A stretch of DNA of 64,000 nt. It comes from Amycolatopsis dendrobii (GTDB taxonomy: Bacteria; Actinomycetota; Actinomycetes; Mycobacteriales; Pseudonocardiaceae). The notes beneath the pieces are model-generated. The model saw nothing but the letters and a program-made list of their open reading frames with translations, did no database searches and was not told where the DNA came from. Each line of letters starts with the position of its first letter. Within the stretch, counting starts at the first letter, position 1. Of this stretch, positions 1 to 64,000 are shown piece by piece. A program made the translations under genes and the position numbers. The stretch covers positions 806,001 through 870,000 of the forward strand of contig NZ_JACGZW010000001.1 of assembly GCF_014145675.1 (NCBI RefSeq). Direction: 5' to 3'.

Positions 1-530
1 TGACCGCGACCGAATCCGCCGAAGCGGTCGCCGAGCGGCTGCCGATGCTCACCGCCTTCCGCGCGGCAGGCGCCGTCCTGCACGGGTTGGTGCCGCCGGG
101 CCGCCCGGCGCCCAACGCGGTGCCCAAGACCGGAGTAGCCGGACCCGCGGCGGATTACCGGACAGCCAACGGAAAGCTGATCCGCGCACAGGACTACGAC
201 ATGTCGGTCCGCATGCTTTCGATGCACGCCGCGCACCCCGCGATCGGACTGACCTCAGCGGTGGCTGTGGCGACCGCAGCCGCGACGCACGGCAGCGTCG
301 TGCACTCCCTCGTCGGCGACGGCCGCCAGTCGCTGCGAATCGGGACCCTCGCCGGCGTGGTCGAGGTCCGCTGGACCCGTTCCCCCGACGGGGCGGTCGA
401 GGCGGTCTCCTTGCGCCGGGCGGCTCGAAGGCTCGCAACCGCCGTCGTGCACATCCCGTTCTCGGGCCGCCCGCAGCACCAACCGGAAAAACGTCCCGCT
501 GTCGCCGCCGCACTCGCGGTGTCACGCTGA
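1..530 (+). CDS. PrpF-like isomerase (4-oxalomesaconate tautomerase / methylaconitate isomerase family), C-terminal part
   Basis: The reading frame is open from the left edge, so the start lies outside the window; only about 176 C-terminal residues are visible. The stretch around DMSVRMLSMHAAHPAIGLT matches the PrpF family block (aRMLSM..pH.a.plTga). A following segment, GTLAGVVEVRWTRSPDGAVEAVSL, fits the closing beta-rich part of the diaminopimelate-epimerase-like fold. PrpF relatives move double bonds in aconitate-type tricarboxylic acids. The gene sits 71 bp upstream of an MFS carrier and a TcuA-like dehydrogenase, so it probably isomerises an unsaturated tricarboxylate in that pathway. 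The exact substrate is an inference. Confidence 0.72.
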   Translation, partial: TATESAEAVAERLPMLTAFRAAGAVLHGLVPPGRPAPNAVPKTGVAGPAADYRTANGKLIRAQDYDMSVRMLSMHAAHPAIGLTSAVAVATAAATHGSVVHSLVGDGRQSLRIGTLAGVVEVRWTRSPDGAVEAVSLRRAARRLATAVVHIPFSGRPQHQPEKRPAVAAALAVSR

Positions 531-588
531 ACTGCGCGCCCGCAGCCGCCAGCCCGCTCTCCCCCGGCGCCGGGACGCCACGTCTATC

Positions 589-595
589 AAGGAGG
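589..595 (+). promoter_or_regulatory. Strong ribosome binding site for the GTG-started MFS gene
   Basis: A full AAGGAGG lies 6 nt before the GTG at 602. It decides that start over internal ATG codons. Confidence 0.8.
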
Positions 596-601
596 ATAGA
601 A

Positions 602-2005
602 GTGCTCACGCCCTTCACGACGGCCGCCCGACTGGACCGTCTCCCGATCACCAGAGCCCACAAATTCGCACTGGCCACCCTGGCCTTCGTGTTCCTGTTC
701 GAATTCGGCGACCTGAACACCTTCGCCTACGTCGCGCCGGCGCTGGTCAAGCACCTCGGATTCTCCGTCGGGGACATCGCGGTCGTCACCTCGGCCGCGT
801 TCCTGGGCATGGCGGTGGGCGCGGCGTTCGGCGGACGGGTCTCGGACCTCATCGGCCGCAAACGGGCCCTGCTCTGCTCGACTTCGTTGTTCTCGCTGTT
901 CTCCTTGGTCAACGCGGCCGGGGTCAACGTGCCGACGTTCGTCGTGTTCCGGTTCCTGACCGGAGTCGGCCTGTCGGCGATGGTGGTCGCGGCGACCACC
1001 TACATTTCCGAGGTCATGCCTGCCGCGCGCCGCGGGCGGATGCAATCGGCCGTGATGGCCGTCGGTCTCGCGGGCATCCCGTTCATGTCGTTCTCGGCGC
1101 GCGGCATCGTCCCGCTCGGCTCCGGAGCCTGGCGGCTGGTCTTCGTGCTCGGCTCCGCGGCGCTGCTGGCCCTTCCCGCGCTCGCGGCCTTGCCCGAAAG
1201 CCCGCGCTGGCTCGTCCACAAGGACCGGCTGCCCGCGGCCGAGGCCGTCCTCTCCCAGCTGGAGCGGCGGGCCGGGCCGTTGCCCCCGATCGCCGACGTC
1301 CCGTCCGCACCGGCCGCTCCGGCGGGCCCCAGCGGCTACCGGCAGCTGTTCGCCAGCCCGTACGGCCGCACCACCCTCTTCCTCGCGGTCGTATGGATCT
1401 TCCAGACCCTCGGCTTCTACGGTTTCGTCGCCTGGGTGCCGACCCTCCTGACGCAGCACGGCTTCAGCGTCGCCAAATCCCTCGGGTTCTCCGCCCTCAC
1501 CACCATCGGCGCGGTCCCCGGTGCGCTGCTCGCCTGGCCGGTGACCGACCGGCTCGGCCGCAAGCTTCCGCTCGTGGTCGCCGCACTCGCCACCGCGGCG
1601 AGCGGGCTGGCCTACGGCCTGACCTTCAACCCGGTCGCCATCGTGGTCTTCGGGTTCTGCGTCAACCTCCTGATCCAGACCTTCGCGACCCTGCTCTACG
1701 CCTACAGCCCGGAACTTTTCCCCACCGGGCTGCGCAACGCCGGACACGGGCTGGTGTACGGAACCGGACGGCTCGCCAACATCTTCGGCCCGATGCTCGT
1801 CGCGTCGATCTTCGCCGGACTCGGGTACCAAGCGGTGTTCGTGTACATCGCGGCCTGCTGGCTCATCGTCGCGCTGGCGATCGCGTTCTTCGGGCCGCGC
1901 ACCGGAAAACGCTCGCTGGAATCGCTGTCCGCGCGGACCGGAGCCCAAGCCGAAGCGGCAAATCCGGTGCACACCGCCAATAACGCCGAAGGGACACTTC
2001 GTTGA
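602..2005 (+). CDS. MFS transporter, sugar-porter/aromatic-acid symporter type, probable organic acid uptake
   Basis: A 467-residue protein with about 12 hydrophobic segments. MFS signatures are visible: GRVSDLIGRKRA in the loop between helices 2 and 3, PESPRWLV after helix 6, and a second-half copy, DRLGRKLP. The GTG start is set by the perfect AAGGAGG. It lies between a PrpF-like isomerase and a TcuA-like dehydrogenase, and its TGA stop overlaps the TTG start of the latter, so the three are co-transcribed. In the Salmonella tricarballylate operon the carrier TcuC is also MFS, though of another subfamily. Uptake of tricarballylate, aconitate or a similar acid is inferred from context. Confidence 0.85.
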   Translation: MLTPFTTAARLDRLPITRAHKFALATLAFVFLFEFGDLNTFAYVAPALVKHLGFSVGDIAVVTSAAFLGMAVGAAFGGRVSDLIGRKRALLCSTSLFSLFSLVNAAGVNVPTFVVFRFLTGVGLSAMVVAATTYISEVMPAARRGRMQSAVMAVGLAGIPFMSFSARGIVPLGSGAWRLVFVLGSAALLALPALAALPESPRWLVHKDRLPAAEAVLSQLERRAGPLPPIADVPSAPAAPAGPSGYRQLFASPYGRTTLFLAVVWIFQTLGFYGFVAWVPTLLTQHGFSVAKSLGFSALTTIGAVPGALLAWPVTDRLGRKLPLVVAALATAASGLAYGLTFNPVAIVVFGFCVNLLIQTFATLLYAYSPELFPTGLRNAGHGLVYGTGRLANIFGPMLVASIFAGLGYQAVFVYIAACWLIVALAIAFFGPRTGKRSLESLSARTGAQAEAANPVHTANNAEGTLR

Positions 2006-3495
2006 ACACCTCTGCCGAAACCGCTGCTCCCGGAAAAGCCGCTGACGTCATCGTCGTCGGCGGCGGCAACGCGGCATTCACCGCCGCACACGCCGCCGCG
2101 GTGCGCGGCCGCCGAGTGGTGCTTCTCGAAAAGGCTCCGCGCGCGCAGTTCGGCGGAAACAGCTACTACACCGCCGGAGCCACGCGGATCGCCCACCGCG
2201 GTCTAGCGGATCTCCTCGATTTCATCGAGCCGGACGAGCGCCATGCCGCCACGCACGTGCCGCCGTACTCGCCCGCCGATTACGCCCGGGACCTGGCGAA
2301 AGTCACGAACGGCCGCAACGACCCCGGTCTCACCGAAGCACTCGTCAACGAGGCGGCGCCCGGCCTGCGCTGGCTGCACTCCCTCGGCCTGAAGTACCGG
2401 CTGATGTACGAACGGCAAGCTTACGAACGCGCCGACGGCACTTACCTGTTCTGGGGCGGCCTGCACGTCGGAAACGTCGGCGGCGGGGCGGGTCTGATGC
2501 ATGACCACCTCCGGGTCGCGGACCGGCTCGGCACCGAAGTCCGGTACGGACAGGACGTCTTCGATCTGCTGACCGAGAACGGCACCGTGACCGGAGTGAA
2601 AGTCCGGCAGGACAACGGGATCGTCCAGGAGCTGCGCGCGGAGTCGGTCGTCCTCGCCGCGGGCGGCTTCGAAGCGAACCGGGAGCTGCGGCGAGCACAC
2701 CTCGGCCCGGGCTGGGAAAACGCGAAAGTCCGGGGAACCCCGTTCAATACCGGCCAGATGATCACCGCCGCGCTCGCGCTCGGCGCGGCCAAGGGCGGCG
2801 ACTGGCAGTCGTGTCACTCCACCCAGTGGGACGCCTTCACGCCCGGCAACGAATCCAACCGGGAACTGACCAACCGGCTCACCCGGCAAAGCTATCCGCT
2901 CGGAATCATCGTCAACCGCGCCGGCGAACGGTTCCTCGACGAGGGAGCGGACTTCCGGAACTACACCTATGCCAAGTACGGCAAGGAAATCCTCGAACAG
3001 CCCGGCTCGGTCGCCTACCAGATCTTCGACGCGGGCCTCCGTCCGATGCTGCGCGCCGAGGAATACGACATGCCGGGCGTTTCCGTCGAAAGCGCCGGCA
3101 GCGTCGAGGAGCTGGCCGAGCGGATCGGGGTCGACCCCGAACGCCTCGCCAAGACCGTCAACGACTACAACCGCTCGATCGACGTTTCGATCCCGTTCGA
3201 CCCCAACGTCAAAGACGGCCGCCGAGCCGGCACGACGCCGCCGAAAAGCAACTGGGCGATTCCCCTCAGCGACGGGCCCTTCTACGCGTATGCGGTCACC
3301 TGCGGCATCACCTTCACCTTCGGCGGCCTGAACTGCGACCCGCACGGCCGGGTCCTCGACGAGCGCGGCCGCGCGCTCCCCGGGCTGTACGCGTGCGGCG
3401 AGATGCTCGGCGGCCTCTTCTCCGGCAACTATCCCGGCGGCTCGGGCCTGGCGGCCGGGGTCGTCTTCGGCCGCCGCGCGGGTTCGCTGGCCTGA
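2002..3495 (+). CDS. tcuA: FAD-dependent tricarballylate dehydrogenase-like protein (fumarate reductase flavoprotein family)
   Basis: A 497-residue flavoprotein. The N-terminal dinucleotide fold reads VIVVGGGNAAFTAAHAAA (residues about 14-31). The C-terminal FAD block GLYACGEMLGGLFSGNYPGGSG is typical of the FAD_binding_2 family. Length and motifs agree with TcuA, which oxidises tricarballylate to cis-aconitate. The TTG start overlaps the stop of the MFS gene (TTGA), showing tight translational coupling. Salmonella TcuA hands electrons to the iron-sulfur protein TcuB; no tcuB is present here, so either another acceptor is used or the true substrate differs. Other FAD_binding_2 enzymes (succinate dehydrogenase-like, ketosteroid dehydrogenase-like) are the alternatives. 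Confidence 0.75.
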   Translation: MNTSAETAAPGKAADVIVVGGGNAAFTAAHAAAVRGRRVVLLEKAPRAQFGGNSYYTAGATRIAHRGLADLLDFIEPDERHAATHVPPYSPADYARDLAKVTNGRNDPGLTEALVNEAAPGLRWLHSLGLKYRLMYERQAYERADGTYLFWGGLHVGNVGGGAGLMHDHLRVADRLGTEVRYGQDVFDLLTENGTVTGVKVRQDNGIVQELRAESVVLAAGGFEANRELRRAHLGPGWENAKVRGTPFNTGQMITAALALGAAKGGDWQSCHSTQWDAFTPGNESNRELTNRLTRQSYPLGIIVNRAGERFLDEGADFRNYTYAKYGKEILEQPGSVAYQIFDAGLRPMLRAEEYDMPGVSVESAGSVEELAERIGVDPERLAKTVNDYNRSIDVSIPFDPNVKDGRRAGTTPPKSNWAIPLSDGPFYAYAVTCGITFTFGGLNCDPHGRVLDERGRALPGLYACGEMLGGLFSGNYPGGSGLAAGVVFGRRAGSLA

Positions 3496-3565
3496 CATCC
3501 GGACAGTTCTCGCCTAGGCCAGCTCGATCAGCAGCTCGGCTCACCGCGTCAACGGCGTCGGCGGG

Positions 3566-3589
3566 GGCGGGCACCGGAGGTGTCCCGCC
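3566..3589. terminator. Candidate bidirectional terminator hairpin between tcuA and marR
   Basis: GGCGGGCACC, loop GGA, then GGTGTCCCGCC pairs over 10 bp with one bulged T. It lies between two convergent genes (stops at 3495 and 3600). No T-tract follows, as is common in actinomycetes. Confidence 0.5.
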
Positions 3590-3599
3590 GTCCGGCCGG

Positions 3600-4091
3600 T
3601 CAGCTACCGCGCCGGACCGCGTTTTCCAGCAGGGCGAGCGCCCGTTCGATGTCCTTGCGGTCCGCTTCGTCCAGGTTGGCGAGGAGGGCTTCTTCCCGGT
3701 CGAGATGTCCTTCGAGGACCCGGTCGATCAGCTTGCGGCCCGCGGCGGTCAGTTCGGCGTAGCTGACCCTGCGGTCGCCTCGGTGGTCGCGGCGGCGGAT
3801 CAGGCCGTCGCGTTCGAGGGCGTCCAGCCGTCCGGTGAGAGCGCCGGAGGTGACTAACGAGGAGGCAGCCAGTTCGGACGGCGTCTTCCGGTAGGGACGG
3901 CCGGCCCGGCGCAGGTTGCACAGGATGTCGAACGCGCCCGGGGTCAGGCCGTACGGGGCCAGGTACGCGCGCAGGCCGCCTGCGGCGAGGTCGGCGATCC
4001 GCCGGACCCGGCCGAAGATCGCGATCGGAGAGGCGTCCAGGTCCGGGCGCTGCCGTGCCCAGTCCGCCACCACCTGGTCGACCGGGTCCAT
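3600..4091 (-). CDS. MarR family transcriptional regulator
   Basis: About 163 residues with a winged helix: TPGAFDILCNLRRAG, then the recognition region TPSELAASSLVTSGALTGRLDALERDGLIRRRDHRGDRR, whose D.RGDRR wing is characteristic of MarR proteins. A GAGGAG ribosome site at 4101-4106 serves an ATG at 4095-4097 (3 nt away) or 4089-4091 (9 nt away); I chose the latter for spacing. It follows the MFS gene at 4141-5421 on the same strand by about 50 nt, so it may be co-transcribed and respond to a ligand that the transporter moves. Ligand unknown. Confidence 0.82.
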   Translation of the reverse strand: MDPVDQVVADWARQRPDLDASPIAIFGRVRRIADLAAGGLRAYLAPYGLTPGAFDILCNLRRAGRPYRKTPSELAASSLVTSGALTGRLDALERDGLIRRRDHRGDRRVSYAELTAAGRKLIDRVLEGHLDREEALLANLDEADRKDIERALALLENAVRRGS

Positions 4092-4140
4092 CGTCATCGG
4101 CTCCTCGTTCCGCGGCATGCGGACGGAGCCTATCCGCGTC

Positions 4141-5421
4141 CTAACCGGACTGCGCCGCGGGCTGATCGGCGGCAGCGGGTTGTTTCCCGGCCGGAGCGCG
4201 ACCGCGGAGCAGCACGACGGCACCGAGCAGCGTGAGCAGCTGCGTCGCGGCGAGCAGTGCGTACCCGGCGGCGAACCCGTGGTCGCCGCCCGCCGCGATC
4301 GCCACGCCCATCAAGGCCGGAAGCAGCGCGGACACCAGGTTGCCGACCCCGTTGATCATTCCGTAGGCACTGCCTACCGAGCCCGCCGGTGCGTATTGCT
4401 GCACCAGCGTCGGGATCGCGGGTCCTTGCAGGCCCCAGAACGCGTTGGCGAGGATCAGGGTCGCCGCCGCGAGCCAGCGCGAATCGGCGAACGTCACGGT
4501 CGTCGCGCACAGTGCGGTGCCGATGCTCCCGATCACGAGCACGAGCGGTGCCCGGCGGCCCGGCATCCGGTCGATGAGCCATCCGCCGAGGAACCCGGAC
4601 CCGAGGCTGACCACGAACGGCAGCGCGGACAGCGCGCTCATCTGCGCCAGCGAGAAATGCCGTGCTTGCAGCAAATACGACGGCAGCCAGGACGTGCTGC
4701 CCCACAGATAGCCGAGCGTCGCCACCTCGATCAGCAGGATCCAGCCGAGCTTGGGCGTGCGCAGCGCTCCCGCGTACCGCCGCAAGGCCGGCTCGCGGAC
4801 GGTCGTCCGGCGTCGCGAGGCTCGGACGAACACGGCGACCAGCGGCAGCCCGACCACCAGGTTGAGCGCCGCGAGCAGGAGGAACGAGCCGTGCCAGCCG
4901 AAGTGCACGAGAGCGAAGGTGATCACCGGAATGCCCAGCGCCGTGCCAAGGGAAACGCCCATCGAGCTGACCGCGTTGGGCTTGCCCCACGCGCCTTCGG
5001 CGAAATTGTCCTTGACGTACATGGTTTTCAGCGAGAACAGCGGGCCCTCGCTGGCCCCGAGCAGGAACCGCAGCGTCAGCAGCAGCAGCGCGCTGCCGGC
5101 GTACGGGGACACGAGGGTGAACAACGCCCAGCACGCCAGGCTGACCAGCAACCCGCGCCGCACCCCGAACACCGCTTCGTACCACGGCGTGATCAGCATG
5201 GCCGCGATTCCGTAGCCGGCCAGGAAAAGCGTCATCAGAGCGCCTTGCGCCGCCCGGTTGCCCGCGATCCCGAAGTGCTGGGCGAAAGCCGGATCGGTGA
5301 TCAGCACGGACACGTTGACCCGGTCGATGTACGAGATCGCCACCACCACGAGCAGCGCCAGCACACCCAGCCACGCGGTCATCGGCGCGCCGGGACGCCG
5401 GTCTTCGGTCGGCACGGTCAC
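4141..5421 (-). CDS. MFS transporter, anion:cation symporter (ACS, phthalate permease-like) family
   Basis: A 426-residue membrane protein with 12 predicted helices. The first helix ISYIDRVNVSV and the segment RFLLGASEGPLFS are typical of the ACS family (glucarate, galactonate and phthalate carriers). The GTG start at 5419-5421 is preceded by GGAAAGGAA. It is the upstream member of a two-gene unit with the MarR regulator. Substrate is likely a small organic acid; nothing in the neighbourhood defines it further. Last residues before the stop are hydrophilic, as usual for a cytoplasmic tail. Confidence 0.85.
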   Translation of the reverse strand: MTVPTEDRRPGAPMTAWLGVLALLVVVAISYIDRVNVSVLITDPAFAQHFGIAGNRAAQGALMTLFLAGYGIAAMLITPWYEAVFGVRRGLLVSLACWALFTLVSPYAGSALLLLTLRFLLGASEGPLFSLKTMYVKDNFAEGAWGKPNAVSSMGVSLGTALGIPVITFALVHFGWHGSFLLLAALNLVVGLPLVAVFVRASRRRTTVREPALRRYAGALRTPKLGWILLIEVATLGYLWGSTSWLPSYLLQARHFSLAQMSALSALPFVVSLGSGFLGGWLIDRMPGRRAPLVLVIGSIGTALCATTVTFADSRWLAAATLILANAFWGLQGPAIPTLVQQYAPAGSVGSAYGMINGVGNLVSALLPALMGVAIAAGGDHGFAAGYALLAATQLLTLLGAVVLLRGRAPAGKQPAAADQPAAQSG

Positions 5422-5591
5422 CGCGGTTCCTTTCCGGGCCGGACCATCGCGAGGCGGCCCGGACCGCGCGGACCCGCCGCGCCGCCAGACCGGCCGCCTC
5501 GGCCGGCGGGGTCGTCCGGAAGTATCTTTGTCCTAAGATGCTTATGTCAAGCTATCTCGGCAGGGTCCTCTCCCCCGTGCCCAACGCGGTG

Positions 5592-5650
5592 AACGTACGT
5601 GAGGGGACCTTGACGGAATCAGATTCCGTCAAGGTCCCCTCACGTACGTT
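5592..5650. repeat. Perfect 28-bp palindrome with CAG loop, terminator-like dispersed repeat (copy 1)
   Basis: Left arm 5592-5619 (starts AACGTACGTGAGGGGACC) is perfectly complementary to right arm 5623-5650, with a 3-nt loop, CAG, at 5620-5622. It starts 17 nt past the stop of the minus-strand pepE operon (5667) and could fold into a very stable hairpin. A diverged relative with the same GTGAGGGGA start and the same CAG loop lies at 31979-32025, again just past a minus-strand operon. A role in transcription termination or transcript 3'-end stability is inferred. Confidence 0.85.
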
Positions 5651-5666
5651 TGCGGGAGCGGGGCGA

Positions 5667-6401
5667 TCAGCCCCACACCGGTTCGCTCGCCGGCGCGAGC
5701 AGATCGCTCACATCACCGGAAAGATCCTCCCCGGGCACACCGCGCCGGAACAACCGCCCGGGCGCACCGCCGCTCGTCGACACCCCCGCCAGCTCCGCCC
5801 AGCCGCCCCGGACCCGCAGCCACGTGCCCTCGCGCAGGCCGAGCACCGGAATGTCGTTGCACTCGTGGAATTCCGCGAGCCGTTTCTCCCGGGTCTCGCC
5901 CATGTGCGTGCTGCCCGGGTCGGGGTCGACGTAATGCGGGTTGAGCTGGAACGGCACCAGGCCCAGCGACGTCAGGCTCGGCGGCTCCACGATCGGCATG
6001 TCGTTGGTGGTGCGCACGGTGGGCCCGGCGATGTTGGTGCCCGCGCTGGCGCCGAGGTACGGCATTCCCCCGGACACCCGGTCCCGCAACGGTGCCAGCA
6101 ACCCGCGCCGGTACAGCTCGGCCAGCAGGCGGAACGTGTTGCCGCCGCCGGTGAACACCGCCTGGGCCGAGCGCACCGCGGCGACCGGGTCGTCGGCGGT
6201 GTGCAGCCCGCGCACCCGCACCCCGAGCGGTGCCACCGCCGCGGCGATGCGCTCGGTGTAGCCGTCGTGGTCGGCCAGCGCGAACGGCACGAACAGCAAC
6301 TCGGCACGCCCGTCCAGCACCTCGGCCACCGCGTCCAGCGCGTGCTCCAGCGGAGCGCGGCCGTGGTTGGTCGAATTGGACAGTAACAGCAAGTCAGTCA
6401 C
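5667..6401 (-). CDS. pepE: Peptidase S51 family, dipeptidase E-like
   Basis: A 244-residue cytoplasmic serine peptidase of the PepE/cyanophycinase fold (E. coli PepE: 229 aa). Visible motifs are FTGGGNTFRLL, the nucleophile elbow YLGASAGTNIAG with the catalytic serine, and QLNPHYVDP carrying the likely catalytic histidine. PepE cleaves Asp-X dipeptides. The GTG start at 6399-6401 is chosen from GAGGAG 6 nt upstream. It is the last gene of a minus-strand operon, 29 nt after the M20 peptidase, and is followed by the palindromic repeat at 5592-5650. Joint work with the M20 peptidase and NCS1 permease on an imported acylated or acidic dipeptide is inferred. Confidence 0.85.
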   Translation of the reverse strand: MTDLLLLSNSTNHGRAPLEHALDAVAEVLDGRAELLFVPFALADHDGYTERIAAAVAPLGVRVRGLHTADDPVAAVRSAQAVFTGGGNTFRLLAELYRRGLLAPLRDRVSGGMPYLGASAGTNIAGPTVRTTNDMPIVEPPSLTSLGLVPFQLNPHYVDPDPGSTHMGETREKRLAEFHECNDIPVLGLREGTWLRVRGGWAELAGVSTSGGAPGRLFRRGVPGEDLSGDVSDLLAPASEPVWG

Positions 6402-6430
6402 GCGGTTCTCCTCGGTTCGCCCGCCATTGT

Positions 6431-7720
6431 TCAGCAAGTCCGCAGCAGCCGGTCCAAGACCCGCACGGAGAACCGCAGCGACTCCACCGGCACCCGTTCG
6501 TCCACGCCGTGGAACAGCCGGTTGTAGGGCAGTTCCGGCGGGACGCGCAGCGCCTTGAACCCGAAGCCGCGGATGCCGAGCCCGGACAGCGCCTTGTTGT
6601 CGGTGCCGCCCGCGTTGCAGTACGGCGTGGGGTGGCCGTCCGGATCCTCCGCGGTGACGGCCGCGCACATGGCGTCCACCAGGGGGCCGTCGAAGCCGCT
6701 CTCCATGGCGATGTCGCGATGGATGAACTCGCGGCGCACCGACGGCAGGAGCAGCTCGTCGATCGTGTCCAGCAGCTCCTGCTCGTACCCGGGCAGGAAC
6801 CGGCCGTCGACCGCGGCGGTGGCCCGGCCGGGGATGACGTTGACCTGGTACCCGCCGGAGATCATGGTCGGGTTCGCCGAATTGCGCAGGATCACGTTCA
6901 CCAGCTCCCCCACCCGGCCCATCCGCGCCAGGCTTCCGTCCACATCGGAGGGATCGAACGGGACGCCGAGCAGCTCCGCCGCGCGCTCCAGCAGCGCCCG
7001 CACCGGTTCGATCAGCCGGACCGGGAACCGGTGCCGCCCGATCCGGGCGAGCGATTCGGCGAGATCGGTGACCGCGTTTTCGTCGTTCGGCGAGGAACCG
7101 TGCCCGGCCCGGCCGGCGGCGGTCAGCCGCAGCCATGCCTGCCCGCGCTGCGCGCACTCGACCGGGTACAGCCTGCTGCCGTTGCCGAGGTCGAACGACA
7201 CCCCGCCGCCCTCGGTGATCGCCTCGCCCACGCCGTCGAACAGGTCCGGGCGGTTCTCGGCCAGCCAGTGCGAGCCGAATTTCCCGCCGCCCTCCTCGTC
7301 GGCGAGGAAGCCGAACACGATGTCGCGCGCGGGTTTCTCGCCGGTGCGGCCGAACTGCCGCGCCAGCGCGAGAATCGCCGCGTCGAAGTCCTTCATGTCG
7401 ATCGCGCCGCGGCCCCACAGCATGCCGTCGGCGATCTCGCCGGAGAACGGCGGGACGCTCCACTCGTCGGCGTCGGCGGGCACCACGTCCAGATGTCCGT
7501 GCAGGAGCAGCGCGGGCCGCGACGAGTCCACTCCGGACAGCCGGGCGAACACGCTGGCCCGGCCGGGCGCGCTTTCCACCAACGTCGGTTCCAGCCCGGC
7601 GTCGGAGAGTTTCTCCGCGACGTACTCGGCGGCCGGCCGCTCGGCCGCGCCCGGGTTGGACGTGTCGATCCGGATCAGGTCCCGGCAGAGGTCGACCACC
7701 TCGTCCTGCGCACCGGTCAC
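6431..7720 (-). CDS. M20 family zinc metallopeptidase (ArgE/DapE/ACY1-like deacylase)
   Basis: A 429-residue protein with the M20 metal-site order: HGHLDVVP (first His and Asp-containing motif), WGRGAIDMKD (bridging Asp), FLADEEGGG (catalytic Glu pair) and a late metal-ligand region near GGTDNKALSG/LFHGVDERV. The lid segment AGHGSSPNDENA is also present. M20 enzymes hydrolyse N-acyl amino acids, dipeptides or carbamoyl compounds. The GTG start at 7718-7720 has GAGGAGG upstream and overlaps the stop of the NCS1 permease gene (GTGA). The context points to processing of an imported amide-type compound rather than arginine or lysine biosynthesis. Confidence 0.85.
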   Translation of the reverse strand: MTGAQDEVVDLCRDLIRIDTSNPGAAERPAAEYVAEKLSDAGLEPTLVESAPGRASVFARLSGVDSSRPALLLHGHLDVVPADADEWSVPPFSGEIADGMLWGRGAIDMKDFDAAILALARQFGRTGEKPARDIVFGFLADEEGGGKFGSHWLAENRPDLFDGVGEAITEGGGVSFDLGNGSRLYPVECAQRGQAWLRLTAAGRAGHGSSPNDENAVTDLAESLARIGRHRFPVRLIEPVRALLERAAELLGVPFDPSDVDGSLARMGRVGELVNVILRNSANPTMISGGYQVNVIPGRATAAVDGRFLPGYEQELLDTIDELLLPSVRREFIHRDIAMESGFDGPLVDAMCAAVTAEDPDGHPTPYCNAGGTDNKALSGLGIRGFGFKALRVPPELPYNRLFHGVDERVPVESLRFSVRVLDRLLRTC

Positions 7721-9057
7721 CGGGCCACCTCCTCCAGTTCCGCCGAGCCCACCGGCCGGATCAGCCCGGCCTTGCCCAGCACCGTGTACAGGATCGCGGC
7801 GGTCAGCAGCGAGTTCAGCGCGGGGATGCCCCAGTGCACGAACTCGCCGACGCAGAACGCCACTGCCCACACCGCGATCGTCGCGGGCACCCACACCGGC
7901 ATCGTCGCTGGGACCCGTCCGGCGGCGCGCGTCTCTCGGAGCGGCGTGGAAAGCCGGCGTACCAGGAAGTACTCGGCCACGATGATCCCGCCCACCGGCG
8001 GGATCGCGACGCCCAGCACCGACAGGAACGCGGTGAAGTGCTGCAGGAACCCGATCGCGGACAGCACCGTCCCGGCGATCCCGATCACCAGCGTGACGAC
8101 GCCGCGGTGCAGCGGGCGGCCGAACACGGTCCGCACGAAGTTGACCACGCCCAGCGAAGAGCCGTAGAGGTTCCAGTCGTTGATCTTCGCGGTCGCCAGC
8201 ACCACCACGATCAGCCCGACGAAGCCCGACGTGGACAGCACGATGTGCGTGACGTCGGAACTGCCGACGAGGTGCCCGAGCAGCACGCCGGTCATGCCGA
8301 CGATGTACTCCGACAGCACGATCGACGCGGAACTCTGCAGCAGGACGTGCCAGCCCTTGCGGTTGAACCGGGTCATGTCCGGGGCGACGACGGCGCCGGT
8401 CATGTAGCCGCCCGCGATGATCGTCGCCGCGGCCGGGATGGAGATCGCCGTCGCGGTCGGCGCGGCCGACATCAGCGCGCCCACCGAGTGGTCGGACAGG
8501 GTCGAGACGACGCTCCACGCGACGAGGCCGAAGAACAGCGGCACCGCGATCTTCGCCAGCCACATCATGTACTTGAAGCCGTAGATCACCAGCAGCGTCA
8601 GGACCACGCCGGACACCGCGCACCACAGCCACGGCGGCCCGCCGACGAGGGCGTGCATGCTCTTGCCGAAGATGCCGTTCTGCACGCCGAACCAGCCCAC
8701 CAGGCTGATCGCGATCACCAGGCTCACCAGCGCGGAGCCGTTGCGGCCGAATCCGGTGAACCGGGTCAGCATGGTCATGGTGAGCCCCTCGCGCTGGCCG
8801 GCGAGGCCGATCAGGAAGATCACCACCTCCAGGATCACCGCGCCGAGGGTGAACGCCCAGAACGCGTCGGAGAACCGCATTCCCACGCCGAGCGTCGCGC
8901 CGAGCACGAACTGCGACAGCGAGCCGGACTGCGCGAGCCACTGCAGCAGCATCGAACCGAACCCGTAACGGGCGCTTTCGGGGACGCGGCGCAGCGAGTA
9001 GTCGTCGTTGCCGATCCGCTTCTTCGCGTGCTTCGCGGTTGTCGTCGCGGTGCTCAT
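7717..9057 (-). CDS. NCS1 family permease (cytosine permease-like)
   Basis: A 446-residue integral membrane protein with about 12 helices. The N-terminal stretch YSLRRVPESARYGFGSMLLQWLAQSGSLSQF and the block GGYMTGAVVAPDMTRFNR match the CodB branch of the nucleobase-cation-symport-1 family, which moves cytosine, allantoin, hydantoins and related ureides with a cation. ATG at 9055-9057 overlaps the stop of the upstream DUF1177-like gene (ATGA). Since the next two genes are amide- and dipeptide-hydrolysing enzymes, the cargo may be an N-substituted amino acid or ureide; that is inference. Confidence 0.8.
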   Translation of the reverse strand: MSTATTTAKHAKKRIGNDDYSLRRVPESARYGFGSMLLQWLAQSGSLSQFVLGATLGVGMRFSDAFWAFTLGAVILEVVIFLIGLAGQREGLTMTMLTRFTGFGRNGSALVSLVIAISLVGWFGVQNGIFGKSMHALVGGPPWLWCAVSGVVLTLLVIYGFKYMMWLAKIAVPLFFGLVAWSVVSTLSDHSVGALMSAAPTATAISIPAAATIIAGGYMTGAVVAPDMTRFNRKGWHVLLQSSASIVLSEYIVGMTGVLLGHLVGSSDVTHIVLSTSGFVGLIVVVLATAKINDWNLYGSSLGVVNFVRTVFGRPLHRGVVTLVIGIAGTVLSAIGFLQHFTAFLSVLGVAIPPVGGIIVAEYFLVRRLSTPLRETRAAGRVPATMPVWVPATIAVWAVAFCVGEFVHWGIPALNSLLTAAILYTVLGKAGLIRPVGSAELEEVAR

Positions 9058-10004
9058 CCGGCCACCTCCGTGCCCAGCGTCTGCAGGTGCGCCATCGAGC
9101 CGTAGCGGGCTTGCAGATTGGCGAATTCCGTCTCGTCGTGGAAGTGCAGCGCGCCCGCGCCGAACTGCTTGGCGACCTCGACCGCGTAGCGCGCGGCGGC
9201 CGCGATGTCCGTCTCGTGGCTGGCCCCGGTCGCGCAGCCCGCCACCGTCGCCGCCGAGGTGATCGCCAGCCCGGCGACCGGCGCGTCCGTCGCGGTCGCC
9301 GGCTGCAGGATCGAGTTCAGGTGGTAGACGCCGTTGCCGTAGGGCGTGATGTCCTGCGTGGTGATCGGGTAGGTCACCAGCGGCGCACCGGTCACCGCTT
9401 CCAGCAGTTCGCCGAGGCCCTCGGAGACCCGCAGGATGTAGCCGCTGCGCACGGTCGGGGAAAGGGCGAGCCCGCGGTGGTTGATCACCCGGTTGCCCTT
9501 GGTGGTGTCGATCGACAGCACGGCGGCCATCTCGTCGGACAGCTCGTAGCTGTTCATCGTGGCGATGTCGACCGGCGAGTTCATGAACGGCACCGGATCG
9601 TGCGGCAGGGTCGGCGCGTCCGGGCAGATGTGCGTCCCGATCAGCACGTCGCCGGCCAGCACGTCCCCGCGCGCCCGCATCGACAGCAGTTTGGCGGCAG
9701 CGGCGAGCGCCGCGGCGGCGCCGTCCCCGTCGGACACGAACCCGGTCACCTCCGGCCGGGCGCCGACCCCGCCGAGCCGCCCCACCACACCGAGCGTGGG
9801 CGCGTCGCCGCCCGCCGTGCGGCCGCGGCTGCCGGACACGCGCACCCGGACGAAATCGGTCTTCCCGGCGGGGCCGGGCACCGTCGTGATCTCCGCGCCG
9901 CTGCCGTCCGCGCCGGCGACGGCGTCGAGGTAGGCGACGACCTCTTTCCCGGTCACCGCCGGGTCGTCGAGGATTTCGAGCAGTTCCAGGACGTGTTTGA
10001 GCAT
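9054..10004 (-). CDS. DUF1177-like protein of unknown function, first gene of the permease/peptidase operon
   Basis: A 316-residue soluble protein without signal peptide or membrane helices. I assign it to the DUF1177 family from overall resemblance; the family has no firm biochemical role that I know of. Strongly patterned segments suggest an enzyme: GTHICPDAPTLPHDPVPFM (histidines and acidic residues), LSIDTTKGNRVINHRGLALS, TYPITTQDITPYGNGVYH, and SHETD near residue 269. These could form a metal site. It opens an operon with an NCS1 permease, an M20 peptidase and PepE, all with stop/start overlaps or short gaps, and faces a divergent IclR regulator. A role in degrading the compound imported by the permease is likely. 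Confidence 0.62.
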   Translation of the reverse strand: MLKHVLELLEILDDPAVTGKEVVAYLDAVAGADGSGAEITTVPGPAGKTDFVRVRVSGSRGRTAGGDAPTLGVVGRLGGVGARPEVTGFVSDGDGAAAALAAAAKLLSMRARGDVLAGDVLIGTHICPDAPTLPHDPVPFMNSPVDIATMNSYELSDEMAAVLSIDTTKGNRVINHRGLALSPTVRSGYILRVSEGLGELLEAVTGAPLVTYPITTQDITPYGNGVYHLNSILQPATATDAPVAGLAITSAATVAGCATGASHETDIAAAARYAVEVAKQFGAGALHFHDETEFANLQARYGSMAHLQTLGTEVAG

Positions 10005-10039
10005 GTGGTTCCTCTGGAGAGTTCAAGGCCGCCGGGGAT

Positions 10040-10050
10040 TGGTCCGACCA
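10040..10050. promoter_or_regulatory. Candidate IclR operator in the divergent promoter
   Basis: TGGTC-C-GACCA is a 5-bp perfect inverted repeat in the 104-bp gap between the DUF1177-like operon and iclR. Size and position fit an IclR-type operator, but the repeat is short and this is tentative. Confidence 0.35.
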
Positions 10051-10108
10051 GATTCCGTCCGGGCGCCCCGGCTTTACAAACATTTCCCGTTATTCGCACA
10101 ATGGCCGG

Positions 10109-10903
10109 ATGCCGGACCCCGACGACCGCGCCACCCCGCCCGGCCTGCCGCAGACCGCGGACCGCGCGCTGCAAGTGCTGCTCGCGTTCGACCGCACCCG
10201 CCCGGAATGGGGCGTCACCGCGGTGGCCCGCGAGTTCGGGCTGCACACGTCGATCGCCCAGCGGCTCCTGGCCGTGCTGGCCCACCGCGGTTTCCTCGTC
10301 CGCGACGACAGCACCCGCAAGTACCGGATCGGCCCGGCCGCTCTCCACCTTGGCCGCTTGTGGGACCGGGCCGGGGCGCTGGACCTGCTGGTGATCCCGG
10401 TCCTGTCGGATCTCGCCGCCCAGACCGGACACGCCGCCCTGCTGTCCCTGCCCGACGGCGCGCACACCCGGTGCATGCTGGCCGCCGAAGGCGCGGACGG
10501 CCGCCTGCGCGGCTATTCGCTGGTCGGCGAGCTGTACCCGGCGCACGCGGGCGCGACCAGCAAGGCGTACTTCGCGTTCCTGCCCGAGGAAGAGCGCGAC
10601 CGCCTGTTCGCCGACCGCCCGATGGCCCGGTTCACCCCGGATACGGTCACCGACCTCGCCGTCCTGCGGGAGCAGCTGGCCGAGGTCGCTCAGCGAGGCT
10701 GGGCGTTCACGACCGGCGAGTACGACACCGGGGTGGCGACGCTCGCGGTGCCGGTGTTCTTGCGCGGGGAACCGTACGGGAGCTTGTCCGTGGGGTGGTC
10801 TTCCTCGCGCTTTGAGCACGATCCGGAGCAGTGGGTGGAGCTTTTGCGGCGCGGCGCGGATTTGATCGAACTGCGGCTCTCCCGGCCGGTTCCTCGGCGG
10901 TGA
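10109..10903 (+). CDS. IclR family transcriptional regulator
   Basis: 264 residues. The N-terminal winged helix runs from QTADRALQVLLAFDRTRPEWGVTAVAREFGLHTSIAQRLLAVLAHRGFL (about residues 15-62), followed by YRIGPAALHLG. The C-terminal effector domain includes HAGATSKAYFAFL and GWAFTTGEYDTGVATLAVPVF, both standard IclR blocks. It is divergent from the DUF1177/NCS1/M20/PepE operon and is its probable regulator, with the operated compound or a breakdown product as the ligand. Its stop lies 6 nt from the convergent glycosyltransferase stop. Confidence 0.88.
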   Translation: MPDPDDRATPPGLPQTADRALQVLLAFDRTRPEWGVTAVAREFGLHTSIAQRLLAVLAHRGFLVRDDSTRKYRIGPAALHLGRLWDRAGALDLLVIPVLSDLAAQTGHAALLSLPDGAHTRCMLAAEGADGRLRGYSLVGELYPAHAGATSKAYFAFLPEEERDRLFADRPMARFTPDTVTDLAVLREQLAEVAQRGWAFTTGEYDTGVATLAVPVFLRGEPYGSLSVGWSSSRFEHDPEQWVELLRRGADLIELRLSRPVPRR

Positions 10904-10909
10904 ACCGCC

Positions 10910-12076
10910 TCAGCGCAGTCCTTCAAGGTCAGCAGCGAATCGGTCGAGCGAAGGCAGGGCGAGGATCTGGCGTTGCAGTCCGCGCGCGGCGAGCCGGCAG
11001 GACGGTTTGTCCATGACCTGGCTGAGCGCGGAGGCCAGCTTGTCCGGGGTCAGCCCCGCAGTGTCCACCTGGATGCCCGCTCCCAGCTCTTCGACGCGGG
11101 CGGCGTTGGCGGGCTGGTCGGCGAATAGCGGCAAGGCCGTCATCGGCACGCCGCGGGAGAGCGCTTCCCGGATCCCGCTGAACCCAGCGTGGGTGAGGAA
11201 GACGTCGCACGCGCCCAGCAGCAATTGTTGCTGCACGTATGGCACGAAGCACACGTTCGCCGGGCGCGGGCCAGTCCAGGCCGCCGGGTCGTGGCCGAGC
11301 GCGACGACGGCGCGGATCGGCAACCTGCCCAGTGCTTCGGCTGCGATCGTCAGCAGGCGCGATTCGGCGGACAGCAGCGTGCGCACGTTGGAGCCAAGGC
11401 TCATCAGCACCAGCGGCGCGTCGGCGGGCAACTCCGCGATTGAGGCGTCGAGCGGATCGCCGGACTGGTCGGGCAAGCGGTAGCAGCGGTGCCGGGAGGT
11501 CCGCGACCCTTGCGGGTACCACGATTCGGGCAGCAGGCCCGCGACGATCCTCCCGTACGCCGGAGCCAGGGACGCGATCGCGGGGAGGCCGAACTTCGCG
11601 CGCACGACGTTGAGCCGTTTGACGAGATCCGGCACCAGTCGCACGATCAGCGGCGCGATGTCGAGCACCGCCAGTTCGGCGCCGAGTATCTCGGCGGCAA
11701 GGAAGCCGCCGTACTCGTTGGTCTCCCGGACGATCACGTCCGGGCGCCACGGCTCCGCGACGTCGAGCAGGTTCGCGGTGAAGGTCGCGGTCATGCCTTC
11801 GTGGAACAGCGGAACGCTGATCGGACCGGATAGCTCGGGGCACCACCCGCGCAGCTGTTCTTGAGGCATGCCTATCGTTTCCGGCTGGATCTCTTCGGGT
11901 GCCAGGACCTCCGGCAGCACCAGCACCGGAACGCCGAGCCGTTCGAGTTCCGCACGCATCGCGCCGCCGGTGGCGATCGCGACCTCGTGCCCGGCCCGGC
12001 GCAGCGCGTTCGCCATCGGGACGAGGGCCGGTACGAGATGCGAGCGGATCGGCAAACCGGTCAGCAGGACACGCAT
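10910..12076 (-). CDS. MGT-type glycosyltransferase (GT1 family, macrolide glycosyltransferase-like)
   Basis: 388 residues with two Rossmann-like halves (GT-B fold). The N-terminal MRVLLTGLPIRSHLVPALVPMANALRRAGHEV is the acceptor-binding half. The sugar-nucleotide motif is FLTHAGFSGIREALSRGVPMTALPLFADQPANAARVEELGAG, the usual H.G..S..EAL..GVP.......DQ. signature. ATG at 12074-12076 follows GGAGGAG. Such enzymes glycosylate antibiotics or other lipophilic aglycones; no polyketide genes are nearby, so self-resistance or detoxification of exogenous compounds is possible. It is divergent from a LuxR regulator. Confidence 0.85.
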   Translation of the reverse strand: MRVLLTGLPIRSHLVPALVPMANALRRAGHEVAIATGGAMRAELERLGVPVLVLPEVLAPEEIQPETIGMPQEQLRGWCPELSGPISVPLFHEGMTATFTANLLDVAEPWRPDVIVRETNEYGGFLAAEILGAELAVLDIAPLIVRLVPDLVKRLNVVRAKFGLPAIASLAPAYGRIVAGLLPESWYPQGSRTSRHRCYRLPDQSGDPLDASIAELPADAPLVLMSLGSNVRTLLSAESRLLTIAAEALGRLPIRAVVALGHDPAAWTGPRPANVCFVPYVQQQLLLGACDVFLTHAGFSGIREALSRGVPMTALPLFADQPANAARVEELGAGIQVDTAGLTPDKLASALSQVMDKPSCRLAARGLQRQILALPSLDRFAADLEGLR

Positions 12077-12240
12077 CGGAAGACTCCTCCAGAGTTCAGT
12101 CGCCTTCAACGAAGGCGGCCCAGCTCGTCAGGCTGGCACAGTTCCGGCGCGCCGCGGCATACCAAGAATTAGGGGGTGCCAACACGTTCGGTTGTTTCGA
12201 GAGAGGTCCGCGGAAAACTTTGTTGCCGGTCCGGTGCGAG

Positions 12241-12258
12241 GCGACCACGCTTGGTCGC
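12241..12258. promoter_or_regulatory. Inverted repeat abutting the LuxR start codon
   Basis: GCGACCA-CGCT-TGGTCGC is a perfect 7-bp inverted repeat ending exactly where the ATG at 12259 begins. It may be an autoregulatory operator, or an RNA hairpin that masks the start, since no Shine-Dalgarno sequence is visible there. Confidence 0.45.
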
Positions 12259-13245
12259 ATGGGCGAGGTGGCGGAGTGTTCGCTGGGCACCGTGCACGAG
12301 GCGGTCGAGCAGGGCGCGAGCTCGGACGCGGTGGCAGAAGCGTTGTCCCGCGCTCTGGTGCCGCTGGTAGCGCACGACGCGTTGCGCGTAGCCGCGACGA
12401 ACCCAGCAGCCGAGTTCGGACCGGCGGCCTTCAGCTTCTGGCACAAGTTCGACCCTGGCCTCGGGTTGGCGCTGCTGCACCGTGCGTACGCCTGCGGCAA
12501 CCAGAGCGCGCCGCAGGTGCCGGGCGACGACTTGTACCGCGCGTACGGCGTCGGCAGTGAACTGCTGGTCCCGATCCGGGACCGCCGGGGTGCCTGGGGC
12601 ACGCTGGAGTTGCTGCGCTCCCACGGCGGCAGGCAATTCGACGCCGAGGACGCACGCCGCGCAGTCCGGCTGGGCCCGGCGCTGGCGCGCGTTCTGCGCC
12701 AGTACGTCACTGCGGGGCCGCTGGCGCCGCGGGCGCCGATGCTGGCTCCTGGAGTGATCCTCGTGGGCCCGGACCACCGGATGCGCGCGGCCACACCCGA
12801 GGCCTACGCCTGGCGGGAACATCTGCGAACCAGCCGCCGCACACCGGACTTCACCGATGCCGCGCACTTGGCCGGGTTGTCGTTGCAAACCCGTCGGCGC
12901 CTGAACGACCCGCACGCCCGCCGCCCCGTGCTGGCCGCGCCCGCCGCCAGCCACGGCCGGTGGGTCGGCTGCCACGCACAACCTCTCGACGATGACTCCG
13001 GCGACGTGGCCGTAGTGATCGAAGCGCTTACCGGCAAGCGGCTGCTGCCGTCGTTCTGCGACTGGTACAGCCTCACTCCCCGCGAGCGCCAGATAGTCCA
13101 CCAGCTGTGCGAGGGCGCGGCAGCCAAGCACATCGCTCGGAGTCTCGGCCTGTCGGTGCACACCGTGAACGAGCACCTGAAGGCAGTCTTCCGCAAGACA
13201 GCCGCCGGTGGCCGGGACGAACTCGTCGCGGCGATCACCAGCTGA
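12259..13245 (+). CDS. LuxR-type transcriptional regulator with GAF-like N-terminal domain
   Basis: 328 residues if the ATG at 12259 is used. Residues about 60-150 (DLYRAYGVGSELLVPIRDRRGAWGTLELLRS, then QFDAEDARRAVRLGPALARVL) look like a GAF sensor domain. The C-terminus carries a full LuxR helix-turn-helix: LTPRERQIVHQLCEGAAAKHIARSLGLSVHTVNEHLKAVFRKTAAGGRDELVAA. No receiver or ATPase domain is present. It is divergent from the MGT glycosyltransferase (183-bp gap), which is its likely target. The start is uncertain because no ribosome site precedes it; a TTG further upstream is an alternative. Confidence 0.8.
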   Translation: MGEVAECSLGTVHEAVEQGASSDAVAEALSRALVPLVAHDALRVAATNPAAEFGPAAFSFWHKFDPGLGLALLHRAYACGNQSAPQVPGDDLYRAYGVGSELLVPIRDRRGAWGTLELLRSHGGRQFDAEDARRAVRLGPALARVLRQYVTAGPLAPRAPMLAPGVILVGPDHRMRAATPEAYAWREHLRTSRRTPDFTDAAHLAGLSLQTRRRLNDPHARRPVLAAPAASHGRWVGCHAQPLDDDSGDVAVVIEALTGKRLLPSFCDWYSLTPRERQIVHQLCEGAAAKHIARSLGLSVHTVNEHLKAVFRKTAAGGRDELVAAITS

Positions 13246-13343
13246 CGAAGCCGCCGGCAGACGTCGGCACGCCGCGCGCGAGGTCACCCGTCAGCCCCGC
13301 CCTTGCTCGCACCAGTTCCGAAACAAAGCCTTGACCAGCCGCG

Positions 13344-13357
13344 TGTTATCGCTAACA
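13344..13357. promoter_or_regulatory. Operator for the LacI-type arabinose regulator (copy 1)
   Basis: TGTTATCGCTAACA lies 43 bp before the regulator start. It matches the perfect copy at 14462-14475 in 13 of 14 positions and suggests autoregulation. Confidence 0.7.
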
Positions 13358-13399
13358 TTGCCATGCTCACGCCGCGGACTTCAGCGAGGAGGTGCGGAC

Positions 13400-14416
13400 A
13401 TGCCCGCCGACGGGTCTTCAGCCAAACGCCAGCCCGGGCTTGCCGAAGTGGCGGCGATGGCGGGTGTTTCGCACATGACCGTCTCCCGGGTCGTCAACGA
13501 CACCGGGCCGGTTCGCGCGGAGACGCGGGCTCGGGTGCTCGCCGCGGTCGAGGAGTTGGGGTATCGGCCGAACTCGGCGGCCAGGACGTTGGCCACCGGG
13601 CGGTCGAGCGTGCTCGGCGTCGTGGCGCTGGAGTCCAATTTGTACGGTCCGGCGAGCACGCTGTACGGGATCGAGCACGCCGCCCGCGAGGAGGGCTACG
13701 GCGTCACGATCTCCAGCGTCAGCCGGCCGCGGCGGTCGACTTTCGCCGAGGCGGTGGACAATCTGCGGCGGCAGGCGGTCGGCGGGATCGTGGTGATCGC
13801 GCCGCACGTCGCGGCAGGCGAGGCGTTGCGGCAGGTGACCGGCGACATTCCGATGGTCGCGGTCGGCGGCGGCGAATCGGTTCCGGTGCCGGTGATCTCG
13901 GTCGACCAGTACGACGGGGCCCGCCGGGTGACCGAGCATCTGCTGTCGCTCGGGCACGAAACGGTGTGGCACGTCGCGGGGCCGGAGGACTGGCTGGAAT
14001 CGCTGGAGCGCGAGCGCGGCTGGCGGGAAGCGCTCGAGCGGCGCGGGGCGCGGGTGCCGCCGCCGTTGCGCGGGGACTGGAGTCCTCGGTCCGGCTACGA
14101 CGCGGGACGTCGGCTGGTCGCCGAAGGATCGCCGGACGCGGTGTTCGTCGCGAACGACCAGATGGCGCTCGGCGTGCTGCGCGCGTTCGCCGAGGCGGGC
14201 CTCTCGGTACCGGGCCAGGTTCGCGTGGCCGGGTTCGACGACGTGCCGGAGGCGGCGTACTTCAGCCCGCCGCTGACCACCGTCCGGCAGGACTTCATCG
14301 AGGTCGGACGACGGACGTTCAAGCTGCTCGTCGAACGCATGGACGGCGGCGACCCCGGCGTCCGCCATCTCGTCGCACCCGATCTGATCGTCCGGGACAG
14401 CACCGGGCCCCGGTAG
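13400..14416 (+). CDS. LacI family regulator of L-arabinose utilisation
   Basis: 338 residues. The N-terminal helix-turn-helix and hinge read GLAEVAAMAGVSHMTVSRVVNDTGPVRAETRARVLAAVEELGYRPNSAARTLATG. The periplasmic-binding-like effector domain follows (VLGVVALESNLYGPAST... up to VAGFDDVPEAAYFSPPLTTVRQDF). ATG at 13400 is preceded by GAGGAGG. The gene lies upstream of araB-araD-araA and the sugar ABC importer on the same strand, and near-identical palindromes (TGTTAGCGCTAACA type) precede both it and araB. It is functionally comparable to AraR, although Bacillus AraR is a GntR/LacI chimera; this one is a plain LacI-type protein. L-arabinose or a derivative is the expected inducer. Confidence 0.87.
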   Translation: MPADGSSAKRQPGLAEVAAMAGVSHMTVSRVVNDTGPVRAETRARVLAAVEELGYRPNSAARTLATGRSSVLGVVALESNLYGPASTLYGIEHAAREEGYGVTISSVSRPRRSTFAEAVDNLRRQAVGGIVVIAPHVAAGEALRQVTGDIPMVAVGGGESVPVPVISVDQYDGARRVTEHLLSLGHETVWHVAGPEDWLESLERERGWREALERRGARVPPPLRGDWSPRSGYDAGRRLVAEGSPDAVFVANDQMALGVLRAFAEAGLSVPGQVRVAGFDDVPEAAYFSPPLTTVRQDFIEVGRRTFKLLVERMDGGDPGVRHLVAPDLIVRDSTGPR

Positions 14417-14461
14417 CAGCACTGCACGACCGCCTCTGGACAACCGGTCGGCACCTCCGAA

Positions 14462-14475
14462 TGTTAGCGCTAACA
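14462..14475. promoter_or_regulatory. Operator for the LacI-type arabinose regulator (copy 2, perfect palindrome)
   Basis: TGTTAGCGCTAACA is a perfect 14-bp palindrome with the central CG step typical of LacI-family operators, 42 bp upstream of the araB start at 14518. It should repress the araBDA-ABC operon. Confidence 0.78.
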
Positions 14476-14517
14476 GCCGGGCGGCAACTCGTCGCGCGGC
14501 GTGGAATCCGGAAGGAA

Positions 14518-16197
14518 ATGCCTCCAGTGCCAGCAGATTCCCTCGTCGTCGGCATCGACTTCGGCACCCTGTCCGGACGCGCGGTGGTCGTCCGGGTGCG
14601 CGACGGCGCCGAACTGGGGACCGCCGTGACCGAGTACCGGCACGGGGTCGTCGACGACCGGCTTCCCGCCACGGCCGAGGAGTTGCCGCCGGGCTGGGCG
14701 TTGCAGGTTCCGTCGGATTACGTGGACGTCCTGCGCACGGCCGTGCCCGCCGCGCTGGCCGAAGCGGGCGCCGATCCGCACGACGTGATCGGCATCGGCA
14801 CCGATTTCACGGCCTGCACGATGATCCCGGCCACCGCGGACGGCACTCCCTTGTCCGAACTGCCGGAGTTCGCGGGCAATCCGCACGCCTACGTGAAACT
14901 GTGGCGGCATCACGCCGCGCAACCGCAGGCCGATCGCATCAACACCCTCGCCCGCGAACGCGCCGAACGGTGGCTGCCGCGGTACGGCGGGCTGATCTCG
15001 TCGGAATGGGAGTTCGCCAAGGCGCTGCAGCTGTTCGAGGAAGCCCCCGAGGTTTACCGGGCCATGCGGCATTGGGTCGAGGCGGCGGACTGGATCGTCT
15101 GGCAGCTCACCGGTACCTACGTCCGCAACGCCTGCACGGCCGGATACAAGGGGATCTACCAGGACGGCTGCTATCCGAGCCGGGAATTCCTCCGAAGCCT
15201 CAACCCCGGCTTCGAGTCCTTTGTGCACGACAAGCTCGACCGTCCGGTCGGCCGGCTCGGCTCGCTCGCCGGGAAGCTCAGCCCGGAGGCCGCGGCCTGG
15301 ACCGGGCTGCCCGCCGGGATCGCGGTAGCGGTCGGGAACGTCGACGCGCACGTCACCGCGCCGGCCGCGCAGGCGGTCGAGCCGGGCCAGATGGTCGCGA
15401 TCATGGGCACGTCGACCTGCCACGTCATGAACGGCGCCGACCTGCGCGAGGTCCCGGGCATGTGCGGGGTCGTCGACGGCGGCATCGTCCCCGGGCTCTG
15501 GGGCTACGAAGCGGGCCAGAGCGGGGTCGGCGACATCTTCGGCTGGTTCGTCGAGCATTGCGTCCCCCAGTCCTGTTCGGATGCCGCGGGATCGGAAGGA
15601 CTCCACGCATTCCTGACCCGGCTCGCGGCTCAGCAGGAGATCGGCGAGCACGGCCTGGTCGCACTCGACTGGCACAGCGGCAACCGGTCGGTCCTGGTCG
15701 ACCACGAGCTGTCCGGCGTGCTCGTCGGGCAGACCCTGAGCACCCGGCCCGAGCACGTCTACCGGGCGCTGCTGGAAGCCACCGCGTTCGGCACGCGCAA
15801 GATCATCGAGACCTTCGAGGCCGCGGGAGTTCCGGTCACCGAGCTGATCGTCGCGGGCGGCCTGACCAAGAACCCGCTGCTGATGCAGATCTACGCCGAC
15901 GTCACCGGCCTCCCGCTCTCGGTGATCGGCTCGGCGCAAGGACCCGCGCTCGGCTCGGCGATCCACGCCGCGGTCGCCGCCGGCGCTTACCCCGACGTGC
16001 GCGCAGCCGCCGCGGCGATGGGCTCGGTCCAGCGGATGGCACACCAACCGGTGCTGGCGAATGTGTCCGCCTACGACGAGCTGTACGCGGAATACACCGC
16101 GCTGCACGACTATTTCGGCCGCGGCGGCAACGACGTGCTGCACCGTCTCGCCGCGCGCCGCCGCGAACTGGCCACTGTCGCGAAAGGACAGAACTGA
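14518..16197 (+). CDS. araB: Ribulokinase
   Basis: 559 residues (E. coli AraB 566), FGGY kinase family. It phosphorylates L-ribulose to L-ribulose 5-phosphate. The N-terminal ATPase motif is VVGIDFGTLSGRAVVV. Family blocks DFTACTMIP, the MGTSTCHVM phosphate loop, WEFAKALQLFEEAPEVY and AGGLTKNPLLMQIYADVTG are all present. The ATG at 14518 sits only 1-2 nt after GGAAGGAA; a GTG at 14527 has better spacing and is an alternative start. It is the first gene of araB-araD-araA-ABC, with an operator upstream, and its stop shares one base with the araD start (TGATG). Confidence 0.93.
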   Translation: MPPVPADSLVVGIDFGTLSGRAVVVRVRDGAELGTAVTEYRHGVVDDRLPATAEELPPGWALQVPSDYVDVLRTAVPAALAEAGADPHDVIGIGTDFTACTMIPATADGTPLSELPEFAGNPHAYVKLWRHHAAQPQADRINTLARERAERWLPRYGGLISSEWEFAKALQLFEEAPEVYRAMRHWVEAADWIVWQLTGTYVRNACTAGYKGIYQDGCYPSREFLRSLNPGFESFVHDKLDRPVGRLGSLAGKLSPEAAAWTGLPAGIAVAVGNVDAHVTAPAAQAVEPGQMVAIMGTSTCHVMNGADLREVPGMCGVVDGGIVPGLWGYEAGQSGVGDIFGWFVEHCVPQSCSDAAGSEGLHAFLTRLAAQQEIGEHGLVALDWHSGNRSVLVDHELSGVLVGQTLSTRPEHVYRALLEATAFGTRKIIETFEAAGVPVTELIVAGGLTKNPLLMQIYADVTGLPLSVIGSAQGPALGSAIHAAVAAGAYPDVRAAAAAMGSVQRMAHQPVLANVSAYDELYAEYTALHDYFGRGGNDVLHRLAARRRELATVAKGQN

Positions 16198-16874
16198 TGA
16201 CGCTGACCGCTCAGGCGCGCGGGACGATCGCGGAGCTGAGGGAATCCGTCGCGCGGCTGCACAGCGAGCTGACGCGCAACGAGCTGGTCGTCTGGACCGC
16301 GGGCAACGTATCGGCGCGGGTGCCCGGCGAGGACCTGATGGTGATCAAGCCGTCCGGAGTGTCCTATGACGACCTGAGCGCCGACACCATGGTCGTCACC
16401 GACCTGCACGGCAAGCTCGTGCACGGCGAACTCGCCCCGTCCTCCGACACCGCCGCGCACGCCTACGTCTACCGGCATCTGCCCGGGGTCGGCGGGGTCG
16501 TGCACACGCATTCGACCTACGCCACGGCCTGGGCCGCGCGCGGCGAGCCGATCCCGTGCGTGCTCACGATGATCGCCGACGAGTTCGGCGGCGAGATCCC
16601 GGTCGGCCCGTTCGCGTTGATCGGCGACGACTCGATCGGCCGCGGCCTCGTGGAAACCCTGCGCGCCACCCGCTCCCCCGCGGTCCTGATGCGCAACCAC
16701 GGCCCGTTCACCGTCGGCCGCAGTGCCCGGGACGCGGTGAAGGCCGCGGTGATGGTCGAGGACGTGGCCCGCACCGTCCACATCGCACACCAGCTCGGCA
16801 CGCCCGTCCCGCTGTCGCGAACCGACGTCGACCGGCTGCACGCGCGCTACCAGAACGTCTACGGCCAGCGCTGA
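16197..16874 (+). CDS. araD: L-ribulose-5-phosphate 4-epimerase
   Basis: 225 residues, class II aldolase/epimerase family. It converts L-ribulose 5-phosphate to D-xylulose 5-phosphate. Visible motifs are [27 protein letters not shown] (phosphate-binding), [19 protein letters not shown] with zinc-ligand histidines, and [10 protein letters not shown] with the third histidine. The start is fixed by a one-base overlap with the araB stop. It sits between araB and araA in the operon. Confidence 0.92.
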
Positions 16875-16900
16875 ACCCGCTGAGCCAGCAAGGAGAACAG

Positions 16901-18406
16901 ATGATTTCCGCGACCAAGCCGCAGGTGTGGTTCCTCACCGGCAGCCAGGCGCTCTACGGCGAGGAGACCCTCGACCAGGTCGCCGGGCAGTCGCTGCGGA
17001 TCCGGCAGCTGCTGGCCGATTCCGGCGGGCTCCCGTGCGAGCTGGCCGGAAAACCGGTGCTGACCGAATCCGCCGGGATCCGGCAAGTGCTGCAAGAGGC
17101 CAACGCCGACCCCGCGTGCGTCGGAGTGATCGCGTGGATGCACACGTTCAGCCCGGCGAAGATGTGGATCAGCGGACTGGACGCGCTGCGCAAACCGTTG
17201 CTGCACCTGCACACCCAGCTCGACGCGGCGCTGCCGTGGGCCACTCTTGACATGGACTACATGAACCTCAACCAGGCCGCGCACGGCGACCGGGAGTTCG
17301 GGTTCGTCCAGACCCGGCTCGGGATCCCGCGCAAGACCGTCGCCGGGCACGCGGCCGATCCGGCGGTGATCGCCCGCATCGACGCCTGGGCGCGCGCGGC
17401 GATCGGCACCGCGCATCTGCGGACCTTGAAACTGGCCCGGTTCGGCGACAACATGCGCGACGTCGCGGTCACCGAAGGCGACAAGGTCGAGGCCGAGCTG
17501 CGGTTCGGGGTGTCGGTCAACACCTACGGCGTCACCGAACTCGCCGAGCGGGTCGCCGCGGCCGCTGACGCCGACGTCGACAGCCTGGTCGCGCAATACG
17601 CCGACGAGTACGCGCTCGCTCCGAAACTGGAGCGCGACGGTGAACGGCACGAGTCGCTGCGCTACGCCGCGCGAATCGAACTCGGCTTGCGGTCCTTTCT
17701 CGCCGAAGGCGGATTCGGCGCGTTCACCACGAACTTCGAGGATCTCGGCGGACTTCGCCAGCTGCCGGGACTGGCGGTGCAGCGGCTGATGGCCGACGGC
17801 TACGGTTTCGGCGGCGAGGGCGACTGGAAGACCTCCGCGCTGCTGGCGTCGGTGAAAGCGATGGGCCGCGACTCGGACCGCGGAACGTCCTTTATGGAGG
17901 ATTACACCTATCATTTCGGCCCCGGCGAACCCAAAATCCTCGGCGCGCACATGCTCGAAGTGTGCCCCAGCATCGCCGCGGACCGCCCGTCGTGCGAGAT
18001 CCACCCGCTCGGCATCGGCGGCCGCGAAGACCCGGTGCGGCTGGTCTTCGACGCCGCGCCCGGTCGCGGCGCGGTGCTCGGCCTGATCGACCTCGGCGAC
18101 CGATTCCGCTTGGTAGCCAACGAGATCGACGTCGTCCCGCCCGACGAGCCGCTGCCCAACCTGCCGGTGGCCCGCGCCGTGTGGAAGCCCGCGCCGTCGC
18201 TCGCCACGTCCGCGGAAGCGTGGATCACCGCGGGCGGACCGCACCACACCGTGCTCACCCAGGCGGTCGGCACCGAGACCGTGCGGGACTTCGCCCGGAT
18301 GCTCGACGTCGAACTGCTGGTCATCGACGAAACCACCACCACCGCGGACTTCAGCGACCGCATCCGCTGGAACCAGGCCTACCACCGGCTCGCCCAGGGT
18401 TTCTGA
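16901..18406 (+). CDS. araA: L-arabinose isomerase
   Basis: 501 residues (E. coli AraA 500). It isomerises L-arabinose to L-ribulose, Mn-dependent. Manganese and catalytic residues lie in recognisable blocks: [34 protein letters not shown] and [14 protein letters not shown] at 16901 has AAGGAG 5-8 nt upstream. Third gene of the arabinose operon, 26 nt after araD. Confidence 0.95.
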
Positions 18407-18423
18407 AAGAAGGAGAACGAACA

Positions 18424-19530
18424 ATGAGGTTCATTCGAGGAATCCGCACCGTCGCCGCGACGGCCGGGGCCGCCGTGCTCGCGTTCGGCGCCGCCGCCTG
18501 CGGGTCCAGTGCGAAGACCGTCGACCAGCAGGCGGGCGGGTCCGCCGGCGCGCTGGTCGGCGTGACGATGCCGACGAAATCGTCCGAACGCTGGATCCAC
18601 GACGGGGACAACATCAAGGCCGCGCTGGAGAAGCTCGGCTACCAGGTCGACCTGCAGTACGCCGAGAACGACATCCCCACCCAGGTCAACCAGATCGAGA
18701 ACCAGCTGACCAAGGGCGCGAAACTGCTGGTCGTCGCCTCGATCGACGGCACCGCGCTCACCACGCAACTGCAGGAGGCCGCCGACCGCAAGGTCCCGGT
18801 GATCGCCTACGACCGGCTCATCCGCAACTCCCCCGCGGTCGACTACTACGCCACCTTCGACAACTTCAAGGTCGGTGTCGAACAGGCGAACTCGCTGCTC
18901 AAGGGCCTCGGCGACGGACCCGGTCCGTTCAACATCGAACTGTTCGGCGGATCGCCGGACGACAACAACGCGACCTTCTTCTACAACGGCGCCATGTCGG
19001 TGCTCAAGCCGCTGATCGCCAGCAAGAAGCTGGTTGTGAAGAGCGGCCAGGTCGACTTCGCGCCGACCGCGATCCTGCGCTGGGACCCGGCGACCGCGCA
19101 GCGCCGGATGGAAGACCTGCTCACCAAGACCTACACCGGCGGCGCGAAGGTCCAGGGCGTGCTCTCCCCGTACGACGGCCTGTCGATCGGGATCCTGTCC
19201 GCGCTCAAGAGCAACGGCTACGGCACCGCCGGACAGCCCTACCCGGTGGTCACCGGACAGGACGCCGAAGTCGCGTCGGTCAAGTCCATCATCGCGGGCG
19301 AGCAGTACTCCACCGTGTTCAAGGACACCCGCAAACTCGCCGACGTCACGGTGAAAATGGCCGACTCCGTCCTCAAAGGACAGAAGCCCGCGGTCAACAA
19401 CACCACCGACTACGACAACGGCAAGAAGGTCGTCCCGGCCCAGCTGCTGCAGCCGGTCGTCGTGGACAAGTCCAACTATCGGAAGGAACTGCTCGAATCC
19501 GGCTACTACACGGCGGGCCAGCTGAAATGA
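18424..19530 (+). CDS. Sugar ABC transporter substrate-binding lipoprotein (ChvE/XylF-like)
   Basis: 368 residues. The N-terminal signal peptide ([20 protein letters not shown]) ends in a lipobox with the lipidated cysteine near residue 26. The periplasmic-binding-protein type I fold follows: [55 protein letters not shown], and [20 protein letters not shown], which closely match ChvE, the multiple-sugar/L-arabinose binding protein. Located 18 nt after araA, and its stop overlaps the ATPase start (ATGA). It is expected to capture L-arabinose outside the membrane. Confidence 0.9.
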
Positions 19531-21047
19531 CCGAACTGCTCGGCATGCGCGGGATCACCAAGACCTTCCCCGGCGTCACCGCGCTGTCCGACGTCACGCT
19601 CTCGGTGCGGCGCGGGGAGATCCACGCCGTCTGCGGCGAGAACGGCGCCGGGAAATCCACTCTGATGAAGATCCTGTCCGGCGTCCACCCGCACGGCAGC
19701 TACGACGGCGAGATCACCTTCGACGGTCAGGCCTGCGCGTTCGGGTCCATCCGCGACAGCGAACGCCGCGGGATCGTGATCATCCACCAGGAACTCGCGC
19801 TGTGCGCGCAGCTTTCGATCGCCGAGAACATCTTCCTTGGCAACGAGCGGGCCAAGCGCGGCTGGGTCGACTGGAACCGGACCAATCACGAGGCCGCCGA
19901 CCTGCTGCGCCGGGTCGGCCTGCGGGAGAACGCCGTCACGCCGGTGCGCGAACTCGGCGTGGGCAAACAGCAACTGGTCGAAATCGCCAAAGCTCTGTCC
20001 AAGCGCGTCAAACTGCTCATTCTCGACGAGCCGACCGCGGCGCTCAACGACGACGATTCGGCGCATCTGCTCGGGTTGCTGCGCGAATTGCGCGACGACG
20101 GCGTCACCTGTGTGATCATCTCGCACAAGCTCGGCGAGGTCACCGCGATCGCCGACACCGTCACGATCCTGCGCGACGGCAAGACCATCGAAACGCTCAA
20201 CGCGGCCGGGCTGAGCGAGGAACGCATCATCACCGGAATGGTCGGGCGCGACCTCGAACACCGGTTCCCGCCGCGGGAACCGGACATCGGCGACGAGGTG
20301 CTCCGGATCGAGGACTGGACCGTGCACAGCCCGAGCCAGCCCGGCCGGATCGTGGTGGACGGGGCGAACCTGACGTTGCGCCGCGGCGAGATCGTCGGGC
20401 TCGCCGGGCTGATGGGCGCGGGCCGCACCGAACTCGCGATGAGCGTCTTCGGCCGGTCCTACGGCACGAACATCTCGGGCCGGCTGGTCAAGGACGGCAA
20501 GGAGGTCACGCTGCGGTCCGTCCGCGACGCCATCCGCAACGGCATCGCCTACGCCACCGAAGACCGGAAGCTGTACGGGCTCAACCTGATCGACGACATC
20601 CAGCGCAACACCTCCGCGGCCGGGCTGCCCGCGCTCTCGCGCCGCGGCTGGGTGAACGAGCACACCGAACACGACGTCGCGACCCGGTTCCACCGCGACC
20701 TCCGGATCAAGGCGCCGTCGGTGCGCAGCGTCACCGGCAAGCTGTCCGGCGGCAACCAGCAGAAGGTCGTGCTGGCCAAGTGGATCTTCACCGACCCGGA
20801 CGTGCTCATCCTCGACGAGCCCACCCGCGGCATCGACGTCGGCGCGAAATACGAGATCTACACGATCGTCAACGAGATGGCCGCGCAAGGGAAAGCGGTC
20901 CTCGTCATCTCGTCGGAACTGCCCGAACTGCTCGGCCTCTGCGACCGCATCTACACGCTTTCCGCGGGCCGGATCACCGGCGAGGTCGCCCGCGCCGACG
21001 CCACCCAGGAACTGCTCATGCGACACATGACGAAGGAATGGCCATGA
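19527..21047 (+). CDS. Sugar ABC transporter ATP-binding protein, double ATPase (GguA/XylG-like)
   Basis: 506 residues with two ABC domains, as in all carbohydrate CUT2 importers. Domain 1 has Walker [10 protein letters not shown], the signature [16 protein letters not shown] and Walker [12 protein letters not shown]. Domain 2 has a degenerate Walker A (GLMGAGRTE), signature [15 protein letters not shown] and [20 protein letters not shown]. Start overlaps the binding-protein stop and its own stop overlaps the permease start, so the subunits are translationally coupled. Confidence 0.94.
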
Positions 21048-22279
21048 CCACCGCCAACCCCGTGCGGCCGGCCGATCCGGCCGCCCCGCCCGCCGGGCGC
21101 AGCCCCCGGCGGATCTCGATCAACCTCCGCCAGAGCGGCATCTACGTCGCCTTCGCGCTGATCGTGGTCCTGTTCGAGGTGATCACCGGCGGCGCGCTGC
21201 TCGAACCGCAGAACATCTCGAACATCATCGTGCAGAACTCCTACGTGCTGATCCTCGCCATCGGGATGATCCTGGTGATCATCTCCGGGCACATCGACCT
21301 GTCCGCGGGCTCGGTCGTGGCGATGACCGGCGCGGTCGCCGCGGTCCTCACGGTCAATCTCGGGCTGCCCTGGCCGCTCGCGGTCGTGCTGACCCTCGTC
21401 GTCGGCGCGGTGATCGGGGCCTGGCAGGGATACTGGGTCGCGTACTTCGGCATCCCCGCGTTCATCGTGACGCTGGCCGGGATGCTCGCCTTCCGCGCGC
21501 TCACTCTCACCGTGCTCGGCAACCAGGGCATCGGTCCCTTCCCCGACGCGATCCGCACCCTGTCCAACGGCTTCACCGGCGGTTACCTCGGCAACATCGG
21601 ACTCGGTCCGCTCGGCGGCGCCGACCTCGTCAGCCTGCTCGCCGGGGTCGTCGTGGTCGCCGGAATCGTGCTGACGCAATGGCGCAAACGCGCCGCACGG
21701 CTCGGCTACGGCCAGGAAGTCGATCCGTTCCCGCTGTTCGTGCTGAAGATCGCCGTCGCCGCCGCGCTGGTGCTCGCCGTGGTCGTGCAGCTGGCCCGGT
21801 TCCGCAATCTGCCCTGGGTCCTCGTCCTGCTCGCGGTGCTTGTGCTCGGCTACTCCCTCGTCGCCGGGAAATCGGTGTTCGGCAGGCACGTCTACGCCAT
21901 CGGCGGGAACCTCCAGGCCGCGACCCTGTCCGGGGTCAAGGTCAAATCCGTGACGTTCTGGGTCTTCGTCAACATGGGCGTCCTCGCCGCGCTCGCCGGC
22001 ATCATCTTCGCCGGACGGCTCAACCAGGCGGGGCCCACCGCGGGCGTCAACTTCGAACTCGACGCCATCGCCGCCGCGTTCATCGGCGGCGCGGCGGTCC
22101 AGGGCGGGGTCGGCAAGGTGGTCGGAGCCATCACCGGCGGCCTGATCATGGCGGTCATCAACAACGGAATGTCCTTGATCGGGGCGCCCAGCGAACGCGT
22201 CATGCTGGTCAAAGGCACCGTCCTGCTCGCCGCGGTCGCGTACGACATCTGGACCAAGCGCCGCGCCGCGGCTCGCTGA
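21044..22279 (+). CDS. Sugar ABC transporter permease (GguB/XylH-like)
   Basis: 411 residues with around ten hydrophobic segments, CUT2 permease family. Key blocks are [42 protein letters not shown], and the cytoplasmic coupling loop [21 protein letters not shown] with GAAFAGG-like [18 protein letters not shown]. The ATG at 21044 is preferred over one 6 nt earlier because AAGGA is 7 nt before it. Last gene of the arabinose operon, followed by a hairpin terminator at 22289-22311. Confidence 0.92.
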
Positions 22280-22288
22280 CCCGGGGCT

Positions 22289-22311
22289 GGCTGGCGGGCG
22301 ACCCGCCAGCC
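22289..22311 (+). terminator. Hairpin terminator after the arabinose/ABC operon
   Basis: GGCTGGCGGG, loop CGA, CCCGCCAGCC: a perfect 10-bp stem starting 10 nt after the permease stop. No T-tract follows. Confidence 0.65.
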
Positions 22312-22420
22312 GCTTCGGCGGTCTTGCCTGCCCGCGGGATTTTCCCTGCCCCACAGCCAAAGCGCTATATCAGTAGCAGCAGCATCCCCCGGCAGCATAG
22401 GATTCCGGCGCGGGGAACGA

Positions 22421-22492
22421 CATGGAGTAGATCAGCGGCAGATCGCCTGGCTCGGGACCGGGAAGGCGCGGGTTCGAGTCCCGCCTCCATGT
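22421..22492 (+). tRNA. tRNA-like gene 1, anticodon position CGG (formally Pro), atypical
   Basis: A full cloverleaf can be drawn: acceptor CATGGAG/CTCCATG, TA, D-stem GATC/GATC with loop AGCGGCA, anticodon stem CCTGG/CCGGG with loop CTCGGGA (anticodon 22453-22455), variable AAGGC, T-stem GCGGG/CCCGC with loop TTCGAGT, then T as the discriminator base. Flanking AC/GT bases would extend the acceptor helix to 9 bp. No CCA is encoded. It does not look like a normal actinobacterial tRNA-Pro: T at position 73 is not the expected A. Its neighbour copy differs by compensatory changes in the stems, so the fold is under selection. It may be a tRNA mimic, not a decoding tRNA. Confidence 0.68.
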
Positions 22493-22505
22493 CCATCCCC
22501 CGCCT

Positions 22506-22578
22506 CTTGGAGTAGTTCAGCAGGCAGAACACCCGGCTGTTCCCCGGGAAGGCGCAGGTTCGAATCCTGCCTCCAAGT
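22506..22578 (+). tRNA. tRNA-like gene 2, anticodon position GTT (formally Asn), atypical
   Basis: Cloverleaf: acceptor CTTGGAG/CTCCAAG, TA, D-stem GTTC/GAAC with loop AGCAGGCA, anticodon stem CCCGG/CCGGG with loop CTGTTCC (anticodon 22539-22541), variable AAGGC, T-stem GCAGG/CCTGC with loop TTCGAAT, then T. It starts 13 nt after copy 1 and is clearly its duplicate. Three base pairs differ by double, compensatory changes (acceptor pair 2, D-stem pair 2, T-stem pair 3), while the anticodon loop has diverged freely. Position 37 is C, where a normal tRNA-Asn has A, and position 73 is T, not G; no CCA follows. It ends 23 nt before the start of the 758-aa protein gene. Confidence 0.7.
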
Positions 22579-22601
22579 CTTGACCACCGGGGGGAATCCA
22601 C

Positions 22602-24878
22602 ATGGGACACACCGCGTCGCCGACGTACGCCTACGGGCAGCTCCAGCGAGCCGTCCGCACCGCCCTGTCCGCGAAGGACGGCGCGACCCGCAAGCGGGCG
22701 CAGGCGAAAGCCAGCCAGTGGCAGGACGTCCTCACCGGCATGGCCGCCGGTTCCCTGCGGATCGGCTCGCGGACTCCGGTCGCGGACACTCCGGCATGGA
22801 TCACCCTCGAGGTCGTGCACGGCGGGTTCGCCACCGGGCGGTTCCTGGCCGAGGTCCCGCTGTCTCCGGAGGAAGCAGCGCTGTCGGGCACGAACGACCG
22901 CGAGCGGCTCAACCTCTGGTACCTCACCGACGGCGGGCTCGCCACGCTGCGGGGCATGCTCGCCACCGAGTCCTACCGGATCGAAGTTCCGGAGGACGCC
23001 GCGCTGCCGACCGTGGCGTGGCTGCTGGAGCACGGGCACGCCGAATCCGCGCTCGACTTGATCGAGGAGCTTCGTCCGTACTTCCATCGCTTGCGCCTCG
23101 CCCCGCTGCCCGGCGCGGCGCCGCGACCGGCTGGCGCGTCGGTTCGGCTGAGCACCGTCGGCGAAGTCCGGGAATCGCTGCGGTCGGCGAGCACCCCGCC
23201 CGCGGTCGCGGCAATGCTCGAAACGCTCAAGGTCTGGCATCCGCTGTTCGACCGGCTGGTCGCGCTGTGGTGCGACACCGTCGAAGGCGACCTGCCGCGG
23301 CTGGACGAAACCGGCGTCACCGGCGGCTGGCCGTGCCGCACCTGGCCGCGGGACTGGCAGCAGCGCCGCGGCGAATGGCTCGCGGACTATGCGAGCGCGA
23401 GCGCCCAGCACACCGCGTCGACCGCGCACGCGCACCCGAAGAGCAACTTCGCCCGGCTGCATCGCGCGTTGCTGGCGTGCGAGCACGACAGCACGGAACT
23501 GACCGGCCGGGACGTCGGCTGGATCCGCCGTGCCCTGGCGAACACGATCACCAAGCACGGCGAGCCGGACTCGGAACCGCGCGCAGCACTCCGGGCGCTG
23601 CAAGCCTCGGTCGCCGCACGGCCCATCCACGCCGAACTCGCCGCCGCGATGGTCGAACGGCTGGACCGCTTCCCGGCCGACGGCGGGCTGCCGTCGATCG
23701 AGCCGGTCGCGGAGGACGCTCCGGCGCACCTGGTCGCCAAGGTCGCCCGCGCGCTGGAGGCGCCGATCGAGGAGCTGGTCGCGCGGAAGGTGATCACTTC
23801 GGCCGACGTCCTCGCGACGGTCCTGCCGCAGATCACCGCGCAACTGCTGGCCGCGAACTTCGACGACGAGCAGCTTTCGACGCTCTACGCCCAGACCTAC
23901 GCGGCCTTCCGCCGCCGGCGCGGCTTGCTGCTGCTCGACCTGGAAAACCAGGTCCGGATCGAGGAACTGCCCTGGGTCCACGCGATCGACCCGCTGCGAG
24001 CGCGGCGTCCAGACGCCACCCGGGCGGCCCGCCAGACCCTCGACCAGACAGTCTTGCTCGCGCTCACCGCGTTCCCGCAGGCGATCCTGCCGAACACGCT
24101 GGTGCGCGAACTCGGCGCGCTGGCGAAACAGGCCGGGATGCCGATGCCGCTGGTGGAGGAGGTCGCCGCGGACATCTTCATGGGTACGTTCACCGCGAAA
24201 TGGCGCACGGCAGCAGAATTCGCGAGCCGCACGATGGCGGGCACGGTCTACGCCCGCTACTACGACCTGCCGGAGTCCTGGGCGTCGGCACCACGCCCGC
24301 GCCCGTTCCGCGCGCTCGCCAAGCGCACCGCCGACGACTTCGCCGACGTGTGCGTGGCCCGAGCCGGCGGAGCGCGGCCGTCGTGGCGCTTCCGTTCGGT
24401 CGCCGTGAACGGCACCGTGCTGGAACAGAGCCAGATTCTCACCACGCAGAATCTGGCAGTCCTGGTGCACACGCTCGATCTGCGGGACCGGCTCCAGGCA
24501 GCGGCGCCCGAACTGGCCGCACAGTCGTTGACGTGGACGGTGACCCGGCTGGCGACCCGCACCGACCATCACCACGCAGCCCTGCAAGCGGTCAAGAACG
24601 CCGCCTACGCCTGGCGGCAGGCGCTGTTCTTTTTGAGCTTCTGCGACGAAGACGCTCAGCGCGCGACCGTCCGCCGGCTCGCCGAGCAGGTGGCCCGCGC
24701 GGGCCTGGCCGAACGGTTCGCCCCGGCAGTGAACGGCTTGGCGCACGTCGTGGAAGGCGGCCGGTTCACGGCGGACGGCCGGACGGACGACGGAGCAGGA
24801 CGGCGTTTCCTCGGCTGGACCACGGGCAAGCACTGGTGCCTGCCCGTGGTCCGGAAGAAGGGTTCAGCGGGCCTGTGA
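22602..24878 (+). CDS. Unrecognised 758-aa protein encoded directly after two tRNA-like genes
   Basis: I do not recognise this protein. It has no signal peptide and no membrane helices, is rich in Ala, Arg and Leu, and appears mostly helical. This resembles helical-repeat or HEPN-like all-alpha proteins, but no catalytic motif could be identified. Patterned segments are LPTVAWLLEHGHAESALDLIEELRPYFHRLRL (about residues 128-159), GLLLLDLENQVRIEELPWVHAIDPL (mid-protein) and HHHAALQAVKNAAYAWRQALFFLSFCDEDAQ near the C-terminus, which ends FLGWTTGKHWCLPVVRKK with a basic tail. ATG at 22602 follows GGGGGGAA. The tRNA-like pair ends 23 nt upstream, so RNA and protein are probably one transcript or one functional unit. 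The last 15 bp overlap the convergent AraC gene. Confidence 0.75.
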   Translation: MGHTASPTYAYGQLQRAVRTALSAKDGATRKRAQAKASQWQDVLTGMAAGSLRIGSRTPVADTPAWITLEVVHGGFATGRFLAEVPLSPEEAALSGTNDRERLNLWYLTDGGLATLRGMLATESYRIEVPEDAALPTVAWLLEHGHAESALDLIEELRPYFHRLRLAPLPGAAPRPAGASVRLSTVGEVRESLRSASTPPAVAAMLETLKVWHPLFDRLVALWCDTVEGDLPRLDETGVTGGWPCRTWPRDWQQRRGEWLADYASASAQHTASTAHAHPKSNFARLHRALLACEHDSTELTGRDVGWIRRALANTITKHGEPDSEPRAALRALQASVAARPIHAELAAAMVERLDRFPADGGLPSIEPVAEDAPAHLVAKVARALEAPIEELVARKVITSADVLATVLPQITAQLLAANFDDEQLSTLYAQTYAAFRRRRGLLLLDLENQVRIEELPWVHAIDPLRARRPDATRAARQTLDQTVLLALTAFPQAILPNTLVRELGALAKQAGMPMPLVEEVAADIFMGTFTAKWRTAAEFASRTMAGTVYARYYDLPESWASAPRPRPFRALAKRTADDFADVCVARAGGARPSWRFRSVAVNGTVLEQSQILTTQNLAVLVHTLDLRDRLQAAAPELAAQSLTWTVTRLATRTDHHHAALQAVKNAAYAWRQALFFLSFCDEDAQRATVRRLAEQVARAGLAERFAPAVNGLAHVVEGGRFTADGRTDDGAGRRFLGWTTGKHWCLPVVRKKGSAGL

Positions 24879-25799
24879 CGGCGGGTGCCCGTAGCGATTC
24901 CTGAACGCCGCAGCGAACCGGCTGGCGCTCGAGAATCCCCACCGGGCCGCGATCTCGCTGACCGACAGCTCGTGGTGCGCTTCGAGATCCGCGCGGGCAT
25001 GCTGCAACCGCACCCCGACGAGATGCTCGGTAGGCGTGCATCCGACCCAGTCCCGGAAGCTCTCCTGCAACCGGCGGACCGTCGTCCCGGCGACGGCCGC
25101 CATTTCCGCCGCCGTCCACGCCCGGGCCGGATCGGCGCGGACGGCCTCGACCACCCGCGTGATCGCCCGCGGCCGCGGCGCCGGGACGCGGCCGGAATCC
25201 GGGCAGCCGGCCAGGAGAAACCCGGCCGCGACCGCGCCGGCCAGTTGTTCCCGCACGATCGGCTGGTCGCTGAACAACGAGCCGTCGCGCATCTGCGACG
25301 ACAGCCCGGCGACGAGATGCCGCCAGTCGCGCGCCGGACCGTGCTCAAGAGGTAACTGGTCCGGAAGCGCACCGGCCACCCGGACGGTCCCGGCGCCGAG
25401 CACCCGTTCGGCCTCGCGGTCCAGCCAGTCCCGGTCGAATTTGACGCCCAGCACGGTGCAGGTCGCGTCCCAGTGGGTGATCAGCGACGGCGTGTCGGCC
25501 CGGAAGACCGTCGCCTGCCCCGGCACCGACGTCACCGACCCGTGCCTGGCGCGGCTGGCGAGGTGGCCGGTCAGCGGCAGATTGACCTCGTACGCGGAGG
25601 GGTAGTCGCAGGCGATCTCGACGTCGGCTCCCCATCCGACGTATCCGATCAGCACCGGGCCGAGGTCGAGCGTCCGCAGGGTCAGCCGCGGTTCGCGGCC
25701 GGCGCGCAGCGGCGTCAGCTGATGCGGAAAGTAGGCGTCGGCCACCGACTTCGAGACTCGCTCCCAGTCCCGCGGCGCCGCACCACGGCGTGCGGACAT
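24864..25799 (-). CDS. AraC family regulator, probable activator of gcoAB
   Basis: 311 residues. The N-terminal half is an AraC_binding_2-type sensing domain ([39 protein letters not shown]). The C-terminal double helix-turn-helix runs [60 protein letters not shown] then [32 protein letters not shown]. It is transcribed divergently from gcoA with a 135-bp gap, the arrangement expected for a dedicated regulator responding to guaiacol or a related aromatic. No clear ribosome site precedes the ATG at 25797-25799, so the mRNA may be leaderless. Its 3' end overlaps the 758-aa gene by 15 bp. Confidence 0.85.
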
Positions 25800-25841
25800 G
25801 GACGCATGCTAGCTGATCAGCGGCGACGTGCCGGATTCGTC

Positions 25842-25865
25842 GCGCGATCCGTACCGGATCCGCGC
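25842..25865. promoter_or_regulatory. Palindrome in the araC/gcoA divergent promoter
   Basis: GATCCG-TAC-CGGATC at 25846-25860 is a perfect 6-bp inverted repeat, flanked by GCGC on both sides with one extra C. It is a candidate regulator binding site for gcoAB control. Confidence 0.4.
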
Positions 25866-25934
25866 TTAGCGTGTCGTGGGCCCGGCCGGCGCGGACCTAC
25901 CTTCGCCCCACCACGCACGAAGGAGGCCGCGTCA

Positions 25935-27164
25935 ATGACGACGAACAGCACCACCGTCCCGGACCTTTCCTGGATCGGCGACATCACCATGGCCCAGCTG
26001 GAACGCAATCCGTACGAGCCCTACGAACGGCTGCGCCGCGAGGCCCCGCTGGCGTACGTGCCGGTGCTCGGCTCATATGTGGCGACGACAGCGGAGATCT
26101 GCCGCGAGATCGCCACCAGCCCCGATTTCGAAGCCGTCATCACCCCGGCGGGCGGGCGCACCTTCGGCCATCCGGCGATCATCGGGGTCAACGGCGACAT
26201 CCACGCCGACCTGCGTTCGATGGTCGAGCCCGCGCTGCAGCCCGTCGAGGTCGACCGGTGGATCGACGACCTCGTCCGCCCCATCGCCCGCCGCTACCTC
26301 GAGAAGTTCGAGAACGACGGCCGCGCGGAACTCGTGTCCCAGTACTGCGAGCCGGTCAGCGTCCGCTCTCTCGGCGATCTTCTGGGGCTGCAGGACGTCA
26401 GCTCGGACAAACTGCGCGAATGGTTCGCGAAACTGAGCCGGTCCTTCACCAACGCGGCCATGACCGAGGACGGCGAATTCGCCAACCCGGAAGGCTTCGT
26501 CCAGGGCGACGAGGCGAAGGCCGAGATCCAGGCGACCGTCGACCCGCTGATCGACAAGTGGATCGTCGAGCCCGCCGACACCGCGATCTCGCACTGGCTG
26601 CACGACGGGATGCCGCCGGGCAAAACCCGCGACCGCGAGTACATCTACCCGACGATCTACGTGTACTTGCTCGGCGCGATGCAGGAACCGGGCCACGGCA
26701 TGGCCTCGACCCTGACCGGCCTGTTCAGCGAACCCGACCAGCTCGAGCAGGCGGTGGACGACCCGGCGCTGATCCCCCGCGCGATCTCCGAGGGGATGCG
26801 CTGGACCTCGCCGATCTGGTCGGCCACCGCGCGCATCTCGACCAAGGCGGTCACCGTCGCCGGGGTCGGCCTGCCCGCGGGCACGCCGGTGATCCTGTCC
26901 TACGGATCGGCCAACCACGACACCGGCGTCTACGAGGCCCCGACCCGCTACGACCTGCACCGTCCTCCGCTGCCGCACCTGGCGTTCGGCGCCGGGAACC
27001 ACGCCTGCGCCGGGATCTACTTCGCCAACCACGTCATGCGGATCGCGCTGGAGGAACTGTTCGAGTCGATTCCGAATCTCGAGCGCGACACCTCCTCGGA
27101 CGTCGAGTTCTGGGGCTGGGGCTTCCGCGGGCCGACGTCGCTGCACGTCGCCTGGGAGGCCTGA
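25935..27164 (+). CDS. gcoA: Cytochrome P450 guaiacol O-demethylase, oxygenase subunit (CYP255A type)
   Basis: 409 residues (GcoA of Amycolatopsis sp. ATCC 39116: 407) and very similar along its length as I recall that sequence. It demethylates guaiacol-type aryl methyl ethers to catechols with release of formaldehyde. The haem loop [10 protein letters not shown] places the thiolate ligand at Cys358. The I-helix reads GAMQEPGHG: the usual acid-threonine pair is Glu251-Pro252. Substrate-pocket aromatics such as the Phe in [10 protein letters not shown] (Phe77 here) are retained. ATG at 25935 follows AAGGAGG. The reductase gcoB starts 1 nt after the stop, forming a two-gene operon. Confidence 0.95.
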
Positions 27165-27165
27165 C

Positions 27166-28176
27166 ATGTCGTTCACCGCGACCGTCGGCGGCCGGGAAGT
27201 GCCGTGCGGGCAAGACCAGCCGATGCTCGACGCCTTCCTCCGCGCCGGCGTCTGGATGCCGAACTCGTGCAACCAGGGCACCTGCGGCACCTGCAAACTG
27301 CGCGTGGTCGACGGCGCTGTCGACCACTGCGACTCCCCCGCCGACACCCTGACCGAGGACGAGCGGGCGGCGGGCCTCGCACTGGCCTGCCAGGCCCGGC
27401 TCCGCTCGAACGTCGTCGTCGAAACCGCGAGCGGCGGCGGCCGGGCCACGCACCCGCTGCGCGACCTCACCGCGACCGTCCGCGAAATCCAGGACATCGC
27501 CCGCGACACCCGGCGATTGCGGCTCGGCCTGCCCGAACCGCTGGCGTTCAACGCGGGCCAGTACGTCGAGCTCACCGTGCCCGGCACCGGCGTGCGCCGC
27601 CAGTACTCGCTGGTCAACACCGCCGACGAGGACAAAGTCCTGGAGCTGCACGTCCGTTTGGTGCCCGGCGGGGCGGCGACCGAGCAGTGGATCTTCGCTG
27701 GGCTCGCCGTCGGAGAGCAGGTTCAGGTCACCGGCCCGCTCGGCGACTTCTTCCTGCCGCCTGCCGAGGAGGACGACGGCGGCCCGATGGCGCTCATCGG
27801 CGGCGGCACCGGGCTCGCCCCGCTGATCGGCCTCGCCCGCACCGCGCTTTCCCGGGATCCGAACCGGAAAGTGGTGCTGTATCACGGGGTTCGCGGCGCG
27901 GCCGATCTCTACGACCTCGACCTGATGGCCGAACTCGCCGACAGCTACCCGGGTTTCTCGTTCCTTCCGGTGCTGTCGCACGAACCCGGGAACAGCAAGC
28001 ACCGCACCGGTTTCCCGACCGACCGGTTCCTCGACGACGTCCCCAGCGCCCGCGGCTGGTCGGGCTGGCTCTGCGGGCCGCCGCCGATGGTCGACGCCGG
28101 GGTGAAGGCGTTCAAACGCCGCCGCATGGCGCCGCGCATGATCCACCGGGAGAACTTCACCCCGGCCGCGCCCTGA
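27166..28176 (+). CDS. gcoB: P450 reductase GcoB (2Fe-2S / FAD / NADH three-domain)
   Basis: 336 residues. The N-terminal plant-type ferredoxin domain has cysteines in NSCNQGTCGTCKL and ALACQA (about residues 36-80). The FAD domain follows with RQYSL at about residue 145, then the NADH-binding domain with GGGTGLAP and a terminal CGPPPMVDAG block. It carries electrons from NADH to GcoA, replacing the usual separate ferredoxin and ferredoxin reductase. GGGAGG precedes the ATG at 27166, inside the gcoA end. The pair converts lignin-derived methoxyaromatics. Confidence 0.95.
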   Translation: MSFTATVGGREVPCGQDQPMLDAFLRAGVWMPNSCNQGTCGTCKLRVVDGAVDHCDSPADTLTEDERAAGLALACQARLRSNVVVETASGGGRATHPLRDLTATVREIQDIARDTRRLRLGLPEPLAFNAGQYVELTVPGTGVRRQYSLVNTADEDKVLELHVRLVPGGAATEQWIFAGLAVGEQVQVTGPLGDFFLPPAEEDDGGPMALIGGGTGLAPLIGLARTALSRDPNRKVVLYHGVRGAADLYDLDLMAELADSYPGFSFLPVLSHEPGNSKHRTGFPTDRFLDDVPSARGWSGWLCGPPPMVDAGVKAFKRRRMAPRMIHRENFTPAAP

Positions 28177-28218
28177 CCGGCGCGGTCGGGACTGCAACGG
28201 CCGGTTCGGTTCGTCCTC

Positions 28219-28243
28219 GGCGCAGCTGATCAGCAGCTGCGCC
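28219..28243 (+). terminator. Hairpin terminator after gcoAB
   Basis: GGCGCAGCTG, loop ATCAG, CAGCTGCGCC: a perfect 10-bp stem 43 nt past the gcoB stop. The rest of the 184-bp gap to 28361 holds nothing I can identify. Confidence 0.55.
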
Positions 28244-28360
28244 GTGTGCGCGATGTGGTCGCGAAGCCGTTCGGCCGCCAGCGCCTGCACATCTTCTCGC
28301 CCCGGACTACGGCGACGCGGACGCCGGTCGCTACCCCTGGTCGCGAACCACCCCGGCCGC

Positions 28361-29302
28361 CTAGAGGTCGATGACGACCTTGCCGTGCACGTGCCGCCCC
28401 GCCTGAAGCTCGACCGCGGTCTGGATCTCCTCGACCGGAAAGCTCGCCGCGATCGGCACCCGGAGCTGTCCCGCCGCCACCAGACCGGCGATCTCCTCGA
28501 TGGCTCCGGGCGCTGCGTTGGCGCCGTTCGCCGGAGTGATCCCGTCGATCTGGCCCGCAATGGTGGTGATGCGTCCGTCCGGCACGCCGAGTTCGCGGGC
28601 CGCCTGCGCCGTTTCCGCCCCGTGCAGATCCATCGCGGCGGTGACGCCGGCGGGAGCCAACGCACGGACCCGGTCGACCAGGCCCTCGCCATACGCGACC
28701 GGCTCAGCCCCCAGCGCTTGCAGCGCCTCGGCCGAGGACGCCGACCCCGTCCCGATCACTCGCGCACCGGCAAGGCGTGCGAGCTGGACCGCGAACACGC
28801 CGACCCCGCCTCCGGCGCCGCCGACGAGCACCGTGTCGCCCGGGCCCGGACTGACCACCGCCAGCGCCGCAGCCGCCGTGCAGCCCGCGATCGCAAGCGC
28901 GGCTGCGGTGCGGTCGTCGACACCGTCCGGAGTGCGGTGCGCCTCGCCGCCCACCGCGATGGTCCCGGCGACGTCCACGACGACATAGTCAGCCACCGCA
29001 CGGGACAGCGCGCCGCCGAAGACGCGGTCGCCGACCGCGAACTCGCTTACTCCGTCGCCGATCTGGTCGACGGTCCCGGCGTAGTCGGTCCCGAATCCGC
29101 ACGGCAGGCTGAGCCCGAACCGCGCGGCGGTCTCCGAGTCCGAGGTCATGAACCAGTCCATCGGGTTCAGCCCAGCCGCGGCCACCCGTACGCGAATCTG
29201 CCCCGGACCAGCCTGCGGCACCGGCACTTCGCGGACGCGCAACGACTCCGGACCGCCGAACGCCTCGAATCGCACCGCCCGGCTCGCTTCTTTCCCGCTC
29301 AT
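28361..29302 (-). CDS. NADP-dependent zinc-free alcohol dehydrogenase / quinone oxidoreductase-like protein (MDR family)
   Basis: 313 residues. The GroES-like N-terminal domain shows VRVAAAGLNPMDWF and a GTDYAGTVDQIGDGVSEFAVGDRVFG block; the Rossmann domain shows VLVGGAGGGVGVFAVQLARLAGARVIGTGSASSAEALQALGAEPV. The zinc-ligand cysteines of true alcohol dehydrogenases are missing, which places it with quinone oxidoreductases and enoyl reductases. It is divergent from a TetR regulator with a 24-bp inverted repeat operator between them, so it is probably induced by an electrophilic or aromatic effector. GAGGAG precedes the ATG. Confidence 0.88.
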   Translation of the reverse strand: MSGKEASRAVRFEAFGGPESLRVREVPVPQAGPGQIRVRVAAAGLNPMDWFMTSDSETAARFGLSLPCGFGTDYAGTVDQIGDGVSEFAVGDRVFGGALSRAVADYVVVDVAGTIAVGGEAHRTPDGVDDRTAAALAIAGCTAAAALAVVSPGPGDTVLVGGAGGGVGVFAVQLARLAGARVIGTGSASSAEALQALGAEPVAYGEGLVDRVRALAPAGVTAAMDLHGAETAQAARELGVPDGRITTIAGQIDGITPANGANAAPGAIEEIAGLVAAGQLRVPIAASFPVEEIQTAVELQAGRHVHGKVVIDL

Positions 29303-29320
29303 CTGTCTCCTCGGGGTCAG

Positions 29321-29344
29321 GTAAACGGACTATGCTCCGTTTAC
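29321..29344. promoter_or_regulatory. TetR operator shared by two divergent genes
   Basis: GTAAACGGA-CTATGC-TCCGTTTAC: a perfect 9-bp inverted repeat centred in the 78-bp gap between the oxidoreductase (start 29302) and tetR (start 29381). Size and position fit a TetR dimer site controlling both directions. Confidence 0.8.
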
Positions 29345-29380
29345 ATCCTCGAAGCTAGCACAAGTGGAGCGTGATCCGTT

Positions 29381-29947
29381 TTGGCCGCCGCGAAGACCCC
29401 CCGGGCAGACGCGACCCGCAACCGCCAGCAGTTGCTGGACGTCGCGACCCGCTTGTTCGCAGCGGCCGGGACCGAGCCCTCGATGCGCGCGATCGCCGCC
29501 GAGGCCGGAGTCGGCATCGCCACCCTCTACCGGCACTTCCCCACCCGCGAGTCGCTCGTCGACGCGGTCTACCAAGACCAGGTCTCGCGCCTCACCGCCG
29601 GAGCCAAGGACCTGCTCGCGGAACTCGGCCCGGCCGCGGCGCTGCGCCGCTGGATGGACTTGTTCGGGGACTGGATCGCGACCAAGAACGGAATGCTCGA
29701 GACGCTGCTCGCGATGGTCGAGTCGGGCGAGATCGCCCACGCCCGCACCCGAACCGAACTGCTCGCGGCCATCGACGGCCTCCTCGAAGCAGGCCGCAGC
29801 AGTGGCGAACTCCGCGGCGATGTCCCTGCCGAAGACATCGCGGCAGCGCTCATCGGCATCTTCACCGTGGCCGGTTCCGCCGAACACAAGGCAATGGCGG
29901 CCCGGCTGCTGGACCTTCTGCTGGACGGACTCCGCGTTTCCGCCTAG
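29381..29947 (+). CDS. TetR family transcriptional regulator
   Basis: 188 residues. The N-terminal helix-turn-helix reads RNRQQLLDVATRLFAAAGTEPSMRAIAAEAGVGIATLYRHFPTRESLVDAVY, a textbook TetR domain. The remaining helices form a ligand and dimerisation domain (TetR_C-like). The only in-frame start before this domain is a TTG at 29381, with GGAG about 11 nt upstream. It overlaps the operator side of the divergent oxidoreductase promoter and probably represses both genes. Its stop shares a CTAG tetranucleotide with the stop of the convergent clc gene. Confidence 0.88.
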   Translation: MAAAKTPRADATRNRQQLLDVATRLFAAAGTEPSMRAIAAEAGVGIATLYRHFPTRESLVDAVYQDQVSRLTAGAKDLLAELGPAAALRRWMDLFGDWIATKNGMLETLLAMVESGEIAHARTRTELLAAIDGLLEAGRSSGELRGDVPAEDIAAALIGIFTVAGSAEHKAMAARLLDLLLDGLRVSA

Positions 29948-31740
29948 GGCAGCCCCGCCGAGGTCCGGCCGGTCGCGCTCACCGCCGCCGGCTCCAGCGC
30001 GCTCAGCACCGACTGGTGCGTGATCCACCCGGTCAGCTCATCGCCGCCGGTCAGCACCGGAAGACCGGTTCCCGGAGCTTGGGCGAGTGCGTCCAGCGCG
30101 TCGGCGAGCGTGGAATCGCTCGTCACCAGCGGCGGCAACTCGGCGAGGTCTCCCACCTGGCCCGACTGGTCCTCGGCGACCGCCTCGGCGACCGCGCGGG
30201 CGGTGGCGCAGCCCTGGTAGCGGCCCTCCTCGTCGATCACCGGGAGGATTCCGTGGCCGGACAATGCGAGTGCGTGCGCGGCCAGTTCCAGCGGCAGGTC
30301 CGCGCTCAGCGGCTCCGGCAGCGGTTCGGTGACCGCGGCGACCTTCGTGCCCGCCAGCCGTTGCGCGGAGGGGTGTTTGTCCAGGTCGATGCCGCGGCGG
30401 CGCAGTTTCAGCGTGTAGATCGTGTCCCGGCTCAGCGCGCGGCTCACGGCGGTCGCGATCACGATGGCGGTCAGCATCGGCAGGATCACCGAATACTGGC
30501 CGGTCAGCTCGAACAGCACGATCACCGCCGTGATCGGGGCCCGCGCCGAACCCGCGAACGCCGCACCCATCCCGATCAGCCCGTACACCCCCGGCGACGC
30601 CGTCACCGACGGAAACCACGTATGCACAGCGATCCCGAACGCGGTGCCGGCCATCGCGCCGATGAACAGCGACGGCGCGAACACCCCGCCCGAGCCGCCG
30701 ATCCCGATCGTCAGACTGGTCGCCACGATCTTCCCCAGCATCAGAACCAGCAGGAACCCGAGGACGTACTTGCCCTCGACCGCGTTCTGCAGCACCGGAT
30801 AGCCCACCCCGTACATCTGCGGCAGCAGAAGCAGCAACCCGCCGAGGAACACCCCGCCCACCGCCGGGCGCAGCCACTCCGGGCCCCGCCACAGCCGGTC
30901 GCACAGATCCTCGATCCAGTACAACACCCTGGTGAACAGCACTCCGCACGCACCGACCACCAAGCCGAGCGCCACGAACAGCAGATACTCCACCGGATTC
31001 CGCAGCGTGAACGGCGGCAGATCCAAAAACGGCGCGTTCCCCAGCACCGCACGCCCGACGACGCTCGCCGTCACGCTCGCGAGCACCACCGCACCGAACG
31101 ACTCCGCCGCGAAATCGCGGAGAATCAGTTCCATCGCGAAGAACGGACCGGCCAGCGGCGCGTTGAACGTCGCCGCGATCCCGCCCGCCGCACCGCACGC
31201 CACCAGCACCCGCAGCCGCGACTCCGGCAGCCGCGCCGCCCGTCCCAGCGCCGAGCCCAGCGCGGACCCGATCTGCACGATCGGGCCTTCCCGGCCCACC
31301 GAACCGCCGGACCCGATCGTCAACGCCGACGCCAGCGCCTTCACCACGCTCACCTGCACCGGAATCCGCCCGCCCCGCTCGGCCACGGCGTACATCACCT
31401 CCGGCACCCCGTGCCCGCGCGCCTCCGGGGCGAACCGGTAGACCAGCGGCCCGTAAACCAAGCCCGCGATCACCGGGGCCAGCAGCAGGAACCAGGGGCC
31501 CAGCGCCGGGAACCACGAATGCGCCGCACGCCCGGCGTCCGAATAGTCCGCATGCCCGGAGAACACGTGCGTGAACGTGGTGATCAACCACCGGAACACC
31601 ACCGCGCCCAAACCCGCGCCCGCCCCGATCAGCACCGCCAGCCCGACCAGCCCGGCCCGGCTCTCCCGCACCCACCGGCCCACCGGCTGGCGCACCGGCA
31701 CGACCAGCCCGCGTTTCCCCGCACTCTCACCCGACGACAT
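29944..31740 (-). CDS. CLC-type chloride channel/antiporter with C-terminal CBS pair
   Basis: 598 residues: a CLC membrane domain of about 430 residues and a cytoplasmic regulatory tail. CLC selectivity motifs are present in order: GHGVPEVMYAV (in place of GSGIP), GSGGSVGREGPIVQIG including the gating glutamate of transporters, GIGGSGGVFAPSLFIGA, and a late Y region near DTIYTLKLRRRG. The tail holds two CBS-like modules (LPLELAAHALALSGHGILPVIDEEGRYQG and TLADALDALAQAPGTGLPVLTGGDELTG), which bind adenine nucleotides in relatives. The gating glutamate suggests Cl-/H+ exchange. No ribosome site precedes the ATG at 31738-31740, so the mRNA may be leaderless. Confidence 0.9.
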   Translation of the reverse strand: MSSGESAGKRGLVVPVRQPVGRWVRESRAGLVGLAVLIGAGAGLGAVVFRWLITTFTHVFSGHADYSDAGRAAHSWFPALGPWFLLLAPVIAGLVYGPLVYRFAPEARGHGVPEVMYAVAERGGRIPVQVSVVKALASALTIGSGGSVGREGPIVQIGSALGSALGRAARLPESRLRVLVACGAAGGIAATFNAPLAGPFFAMELILRDFAAESFGAVVLASVTASVVGRAVLGNAPFLDLPPFTLRNPVEYLLFVALGLVVGACGVLFTRVLYWIEDLCDRLWRGPEWLRPAVGGVFLGGLLLLLPQMYGVGYPVLQNAVEGKYVLGFLLVLMLGKIVATSLTIGIGGSGGVFAPSLFIGAMAGTAFGIAVHTWFPSVTASPGVYGLIGMGAAFAGSARAPITAVIVLFELTGQYSVILPMLTAIVIATAVSRALSRDTIYTLKLRRRGIDLDKHPSAQRLAGTKVAAVTEPLPEPLSADLPLELAAHALALSGHGILPVIDEEGRYQGCATARAVAEAVAEDQSGQVGDLAELPPLVTSDSTLADALDALAQAPGTGLPVLTGGDELTGWITHQSVLSALEPAAVSATGRTSAGLP

Positions 31741-32117
31741 TGATGCAGTATGCAACAATTGCGCACGGACATGGTTGCGGGATCGCTCACACCGGACCGG
31801 GCGGCAAGGACATTTTTCGGCAGCGGTGCGCGGCTCCCTGTCCGCAGAAGTCCGCGAGGGCGCCTGATCCCTGCGCCCGGAACTTAAGCCGCGGCGTTTC
31901 CGCTCGACTACCGTCCACAACGGCCCCAAATGGTCGGCGAAATGCCCGATCCGCCCGTATATCCGGCTTAGTAGAGACGTGAGGGGAATCCTTGCGTACT
32001 CAGAGTTCCTCAGGGTTCCCTTCACATACTTCGCCGAGCCACCGCGGTCCCGACAGGCCCTGCGAGCTGGACAGCCACGCCTCACAGCGAACAGCGCTCG
32101 CGCCCGCGGACGGCGGA
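31741..32117. other. 377-bp intergenic region between clc and the ArsB/NhaD-type gene
   Basis: Apart from the palindromic repeat at 31979-32025 I see nothing here. It should also hold the clc promoter. Open frames in the stretch lack codon bias and starts with ribosome sites. Confidence 0.5.
31979..32025. repeat. Diverged palindrome with CAG loop, terminator-like dispersed repeat (copy 2)
   Basis: Arms of 22 nt, 31979-32000 (starts GTGAGGGGAATCC) and 32004-32025, flank a CAG loop. 16 Watson-Crick and 3 G-T pairs of 22 remain. It shares the GTGAGGGGA start and CAG loop with the perfect copy at 5592-5650. It lies 93 nt past the stop of the minus-strand permease gene at 32118. Confidence 0.7.
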
Positions 32118-33407
32118 TCAGAAGACGAAGTAGCGCAACCACAGGTACGGCGCGGCGACGAGCACGGTGATCACCGTGACGACCGCGCCCTTCTTCGTGA
32201 ACTCCCAGAACGAGATCGGCGCGCCCGTCCGGGCGGCGAGACCCAGCACGACCACGTTCGCACTGGCCCCGACCGCGGTCATGTTGCCGCCGAAGTCCGC
32301 GCCCAGCGCCAGGGACCACCACAGCGCCTCGGAATGCGCGGGGTCCGGGATGTCGTGGGTGAGCGCGAGCACGAGCGGGCTCATCGTTGCCACGTAAGGG
32401 ATGTTGTCGATGACGCCGGACAGCAGCGCGGACACCCCGAGGATCAGGAACACCGCCAGCAGCGCGTTCCCGCCGGTGGCGCCAGCGGTGAGCTTCGCGA
32501 GCCAGTCGATCACACCGGTCTTGACCAGCGCCCCGATCATGATGAACAGGCCGGCGAAGAACAGCAGGGTTTCCCATTCGACGCCGTCCAGGTACTGCTT
32601 CGGCGGCGTGCCCGACAGCAGCACGAGCAGGCCCGCGCCGAGCAGCGCGACCACCGACGGGTCCAGGTGCACCACCGAATGCAGCACGAACCCCGCGAAC
32701 ACCAGCAGCAGCACGGCGCCGGACTTGATCAGCAGCTTCGGCTGCCGGATCGCTTCGCGTTCGTTCAGCGCCATGACGTCGGCGACCCGCTGCGGGTCGA
32801 CGGTGAACGAACCGCGGAACAGCCACGGCAGCACCAGCCCCAGCACGACGAGTTCGAGCGCGACGATCGGCGCGAGGTTGAGCAGGAAGTCGTTGAACGC
32901 CAGGCCCGCGCGGCTGCCGATGATGATGTTCGGCGGGTCGCCGATCAGGGTCGCGGTGCCGCCGATGTTGGAAGCCAGCACCTCGGCGATCAGGAAGGGC
33001 ACCGGGCTGATGTCGAGCCGGTCGCACACCAGCAGCGTCACCGGCGCGATCAGCAGCACCGTGGTCACGTTGTCCAGGAACGCCGAGGCGACCGCGGTGA
33101 TCAGCACCAGCAGCAGCATGATCCGCAGCGGCGACCCCTTGGCGCGCTTGGCCGCCCAGATCGCGACGAACTCGAACACTCCGGTGCGGCGCAGGATCCC
33201 GACAATGATCATCATGCCGAGCAGCAGGAACAGCACGTTCCAGTCGACGCCGGTGTCCTCGGAGAAGAACGCGTCGGCCGACCCGCTGACCCCGGTCGCG
33301 AGCACCACGCCCGCCCCGGCCAGCGCGGCCGTCATTTTCGGGATCTTCTCGGTCGCGATGAAAACGTAGGCCACCACGAACACGACGACCGCGATGACCG
33401 TGCTCAT
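32118..33407 (-). CDS. ArsB/NhaD-type ion transporter family permease
   Basis: 429 residues with about 11-12 membrane segments in two inverted halves, each with a discontinuous helix: [18 protein letters not shown] ... [18 protein letters not shown], and [20 protein letters not shown] ... [21 protein letters not shown]. The paired LDN and IDN motifs plus [11 protein letters not shown] are signatures of the ion transporter superfamily that includes ArsB, NhaD and citrate carriers. No arsenic genes are nearby, so Na+/H+ exchange or anion transport is more likely than arsenite export. A CBS-domain gene ends 17 nt upstream and is probably co-transcribed. Confidence 0.85.
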
Positions 33408-33423
33408 CGGCGGACCGCCGGGA

Positions 33424-33870
33424 TCAGCGAGGCGTCAACGCGTGCTCCAGCAGCCGCGACGCGGACACCACGCCCAGCAGCGTCCGGTCCCGCATGACCG
33501 CCACGAGCGGACACCGCAGCCGGGCCATCGTCGCGGCGACCTCCACGATCGTGTCGTCCGCGTCCACCCTCGGCAGCTCGCGCGGTTCGCCGGGCAGCAG
33601 CTCGCGCACGGTCCGCCCGCCGAGTTTGTCCGCGACCCGGTCCGCCATCGACTCGCTGAGCACCCCGGCCAGCGACGGATCGTCGCGCACATAAGGCGGA
33701 ACCAGGAACTGCACGACGTCGGAGGCGGGCAGCACCGTGTGCGGACACCCGGACGCTTCCGTCACCACCAGCCCGGGCAACCGGTGCTCGGCGAGCAGGC
33801 GCGCGGCCGCCAGCGCGTCCGAATCGAGGTCGACGACCGGGAACTCCTCGGCCAGCTCCGCTGCGCGCAT
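33424..33870 (-). CDS. CBS domain pair protein
   Basis: 148 residues made of two CBS repeats: [32 protein letters not shown] and [47 protein letters not shown]. Such modules bind AMP, ATP or c-di-AMP. Being next to an ion permease and downstream of a cation/proton antiporter on the same strand, it may be a detached regulatory subunit for one of them. ATG at 33868-33870. Confidence 0.85.
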
Positions 33871-33909
33871 GCCCCCAGGCTACGACGAGCCGGGCGGCTC
33901 CGCCGGAAC

Positions 33910-35136
33910 TCATGATTTCTTTCCTTTCTCTTTGCGGTCGCCGCCCGCGCTCGCCGGACGGCCGGTAGGCAGCTTGTCCGGCGGCTCGATCCGCAGCAGT
34001 CTCGCGATCGGCACGTCGGTGGAGGAATGCAGCACGATCGAGAGCGCGATCGTCACCGCGACCAGATCGAACACCAGCTCGCTGTCGGCGATCCCGGACT
34101 GCAGCGCCAGCAGCCCGTACACCACCGACGCGAACCCTTTCGGCCCGAACCACGCGGCGGTCGCGCGTTCGCGTCCCGACATCGGAGTCCGCAGCAGCGA
34201 CAGCGCCAGCGCCGCGGGCCGCACCAGAACGATGGCCAGCACCGCGAGCACCCACGCGCCGACGCTCAAGTGCGAGAGCCGGTCCGGCGTGATCAGCGCG
34301 CCGAACACCAGCAGCGCGGCGAACTTCGTGATCTCCGAAAGCAGGTCCCCCAGCGGCTCGAAGTGCTCGGCCGCTGTCTTGTCCACAGTGGCCAGTGTGG
34401 AGCCGGCCGCGAACGCCGCCAGATAAGGATTCGCGTCGGTCAGGTGGCACGCCGCGTAAAGCAGCACCGCGACCGCCAGCGGACCGAGCGCCTGCAGCCG
34501 CGGCTCGGCGGTCAGCACCCGCAGCCGCCACGCGAGAGCGACCAGCGCGGGAATCGCTATCCCCAGCACCAATCCCAGCACCAGCTCGAACACGACCGTG
34601 CCCAGATCCGACGACGTGTGCGTCGCGGTCGCCAGGAAGATCAGCACGAACGGCAGCGCGAGCCCGTCGTTCAGCCCGGACTCCACGTTCAGCAGCCGCC
34701 GCAGCCGCAACGGCACGTCGTCGCGGCCCACGATCGCCGCCGCGAACACCGGGTCGGTCGGCGAGAGGATCGCGCCCAGCAGCAACGACGTCGGCCAGTC
34801 CAGTCCGACCAGGAAATGCGCGGGCACCGCGATGCCCACCATCGTCAACGGCATCCCCAGCCCGAGCGCCCGCCCGGACAGCCGCCAGTTCTCCCGCAGC
34901 GCGGGCACGCTCGCCCGCTGGCCGTCGGTGAACAGCACCGTGAACAACGCGATGTCGGCGAGCGACGTGACCAGCGGATCCCGGGGCGCGATGTGGATCA
35001 GGCCGAACCCGCCGTCGCCCAGCAGAGCGCCCGCGAGCAGGAACAGCAACGCCGTCGACAGCACCGTCCGCGCGGCCACGCCGGACAGCGACACGCTGAC
35101 CAGCAGCACCACGCCGAACGCCAGCACCAGCGCCAT
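33910..35136 (-). CDS. Cation:proton antiporter, CPA1 (NhaP-like)
   Basis: 408 residues and about 12 membrane segments. The antiporter core motif is LLGAILSPTDPVFAAAIVGRDDVP followed by LLNVESGLNDGLALPFVLIFL, where the Asp in SGLNDG is the expected ion-binding residue. A late GPKGFASVVYGLLAL segment is also typical of NhaP. The C-terminus is short and very basic, with no RCK domain. ATG at 35134-35136 has GGGGAG upstream. It sits among other ion transport genes and heads the group transcribed leftward. Confidence 0.88.
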   Translation of the reverse strand: MALVLAFGVVLLVSVSLSGVAARTVLSTALLFLLAGALLGDGGFGLIHIAPRDPLVTSLADIALFTVLFTDGQRASVPALRENWRLSGRALGLGMPLTMVGIAVPAHFLVGLDWPTSLLLGAILSPTDPVFAAAIVGRDDVPLRLRRLLNVESGLNDGLALPFVLIFLATATHTSSDLGTVVFELVLGLVLGIAIPALVALAWRLRVLTAEPRLQALGPLAVAVLLYAACHLTDANPYLAAFAAGSTLATVDKTAAEHFEPLGDLLSEITKFAALLVFGALITPDRLSHLSVGAWVLAVLAIVLVRPAALALSLLRTPMSGRERATAAWFGPKGFASVVYGLLALQSGIADSELVFDLVAVTIALSIVLHSSTDVPIARLLRIEPPDKLPTGRPASAGGDRKEKGKKS

Positions 35137-35295
35137 CGGACTCCCCGGGGGTCGGCTCGACCGCCCGTCGCCCGGCTGGGCACGGGCAGGCCGACCAGAC
35201 TTCCCGGCACTCCACGCGTAAAGATGCCGCAAAGACCCGCCCCGGGCAAACCGAGGTCCCCTCGCGCGCGTCCGCCGACGACGGGACACGCGGAG

Positions 35296-35604
35296 CTACC
35301 GATCGCGGAGATAGTCCTCGTACACCCGGACCCAGACGTCCCAATCGGACAAAACGGCCGCGACCGCCAGGCCGCTCGCGGTAAGCCGCAACTCCGTGTC
35401 CGCACGGAGACCGGTGTCCCAGCTGCCCGCGTCGGCCCGGACGAGCGCGCCCTCCGCCGCCAGCGCGCGGACCGACCGCTCCAGCGTCCGGCGCGGCACC
35501 GTGCGGCGCAGGCGGGACAGGCACGCCGGACCGGTGAGAAGCGCGTCGATCACCTCCGCCGCGCCAGTGCGGCGAAGGATCCGCACGACGCGGTCGTCGA
35601 CCAT
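35296..35604 (-). CDS. Small winged-helix DNA-binding protein
   Basis: 102 residues. The pattern VVRILRRTGAAEVIDALLTGPACLSRLRRTVPRRTLERSVRALAAEGALVR fits a winged helix-turn-helix (ArsR/HxlR-like), followed by a beta wing TELRLTASGLAVAAVL and an end helix. No metal- or ligand-binding motif stands out. It lies between the CPA1 antiporter and the divergent KimA-like gene, and could regulate either. Confidence 0.7.
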   Translation of the reverse strand: MVDDRVVRILRRTGAAEVIDALLTGPACLSRLRRTVPRRTLERSVRALAAEGALVRADAGSWDTGLRADTELRLTASGLAVAAVLSDWDVWVRVYEDYLRDR

Positions 35605-35718
35605 GGCGCGGGAGAGTAAGCACCCGCCGAACCCGCCGGTCCGACTTTGACGGATTTCTGACGCGCGTTAACGGAATCTCTACGGCCAGGCCGGGATCCT
35701 GACGAGATCCATACGCTG

Positions 35719-35746
35719 CCGCACCGGTCCCCGAGGGACGCTGCGG
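35719..35746 (+). promoter_or_regulatory. Leader hairpin that covers the ribosome site of the KimA-like gene
   Basis: Lower stem CCGCA/TGCGG (35719-35723 with 35742-35746) and upper stem GTCCC/GGGAC (35727-35731 with 35735-35739) with loop CGA. The only plausible ribosome site (GAGGGA) is inside the upper stem, 3-4 nt before the GTG at 35750. It could act as a translational switch; it does not match the c-di-AMP ydaO riboswitch consensus as far as I can see. Confidence 0.4.
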
Positions 35747-35749
35747 TAC

Positions 35750-37744
35750 GTGCCAGCACCTATGTCATGGCTCAAACGGCTGGTGCTCGGGCGGCCGTTC
35801 CGGAGCGACACCCTCGGCGAAACGCTGTTGCCCAAGTGGCTCGCCCTGCCCATTTTCGCCAGCGACCCGCTGTCCTCGGTCGCCTACGCCACCCAGGAGA
35901 TCCTGCTGATCCTCTCGATCGGCGGGCTGACGTATCTGGTGCTCGCCCCGTGGGTCGGACTCGCGGTCGCGGTCCTGCTCAGCGTGGTGGTCGTGTCCTA
36001 CCGGCAGGTGGTGAAGGCCTATCCCAGCGGGGGCGGCTCGTACGAGGTCGCCTCGCGCAACCTCGGCAGCCACGCCGGGCTTGTCGTCGCCGGCGCGCTG
36101 ATGGTCGACTACATCATGACCGTGGCGGTGTCGGTCGCCTCCGGCGTCGACAACATCATCTCCGCCGTGCCCGGCCTCAACGGCTACCGGATCGCACTCG
36201 ACATCGGCTTCATCGTCGTCCTGACCGCGATGAACCTGCGCGGCCTCCGCGAATCCGGGCGCGCGTTCGCCGCGCCGACCTACCTCTTCGTGGTCGCGGT
36301 GCTGCTGATGATCGCCGTCGGCTTCTCCCGCACGCTCGCCGGGCACGCACCGGTCGCCGAGAGCGCGGGCTACGCGATCCGTCCCGAACAAGTGGGATTG
36401 ACCGGATTCGCCCTGATTTTCCTGCTGCTGCGGTCGTTCTCGTCCGGCTGCACCGCGCTCACCGGCGTCGAAGCCATCTCCAACGGCGTGCCCGCGTTCC
36501 GCAAGCCGAAAGCCGTCAACGCGGCCCGCACGATGACCGCGATGGGCGTCATCGCGGTCGTCATGTTCGGCGGCATCACCGCGCTCGCGCTGATCGCGAA
36601 GGTGCACATCGCCGAGAACGCCTGCGATCTGGCCGGGTTCGCCGGCCAGTGCGCGACCGACCCGCAGCGCACGGTGATCAGCCAGATCGGCGCCGCGGTC
36701 TTCGGCGGCGACCACGCCGTCCTGTTCTATTTCCTCCAGGCCACGACCGCGCTGATCCTGATCCTCGCCGCGAACACCGCGTTCAACGGCTTCCCGCTGC
36801 TGGCCTCGATCCTCGCCAAGGACCGCTATCTCCCCCGCCAACTGCACACGCGCGGCGACCGGCTGGCGTTCTCCAACGGCATCATCGCGCTCGCGCTCAT
36901 CGCCGCCGTCCTGATCTACGCGTTCGACGGCTCGACCACCCGGCTCATCCAGCTCTACATCCTCGGCGTGTTCACCTCGTTCACGCTGTGCCAGGCGGGC
37001 ATGGTGCGGCACTGGAACCGCGAACTGGCCGCGGGCACCGGAAGCCGGCACGCGATCCAGCGCTCCCGCGCCATCAACGCCCTCGGCGCGACCCTCACCG
37101 CGATCGTCCTCGCGGTCGTGCTGGTCACCAAGTTCACCCACGGGGCCTACCTCGTCGTCATCGCCATCCCCGCGCTGTACGTGATGATGCGCGCCGTTCA
37201 CCGGCACTACACCCACGTCCGCGAAGAACTGCTTCCCGACGAGGAAAGCGAACTGCTGCCCAGTCGCGTCCACGCCATCGTGCTCGTGTCCACTTTGCAC
37301 AAACCGAGCCAGCGTGCGATCGCCTTCGCCCGCGCCACCCGGCCCGACACGCTCACCGCGATCACCGTGAACGTCGACGACGCCGAAACCCGCGAGCTGC
37401 AACGGCAATGGGAACGCCGCGGCATCAAAATCCCGTTGAAGGTCGTGGAATCGCCCTACCGCGAAATCACCCGCCCGGTCGTCGCCTACGTGAAGAACTT
37501 CGCCCGGTCCAGCCCACGCGACGTCGTGTGCATCTACATCCCGGAGTACGTCGTCGGCCGCTGGTGGGAGAACATCCTGCACAACCAGAGCTCCCTGCGG
37601 CTCAAGGGACGACTGCTGTTCGAACCCGGCGTCATGGTCACCAGCGTCCCGTGGCAGCTGCGGTCGAGCAGACGCCGCGATCTCCAGCGCGTCCGTCCGT
37701 TGCCGGGCGATCTCCGCAGGGGGGTCACCGCTCGGCGCAGCTGA
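35750..37744 (+). CDS. APC superfamily permease, KimA-like (potassium importer / amino acid permease)
   Basis: 664 residues: an N-terminal APC-fold membrane domain of about 470 residues with 12 helices, then a soluble tail. The start LPKWLALPIFASDPLSSVAYATQEILL and the core SYRQVVKAYPSGGGSYEVASRNLG match the KimA/YdaO branch, whose Bacillus member is a K+/H+ symporter. The tail (IVLVSTLHKPSQRAIAFARATRPDTLTAITVNVDD...) resembles the nucleotide-binding universal-stress-like domain seen in that branch. The GTG at 35750 or ATG at 35762 could be the start. Location beside CPA1, CLC and ArsB/NhaD genes fits ion homeostasis. Confidence 0.85.
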   Translation: MPAPMSWLKRLVLGRPFRSDTLGETLLPKWLALPIFASDPLSSVAYATQEILLILSIGGLTYLVLAPWVGLAVAVLLSVVVVSYRQVVKAYPSGGGSYEVASRNLGSHAGLVVAGALMVDYIMTVAVSVASGVDNIISAVPGLNGYRIALDIGFIVVLTAMNLRGLRESGRAFAAPTYLFVVAVLLMIAVGFSRTLAGHAPVAESAGYAIRPEQVGLTGFALIFLLLRSFSSGCTALTGVEAISNGVPAFRKPKAVNAARTMTAMGVIAVVMFGGITALALIAKVHIAENACDLAGFAGQCATDPQRTVISQIGAAVFGGDHAVLFYFLQATTALILILAANTAFNGFPLLASILAKDRYLPRQLHTRGDRLAFSNGIIALALIAAVLIYAFDGSTTRLIQLYILGVFTSFTLCQAGMVRHWNRELAAGTGSRHAIQRSRAINALGATLTAIVLAVVLVTKFTHGAYLVVIAIPALYVMMRAVHRHYTHVREELLPDEESELLPSRVHAIVLVSTLHKPSQRAIAFARATRPDTLTAITVNVDDAETRELQRQWERRGIKIPLKVVESPYREITRPVVAYVKNFARSSPRDVVCIYIPEYVVGRWWENILHNQSSLRLKGRLLFEPGVMVTSVPWQLRSSRRRDLQRVRPLPGDLRRGVTARRS

Positions 37745-38071
37745 TGGCGTCGGTGCCCTCAGGTCCGAGCAGGAGAGCTGGGTCGTCGACAGGTGCGCCG
37801 TCGAGCAGATCGGGACGCATCTCCGCCGCCGTGGCCGATCAGCTGATGCCGGACACCCGCGCGCGGCATCGTATGCCGAGCTATATCAGGAAATCTTGCA
37901 TACCGCGCATCGTCGGCGCTCTCGCCCCGACCCGCGCGGCAGGCGTCCTCGAGAGCTAAGATGGCTCGATCACGACGAGGCGAGTCACCGCAGGAAACCG
38001 GCGTTCGCGGCCAGGGACTCCGCGATCGAGAGCCGGACCCCCTGAGTTCCGCGCACGACCGGAAGGCAGCC
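37745..38071. other. 327-bp intergenic region after the KimA-like gene
   Basis: It holds a 6-bp inverted repeat CGGCAT-CGT-ATGCCG at 37864-37878 in a locally AT-richer patch (about 37870-37910). This could be part of a promoter or operator for the terpene synthase remnant. No gene was seen. Confidence 0.4.
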
Positions 38072-38973
38072 ATGGACGACGCCACCGAATTCGCCGCGAT
38101 CGAGGTTCCCGGTTTTCAGTTCCCCTGGCCTGGCGCCTGCCATCCCGAGGCCGCCGCGGTGGAACAGACCATGATCGGCTGGGGACAAGACAACGGGCTC
38201 ATTCCGACCGCCGATTACCGCGATCGGGTGGCCCGTACCCGTTACAGTTACCTCGCCGCCCGGTGCTATCCCCGCGCCGATACGGCGTTGCTGCAGATCA
38301 TCGCCGATTATTTTCTGTGGTTTTTCCTCGCCGACGACCTCTTCGTGGACCGCGTCGACACCGACACGCCTGACACCTTGGCCAACCTCACCGCGATGAT
38401 CGACGTTCTCGATCACGACCGGACCCGGGCGTGCCCGGTCTACGGCGAAACGGCGTGGCTGGACGTGTGCCGCCGGCTGCGTGCCCGGCTGTCGCCTGAG
38501 CACTTCGACCGGTTCGCCACCGGCATGCGGCTCTGGGCGTCCACCGCCGGACTGCAGGCTGCGCACCCGTGACCGCCGACGAATACCACCATCCGGCTGT
38601 CCACCAATTGCGCATGCACGCCAACAACGTGGTGTGCTGGGCCAACGACATCCAGAGCCTGCCGGTCGAGGCGCGGCAGCCCGGGCAGTTCCGCAATATG
38701 GTCACCCTCTACGCCTCCCAAGGCCGCACCCTGACCGAGGCTGTCGAAGCGACCGCCGGACGAGTGCGCGCGGAGATCGTCGCGTTCAGCAGTCTGGCGC
38801 GAGCGACCCGCGACTGGGCCAGCCCGGCATTGGCCGGGTACATCGAGGGAATGCAGGATTGGATGCGCGGCTATCAGGATTGGTACGACCACGACACACA
38901 GCGCTACGCCACCGCGCACGCCGAGCACGATGCCGACGACCGCACCGTCGTCCCTTCAGACTGGAAACCCTGA
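38072..38973 (+). pseudogene. Class I terpene synthase, broken by an internal deletion and frame change
   Basis: The first part (38072-38572, 166 aa) has the terpene cyclase start VPGFQFPWPGACHPEAAAVEQ and the aspartate-rich motif FLADDLFVD. It then stops. The second part (from 38569, other frame, to 38973) resumes with HHPAVHQLRMHANNVVCWANDIQSLPVE, which holds the NSE magnesium motif N-D-I-x-S-x-x-x-E. Between them the usual 30-40 residues (the ..YL.LRR.T.G... helix region) are missing, and the frames differ. So this is not a simple sequencing frameshift; a deletion of roughly 100 bp, not a multiple of three, fits best. The product cannot be a full cyclase. GGAAGG precedes the ATG. Confidence 0.8.
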
Positions 38974-39321
38974 GCAGGATCCGCCGGAACTCGTCCGTCC
39001 CGGCCCGCGCACCGCACCCGCTGGCCCTCAGCCGGTCGGCGCCGCCCGCGTTAGTCCTTCATCGAACGTCCTGTCCGCCGCGGAATGCCTGCTCTCAGCA
39101 AAGCAGGACGCACCGTCCACCCTTGACCGAACCGGACTCCGGCGAGGTTCGCCGACCCTGTGGGCACCCGGGCCGGGTACCCGGTTTCCCGTGTTCGAGC
39201 CCATTTTCGGGTGCCGTCATCGGAGTACGATGCTTGAGACTCGCGGCCGTGCCGCACAGATCGCGGCCTCGGGTCTCTCCGCTGACGGCTGGACGTGCTC
39301 ACCCAAGGGAGCGTGTGCTCG
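38974..39321. other. 348-bp intergenic region before the multicopper oxidase
   Basis: Nothing supported here. It contains short GC-rich self-complementary runs near 39165-39185 (GCACCCGGGCCGGGTACCCGG) but no convincing gene or RNA. Confidence 0.4.
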
Positions 39322-40797
39322 ATGCCGATCAATCGCCGTGACCTGTTGAAGATCACCGTGGGGGCCGCGGCCACCGCCAGCGCAGGCGACACTGTCGCGG
39401 GCTGCGACACGTCGCCCTCCGCGCCCCTGCCGGAAGGAAAAGCCGACTATACGCTGCGGATCGGCAGCGGACTGGTCGAACTCGCTCCGGACGCGATCTT
39501 CTCCACCACGACCTACAACGGGCAGTTCCCGGGTCCGTTGCTGCGGTTCGCCGAGGGCCGCCCCGCGGTGGTGGACGTTCACAACGACACCGACGTCCCG
39601 GAGCAGGTGCACTGGCACGGCCAGCAGGTGCCCGCGGACGTCGACGGATCCGCGGAGGAGGGCACTCCGTTCGTTCCCGCGCACGGCATGCGACGTGTCT
39701 CGTTCACGCCCGGACCGGCGGGATTCCGTTTCTACCACAGCCATCTGATCGCCGGGAGCGATCTGGCGAAGGGCCAGTACGGTGGGCTCGTCGGACCGGT
39801 CTACATCGAGCCGAAGCTCAATCCCGGCGCCTACGACCAGGAAGTTTTCCTGGTATTGAAGGAATTCGCGCCCACGTTCAGCCGCGCCGGGGACATGGCC
39901 GCCGATTTCCTGGCCGGTGCGCCCGATCCGGAACTCAAGGAGCGGGGCGAGAAAGCGATGGCCGATTCGCTCGGCCGAGGGATGCCGCGCGGCTACGAGG
40001 TCGGCTACGGCGCGTTCAGCGTCAACGGCCGCAAGCTCGGCCAAGGCGAACCGATCAAGGTCCGGGCCGGGCAGCGGATGCTGCTGCACGTGCTCAACGG
40101 CAGCGCCACCGAGATCCGCAGCCTCGCCTTGCCCGGCCATGTCTTCCGCGTCGTCGCGCTGGACGGCAATCCGGTGCCCGCCCCGGCGCGGGTTCCGGTG
40201 CTGTGGATCGGCACGGCGGAACGCGTCTCCGCGGTGGTGGAGATGAACCGTCCCGGAGTGTGGGTCCTCGGCGACCTGGCCGACAGCGACCGCGGCGCCG
40301 GGATGGGCATCGCCGTCGAATACGCCGGCCGCGCCGGTCCCCCGCAGTGGACCGCACCCGGCCCGTTCACCTGGGACTACCGGACTTTCGCCCGCGCCGG
40401 AGCCGCCGCCGCGGCCCCGGACCAGACGATCGACCTGCTGGTGGAGAAGCGCAACGCCGCCGTCGGCGGCTTCAACGCCTGGACCCTCAACGGCCAGTCC
40501 TACTCAACGGCCCTCAACCAGCCGGTGATCCCGGTCCAGCGCGGCAAGCGGTACCGGCTGCGGCTGCGCAATGCCACCGACGACGTGCACCCCGTGCACC
40601 TGCACCGGCACACCGTCGAGGTCGCCGCCGTCGCCGGCACTCCCACCGCGGGGCTGTTCAAGGACGTCGTCATGCTCGGCGGCTACCAGAAACTCGACCT
40701 CGACTTCGTCGCCGACCAACCGGGCCTCTCGCTGCTGCACTGCCACCAGCAACTGCACATGGACTACGGCTTCATGACCCTGTTCAACTGCACCTGA
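39322..40797 (+). CDS. Exported multicopper oxidase (laccase-like, three-domain)
   Basis: 491 residues. The N-terminus INRRDLLKITVGAAATASAGDTVAGC has a twin-arginine pair and a hydrophobic run ending in a possible lipobox cysteine, so it is probably exported folded by Tat. All copper motifs are present: HWHG near residue 94, FYHSH, HPVHLHRHTVEV, and the terminal HCHQQLHMDYGFM that supplies the type 1 and trinuclear ligands. Such enzymes oxidise phenols, metals or bilirubin-like compounds with O2. AGGGAG precedes the ATG at 39322 by about 10 nt; a GTG 9 nt earlier is an alternative. It stands alone. Phenol oxidation could complement the guaiacol pathway, but that is speculative. Confidence 0.88.
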   Translation: MPINRRDLLKITVGAAATASAGDTVAGCDTSPSAPLPEGKADYTLRIGSGLVELAPDAIFSTTTYNGQFPGPLLRFAEGRPAVVDVHNDTDVPEQVHWHGQQVPADVDGSAEEGTPFVPAHGMRRVSFTPGPAGFRFYHSHLIAGSDLAKGQYGGLVGPVYIEPKLNPGAYDQEVFLVLKEFAPTFSRAGDMAADFLAGAPDPELKERGEKAMADSLGRGMPRGYEVGYGAFSVNGRKLGQGEPIKVRAGQRMLLHVLNGSATEIRSLALPGHVFRVVALDGNPVPAPARVPVLWIGTAERVSAVVEMNRPGVWVLGDLADSDRGAGMGIAVEYAGRAGPPQWTAPGPFTWDYRTFARAGAAAAAPDQTIDLLVEKRNAAVGGFNAWTLNGQSYSTALNQPVIPVQRGKRYRLRLRNATDDVHPVHLHRHTVEVAAVAGTPTAGLFKDVVMLGGYQKLDLDFVADQPGLSLLHCHQQLHMDYGFMTLFNCT

Positions 40798-40862
40798 TCC
40801 CGGCGCCGCGCCGCCCGGACACGCTCCACGTCGGGCAGCCAGTGGCGCGGAAAGCCGCGGCC

Positions 40863-41957
40863 CTACTCGTGCGCCGCTTGGTGCACGGCATGTCGCTGCC
40901 GGAAGAGGGCGATCAGCGGCACGGTGAAAAGCAGCGGACCGAGAATCGCCAGCGGGCGCTCAGCCCACCAGATCCAGTCCGGCGCCCGGTCGTCGGCCAG
41001 GTGCCGGTCGAAGCCGAAGTACACGACTGCGCGGGCCAGGGCCATTCCCGTGGTGTGAAAGAGAAACAGCGGCAGCGCGTATCGGGTGAAGACTGCGGTC
41101 GCGCGCTGCCGGCGTGGCTTGGCCAAAGCACGCTCGACGGCCGGGCGCAGCATCTCGCACAGCCCGATCTGGAAGGCCAGCAGCGCGACGATGACGAACG
41201 TCGGCGGCGACATGTTCGACATCCGCTCCCCCGGAACTCCGACCATCGAACCGGGATACAAGCCCGACAGCACCAGTCCGGCGAGAGCGAACAAGCCCGC
41301 CCACAGCAGCGTTCCGGCGACGTGTCGCGAGGCCGCGACGATGCGCCGATGGAAGAAACCCGCCTGGTAGGCCAAGCCCCACACCGCGGCGACGTTGACC
41401 CAGCTCACCGCGTCCCAGCCGAAGCGCAGCCGCAGGACGTCGATCAGCAGGGCGGCCCCGGCGAGCCACACCAGGACCAGGATGTCGAAGCGCTCGTGCA
41501 GCCACGCCATGAGCGGCAGCAGCAGAAGCAGGCCGACGTAAACCGCGAGGAACCACAGGGGGCTCAGAATCAGCATTACCGCGCCGCCGATCCACCGTAC
41601 GCCGAACGCCTCGGCCAGCACGATCCCGGCTGTGGTCCAGAAAAGGACCAGCATCCCGGCCGGCGCGACCAGTTCCTTTACATGGAGCCAGACGTACGAG
41701 CGCCGTGACTGGCCCCTGGCCCGGGCACGCTCCCACGACGCGAGGTGCACCGACCCGCCGACGTAGAAGAACACCGGCAGGACCTGCAGGAACCAGGTGA
41801 GCACCCACAGGCCCCGGAAGTACGCGAGCGGATTCGTGGGCTGCGGCCCGGTCGGCGTCCAGTGCAGGATCGTGAACGCCCAGTGCCACAGCACGACCAC
41901 GACCAGGCTGACCGCACGCAGAAAGTCCAGATACGGTTCGCGTTCCATGGTCGTCAT
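40863..41957 (-). CDS. Acyltransferase 3 family membrane protein
   Basis: 364 residues with about 10-11 membrane helices. The family start REPYLDFLRAVSLVVVVLWHWAFTILHW carries the conserved Arg and His of acyltransferase-3 (OafA-type) proteins, which transfer acyl groups to sugars or lipids at the membrane. Three nearby ATGs are possible (41961-41963, 41955-41957, 41946-41948); the middle one has AAAGGG at 9 nt. The divergent CPBP gene starts only about 30 bp away, so promoters overlap. Confidence 0.8.
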   Translation of the reverse strand: MTTMEREPYLDFLRAVSLVVVVLWHWAFTILHWTPTGPQPTNPLAYFRGLWVLTWFLQVLPVFFYVGGSVHLASWERARARGQSRRSYVWLHVKELVAPAGMLVLFWTTAGIVLAEAFGVRWIGGAVMLILSPLWFLAVYVGLLLLLPLMAWLHERFDILVLVWLAGAALLIDVLRLRFGWDAVSWVNVAAVWGLAYQAGFFHRRIVAASRHVAGTLLWAGLFALAGLVLSGLYPGSMVGVPGERMSNMSPPTFVIVALLAFQIGLCEMLRPAVERALAKPRRQRATAVFTRYALPLFLFHTTGMALARAVVYFGFDRHLADDRAPDWIWWAERPLAILGPLLFTVPLIALFRQRHAVHQAAHE

Positions 41958-41988
41958 CGCCATTGTCCCTTTCGGCAGGCACACTGGA

Positions 41989-42732
41989 ATGACGATGTCT
42001 GTCTCCGCCGTTGTCCCGAAACTGCCGGAAGTCACCGATCTCCGGCGTCGTGCTCTCACTGTGGTTCCCGCCGTCCTGCTGCTCGCGGCGGCGACTGTGC
42101 TGGCCAACCGGGTGCTGCCCGGCTGGGCCTACCCCGTCTGCGGCGCGGTCACCGCCGCCGTGCTCCTGGTCCTCGCTCGCTTCGCCGGGGTCCGCTGGGC
42201 CGAGATCGGATTCGGCCGCGCGCACGCGCGCCGGATGCTGTGGTTCGGGCTGGGCGGGTTCGCGGCCGTAGCGCTCGGGTTCGGCCTCGCGGCCGCGATT
42301 CCGTCGTTGCGCGTGCTGTTCCACGACGGCCGGATCGGTTCGCCGGGCTTCGGCCAGCTCATGTGGCTCGCGCTGGTGCGGATTCCGCTCGGCACCGTGC
42401 TCGTCGAAGAGGTCGCGTTCCGCGGCGTGCTCCCGGCGCTGCTCGGAGCAGGCGAGCGGTGGCGATGGTGGCCGGTGCTCGGCGCGTCCGCGCTGTTCGG
42501 GCTCTGGCATCTGCTGCCGTCGCTCGCACTCACCCAGAACGCGGCCGTGCACCAGACGGTCGGCGGGCTGCCGCTCGCGATGGTTTCGGTGCTGGCGATG
42601 GCCGCTGCCGCCGGAGCGGGCGTGTTCCTGTGCTGGTGGCGCTACACCGGGCGAGGGCTGCTCGCCCCGATGCTGGTGCACCTGGCCACCAACTCCGGCG
42701 GGCTGGTGCTGGCCTGGGCGCTCGTCAGCTGA
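41989..42732 (+). CDS. CPBP family intramembrane metalloprotease
   Basis: 247 residues, about 7 membrane helices. The Abi/CPBP (Rce1-like) motifs are in order: VLVEEVAFRGVLPALL (EExxxR), FGLWHLLPS (FxxxH) and MLVHLATNSGGL (HxxxN/D). Such proteins cleave membrane-bound substrates or act in bacteriocin self-immunity. ATG at 41989 or 41995. Its last 8 bp overlap the convergent carbamate kinase gene. Function here unknown. Confidence 0.85.
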   Translation: MTMSVSAVVPKLPEVTDLRRRALTVVPAVLLLAAATVLANRVLPGWAYPVCGAVTAAVLLVLARFAGVRWAEIGFGRAHARRMLWFGLGGFAAVALGFGLAAAIPSLRVLFHDGRIGSPGFGQLMWLALVRIPLGTVLVEEVAFRGVLPALLGAGERWRWWPVLGASALFGLWHLLPSLALTQNAAVHQTVGGLPLAMVSVLAMAAAAGAGVFLCWWRYTGRGLLAPMLVHLATNSGGLVLAWALVS

Positions 42733-43642
42733 AGCCAGGGCCGCACGCGCGGACGATCGTTCCCGCTGTGCCCGCCACCAGTCCGGCCGCCGCGGTCAGC
42801 CTGCCGATCGCGGCGAACTTCCCGCCGTTCTCCACGAACCGGCAGGCGGCCTCGACCTTCGGCCCCATCGAACCGGCGGGGAAATCCCGGGACCGCAGTT
42901 CGCGGCTGCCGACGTCCCGGATCGGCCGTGCCCGCGGCGTGCCGTAATCGTCCTGCACCGCCTCGACGTCGGTCAGCAGCACCAGAGCGTCGGCCCCGAT
43001 CTCGCGCGCGATCAGCGCGGCGGTCAGATCCTTGTCCACGACCGCTTCGACGCCCCGCAACCCCGGGGAGGCGGCGGCCACCGGGATCCCGCCGCCTCCC
43101 CCGCACACCACGATCGCGCCCGATTCCATCAGGGCTTTCACGAAGGGCAACTCGATCAGCTCGACCGGTTCCGGCGACGGCACCACCCGCCGCCACGCCG
43201 CGCCGTCCGGCCGGACCTCCCACCCCCGTTCCGCGGCGAGCCGCTCGGCGGTCGCGCGGTCGTACACCGGGCCCACGAACTTGGCCGGGACAGCGAAAGC
43301 CGGGTCGTCGGCACGCACCAGCGTGCGGCTCACCAGCCCCGCCGCCGGGCGGCCGGTGGCGTTCTGCAGTGCCTGCGCGAGCCAGTAGCCGATCATCCCC
43401 TGGGTCTGCGCGCCGAGCACATCGAACGGATAAGGCCTGCGCAGCGCCGGATCGCGTTCGCTCTCCAGCGCCAGCAGCCCGACCTGCGGGCCGTTGCCGT
43501 GGGTCAGGACGAGTTCGTGCTCGCGGGCCACCGCGGCGAGCGCTTCGGCGGCGGCGAGGACGTGGTGCTCCTGAATGTCGGACTCGGCCGGTTCCCCGCG
43601 TTCCAGCAGGGCGTTGCCGCCGAGCGCGGCGACGATCCTCAT
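42725..43642 (-). CDS. arcC: Carbamate kinase
   Basis: 305 residues, amino acid kinase fold. It makes ATP from carbamoyl phosphate and ADP, the energy-yielding step of the arginine deiminase pathway. Motifs are [15 protein letters not shown] at the start, [22 protein letters not shown] and [30 protein letters not shown] at 43640-43642 overlaps the stop of the ornithine carbamoyltransferase gene (ATGA). Last gene of the arcD-arcA-arcB-arcC unit. Confidence 0.94.
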
Positions 43643-44634
43643 GCTCCCACCGTCGCGACCATGACGGCTTTGATGGTGTGCATCCGGTTCTCCGCCTGGT
43701 CGAACACGACCGACGCCGCCGATTCGAAAACCTCGTCGGTGACTTCGAGGGCGTCGAGCCCGTACCGGTCGCCGAGCCGCTTCCCGATTTCGGTGTCCCG
43801 TCCGTGCAGCGCGGGCAGGCAGTGCAAGAACTTCACCGCCGGATTCCCCGTCTCGGCGAGCACCTTGGCGTTGACCTGGTACGGCAGCAGCTGTTCGATC
43901 CGCGGGCCCCAGGCGTCCTCCGGTTCGCCCATCGACAGCCAGACGTCGGTGTACAGGAAGCCGGCTCCGCGCACCGCCTCGGCGACGTCGTCGGACACGA
44001 GCAGTTTCGCGCCCGACTCGCCCGCGAGCCCGGCAGCGATCCGCCGGATCTCTTCCCTCGGCCACAACGGCTCCGGCGCGCAAACACGGACATCGAGACC
44101 CAGCAGCGCACCGGTGACGAGCAGGGAGTTGGCGACGTTGTTGCGCCCGTCGCCGAGGTAGCAGTACGACACGTCGTCGAGCGAGCCCGGCGCGTGGTCG
44201 CGCATGGTGAGGATGTCGGCGAGCATCTGCGTCGGGTGCCAGGTGTCGGTGAGCCCGTTCCACACCGGGACCCCGGCGTACGCGCCGAGGGTTTCGGCCG
44301 CCTCCTGGGACGAGCCGCGGAACTCGATGCCGTCGAACACGCGGCCGAGCACCCGTGCGGTGTCCTTCACGGATTCCTTGTGGCCCAGGTGCGATTCCTC
44401 CGGGCCGAGGTAGGTGATGTGCGCGCCCTCGTCGTGGGCGGCGACCTCGAATCCGGACCGGGTGCGCGTCGAGCTCTTCTCGAAGACCAGCGCGATGTTG
44501 CGCCCGGCGAGCCGCCGCGCCGGCGCGCCTGATCGTTTCTCCTGGCGCAGCCGGGCGGCGAGGTCCACGAGGGAACGGAACTCGGCGGCGGTGAGGTCGG
44601 TTTCCTTGAGCAGGTTGCGGCCCTGCAGATTCAT
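43639..44634 (-). CDS. arcB: Ornithine carbamoyltransferase (catabolic, by context)
   Basis: 331 residues. The carbamoyl phosphate loop [21 protein letters not shown], then [12 protein letters not shown] and [18 protein letters not shown] are the standard signatures. In this operon it should act catabolically, splitting citrulline to carbamoyl phosphate and ornithine. The sequence alone does not separate it from anabolic ArgF; the position between arginine deiminase and carbamate kinase does. ATG at 44632-44634. Confidence 0.92.
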
Positions 44635-44668
44635 CGGAAGCTCCTGTTCGGTCGGGCGGTCCGGGCGT

Positions 44669-45883
44669 TCAGCGGGCCGGGTCGCGTTCTATCGGGCAGC
44701 TCATGCAGCGCGGCCCGCCCCGGCCGCGGCCGAGTTCGCCGCCGGGCACGCTGATCACCTCGACGCCGTGTTTGCGCAGCATGGTGGTCGTGGCGACGTT
44801 GCGGTCGTAGCCGATGACTACGCCCGGCGCGACGGCGAGGTAGTTGTTGCCGTCGTCCCACTGTTCGCGCTCGGCGGCGCGGACGTCCTCGTCGGTGGAG
44901 AGCACAGTGACCCGCTCGACGCCGAGCGCTTGGCCGAGGCTCTCCCACAGACTGTCGTTCCGCTGGATCTCCAGAGCGTCCGGACCGGGAGTCACCGTCC
45001 ACGAGCGCAGCTTCGGGTCGAAGTACGGGCAGAGCACGAACGTGGCCCTGTCGACCATGGTCATCAGCGTGTCCAGGTGCATCGTCGCGTGCGACCGGGG
45101 CAGTTCGACCGCGAGCACGGTGTTCGCCTGGCCGCTGCCGAACAGCTCCCGGGCAAGCAGTTCGACCGCCATCGGCGTCGTCCGCTCCCCCATGCCGACG
45201 AGGACCGCGCCGCCGCCGAGGACGTGGACGTCGCCGCCCTCGACGGTCGCCGGGAAGCAGTCCTCGTCGCCGTCGAAATACGTGCGGAATCCGGCTCCGG
45301 CGAACATCGGGTGGTAGCGGTAGATCGCCCGCGCGTGCAGGGTTTCCCGCTGCCTCGCGGGTTTCGCCATCGGGTTGATCGAGACGCCGCCGTAGATCCA
45401 GCAGGAGGTGTCGCGCGGGAACAGGTGGTTCGGCAGCGGCGGCAGCAGGAAGTCGTCGGCCCGCAGCATGTGCCATTTCAGGCTGCTGGTGCGCAGCGGG
45501 TGCAGGTCGGCCTTCAGGACGCCGCCGATCAGCGACTCGGCGAGGCTCGGGCTGTCGAGGTCGTCGAACAGCTTTCGCAGCGTCGGAGCCAGCGCCGGGC
45601 CGACGGTCCGCGGGGTGCAGACCCGGTCGAGCACGAACGCGCGGCCGTCCGGGTCGTCGAGGGTTTCGGCGAGCAGCCGGTCGAAGTAGTGCACCCGTAC
45701 GCCTTGCTCGCGCAGCGCCTCGGCGAAGACGTCGTGTTCCTCCTTCGCCTTTCTCGCCCACATGACGTCGTCGAAGAGCAGTTCGTGAATGTTTCGCGGG
45801 GTCAGCCGGGCCAGTTCCGGACCCGGGCGGTGCAGGATCACTTGCCGGAGCCTGCCGGTTTCGGACGCGACAGCGAAGTTCAT
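44669..45883 (-). CDS. arcA: Arginine deiminase
   Basis: 404 residues. It hydrolyses arginine to citrulline and ammonia. Guanidino-group hydrolase motifs are [53 protein letters not shown] and the end [17 protein letters not shown], which carries the catalytic cysteine. ATG at 45881-45883 is preceded by GAAAGG. It lies 28 nt after the permease and 34 nt before arcB. Confidence 0.95.
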
Positions 45884-45911
45884 GCGGTGCCTTTCGTCGG
45901 GACGGCGGCGG

Positions 45912-47321
45912 TCAAGCCGCGCGTGGCCATCGGTCGCCGGTCTCCTCGGCAGCCGCCTTTTGCCTGCCCGCCGCGGCACGGCCCTTGAGCAGCGCGTGCA
46001 GGACCAGGCCCGCCAGCAGGACGAGCATCGCCTCGTACACCGCGGCGTAGCCGGCGGCGAAGGTCACCCACAGCGAGAAGAGCACGGCGGCGGCGGTGAT
46101 GCCGAGGTCGCGGACCAGCAGCAAGCCGTGCACCCGGCGCCTCCGCGACACCAGGTACGCCAGCTGGGCGCAGGCGGAGAAGAAGTACGGGATGGCGACC
46201 GTGACGACGGCCAGGTTCACCAGGAAGGAAAAGACCGCCAGCCCGGTGCCCGAGGTGTAGCGCCACACCATCAGCAGCGAGGGCAGCAGCGCGGCGAGCA
46301 CGATGCCGAACCACGCGGTGTCCTTGCGGTCGGCCCAGGCGAACGCCCGCGGGAACAGCCCGTCCGCCGCCGCGGCGCGCGACACCTCTGTCGTCACCAA
46401 CGTCCAGCCGTTCAGCGCGCCGATTCCCGACACGACGGCAAGCGCGGCGACCAGCTTCCCGGCCCAGCCGCCGCCGGGCAGGATCGCCTCGAACGCGGGC
46501 ACGAACGGAGTTCCGCTCGAGACGAGGACGTCGTGCGGGACGAGTCCCATCACCGCCGCGGACACCGCCAGGTACACCACCGCGCTGGCGGCGGTGCCCA
46601 GCACCGAGGCCCGGCCGACGTTGCGCCCCGGCTCGCGCACCCGTTTCGCCGTCACCGCCGCGACTTCGACCCCGATGAACGCGAACAGCGCGACGCCCGC
46701 GGCGATCCCGATCGCGGTGTAAAGGCTTCCGCCGGACGCGTTGAACGCACCGAAATTGGCCTTCGAGACGAAGAACCAGCCCACCACGCCCACGAACAGC
46801 AGCGGCAGGAACTTCAGCACCACGGTGGTGTTCTGGAACCACGCCATCTGCCGCACGCCTGCGAGGTTGACCGCGGCCGGGATCCACAGCCCGGCCAGCG
46901 CGATGCCGAGGTCCGCCCACACCGAGGGGTGTTCGATGCCGAAGAGCGCTTCGACGTAGAGCACCCACGACGCGACGATCGCGGCATTGCCCGCCCATGC
47001 CGAAACCCAGTAGCACCAGCCGACCAGATAGCCCGCGAAATCGCCGAATTCCCGCCGGGCGTAGGCGTAGAGCCCGCCGTCGGAATCCGGAGCCCGCTTC
47101 GTCAACTGTCCGAAAAGGACCGCCAGCACGGCGGCGCCGGCCGCGACGACGCCGAGCACCAGCAGCGAACTGGTTCCCGCGCCGGCCAGCACGGCGGGCA
47201 TGGTGAAGACCCCGGTGCCGATCACGCTGCCCGCTACCAGCCCGGTCGCCGAGGTCAGGCCCAGCGCCCGGATCCGGGACGCGGCCGGGGTTTCCCGGTC
47301 CGCTTCGTGTGCTTTGGACAT
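45912..47321 (-). CDS. arcD: APC family amino acid permease, probable arginine/ornithine antiporter
   Basis: 469 residues and about 12 membrane helices. The first helix [27 protein letters not shown] contains the GSVIGTGVF substrate-binding loop of the APC family, and [26 protein letters not shown] is the conserved loop after helix 6. ATG at 47319-47321 follows AGGAG. As first gene of the arginine deiminase operon it probably exchanges arginine for ornithine; it is APC-type, so the arcD symbol is by role only. The divergent promoter region with DosR-like boxes lies immediately upstream. Confidence 0.85.
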
Positions 47322-47390
47322 TTCACTCCTGTCGCCGAAACCGCCCCCGATCGGTCGCCATGCAACCTCCCGGGCGCCCAGCGGCGGCAG

Positions 47391-47404
47391 AGGTCTTTCG
47401 GCCC
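47391..47404 (+). promoter_or_regulatory. DosR-like box in the arcD / nitroreductase divergent promoter (site 1)
   Basis: AGGTCTTTCGGCCC matches the mycobacterial DosR core GGGACTTTNGGCCC in all but positions 1 and 4. It lies 70 bp upstream of the arcD start (minus strand) and 150 bp before the nitroreductase start. Confidence 0.5.
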
Positions 47405-47449
47405 GTGCGGGACCGCGAAGGTCACCCGCGCCGCCACGGCGGGCGACGA

Positions 47450-47463
47450 CCGGCGAAAGTCCC
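47450..47463 (-). promoter_or_regulatory. DosR-like box in the arcD / nitroreductase divergent promoter (site 2)
   Basis: On the minus strand it reads GGGACTTTCGCCGG: a perfect GGGACTTTCG half with a degenerate second half. It is 90 bp before the nitroreductase ATG. Confidence 0.5.
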
Positions 47464-47553
47464 CGCACCCGGGGAATTCCGGCCCTGCTCCGCATCCCGC
47501 CGCGGCTGCCACTGTCGACGCATCACCGGACGAGACGACAAGGCAGGTCGGTC

Positions 47554-48561
47554 ATGGAACGCGGACTTCCCGACGACTACACCGTCACGACCGCGGTCGG
47601 GATGGCCGTCCGTGCGCCGTCGGTGCACAACTCCCAGCCGTGGCGGTTCGCGGTCGGGCACCGGTCCCTGCACCTCTACGCCGATCCCTCGCGGCAGCTC
47701 ACCCAGACCGATCCGGACGGGCGGGACCTGATGATCAGCTGCGGGGCCGCGCTGCACCACGCGCGGATCGCCTTCGCCGCGCTCGGCTGGCGCACCGAGG
47801 TGCGGCGGCTGCCCAATCCGGCCGAACCGGGGCATCTCGCCTCGATCGAGCTCCACCGGCACGAGCCCACTCTCGACGAGGTCGCGCTCGCCGCCGCGAT
47901 CCCCCGCCGCCGCACCGACCGCCGCCGGCACAGTTCCTGGCGCGTTCCGCGAGGGCATCTCGAAGCGATCGCCCAGGCAGTGGCGGACGAAGGCGTCGTC
48001 CTGCGCGTCGCCGAAGACGCCGAGCGGTACTACCTGGCCACCGCGATCGAGGAAGCGTCGCTGCGGCATCGCCACGATCCCGCCTACCGGATCGAACTCG
48101 CCGCGTGGAGCGGACGGCACGCCTCCCCGGACGGCGTCCCGTCCCGCAACACCCCCCTGCCGGACGAGACTCCCGGTGCGTTGCCCGGCCGTCAGTTCTC
48201 GAACCCGGAATTGCCCGAAGCCGCCGGCGCGGCCGGCGAAGACGACGAAACGGTGCTGCTTGTGCTGAGCACCGCGTCCGACGACCGGATGTCGCGGCTG
48301 CGCGCGGGGGAAGCGACGAGTGCCGCGCTGCTCACCGCGACCCGTTTCGGCCTCGCCAGCTGCCCGCTGACCGAGCCGCTCGAATTGCCGGACGTCCGGC
48401 GCACCGTCGAGGAGAAGGTCACCTCGGGCGCGTTCCCTCAGATGGTCCTGCGCGTCGGCTGGGCGCCTGCCAACGCCGACCCGCTGCCGGCGACTCCCCG
48501 GCGGGAGATCGACGAAGTGCTGCAGCCGCTCGAAGCCGCCGACACCCGTCAGCGGTCCTGA
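47554..48561 (+). CDS. Acg-type nitroreductase family protein
   Basis: 335 residues, twice the size of a simple nitroreductase and matching the Acg/Rv3131 group of the mycobacterial dormancy regulon (about 330 aa). Family blocks: MAVRAPSVHNSQPWRF at the N-terminus, IPRRRTDRRRH, and the C-terminal GEATSAALLTATRFGLASCPLTEPLEL. These proteins bind FMN and may sequester it; true reductase activity is uncertain. ATG at 47554. It heads a unit with a SHOCT protein (15 nt later), a lipoprotein and a WS/DGAT, behind DosR-like boxes. Confidence 0.85.
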   Translation: MERGLPDDYTVTTAVGMAVRAPSVHNSQPWRFAVGHRSLHLYADPSRQLTQTDPDGRDLMISCGAALHHARIAFAALGWRTEVRRLPNPAEPGHLASIELHRHEPTLDEVALAAAIPRRRTDRRRHSSWRVPRGHLEAIAQAVADEGVVLRVAEDAERYYLATAIEEASLRHRHDPAYRIELAAWSGRHASPDGVPSRNTPLPDETPGALPGRQFSNPELPEAAGAAGEDDETVLLVLSTASDDRMSRLRAGEATSAALLTATRFGLASCPLTEPLELPDVRRTVEEKVTSGAFPQMVLRVGWAPANADPLPATPRREIDEVLQPLEAADTRQRS

Positions 48562-48576
48562 GCCGAGGAGAGAACA

Positions 48577-48810
48577 ATGATGTACTGGCACTACGGAAGC
48601 GCCGCCGAATGGGTCGGCCCGGTCGTGATGAGCATCGTGGCAGTCGCGCTGCTCGCCGCGATCGGCGTGGTCACCGCGCTGCTCGTCCGCCGCCCGGCCG
48701 GGCTCGGCCACGAGGCCGACCCCGCCACCGCCATTTTGCGGCAGCGGTTCGCGCGCGGCGAGATCGACCAGGACGAGTACGACCGCCGCCGCGAAGCGCT
48801 CCGGCACTGA
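48577..48810 (+). CDS. SHOCT domain small membrane protein
   Basis: 77 residues: one membrane helix (VGPVVMSIVAVALLAAIGVVTALLV, residues 13-37) and a short C-terminal SHOCT motif, AILRQRFARGEIDQDEYDRRREALR. SHOCT domains help oligomerise small membrane proteins. Translated from an ATG pair, 15 nt after the nitroreductase. Confidence 0.88.
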   Translation: MMYWHYGSAAEWVGPVVMSIVAVALLAAIGVVTALLVRRPAGLGHEADPATAILRQRFARGEIDQDEYDRRREALRH

Positions 48811-48823
48811 CCGGAGGACCGCG

Positions 48824-49516
48824 ATGCGCCGAACCGCCCACGCGATTGCCGCCGCGGCCGCGCTCGCGGTCCTGTCCGCGTGCAGCCAGAACAGCGGCGC
48901 GCCCGGCTCTTCCTCCGCAGCCGCGCCGACCGCCACCTCGGCGCCGGCGACGTCGCAGAGCCCGGCCGCTCCGCCCACGACGCCGCCGGCCTCGCCTCCC
49001 CCGCCGCGCACCGACGCTCCCCCTGCGCCGCCGGGCTGTCCGTCGGCGAACTGGGGCACGGGCGCCAAGGAAGCCGCCGGTTCGAGCACCGACGCGCTCT
49101 ACCTGGTCCGCGTCGGGCGGCACGACTGCTACGACCGGGTCGTGTTCACGATCAACGGGACGGCGGCGGCCGGGTACTCGGTGCGGTACGTCCCGCTCGT
49201 GACCGCGGATCCGTCCGGCCGGCCGCTGCCGGTGCCGGGCGGTGCGGTGCTGCAGGTCGTGATCCGGGCCCCGGAACAGGGCGCGGACACCAGCGGCCAT
49301 CAACCGGGCCGGGTCCTCGCCGCCACCGGCGACTACCTCTACCCCTCCGCGCGGCTCGCGAGCTGGCCGTCGTTGCGGGCAGTGCGGTTCGCCGGGTTCT
49401 TCGAAGGCCAGTGCACCTTCGCCGTCGGGACCCGAGCCAAGCTGCCGTTCCGCGTCCTCGCCCTGCCGGACGCGGTGAACCACGTCGAGCGGATCGCCCT
49501 CGACCTCGCCCACTGA
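48824..49516 (+). CDS. AMIN-like domain lipoprotein
   Basis: 230 residues. Signal peptide RRTAHAIAAAAALAVLSAC with the lipidated Cys at residue 20, then a Pro/Ala/Ser/Thr-rich linker of about 50 residues. The folded part, RVGRHDCYDRVVFTINGTAAAGYSVRYVPLVTADPSGRPLPVPGG, is characteristic of the AMIN-like lipoproteins of actinobacteria. It would be anchored outside the membrane, with a role at the cell wall. 13 nt after the SHOCT gene and 16 nt before the WS/DGAT gene. Confidence 0.8.
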   Translation: MRRTAHAIAAAAALAVLSACSQNSGAPGSSSAAAPTATSAPATSQSPAAPPTTPPASPPPPRTDAPPAPPGCPSANWGTGAKEAAGSSTDALYLVRVGRHDCYDRVVFTINGTAAAGYSVRYVPLVTADPSGRPLPVPGGAVLQVVIRAPEQGADTSGHQPGRVLAATGDYLYPSARLASWPSLRAVRFAGFFEGQCTFAVGTRAKLPFRVLALPDAVNHVERIALDLAH

Positions 49517-49532
49517 ACCGAAGGAGGCCGCC

Positions 49533-50972
49533 GTGGAGCGGCTGAGCCCACTCGACGCGGCTTTCCTGGCGATCGAGGACGAGGACCCGCACGCGTCGCT
49601 GGCGATCGCCTCCCTCGCGATCGCCAGCGGACCCGCGCCCGGCCAGGAGGAATTCGCCGCCGCGGTGACCGCCGGGCTGGCCAAGGTTCCCCGGTACCGG
49701 CAGAAAGTCCGCCGGGTGCCGCTGGATCTCGGCGCCCCGGTGTGGGTCGACGACGATTCCTTCGATCCGGCCGCGCATCTGCGGCGGCTTTCGGTGCCGG
49801 CCCCGCACGACGACGCCGCCCTGTGCGAACTCGTCGCGCTCCTGATGGCCGAACGGCTGGACCGCGACCGTCCGCTGTGGCAGTTCTGGATTCTCGAGGG
49901 GCTGCCGGACGGGCGCTGGGCGCTGCTTGCCAAAGTGCACCATTGCCTCGCCGACGGGATCTCCGCGGCCCAGCTGCACCAGCTGCTGTTCACCGAAGCC
50001 CCGCCGCCCGCCGCCCCCGCCCCGCAACCCGATCCGGGCGCTCTGCGGCTGCTGAAGTCGTCGCTCGGCGATGTGGTCACCGGCCCGTTCACGCAGCTCC
50101 GCGCGATCGCGGGCAGTCTCTGGCATCCGCGCGCGCTCGCGCAGCGCACCACCGATGTCGCACACGGCCTCGCCACGCTCGCCGAGGCGCTGATGCCGGT
50201 CGCGCCGTCGTCGCTCACCGGACCGATCAGCGGGCCGCGCGGCTACGCCGCCTCCTGGGTTCCGCTTGCGGACGTGGCTGTCGTCGCGGACGCTTTCGGC
50301 GTCACCCGCAACGATGTGCTCCTGGCCGCGATCACCGGCGGATTCCGCGAGATCCTCGTGCGCCGCGGCGAAGAGACCGCGCCGGACAGCGTGCGGAGCC
50401 TGGTACCGGTCTCGGTGCGCGCTGCCGGCGACCGCGCGATCGGCAACGACGTTTCCCTTCTGCTTCCGCTGCTGCCGGTGGACCAGCCCGATCCGGTCCA
50501 GCGTTTGATCCGGGTGCACCGGCGCCTGCTGGCCTGCAAGACCGGCAAGGAGGCCACCGCGGGCAAGTTCGTCACCGCGGCGGCTTCGCGCGGACCGTTC
50601 GCTCCGGCGGCGTGGGCGCTGCGGGCGGTGCTTCGGCTCCCCCAGCACAACGTCGTCACCGTGACCACGAACGTTCCCGGCCCGGCCGGGCCGCTGACTG
50701 TGGCGGGCCGCGAAGTCCTGGAGCTCTACCCCTACGTCCCGATCGCCCTTCGCGTCCGGACCGGCGTCGCGCTGCTGACCTACGGCGACCGTGTCTTCGT
50801 CGGGGTGACCGCCGACGCGGGCCTGGCACCGGAGGCCCGGGTGCTCGCGGACTCCGTCGTGTCCGGTCTCGCCGCGCTCAAAGCCGCGGCGACTTCCTCG
50901 TCGAGCGCGGCCACGAGCTCGCCGGGCTCGGGCAACAGCCGCCGGTCCGTGCCGAATCCGAAGCGCACCTGA
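49533..50972 (+). CDS. Wax ester synthase / diacylglycerol acyltransferase (WS/DGAT)
   Basis: 479 residues. It forms triacylglycerol or wax esters from acyl-CoA. The catalytic motif HHxxxDG is seen as KVHHCLADGIS (near residue 137), preceded by the DRPLWQFWILEGL block and followed by RNDVLLAAITGGFREIL and TNVPGPAGPLTVAGREV, as in mycobacterial Tgs proteins. GTG start at 49533 with AAGGAGG upstream. The conserved part ends near 50890; the last 25 or so residues are a Ser-rich run-on that overlaps the 3' end of the second, convergent WS/DGAT gene. Confidence 0.9.
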   Translation: MERLSPLDAAFLAIEDEDPHASLAIASLAIASGPAPGQEEFAAAVTAGLAKVPRYRQKVRRVPLDLGAPVWVDDDSFDPAAHLRRLSVPAPHDDAALCELVALLMAERLDRDRPLWQFWILEGLPDGRWALLAKVHHCLADGISAAQLHQLLFTEAPPPAAPAPQPDPGALRLLKSSLGDVVTGPFTQLRAIAGSLWHPRALAQRTTDVAHGLATLAEALMPVAPSSLTGPISGPRGYAASWVPLADVAVVADAFGVTRNDVLLAAITGGFREILVRRGEETAPDSVRSLVPVSVRAAGDRAIGNDVSLLLPLLPVDQPDPVQRLIRVHRRLLACKTGKEATAGKFVTAAASRGPFAPAAWALRAVLRLPQHNVVTVTTNVPGPAGPLTVAGREVLELYPYVPIALRVRTGVALLTYGDRVFVGVTADAGLAPEARVLADSVVSGLAALKAAATSSSSAATSSPGSGNSRRSVPNPKRT

Positions 50973-52357
50973 CCGGCGTAGCTGAAGACACAGACCGTGA
51001 TCGCCTGTTTTCCGGAACACGGCGCCCAGCCCACGATTCCCTCGACCCGCGCACCGGCCAGCGTCCGCGTTTCGCGGGGACCGGGCACGTTCGTCAGCAC
51101 GCCGACCGCTTTCGCCGAGAGGAAATCGCTCAGCAGCCCGGAGACCGGGCCCGGCGCGCGGGCGACGAGGTGCTGCAGCCCGTAGTTCACCACTGGCTCG
51201 TAGGAGTCCCGGATCCGCGCGAGGAGGCGGTGGGTCTCGGCGAGCCGTTCGGCGAACGTGCCCAGCCCTCGCGGCAACCGGGCGAACACCAGCGAGAAAT
51301 GGTTGCCGAGCCGGTCGGGCAGCTCCGCGTCGAACGCGGTGAGGCTGACCGGGACGAGCCACGGCAGGCCGGTGCGCTCCCGGTCCTCCCCGGGCCGGTC
51401 CAGGTACCGGTCGAACGCACCGGCGACCAGCGCGAGGCACACGTCGTTGACGGTGGTTCCGGTGGCATGGCCGAGGTCCGCCAGTCCGGCGAGCGGGACC
51501 GGATCGCCCCAGGCGGCGGTCTTGTCCGGCCCTGGCTGCCCGTCCCACTCCGGCGAGGCTTCCGGCGCGAGCGCCAGTGCGGCCAGCCCGGCCGCGCTGT
51601 GCCGCAGCGAGGTCACCGCCGACGCGGCCCGCTCCAGCGCCCGCCGGGGGCCGCCGCCCACCAGGCTCGCGCCGAAACCCGTTGCCGCCGCCGTGATTCC
51701 GGCTGCCGCGGTCGTCGCGTGCACCGGGACCGCGACGAGGCTCTCGGCCACCGGCCCGGCTTTCGCCGCCGCTCGCCGCACCGCCGCGCCCAGGTCGTCG
51801 AGCGAGCGGACGACCGACGCTCCGGCCCGCGCGACCGGACGGTCCGAAGACGGGCGGCGAGGTGCGGCTCCCCCGACGCGCGCGGGCGGCCCGCCGGTAC
51901 CGGAGTCCGGGTCCAGCAGGCTGAACAGCACCTGGGTCAGGCGGATCCCGTCGGCCATCGAATGGTGCGTGCACACGACCACCGCGCTGCCCGAGCCGTA
52001 CCCTTGCAGCAGGTCCACCGTCCACAATGGATGATCCGGGTCGAACGCGCCGCCGCGCCGGGCGGCCGCGAATTCCTGCAGCTGTGCCTGGGTTCCGGGG
52101 CTCGGCACCGTGCCGATCCGCAGGTGCCGGTCCAGGTCGAAGTCAGGATCGGTCTCCCATCGCGGGCCCGCCGGGCGCCGCAGGTAGACCGGATAGCGGG
52201 CGAGCAGCCGGTCCGCGACGACCGAGCGCAGCCGGTCCGGATCGACCGGCGTGGCCGTCCAGAGCACCGACGTGACGACCATCCGGTTCTCCGGCCGGTC
52301 CAGCCGCAGCCACAACGCGTCCTGCGCGGCGATCCGCGGTGCGGGCAGGCCGCTCAC
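50780..52357 (-). CDS. Second WS/DGAT acyltransferase
   Basis: 525 residues, on the opposite strand and only distantly like the first copy. It has DHPLWTVDLLQGY, the catalytic HHSMADGIRLTQ and a TNVPGPRETRTLAGARVEG block. Start is a GTG at 52355-52357 that overlaps the stop of the DUF4389 gene (GTGA). Conserved sequence ends near 50885 (VAALDEEVAAALSAA); about 35 further residues run through the 3' part of the first WS/DGAT gene before a stop at 50780. Two such enzymes meeting tail to tail suggests a storage-lipid function for the cluster. Confidence 0.88.
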   Translation of the reverse strand: MSGLPAPRIAAQDALWLRLDRPENRMVVTSVLWTATPVDPDRLRSVVADRLLARYPVYLRRPAGPRWETDPDFDLDRHLRIGTVPSPGTQAQLQEFAAARRGGAFDPDHPLWTVDLLQGYGSGSAVVVCTHHSMADGIRLTQVLFSLLDPDSGTGGPPARVGGAAPRRPSSDRPVARAGASVVRSLDDLGAAVRRAAAKAGPVAESLVAVPVHATTAAAGITAAATGFGASLVGGGPRRALERAASAVTSLRHSAAGLAALALAPEASPEWDGQPGPDKTAAWGDPVPLAGLADLGHATGTTVNDVCLALVAGAFDRYLDRPGEDRERTGLPWLVPVSLTAFDAELPDRLGNHFSLVFARLPRGLGTFAERLAETHRLLARIRDSYEPVVNYGLQHLVARAPGPVSGLLSDFLSAKAVGVLTNVPGPRETRTLAGARVEGIVGWAPCSGKQAITVCVFSYAGQVRFGFGTDRRLLPEPGELVAALDEEVAAALSAARPDTTESASTRASGARPASAVTPTKTRSP

Positions 52358-53007
52358 GGTTCCCGCCCGCCCTGGTCGAGGCGGAACGGCGGATACTCGT
52401 CGGTGAGCAGCGAGACGTAGGCGGCGACGCGCAGCGCCCAGCGGTCCATGCCGAGCACGAAATCGAACACCGGGCGCGGATACCGGCCGGTGCACAGCAG
52501 CACGATCGCGGCGATCAGCACCAAGACGGCGATCAGGCCGCCGCCCCACCCCGCGTCCGAACGCGTCGGCGACCAGCCGCCGCCCGCGAACACGGCGACG
52601 ACGACCAGGTGCGGCAGCGCCAGCAGCCACCACTTCACGAGCGCCAGCCCGCGGGAAAGCCTTTCCGGATAAGCGATTTCGAGCCGCGCCGGATAATCCG
52701 GAACGTCGGCGAGGGTGAACGGCGGGTAACGGTCGGTGCCCAGCGCGGCGTAGCCGTAGTAGTGCACCCGCCAGCTCCAGCGCAGCACCCCGGCGATGAA
52801 CGCGAACAACGGACGCGGATAACGGCCGGTCGCCAGGATCGCGAAGAACGCGCACAGCCACACCACCGGATACCCGAGCCACAACAGCGCGAGCACGATC
52901 CAGTGCGGCGCCAGCAGCAGCCATTTGACGAGCCACAGCCAGCGCGAGAGCGAATCGTCCAGCTCCGCCTCGACCCGGACCGGCGCGGTGGCTTCCTCGA
53001 TGCTCAT
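52354..53007 (-). CDS. DUF4389 family membrane protein
   Basis: 217 residues with two copies of the DUF4389 unit, each with membrane helices and the signature TGRYPRPLFAFIAGVLRWSWRVHYYGY / TGRYPRPVFDFVLGMDRWALRVAAYVSLLTDEYPPF. Function of the family is unknown. ATG at 53005-53007; a sequence GGGACCGTTGGC sits 2 nt before it. It forms a two-gene unit with the second WS/DGAT. Confidence 0.85.
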   Translation of the reverse strand: MSIEEATAPVRVEAELDDSLSRWLWLVKWLLLAPHWIVLALLWLGYPVVWLCAFFAILATGRYPRPLFAFIAGVLRWSWRVHYYGYAALGTDRYPPFTLADVPDYPARLEIAYPERLSRGLALVKWWLLALPHLVVVAVFAGGGWSPTRSDAGWGGGLIAVLVLIAAIVLLCTGRYPRPVFDFVLGMDRWALRVAAYVSLLTDEYPPFRLDQGGREP

Positions 53008-53043
53008 CAGCCAACGGTCCCGGGGAGCACCCGCCGCCGGCCA

Positions 53044-53057
53044 GGGCAGGAAGTCCC
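53044..53057 (-). promoter_or_regulatory. DosR-like box in the DUF4389 / 207-aa gene divergent promoter
   Basis: On the minus strand: GGGACTTCCTGCCC, a perfect GGGACTT half-site with GCCC at the far end. It is 36 bp upstream of the DUF4389 start. Confidence 0.45.
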
Positions 53058-53160
53058 CCGCCCCGGTGACGAAATCGGCTCCGGGACACTCCCGGCCGCC
53101 CTGTCGCCGCACCAGGACGACGACCGATGCTGGACATTCCATCGTCGCCCGGGAGATCCC

Positions 53161-53784
53161 ATGACCACACAAGAAACCCGCGAACTGCTCGGCGACCGGT
53201 TCATCCCGAAGCCGCACTTCTCGCTCGTCCGGCACGCGATCGTCGACGCGCCGGTCGAGCAGACCTACGCCGCGGCGCGCGCGATCGACCTCACCGAGAT
53301 CCACAGCGGGCTCGCGACCGCCGCCGGCTGGCTTCGCGAGCTGCCCGCTCGATGGCAGTCCCGCCGCGCGGGGCCGCCGCGCCGCCCCACCCGGCTCACC
53401 CTCGACGACCTCGACGCGGGCACGGACTGGGCACTGCTCGGCGAACATCCCGGCAGCGAGTTCGCGCTCGGCGTGGCGGGAAAGTTCTGGCGGCCGGTCA
53501 TCGCCTGGCGGCGGGTCGAGCCGGACGACTTCGCCGCGTTTTCCGAGCCAGGCTACGGAAAACTCGTCATCACGTTCGGCGTCCGGCCCTACGGCGCCCA
53601 CCGGAGCCTGCTCACGCTCGACACCCGCGTGCTGCTGTCCGACCCGCCGAGCTGGCTGAAATTCCGCCGTTACTGGCGGGTGGCCTCGCCGTTCGCGCTG
53701 GTCGTTCATGCCGCCCTGCTGCGCACGATCGCCCAGGACGCCCGCCGGCGCGCGCTCGACGCCTACCGCCGCGAGGACGGCTGA
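53161..53784 (+). CDS. Uncharacterised 207-aa protein, possibly SRPBCC-like
   Basis: I do not recognise a defined family. No signal peptide or membrane helix. The order HFSLVRHAIVDAPVEQTYAAARAIDLTEIHSGL, then a beta-rich middle and a C-terminal helix SPFALVVHAALLRTIAQDARRRALDAYRR, resembles SRPBCC (START-like) lipid- or ligand-binding folds. ATG at 53161 follows GGGAG. It is divergent from the DUF4389/WS-DGAT unit and convergent with the acyl-CoA synthetase (stop 9 bp away), within the dormancy-type cluster. Confidence 0.65.
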   Translation: MTTQETRELLGDRFIPKPHFSLVRHAIVDAPVEQTYAAARAIDLTEIHSGLATAAGWLRELPARWQSRRAGPPRRPTRLTLDDLDAGTDWALLGEHPGSEFALGVAGKFWRPVIAWRRVEPDDFAAFSEPGYGKLVITFGVRPYGAHRSLLTLDTRVLLSDPPSWLKFRRYWRVASPFALVVHAALLRTIAQDARRRALDAYRREDG

Positions 53785-53793
53785 CCGCCGCGC

Positions 53794-55572
53794 TCACCGC
53801 CGCGCGGCGTAGAGCGCGGCCACCTCGTCCGCGTACTTCTCCAGCACCCGCGAACGCCGGACCTTGAGCGTCGGAGTCAGTTCGTCGCCGACCTCGAACT
53901 CCGCGGCGAGCACGCGGAAGCGCTTGATCGCCTCCGCGTGCGACACCGTCGCGTTCACGTCGTCGACGGCTTCCTGGAGCACCGCGAGAAGGTCTCCGTC
54001 GTCTCGCAGGTCGGCGACGGTCGCTTCGGGCGGTTTCGCCCGGTCGAGCTTCCACTCGGCGAACGCCGCGGTGTCGAGCGCCAGCAGCGCGCCGACGAAC
54101 GGCAGCCGGTCCCCGGTCACCACGCACTGGTCGATCAGCCAGTGCGCCCGGAGCGTGTCCTCGAACCAGGCCGCCGCGATGTTCTTGCCGTTCGCGGTGA
54201 CGAGCAGGTCCTTTTTGCGGCCGGAGACGGTGAGGAACCCGTCCTGGACCGAGCCGAGGTCGCCGGTGCGGAACCACCCGCCGGCGTCGAAGGCCTCGGC
54301 GGTCTCCGCCTCGGCCCGCCAGTACCGGGCGAACACCGCGGGCCCGCGCACCAGAATCTCGCCGTCGGCGGCGATCCGCACCTCGGCGCCCGGGATCGGC
54401 TGACCCACGGTGCCGATCCGTTGCGCGCCAGGGACGTTGAGCGTGACCCCGGCGGTGGTTTCGGTGAGCCCGTAGCCTTCGAGAATCCGGATCCCGGCGC
54501 CGCGCAGGAAGTGCGCCAGCCTCGGCGCGAGAGGCGCGCCTCCGCTCACCGCGTACTCCACCCGTCCGCCGAGCGCCGCGCGCAGCCGCCGGAAGACCAG
54601 CAGGTCGAAGAAGAACCGGCGCACCGACAGCACCGGCCCGGGCCGTTCCGCTTCGCTCCAGGACACGGCGGTCCGCTCGGCGGCCCGGAAAACGCGGCCC
54701 GCGAATCCGTGGCCGGCTTCCCGCTCGGCGGTGTCGCGGAGCTTTTCGAAGAACCGGGGAACGGCGGCGACCGCGGTCGGCCGGAACGAGCCCAGCGCGT
54801 CCGGCAGACGCGCCAGGTCGCCGAGGTGTCCCGTCCGGGCTCCGGCGCGCACGGCGGCGAGCAGGACGACTCTGGTCAGGATGTGCGCCAGGGGCAGGAA
54901 CAGCAGGACCGAGCTGCCCGGGGTCAGCACCGCTTCGCTGATCCCGGGCGCGGCGAGCGTGCCGTGCACCTCGGCGAGCAAGTTCCGGTGGGTGAGCACG
55001 CAGCCCTTCGGCCTGCCCGTGGTGCCTGAGGTGTACACGATCGTCGCGGGGTCGTCCGCGACGATCGTGTCCCGGCGGGCCGGCAGCACCGCCGGATCGA
55101 CGGACGCGCCGCCGGCGCGGAGGACGGCCAAGTCCTGGCCGTCCATCCGCCAGACCCGGTCCGCCCCGGACATCGCCTGCGCGCACTTGTCCCCGAGGGC
55201 GAAAGCCGCCACCGCACCGGAATCGCGGAGAATACGATCGGCCTGGTCCCCGGAAGCGGTGTCGTAGACCGGAACCGAGACCGCGCCCGCGGTCCAGATC
55301 GCGTAGTCGCAGAGCGTCCACTCGTAGCTCGTCGCCGCCATCAGGGCGACGCGGTCGCCCGGCCGGACCCCGGCCGCGACGAGCCCGAGAGCCAATGCGC
55401 GCACCTCGGCGGAGAACTCGGCAGCGGTGACGCCGGTCCAGCCCTCCCCGGTCTCGCGGCAGAACAAGACGCGCCCCGGTTCCCGCGCCGTCAGCTCCGC
55501 GAGATCGTCCGTGATCGCCGCAGAGTCCCCGATCGACAGGCCGGCGGGTTCCGGCTCGCCCGGCGCGGTCAT
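53794..55572 (-). CDS. Long-chain acyl-CoA synthetase (AMP-forming, FadD15-like)
   Basis: 592 residues. It activates fatty acids to acyl-CoA through an acyl-adenylate. Visible motifs: A3 phosphate loop IVYTSGTTGRPKGCVLTHRNL, A5 EGYGLTETTAGVTLN, A7 GWFRTGDLGSVQDGFLTVSGRKKDLLVTANGKNIA with the conserved Asp and Lys. The product would feed the nearby WS/DGAT enzymes. ATG at 55570-55572 overlaps the flavodoxin-like gene stop (ATGA). Third gene of the minus-strand NAPRT-flavodoxin-ACS operon. Confidence 0.92.
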   Translation of the reverse strand: MTAPGEPEPAGLSIGDSAAITDDLAELTAREPGRVLFCRETGEGWTGVTAAEFSAEVRALALGLVAAGVRPGDRVALMAATSYEWTLCDYAIWTAGAVSVPVYDTASGDQADRILRDSGAVAAFALGDKCAQAMSGADRVWRMDGQDLAVLRAGGASVDPAVLPARRDTIVADDPATIVYTSGTTGRPKGCVLTHRNLLAEVHGTLAAPGISEAVLTPGSSVLLFLPLAHILTRVVLLAAVRAGARTGHLGDLARLPDALGSFRPTAVAAVPRFFEKLRDTAEREAGHGFAGRVFRAAERTAVSWSEAERPGPVLSVRRFFFDLLVFRRLRAALGGRVEYAVSGGAPLAPRLAHFLRGAGIRILEGYGLTETTAGVTLNVPGAQRIGTVGQPIPGAEVRIAADGEILVRGPAVFARYWRAEAETAEAFDAGGWFRTGDLGSVQDGFLTVSGRKKDLLVTANGKNIAAAWFEDTLRAHWLIDQCVVTGDRLPFVGALLALDTAAFAEWKLDRAKPPEATVADLRDDGDLLAVLQEAVDDVNATVSHAEAIKRFRVLAAEFEVGDELTPTLKVRRSRVLEKYADEVAALYAARR

Positions 55573-56084
55573 TCCGGAATCGGCTGCCGGCGAGACCGGA
55601 GCCCGGCGCCCCACGCTCGGGCGCGTTCGGCTTCTCCGGAGGCCAGTTTCGTCTCGTCTCCCTCGACCTCGACCACGAAACTCGCCTCCGGCGCCGCGGG
55701 CGGATGGCCGAGGCCGCGCAGGAGTTTCGCCGCGGAGTGCGCGGCCGAACCGGTCAGCCAGCGCGGTTTGCCGAGCCGGGTGTCGAACACCGCGGTGTCC
55801 ATCGCCGGGGGCAGGACGCCGAACCCGCCGAGCCATTCCCGCATCCCGGGCTCGCGGGTGCGCGTGCCCTCCGTGCTCTGCGCGGCCGCCGCCTTGCGCG
55901 TCGACCGGCGGCTCAGCCCGTGCGCGTGCGTCGGAGCCCCGACCACCAGCAGGTCGTAGCCGTCGAGTTTCCGCGGCGCTCCGTCCACCGGGAACAGGTC
56001 CGCGCAGTCCAGTCCGTCGGCGACGGCCCTGGCGACTTCCTCGGTAGTGCCGAACATGGACTCGTACACGACGATCGCGCGCAT
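55569..56084 (-). CDS. Flavodoxin-like protein
   Basis: 171 residues. The FMN phosphate loop VVYESMFGTTEEVARAVADGL is at the N-terminus and LLVVGAPTHAHGLSRR in the middle (the usual 50s/60s-loop region). It likely carries electrons or acts as a menaquinone-linked flavoprotein. It lies 15 nt after the NAPRT gene in the same operon. Confidence 0.85.
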   Translation of the reverse strand: MRAIVVYESMFGTTEEVARAVADGLDCADLFPVDGAPRKLDGYDLLVVGAPTHAHGLSRRSTRKAAAAQSTEGTRTREPGMREWLGGFGVLPPAMDTAVFDTRLGKPRWLTGSAAHSAAKLLRGLGHPPAAPEASFVVEVEGDETKLASGEAERARAWGAGLRSRRQPIPE

Positions 56085-56099
56085 CGCGGACCCCTTTCC

Positions 56100-57437
56100 T
56101 CATCGAATCAGTGCGGGCTGGCGCCGGATCGGCATCCGGGCCGCGACCTCGCCGGCAAGACACGACAGCGCCGCCGAGCACCGGACCTCGACCGGGACCG
56201 GGCGGCGCAGCAGGCGCGCCGACTGCGGCAGCCACGCGAGGTCGCGCGCGAGCCTGGCCCGGGCCCTGGTCAGATCCTGGCTGCCGACCCGGCGGCCGTG
56301 CAGCATGACCGGAACCAGAAGAGCTTCGCCGCCGGGGCGGGATTCCCTGGCCAGGGCGAGCACGTCCGGACCGCCGGTGCGAAACCGGTACACCTGTTTC
56401 CCACCGGGCAACGTCCGTTTTCCCGCCGAAAGTTTCATGACCGGCCGACCGGCGTATTCGACCAGCTTGTACGCGGTGTCCAGCGCCGGCGCGTCGGCCG
56501 AGACGCCCACCGCGGTGCCGACGCCGTACGCGTCGATCGGCGCCCCGGCAGCCGTCAGCCGCTCGAGTTCGTATTCGTCGAGCCCGCCGCTGGCCATGAT
56601 CCGCGCGGCCGCGAGCCCGGCGTCGTCGAGCATCCGGCGCGCGGTCCTGGACTGCGCCAGCAGATCGCCCGAGTCCAGCCGGATTCCCACGCTCGCGGGA
56701 GCCAGGCCGAGTTCGCCCGCGACCTCGATCGCGTGCGCGATCCCGCGCACGGGGTCGACGGTGTCGACCAGAAACACCGGTGCGGCCGGGAAATCCTCCG
56801 CGAACGCGCGAAACGCGTCGAGTTCGCTGGGGAACGCCTGCACATACGAATGCGCCATCGTTCCGGCGGCGCGCAGACCGTGCCGGAACGCGCCTTCGAC
56901 GTTGCTGGTGCCGCGGAAACCCGCGAGAGCGGTCAGCCGGGCCGATGCGAGCGCGGCGCTGGCGCCGTGCGTACGCCGGGCGGAGAAGTCGATCAGCTCC
57001 GCGTCCGGCGCGGCCAGCCGGCACCGGGCCGCCTTCGTGGCGATGGCGGTCGCGAACGTGATCGTGTTCAGCAGCACGGTTTCCACGAGCTGGGCTTCCG
57101 GCAACGGCGCGGTCACTTCCAGCAGCGGCTCGCCCGCGAACACGACCCGTCCTTCCGGCACCGCGCGCACGTCACCGGTGAACCGCAACTGGGACAAGGC
57201 CTCGACGTCGGCGGCGGGCAGACGGACACTCTCGCGCAGGTAGCCGAGTTCCTCGGGCTCGAACCGGAAGCCGTGCAGTTCGGCGAGCGCCTCGTCGAGG
57301 CCGGCCGCGACGAGGAATCCGCGCTCGGGCGGAAGGTTTCGGGCGAAGAGGCTGAACGCGGCCGGGCCGGTCATCCCCCGCCGCAGGTAGCTGACCGCCA
57401 TCCTGATCTCGTAGAGGTCCGTGCGCAGCGCGTTCAT
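56100..57437 (-). CDS. pncB: Nicotinate phosphoribosyltransferase
   Basis: 445 residues. It makes nicotinate mononucleotide from nicotinate and PRPP (NAD salvage). The N-terminal NALRTDLYEIRMAVSYLRRGM is the family start, with DFSARRTHG (substrate loop), GTSNVEGAF, and GIRLDSGDL (PRPP-related). A comparable enzyme, PncB2, is in the mycobacterial DosR regulon. ATG at 57435-57437. It heads the operon behind two DosR-like boxes. Confidence 0.92.
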   Translation of the reverse strand: MNALRTDLYEIRMAVSYLRRGMTGPAAFSLFARNLPPERGFLVAAGLDEALAELHGFRFEPEELGYLRESVRLPAADVEALSQLRFTGDVRAVPEGRVVFAGEPLLEVTAPLPEAQLVETVLLNTITFATAIATKAARCRLAAPDAELIDFSARRTHGASAALASARLTALAGFRGTSNVEGAFRHGLRAAGTMAHSYVQAFPSELDAFRAFAEDFPAAPVFLVDTVDPVRGIAHAIEVAGELGLAPASVGIRLDSGDLLAQSRTARRMLDDAGLAAARIMASGGLDEYELERLTAAGAPIDAYGVGTAVGVSADAPALDTAYKLVEYAGRPVMKLSAGKRTLPGGKQVYRFRTGGPDVLALARESRPGGEALLVPVMLHGRRVGSQDLTRARARLARDLAWLPQSARLLRRPVPVEVRCSAALSCLAGEVAARMPIRRQPALIR

Positions 57438-57500
57438 CGCGGTCCCGCCCCTTCCGGTCGATCCCCGCTCAGGATGCGGCGGCGAGAACGAAACGCGGGA

Positions 57501-57514
57501 GAGCCGCAAGTCCC
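57501..57514 (-). promoter_or_regulatory. DosR-like box in the pncB / glycosyltransferase divergent promoter (site 1)
   Basis: On the minus strand GGGACTTGCGGCTC, matching GGGACTTTNGGCCC except at positions 8 and 13. It is 63 bp upstream of the pncB start. Confidence 0.6.
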
Positions 57515-57571
57515 TCGCCCGCACGACGACGGTCCCGGATCCGCGCGCTCGTCCCTCAGTCCCCTGACCCG

Positions 57572-57585
57572 GGGTCTTTGGCCCC
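57572..57585 (+). promoter_or_regulatory. DosR-like box in the pncB / glycosyltransferase divergent promoter (site 2)
   Basis: GGGTCTTTGGCCCC, two mismatches to the DosR core. It is 57 bp before the glycosyltransferase ATG at 57643. Confidence 0.6.
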
Positions 57586-57642
57586 TTCCGTGCCCCGCCT
57601 CCGTCGCGTTGGCTGGGCGCAATCCGACGAGAGGCTCCTGGC

Positions 57643-59052
57643 ATGCAGACCGTGGACGTCGGCGAACTGGCGGTATCGGCCTACCGCACGGTCGCCCCGG
57701 ACTGGATCCTCGACGCGCTCGGCACGGTCGCCGAGCGACTGCGCGGAGCCAGGGTGCTGCACCTCAGCGCGACCCCGTACGGCGGCGGCGTGTCGGAACT
57801 GCTCCGCTCCGCGATCCCGCTGTACCGGGACCTCGGAGTGCACGCCACGTGGAAGATCGTCAGCGGCGCGCCCGCGTTCTTCGCGGCCACCAAGAAACTG
57901 CACAACGCGCTGCAGGGCGCGACTGTCCCGCTCACCCTCGCCGAACGCGCCGTCTACGAGGAGACCGCGCGGCGCAACGCGGCCGAGGAGAGTTTCCGCG
58001 ACTGGGACTTCGTGTTCGTGCACGACCCCCAGCCCGCCGCCGTTTTGTCCTTCGCGGACAAGGCGAAGGCGAAATGGGTGTGGCGGTGCCACATCGACAC
58101 CTCCCAGCCCCAGCCGGAAGCGTGGGACTACGCGGCCAAGTTCGTCGACGGCTACGACGCGACCGTGTTCACCCTCGCCGCGTTCGTCCCCCGGTCGCTG
58201 GCCGCCGACCGCGTCGACGTCATCCCGCCCGCCATCGATCCGCTCAGCCCGAAGAACCTGTCGCTGGACGACCGGACCGCGCACGCCGTGCTCAACTGGA
58301 TCGGCATCGACCCGGCCCGGCCGCTCATCACCCAGGTCTCCCGGTTCGATCCGTGGAAGGACCCGCTCGGCGTGCTCGAGGCCTACCGGCTGGTGCGCGA
58401 CGAGGTCCCCGGGCTCCAGCTCGCCCTCGTCGGGTCGATGGCGCTGGACGACCCCGAAGCCTGGGACGTCTACCGCGCCATCAGCGACGCGAGCCGGGCC
58501 GATCCGGAGGTGCACGTCTTCACCAATCTGACCGGCGTGGGCAACGTCGAGGTCAACGCCTTCCAGCGGACCTCGAAAGCGATGGTGCAGAAGTCGGTCC
58601 GCGAGGGGTTCGGCCTGGTGGTGTCCGAGGCGCTGTGGAAGAACACGCCGGTGGTGGCCGGACGCGCGGGCGGCATCCCCCTCCAGGTCGCCGACGGCAG
58701 CGGCGGCGTCCTCGTCGGCTCGACGGAGGAGTGTGCCCGGGAACTGTCGGCGCTGCTCGCCGATCACGCCCGCGCGGCGGCCCTCGGCGCGTCCGGGCAT
58801 CAGCGCGTCCGCAGGCATTTCCTTCTTCCGCGGCTCGTGCTCGACGAGCTGACCTTGCTGGACGGCCTCGCGCACGGCGACCCGCCCGGCGCGCTGATGA
58901 CCCGCCACGGCGACCGCGATCCGGTCTGCGGATTGTCGCTCGTGCCGGACGACGCGTCGTTCACCGCCGATCGCGACGGCGCCCGGCACCGGTTCTGCTC
59001 GGCCGGATGCCGGGACGATTTTCTCGCGACGGCCGGGAAAGGACGATCATGA
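57643..59052 (+). CDS. Trehalose-synthase-like GT4 glycosyltransferase with fused C-terminal YHS domain
   Basis: 469 residues. The first ~415 residues are a GT-B glycosyltransferase: LHLSATPYGGGVSELLRS, VWRCHIDTSQPQ, QVSRFDPWKDPLGVLEAYRLV and the nucleotide-sugar site QKSVREGFGLVVSEALWKNTPVVAGRAGGIPLQV. These closely match TreT-type trehalose glycosyltransferring synthases, which join NDP-glucose and glucose. The end, DPVCGLSLVPDDASFTADRDGARHRFCSAGCRDDFLA, is a YHS metal-binding domain with three cysteines, an unusual fusion. ATG at 57643. Its stop overlaps the GalT-like gene (ATGA). Confidence 0.85.
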   Translation: MQTVDVGELAVSAYRTVAPDWILDALGTVAERLRGARVLHLSATPYGGGVSELLRSAIPLYRDLGVHATWKIVSGAPAFFAATKKLHNALQGATVPLTLAERAVYEETARRNAAEESFRDWDFVFVHDPQPAAVLSFADKAKAKWVWRCHIDTSQPQPEAWDYAAKFVDGYDATVFTLAAFVPRSLAADRVDVIPPAIDPLSPKNLSLDDRTAHAVLNWIGIDPARPLITQVSRFDPWKDPLGVLEAYRLVRDEVPGLQLALVGSMALDDPEAWDVYRAISDASRADPEVHVFTNLTGVGNVEVNAFQRTSKAMVQKSVREGFGLVVSEALWKNTPVVAGRAGGIPLQVADGSGGVLVGSTEECARELSALLADHARAAALGASGHQRVRRHFLLPRLVLDELTLLDGLAHGDPPGALMTRHGDRDPVCGLSLVPDDASFTADRDGARHRFCSAGCRDDFLATAGKGRS

Positions 59053-59978
59053 CCACCCGTCGATGGCACGGCGGGCAGCTCCGCTGGAACAGCGCATCGC
59101 AAGCATGGTCGATCCTGGCGCCCGGCAGGAAGGACCGGCCGCACGTGAGCGGCCGCGAGGGCTGTCCGTTCTGCCCGGGGCCCGGAGAGGACACCCCGCC
59201 GGAAACCTGGCGGCTGCCGGACGGCGACGGCTGGCTCGTCCGCGCCGTGCCGAACCGGTACGCGCTGAGCGACCGGCACGAGATCGTCATCGAGTCACCG
59301 CACCACGACTGGGATCTTTCGACCGCGACAGTCGCCGAGGCGGCCGCGGTGCTGTCCGCCTGGCAGCACCGGCATCGCGAATTCCGCTCCGGAGCCGCGC
59401 AGATCGCGGTGTTCCGCAACCACGGCCCCGCGGCCGGGATCTCCCTGGCCCACCCCCATTCCCAGATCGCCGGTCTGCCGGTGCTCTCCGAACCGGCGCG
59501 CCGGAACCTGGAGATCGCCCGCGAGCACCACGCGCTGACCGGGCGCAGTCTCGCCGAGGACATGCTCACCGTCGAGTTGAGCACCGGCAGCCGGATCGTC
59601 TGCTCCGACGAGGAGATCGTCGCGCTCAGCCCGTTCGCCGGAACCGCGAGCTACGAGGTGTGGTTCATGCCGCGGACGTCCGCCGCCGATTTCGCCGCCG
59701 CCCCGCGCTCGACCGTCGAGGCGCTCGCCCGGAGTCTGCGTGCCGTGCTCGCCGCGCTGCGCGCCGAGCTTTCCGACCCCGCCTACAACCTCGTGGTCCA
59801 CACCGCCCCCACCGGATACGAGGACGCGCCGTTCGCCTCGTGGTCGGTGCGGCTGGTGCCCCGGCTCGAGATCGCCGCGGGCCTCGAACTCGCCACCGGG
59901 ATCCCGGTCGTCACCGTGGCTCCGGAGACGGCGGCGGCCAGGCTCCGCGCGCGGATCGCGCCCAGCCTGGTGTCCTGA
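59049..59978 (+). CDS. Galactose-1-phosphate uridylyltransferase-like protein (HIT superfamily)
   Basis: 309 residues. The zinc-type N-terminal motif GCPFCPGPGED and the catalytic HPHSQI with its nucleophilic His are those of GalT. The second half holds FAGTASYEVWFMPRTSAADF and the HTAPTG.E..PFASWSVRLVPRL block. True GalT transfers UMP to galactose-1-phosphate, but there are no other gal genes here. Being between a trehalose-synthase-like enzyme and a universal stress protein, a nucleotide-sugar role for trehalose or glycogen metabolism is possible. Confidence 0.85.
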   Translation: MTTRRWHGGQLRWNSASQAWSILAPGRKDRPHVSGREGCPFCPGPGEDTPPETWRLPDGDGWLVRAVPNRYALSDRHEIVIESPHHDWDLSTATVAEAAAVLSAWQHRHREFRSGAAQIAVFRNHGPAAGISLAHPHSQIAGLPVLSEPARRNLEIAREHHALTGRSLAEDMLTVELSTGSRIVCSDEEIVALSPFAGTASYEVWFMPRTSAADFAAAPRSTVEALARSLRAVLAALRAELSDPAYNLVVHTAPTGYEDAPFASWSVRLVPRLEIAAGLELATGIPVVTVAPETAAARLRARIAPSLVS

Positions 59979-60006
59979 ACCAGCCTCGAGCGAAGGAGGA
60001 ACGACG

Positions 60007-60486
60007 ATGAAGACACCGCGGTTCGTCGTGGTCGGCGTGGACGGATCCAGCGCGAGCGTCGGCGCGTTGCTCTGGGCCGCGGCGGCCGCCGCGGCGAGCG
60101 GGGCGGAACTGCGGGTCGTGTCCGCGTGGCTGCACGATCCGCTGCTGGACGACCTTTCGATCGGGCGGAACGTCGACGAAGCCAGCGCCGCGCATCTGGC
60201 CGAGCTGGAGGCGTTCGTCGCGGAGACTGTCAAGGACCCGGCTGTGACAGTGCGGTGTTCGGCACCGGAAGGCGACGCGGCGAGCATGCTCATCGATCGT
60301 GCCCGCAATGCGGCGCTGCTCGTCGTCGGCAGCCATGGCAAGGGCATGGTCCGGCAAGCTCTCACCGGGTCGGTGAGCACCGCGTGCCTGCGCCGCGCGT
60401 CCTGTCCGGTCGCCGTCGTGCCGCCTCGCGCGCTGGCTCCGGAAAGCCGGCTCGGGCGGAAGATCTCGGAGGTCACCGGAAGCTGA
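60007..60486 (+). CDS. Universal stress protein (UspA family, ATP-binding type)
   Basis: 159 residues, single USP domain. The ATP-binding motif G-2x-G-9x-G-S is intact in VGSHGKGMVRQALTGSVSTAC, and the N-terminus VVGVDGSSASVGALLWAAA holds the usual Asp. It is a typical DosR-regulon member in mycobacteria. AAGGAGG precedes the ATG at 60007. Last gene of the glycosyltransferase-GalT-USP operon. Confidence 0.92.
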   Translation: MKTPRFVVVGVDGSSASVGALLWAAAAAAASGAELRVVSAWLHDPLLDDLSIGRNVDEASAAHLAELEAFVAETVKDPAVTVRCSAPEGDAASMLIDRARNAALLVVGSHGKGMVRQALTGSVSTACLRRASCPVAVVPPRALAPESRLGRKISEVTGS

Positions 60487-60505
60487 ACCGCGGCTTCGCG
60501 GAGGG

Positions 60506-60952
60506 TCAGCTCAGCAGGCGCCGCACGGTCCGCACCACCTCGGGGACGGCGGCGCGGACCGCGGGCGTCAGCCCGGTGCCCAGCCCCAGGTCCGCCGCCT
60601 CGACCGCGTAGACGACCAGTTTCCCCGGCATCCGCCCGAGCGCCGCGCCGAGCCGCACCGCGTCCGGGATGCCGAGTGCGTGCGACCCGCCCGCGGTGAC
60701 TGTGTGCGGCCAGCGGTCCACAGTAGAATTCCAGATCCGGCCCGGGGTACTCGGTTCGCACAGCACGGCGTCGACCACGACCGCGGTGTCCGCGTCGGTC
60801 CAGGCGGCGAGCAGGCCCGCGGGCTCGCCGTCGCAGAGGACGAGCGGGACGTCCGGGATCGGATCCTCTTCGAGGGCGGTGAGCACCGCGAGCGCCACGC
60901 CGTCGTCGCGCCGGTATTCGTTGCCGACGCCGATCACGACCGCCCGGTTCAT
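60506..60952 (-). CDS. Hydrogenase maturation protease (HycI/HoxW family)
   Basis: 148 residues. It removes the C-terminal peptide of the hydrogenase large subunit after nickel insertion. The motif VIGVGNEYRRDDGVALAVLTAL holds the GxGNxxxxDDG site, and VVVDAVLCE provides the second acidic ligand (usually D[AH]xx). ATG at 60950-60952 overlaps the large-subunit stop (ATGA). Confidence 0.92.
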   Translation of the reverse strand: MNRAVVIGVGNEYRRDDGVALAVLTALEEDPIPDVPLVLCDGEPAGLLAAWTDADTAVVVDAVLCEPSTPGRIWNSTVDRWPHTVTAGGSHALGIPDAVRLGAALGRMPGKLVVYAVEAADLGLGTGLTPAVRAAVPEVVRTVRRLLS

Positions 60953-62241
60953 CCGTCTTCCCTGGTGAACTCGAGGAAGTGCGCCGAGCACGAGATGCAC
61001 GGATCGTAATTCCGGATCGTGCGCTCGGCCAGCGCGGTCAGCGCGGCGTCGTCGGAGTCGAGGCGTTCGTCGAGGACACGCCGCAGATCCGATTCGATCG
61101 CGGCCTGGTTCTGCGAGGTCGGCGGGACGATGTCGGCGGTTCGGATCAATCCCGCCGCATCGAGTTCGTAGCGATGGTAAAGCGTGCCTCTCGGTGCTTC
61201 GCTGACGCCGTGGCCGATGCCTTCGCGCGGCGGCACGTCGACGTATGCCCGGGCCGGCCGTTCGTAGTCGTCCAGGATCCGCAGCGCTTCCTCGACCGCG
61301 TACACGACTTCGACGCCGCGCACGAGAATGCTGCGGAACGGGTTGCGGCATGCCGAGCCCAGCCCGGCTTCGGCGGCGACTTGGCGAGCGGTCTCGGAGA
61401 GCTGGCCGGAGTTCAGGGTGTAGCGAGCGAGCGGACCGGTCAGGTAGCAGCGCCCGTCGAGTTCCGCGTGCAGGGCAGTGGAATGCGGGACCTGCTTTTC
61501 CACTACGTGCGCGGGAAATTCGCTGGGCGGGAAGGTCAGCCCGGACGCGGTCCGCAGCTCTCCGCCGGCGATCGCGTACCTTCCCGGCTCCGCCGCGGCG
61601 AGCAGGTCGTGGTCGAGTTCGAGGTCGGGGAACTCGAAGCCGGCCGCCCACCGCACGGTGGCGATCGCGTCGTCGAGGGCGCGCCGCAACGTTTCGGCCA
61701 GCGGCCGCAGTCCGGCTCGGGTCGGCAGCGAGTAGAACCCGCCGACCCGGACGTTGACCGGGTGGATCGCGCGCCCGCCGACGGTCTCCATCAGCGTGTT
61801 CCCGGCCTTCTTCAGCGCGAGGCCCCGTTCGACGAGGTCCCGGTGGCTGCTCGCGAGGGCGATCGCGTCCGGCAGCCCGAGGAAGTCCGGGGCGTGCAGG
61901 AGGTAGATGTGCAGGGTGTGGCTGGAGATCCACTCGCCGCAGTAGAGCAGCCTGCGCATTTCGGCGAGCGGCTGGTCGAGCGCGACCCGGCAGGCGTCCT
62001 CGATCGCGTTGCACGCGCTGGTCTGGTACGCCACCGGGCAGATTCCGCAGATCCGCGCGGTGATGTCCGGCGGTTCGGTGTGCGCGCGGCCGCGCAGGAA
62101 CGCCTCGAAAAACCGCGGCGGCTCGTAGATGTTCAGCTCCGCGCGCTCCACCCGGCCGTCCGCGATCCGCACCCGCAGCGCGCCCTCCCCTTCGACGCGG
62201 GCGAGCGAGCTGACCTGAAGCTGCCTGCTGCGATGACTCAT
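60949..62241 (-). CDS. [NiFe]-hydrogenase large (alpha) subunit, group 3b type
   Basis: 430 residues. It carries the Ni-Fe active site. The two cysteine pairs are in [20 protein letters not shown] (residues about 62-81) and [18 protein letters not shown] at the end; the cleavage site for the maturation protease follows the His. Length and the PVAYQ variation are as in NAD(P)-linked group 3b (HydA, sulfhydrogenase-type) enzymes. ATG at 62239-62241 overlaps the small-subunit stop (ATGA). Confidence 0.92.
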
Positions 62242-62996
62242 TTCTCCCCCGGTTCGCGTCGCGTCTCCGCGACGGTGAAGGTGCTGAACACGCGGTCCAC
62301 GGCGTCCTCGCTCATCCCCCGCGAACGCAGCAGCGGGATGAGCACCGGTGTGTTGGGCTTCGCCATCGGACCGAAACAGCCGAAGCAGCCGCGCCGGACA
62401 CCCGGGCACAGCGCGCCGCAGCCGGCCCGGGTGACCGGGCCGAGGCACGGCGAGCCGCCCGCGACGAGCACGCAGGTGAGCCCGCGCCGTTTGCATTCGG
62501 TGCAGACACTCGTGTCCGGCAAGTCGGGTTCCCGCCCGGCCAGCAGCGCGGTGATCGTGCCGAGCAGCTGCCCCCGGTCGATCGGACAGCCGTGCAGCTC
62601 GTAGTCCACCGGCACGTGCGCCGAGATCGGGGTCGAGGTCGCGAGGGTTTCGACGTACTGCGGGTTCGCGTACACAATGGACGCGAACTCCCCGACGTCG
62701 GCGAAGTTCCGCAACGCTTGCACGCCGCCCGCCGTGGCACACGCCCCGATCGTCACGAGGATTTTCGAGACCGCCCGCACGTGCTGAATCCGCTCCAGAT
62801 CTCCCGGCGTGGTCACGGATCCTTCGACCAGCGACAGGTCGTAGGGTCCGGGAAGCACGGTGCTGGACGCCTCGAGGAAATGCGCGATCCGCACCTGCTT
62901 GGACAGTGCGAGAAGTTCGTCCTCGCAATCGAGCAAGGTCAGCTGACAGCCGTCGCAGGAGGCGAACTTCCAGACCGCGAGCGTCGGGGCGGGCAT
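62238..62996 (-). CDS. [NiFe]-hydrogenase small (delta) subunit, group 3b type
   Basis: 252 residues, no signal peptide, so the enzyme is cytoplasmic. The proximal iron-sulfur cluster ligands are in [16 protein letters not shown] (near residue 14) and GACATAGG; additional cysteines in [40 protein letters not shown] carry two more clusters. It is co-translated with the gamma and alpha subunits. Confidence 0.92.
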
Positions 62997-63808
62997 CACA
63001 ACTCCTTCACCGCGAGCAGCGGGCCCGCGACCGTGTAGTCGACGACCGGGCCGTCGCGGCAGACCAGCAGCGGCCCGAGCTGGCAGTGCCCGCAGAGCCC
63101 GATCCCGCACTTCATCGCCCGTTCGAGCGAGACCCGGATCGCGGACGCGGGCATCTGTTTCTCCCGCAGCACTTCCGCGCACGCACGCATCATCGGCTCC
63201 GGGCCGCACAGGAACGCCCTGGTGGCCAACGGATCGAGCGCCAGCGCCGCGAGCGGCTTGGTCACGAAGCCGACCGGGCCGGACCAGCCCGCGGCCGGAC
63301 GGTCGACGGTGCGGATCACCTCGACGTCGTGCCGCCGCGTCCAGGAATCCAGCTCGTGCGGGAACAGGAACTCCTCCGGGGCGCGCGCGCCCGCCACCAC
63401 GACGAGCCGCCGGTAGCGGTCGCGGTCCTCCAGCACCGCGGCGAGCACCGGCCGCAACGGGCACAGCCCCGCACCGCCCGCGACGATCACGACGTCGCAC
63501 CCCGCCGCGTCCTCGACGTCCCAACTGGTGCCGTACGGGCCGCGCACGCCCACGACGCACCCCGGCACCAGGTCGTGCAGCGCCCGGCTGACCGCGCCGA
63601 CCGCGCGGATCGTGTGCGCCGGGCCCGGTCCGCTGACCGAGATCGCCACCTCGCCGACTCCGTGGGCGTAGAGCATCATGAACTGTCCGAGCTTCGCCTC
63701 GCCGACCGGCTCGTGCACTGGCTCCAAGCGCAGCGTGACCGAGTCCGCGGTCTCCACGACCCGGCCGGACACCCGGTACGGCACCGGAAGCATCGGCTCC
63801 GCCGTCAT
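62996..63808 (-). CDS. Hydrogenase gamma subunit, FAD/NAD(P)-binding oxidoreductase (HydG-like)
   Basis: 270 residues. Ferredoxin-NADP reductase fold: FAD binding near [23 protein letters not shown](P) binding at [16 protein letters not shown], and a C-terminal 2Fe-2S site in [24 protein letters not shown]. It links the H2 cluster to NAD(P)H. ATG at 63806-63808 overlaps the stop of the beta subunit, and its own stop shares a base with the delta-subunit start. Confidence 0.92.
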
Positions 63809-64000
63809 CCGCCCGCTCCGGTCAGCTTCGCCGCTTCCTCGGTGATGTCGATCCCGGCCGGGCACCACGCGATGCACCGGCCGCAGCCGACGCAGCCGGA
63901 GGACCCGAACTGCTCGTGCCAGGTGCCGAGCTTGTGGCTGAACCATTGCCGGTACCGGCTCGCCCCGGACGTCCGGACGCTGCCGCCGTGCACGTAGGAG
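63805..64000 (-). CDS. Hydrogenase beta subunit, 4Fe-4S protein (HydB-like), C-terminal part only
   Basis: The frame is open to the right edge; only the last 64 or so residues are seen. They contain a 4Fe-4S ferredoxin motif, [19 protein letters not shown], the second of the two clusters usual for this subunit. In group 3b enzymes the order beta-gamma-delta-alpha is standard, so this gene should begin the operon or follow closely on it, outside the window. Confidence 0.85.

Follow-up and report, generated by a model that had tools for sequence, protein, structure and literature searches.

A tRNA-like RNA–protein module with a fast-changing anticodon loop in actinobacteria

We identified a large family of RNA–protein modules, found in Amycolatopsis, Streptomyces, Kribbella, Nonomuraea, Actinomadura, Curtobacterium and other actinobacteria, in which one to three tRNA-like RNAs lie in tandem upstream of a protein gene on the same strand. 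Judged from comparative sequence analysis, the RNA joins a conserved body to a fast-changing anticodon loop and is preceded by a promoter-like element; the family matched no known system in the searches done. Our leading, still tentative, reading is that the RNAs and the protein would together form a trap for anticodon-cutting ribonucleases, with the RNAs serving as tRNA-like bait or decoys.

One such locus lies in the window, a 64,000-nucleotide stretch of the Amycolatopsis dendrobii genome, with all its parts on the plus strand. RNA 1 (positions 1–74 of the RNA alignment) occupies 22421..22493 with the anticodon loop CTCGGGA at 22451..22457, RNA 2 (likewise positions 1–74) occupies 22506..22579 with the loop CTGTTCC at 22537..22543, and the gene for the 758-aa protein follows at 22602..24878. 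The two tandem cloverleaves and the gene behind them, as laid out in the original prediction, are borne out alike by ARAGORN, which calls tRNA genes at 22421–22495 (anticodon cgg) and 22506–22579 (gtt), by the Rfam tRNA model RF00005 (scores of 59.0 and 62.2 bits, the gathering threshold being 29) and by the open reading frame. The sequence likewise has the three compensatory stem-pair differences claimed between the copies (pair 2:71, A-T/T-A; a D-stem pair, A-T/T-A; a T-stem pair, G-C/A-T), the T at position 73 of both RNAs and the C37 of RNA 2. The claim that both lack an encoded CCA holds for RNA 2, but RNA 1 has one (T22492, then CCA at 22493–22495). Nor is a missing CCA diagnostic against an ordinary tRNA, because 53 of the 65 tRNAs of S. 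coelicolor lack a gene-encoded CCA and receive it after transcription, according to PMC4681348.

The protein gene is under purifying selection, and the model of its 758-aa product (pLDDT 93.3, pTM 0.89) is nearly all-helical. The window protein matched no family in Pfam, NCBIfam or PADLOC and no PDB sequence. TROVE is absent from the families matched by 35 clade-1 and 10 clade-2 members in Pfam, with NCBIfam also giving none for the window protein. This agrees with the earlier suggestion that the tRNA look-alikes are tied to a predicted all-helical protein other than Rsr. The recommended fold search yielded no credible relative among the families listed; the top VIA matches of the whole model span a single helix pair. 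TROVE, HEPN and synthetase folds were not noticed among the fold matches listed, which excludes none of them, and family and fold searches found no effector, nuclease or sensor domain. Below the cut-off, weak Pfam matches to McpB HAMP (E 0.0021) and wHTH-Hsp90 associated (E 0.0094) each appeared in 4/35 clade-1 members. A MoxR–vWA–beta-propeller (bpX) ternary system was considered and set aside: bpX3 is weakly matched in 6/35 clade-1 (best E 0.021) and 0/10 clade-2 members, no MoxR-like gene is a common neighbour, two bpMoxR loci elsewhere lack a tRNA, and comparison with PMC7159879 brought no support. Three overlapping searches, each scoring about 8000 candidates, returned 972, 1152 and 463 homologues over threshold; among the best 120 of each, the names were hypothetical or uncharacterized protein, some transcriptional regulator and once secreted protein.

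Whether homologues carry the RNA upstream had been fixed beforehand as a test of the original prediction. The RNA lies directly 5' of the gene in 103/107 protein-positive genomes, and the other four have only N-terminally deleted remnants of the gene. This count leaves out G091 and G022 (protein E 7e-5 and 1e-4), takes G260 as RNA-positive on a 34-bit match and G915 as negative despite a 22-bit match. Among 80 Amycolatopsis genomes, RNA and protein occur together in 27 and neither occurs in 53, so that the RNA is present in 27/27 protein-positive and 0/53 protein-free genomes; among 295 Streptomyces genomes it is present in 39/43 protein-positive and 1/252 protein-free ones. The converse test, RNAs standing alone elsewhere, gave a single case, a decayed locus that lies close to the end of its contig. 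Neither of the outcomes named in advance as refuting the prediction was seen. Held-out plasmid homologues, down to 33% identity, have the RNA in 6/6 cases. Second protein matches in two genomes (G597, contig C145; G850, contig C527) are fragments without RNA, and a weak protein match in the window's own genome, at C2:370469, is taken as a chance hit near a true tRNA-Asn.

We aligned 177 RNA hits, of which 24 were dropped by a filter (loop lengths other than 6 or 7 nt, starts other than CT, CG or TT, T-loop lengths other than 7 nt, and five named rows) and 21 were identical copies, leaving 132. By the measures of this alignment the upstream RNAs have the marks of a real structured RNA: 99.8% of the cells are paired, and the covariation score is 0.355 against 0.089 on shuffling (0/500). 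They also form a covariance family of their own that is found with the 758-aa-type gene, the model reaching at least 76 bits only in the 27/80 Amycolatopsis genomes with the protein gene; a 73.9-bit match away from the gene in genome G693 is a tRNA-Met by ARAGORN. Of the stem and tRNA-like domain that make up a Y RNA, our alignment covered the cloverleaf; at the gathering score Rfam gave RF00005 alone. The programs proposed for checking the RNAs do call tRNAs in the window, but the family often lacks canonical tRNA features, and ARAGORN reports many members as tRNAs bearing unusual anticodons and overlooks the rest.

The RNA body tracks the protein. With nine duplicate loci removed, the type of T-loop divides exactly by protein clade (TT in 40/40 loci, GG in 64/64), and stem distances follow protein distances (Mantel r 0.72 and 0.63 for 37 and 57 loci) more closely than loop distances do (r 0.23 and 0.33 for the same loci). 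Clade 1 RNAs, including those of the window, keep the T-loop TTCGA and score as tRNAs; clade 2 RNAs have G54, G55, C56 and G58, and so are without the U54, U55 and A58 of canonical tRNA. The D- and T-loops change jointly, from G18-U55 to A18-G55, a pattern that holds in 129/132 RNAs.

The anticodon loop behaves differently from the rest of the RNA. Over ten non-overlapping pairs of Amycolatopsis loci, 19/60 sites at positions 34–37 differ, compared with 22/1128 sites in the body and 829/4380 four-fold silent sites; the loop thus changes about 16 times as fast as the body, while its lead over silent sites is modest (P 0.013), and its rate is 1.2–1.7 times that of upstream intergenic DNA. Since this excess over neutral is modest, the rate alone would also accord with an unconstrained loop. 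At least one loop differs in 9/10 of these pairs, and in a wider comparison of Amycolatopsis loci at 84–99.5% protein identity the loops differ in 123/141 RNA pairs. Three loci in the latter set, and in the set used for purifying selection, are second copies from the same strains; the rate test and the intergenic comparison are without them.

In composition the loop resembles that of tRNAs. Because the filter inspects the loop start, we took these counts from an unfiltered recount of 135 distinct RNAs up to 260 nt 5' of the gene: the loop starts with CU (32–33) in 132/135, and A34 occurs in 0/134 RNAs with at least six loop bases (0/132 in the filtered set), compared with 1/43 anticodons called at the window genome's own tRNA loci. 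Avoidance of UpA was discarded as the cause, as loops such as CTGTAAT have UpA elsewhere. Position 37 was compared with that of the cognate tRNA wherever the anticodon was also present among the window genome's tRNA calls (55 distinct ARAGORN calls at its other tRNA loci, a few of them possibly false), as was so for 109 of 118 loops. The two agree in 69/109, against 37.8 on shuffling and a maximum of 55 in 20,000 shuffles. Given G36, position 37 is G in 52/53 module RNAs, as in real tRNAs; without G36, A37 is found in 34/35 real tRNAs but in only 25/65 module RNAs. By this comparison the imitation of tRNAs is imperfect.

Anticodon loops are a known site of arms races (PMC10264068), and a fast loop on a slowly changing RNA favours a bait or decoy over a generic Y-RNA-like role. 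We envisage that a single transcript would carry the RNAs and the reading frame, and that tRNA-processing enzymes would excise the RNA from it. By mimicking tRNAs, the freed RNAs may draw anticodon-cutting ribonucleases, the candidate attackers being tRNase toxins made by rivals, anticodon nucleases triggered by phage, and VapC-like toxins. The predicted helical protein would bind the body of the RNA and react once the RNA is cut: it might merely shield a sacrificial decoy, or it might convert the cleaved RNA into an alarm signal or an arrest of growth. The loops would diversify by copying whichever host tRNAs are under attack. In a surveillance version, which we regard as possible but less likely than not, the protein would keep dispensable tRNA mimics, with anticodons that vary from one species to the next; any anticodon-attacking enzyme would cut the bait first, betray itself and trigger the protein.

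Several features count against the bait reading on present sequence evidence. In addition to the imperfect imitation and the lack of a recognisable response domain, A35 anticodons are rare (4/118 module loops against 11/43 at the own tRNA loci), the anticodon CGG recurs (23/118), and in a subfamily with proteins of about 650 aa the loop is nearly fixed, with the anticodon GCA in 6/7. One locus, L213, has the anticodon TCG in two RNAs; we had considered a rule that anticodons within a locus always differ and dropped it, since the 0/45 identical pairs include 0 between first and last copies where only 0.7 were expected. Phage records (query P0232 only) and viral contigs gave no match to the module, and no defence gene is a common neighbour across 25 loci. 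Moreover, although a tRNA-like RNA acting as a competitive anticodon-nuclease inhibitor was suggested earlier for YrlA, the anticodon nuclease in Salmonella did not cut YrlA itself, as described in PMC7790460.

The neighbourhood was compared across 25 loci. For 20 of them the stretch was 20 kb long, for the window 21 kb, and for four further loci, of which three are closely related to the window, 12 kb. When their open reading frames were clustered (130 aa or more, E 1e-12), no cluster other than the protein and the frames overlapping it was found in more than 6/25 loci, and neither an integrase nor RtcB, RtcA or a MoxR-like gene was a common neighbour. As no neighbouring gene is widely common, RNA and protein are a stand-alone module, which counts for the bait reading.

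A second explanation is a toxin–antitoxin system akin to type III, with a toxic protein neutralised by tRNA-shaped RNAs that occupy its tRNA-binding surface, and freed when the RNA is lost. The tandem copies directly 5' on the same strand (at least two at 41/113 loci, before duplicate loci elsewhere were removed), the promoter-like element ahead of them, the tracking of protein by RNA body, the carriage on plasmids, the patchy spread (27/80 Amycolatopsis, 43/295 Streptomyces) and the broken copies are all consistent with it. RNA also remains next to some deleted genes whereas every intact gene seen had its RNA, as would fit a needed antitoxin. However, the window protein matches none of the toxin families in Pfam, NCBIfam or PADLOC, the RNA is a cloverleaf, and inhibition by binding through the RNA body does not account for a fast loop that stays near real anticodons. 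We consider this explanation unlikely.

A third explanation is that the RNAs are codon-specific special tRNAs, charged and decoding, for programmed mistranslation or codon supply, with the protein as a modifier or delivery factor; the absence of A34, the agreement at position 37 and the TTCGA T-loop and tRNA scores of clade 1 all agree with this. Streptomyces are known to have unusual decoding tRNAs such as tRNA-Asp-AUC (PMC9262613). ProRSx pairs are also known from Streptomyces. Window RNA 1 has the 7-nt loop, U33 and purine 37 of canonical tRNAs, and RNA 2 differs by its C37. Across the family, however, 14/132 loops have 6 nt, 28/118 have a pyrimidine (C or T) at 37, the amber anticodon CTA occurs once, and position 73 is G or T in 128/132 RNAs. 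With the T-loop of clade 2, the short loops and the pyrimidines at 37 make decoding unlikely for much of the family. The partner also has no aminoacyl-tRNA synthetase match by sequence (Pfam, PDB), and the explanation as a whole seems improbable.

A comparably improbable alternative is that the RNAs act only in cis, as a leader whose tRNA-like folding governs how the downstream gene is processed or translated, through protein feedback or competition with tRNA-processing enzymes. After removal of the nine duplicate loci, a TANNNT element lies 8–22 nt 5' of the first RNA in 85/104 loci, against 10/104 and 1/104 for control intervals of equal width. In the window this is TAGGAT at 22398..22403, 17 nt 5' of RNA 1, a -10-like element that we infer to be the promoter of the whole unit of RNAs and gene. 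Clade 2 start codons lie 0–2 nt after RNA position 74 in 63/64 loci, suggesting that RNA processing and translation are probably coupled; on the bait reading, excision of the RNA here would leave an almost leaderless mRNA. Most Amycolatopsis loci, in contrast, have a gap of about 21–26 nt with a Shine–Dalgarno-like site (in the window GGGGGGA at 22589..22595, judged by eye), which excision in this clade would leave on the mRNA. A leader role leaves this gap unexplained, along with the one to three copies, the fast loop and the absence of A34.

Ordinary tRNA genes, or a tRNA used as integration site by a mobile element, beside an unrelated gene can be dismissed as highly improbable despite the tRNA calls of ARAGORN and Rfam: the window genome encodes tRNA-Pro and tRNA-Asn separately, with bodies unlike those of the module RNAs, these RNAs are a separate family that goes with this gene, the anticodon varies by species, and neighbour clustering gave no widely common gene such as an integrase.

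If the bait reading is true, the module would be an RNA-built guard system, and one could read from a genome's module anticodon which of its tRNAs comes under attack. Should it be false, what stays is a new RNA–protein pair with an accelerated anticodon loop, directly testable. No report of the module was found in the open-licence PMC literature searched.

Among known systems, type III toxin–antitoxins such as ToxIN have tandem RNA repeats just 5' of a single protein gene; their RNA is a pseudoknot, their toxin a small endoribonuclease, and a terminator separates the two. The likeness is one of layout only: neither a pseudoknot, a small endoribonuclease nor an intervening terminator was seen in the module, and the window protein matched no ToxN/CptN/TenpN-type family in Pfam, NCBIfam or PADLOC. 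In ProRSx, an extra tRNA-Pro variant with altered anticodon is tied to a partner synthetase gene, whereas the module protein has no synthetase match. The tRNA-Asp-AUC of desert Streptomyces is an odd tRNA gene with a conserved four-gene cluster 3' of it, on chromosome arms; going by its description in PMC9262613, it stands apart in having C33 and A34, in decoding GAU and in a MoxR-like ATPase in its cluster, while module loops start with CU and never have A34. Phage tRNAs are also tRNA-shaped RNAs whose loops are thought to evolve under tRNase attack, but they are predicted to be insensitive and decoding (PMC10264068), whereas the module RNAs are bacterial, fixed to one gene and often unlikely decoders. 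RtcR, as presented in PMC7790460, reads tRNA cut in the anticodon loop, as proposed for the module protein, but senses the host's own 5' tRNA halves through a CARF domain; the module would use dedicated look-alikes, and its protein has no CARF match. The closest known system is the YrlA Y RNA with Rsr, the Ro60 orthologue, encoded in the rsr-yrlBA-rtcBA operon (PMC7790460). There, too, a tRNA-like RNA is encoded beside its protein partner, and its tRNA-like domain is the suggested nuclease inhibitor mentioned above; the module differs in having no TROVE/Rsr match and no RtcB/RtcA as common neighbour, and in an RNA that appears to be a bare cloverleaf, whose anticodon loop changes and which occurs once to three times per locus.

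Pooling our searches of the order (protein matches in 20/298 genomes), the class (27/394), the window's genus Amycolatopsis (27/80) and Streptomyces (43/295), and dropping two very weak genomes along with repeats, we obtained 107 protein-positive genomes. The original prediction had asked whether homologs of the 758-aa protein carry such RNAs upstream; a covariance model run on loci and whole genomes detected the RNA just upstream of the protein gene, on the same strand, in 103 of them, and the other four (G774, G781, G796, G915) hold only gene pieces lacking the N-terminal part. Among the 80 Amycolatopsis genomes, the model matched at ≥76 bits in all 27 protein-positive genomes and in none of the 53 others, whose best matches (≤71.7 bits) we take as ordinary tRNAs. 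Across the 295 Streptomyces genomes, the RNA was found in 40, namely 39 of the 43 protein-positive ones and genome G914; there, the RNA precedes an open frame of 17 codons, the contig stops 328 nt past it and the protein gene was not matched. The RNA was likewise upstream in 6/6 plasmid records with a homolog held out as a test, including two Curtobacterium homologs (~33–34% identity to the window protein), and in 7/7 loci of a ~650-aa Streptomyces subfamily. When the ORFs of 25 loci were clustered, none of the clusters spanned more than six loci once the protein and its overlapping ORFs were set aside. The RNA and the protein very probably constitute a dedicated RNA–protein module.

Four loci (L089, L162, L165, L238) keep the RNA with much or all of the gene gone; thus, the RNA can persist for some time after the gene is lost. 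A Streptomyces yangpuensis plasmid copy (L210 1–7427; gene 5001–7427) has transposase genes of IS982 and IS21 nearby, which points to mobility.

In the window (C1:806001–870000 of a 9.7-Mb genome), the cloverleaf RNAs lie at 22421–22493 and 22506–22579, and the ATG of the 758-aa ORF begins 22 nt past the second. They share C1:G72, C74, a 5-nt variable loop, standard stems and, as originally predicted, the T73 discriminator; the supposed absence of CCA did not hold for copy 1, which has an encoded CCA directly on its 3′ side. In S. coelicolor, CCA is reported to be added to 53/65 tRNAs, because their genes lack it (PMC4681348). ARAGORN also called a tRNA-Arg (ccg) at window 36997–37072 (−), inside a 730-aa ORF of the opposite strand; this is likely a false call, since Rfam gives it no support at the gathering score. 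About 200 kb before the window, six Rfam tRNA matches, including the genome's two weakest, cluster at C1:603502–604166 of the same genome; this locus (L191) was used in the tRNA list only.

The window protein has no match in Pfam, NCBIfam, PADLOC or PDB sequences, nor do three family members in PHROGs or the family profile against PDB; some relatives give weak Pfam matches, below cut-off and not common to the family. The gene changes about one-third as fast at first and second codon positions as at four-fold sites, which marks it as real and constrained. The AlphaFold2 model (122-sequence alignment; pLDDT 93.3, pTM 0.89) is nearly all helix with a few short strands, in line with the all-helical protein originally predicted. 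Foldseek and VIA-align returned no convincing relative for the whole model or residues 375–758. Conserved blocks include residues 55–79, 435–459 (AFRRRR) and 514–538, and our guess is that such blocks bind RNA.

For the RNA body, a plain MAFFT alignment of 32 RNAs has 99.8% of its cells paired and double changes at nine pairs; it scores 0.355 for covariation, whereas shuffles score 0.089 and slid controls ≤0.064. T-loop type matches protein clade exactly (TT-type in 40/40 of clade 1, which includes the window; GG-type, G54 G55, in 64/64 of clade 2), and the D-loop shifts along with it from G18 G19 to A18 G19 (61/62 and 68/70). This joint change is a single event between the clades, but suggests that the L-shaped elbow may be kept by a non-tRNA contact. 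Stem and protein distances correlate (Mantel r 0.72 and 0.63; 0/500 permutations as high), with much lower values for the loop (0.23 and 0.33; also 0/500).

The loop starts with CU in 132/135 distinct upstream RNAs, and A34 occurs in 0/134 with at least six loop bases. A filtered set of 132 comprises 118 seven-base loops, with 27 different anticodons, and 14 six-base loops. Between Amycolatopsis locus pairs (84–99.5% protein identity), loop sites 34–37 differ at 0.25–0.54, the body at 0.02–0.03 and four-fold sites at 0.14–0.23; with duplicates removed, the loop stands at 0.25–0.46 and upstream intergenic DNA at 0.20–0.27 (gaps ignored). Over ten non-overlapping pairs, 19/60 loop, 829/4380 four-fold and 22/1128 body sites differ (loop P 0.013 vs. 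four-fold sites and about 1e-15 vs. body); thus, the loop outpaces the body ~16-fold and neutral proxies modestly. Compared with the cognate tRNA in the window's genome, N37 is identical in 69/109 cases (37.8 in shuffles), an agreement driven by G36–G37; in cases where A37 would be expected from real tRNAs, it is often missing. Counter to a simple picture, A35 is rare, anticodon CGG recurs (23/118), and the Cys-type GCA is nearly fixed (6/7) in the ~650-aa subfamily (L154–L160), whose anticodon stems nonetheless vary.

We propose that the protein would hold the body and leave the loop to something else: the body is conserved and follows the protein in its evolution, the exposed loop far less so. 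Imitation of tRNAs rather than translation would fit RNAs whose loop keeps to real anticodons (A34 absent, N37 in agreement) although it changes quickly, and which often could hardly decode. Known weapons include enzymes cutting the anticodon loop (VapC, PrrC, colicin D and E5; PMC10264068), and competitive inhibition of one has been proposed for a tRNA-like RNA that was itself not cut (PMC7790460). Together, these points lead us to a tentative reading in which the RNAs may be bait or decoys for anticodon-cutting enzymes. Control of a toxin in a type III-like manner appears rather unlikely. That they are special tRNAs serving translation is distinctly improbable: with 6-nt loops, pyrimidine 37 and, in clade 2, no U54/U55/A58, they often could hardly decode. 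A cis-leader role has an equally slim chance.

A TANNNT element stands 8–22 nt before the first RNA in 85/104 loci (TAGGAT at 22398–22403 in the window); the control intervals gave 10 and 1. The start codon falls 0–2 nt past RNA position 74 in 63/64 clade 2 loci against 3/40 of clade 1, with a longer gap in the Curtobacterium copies. With such spacing in clade 2, a ribosome-binding site would not fit outside the RNA, and translation there likely needs RNA 3′ processing, which would leave a nearly leaderless mRNA.

Our search of open-licence PMC articles returned no report of this RNA–protein module. In the tests made here, it lacks defining features of the Y RNA/Rsr system, of RtcB operons, of type III toxin–antitoxin systems and of ProRSx pairs. 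In Streptomyces SPC6 and S. collinus, a tRNA-Asp-AUC is described with a conserved cluster of four genes on its 3′ side, among them one for a MoxR-like ATPase (PMC9262613); by its loop, with C33 and A34, this tRNA is unlike the module RNAs, and with its cluster it is possibly another tRNA-linked module.
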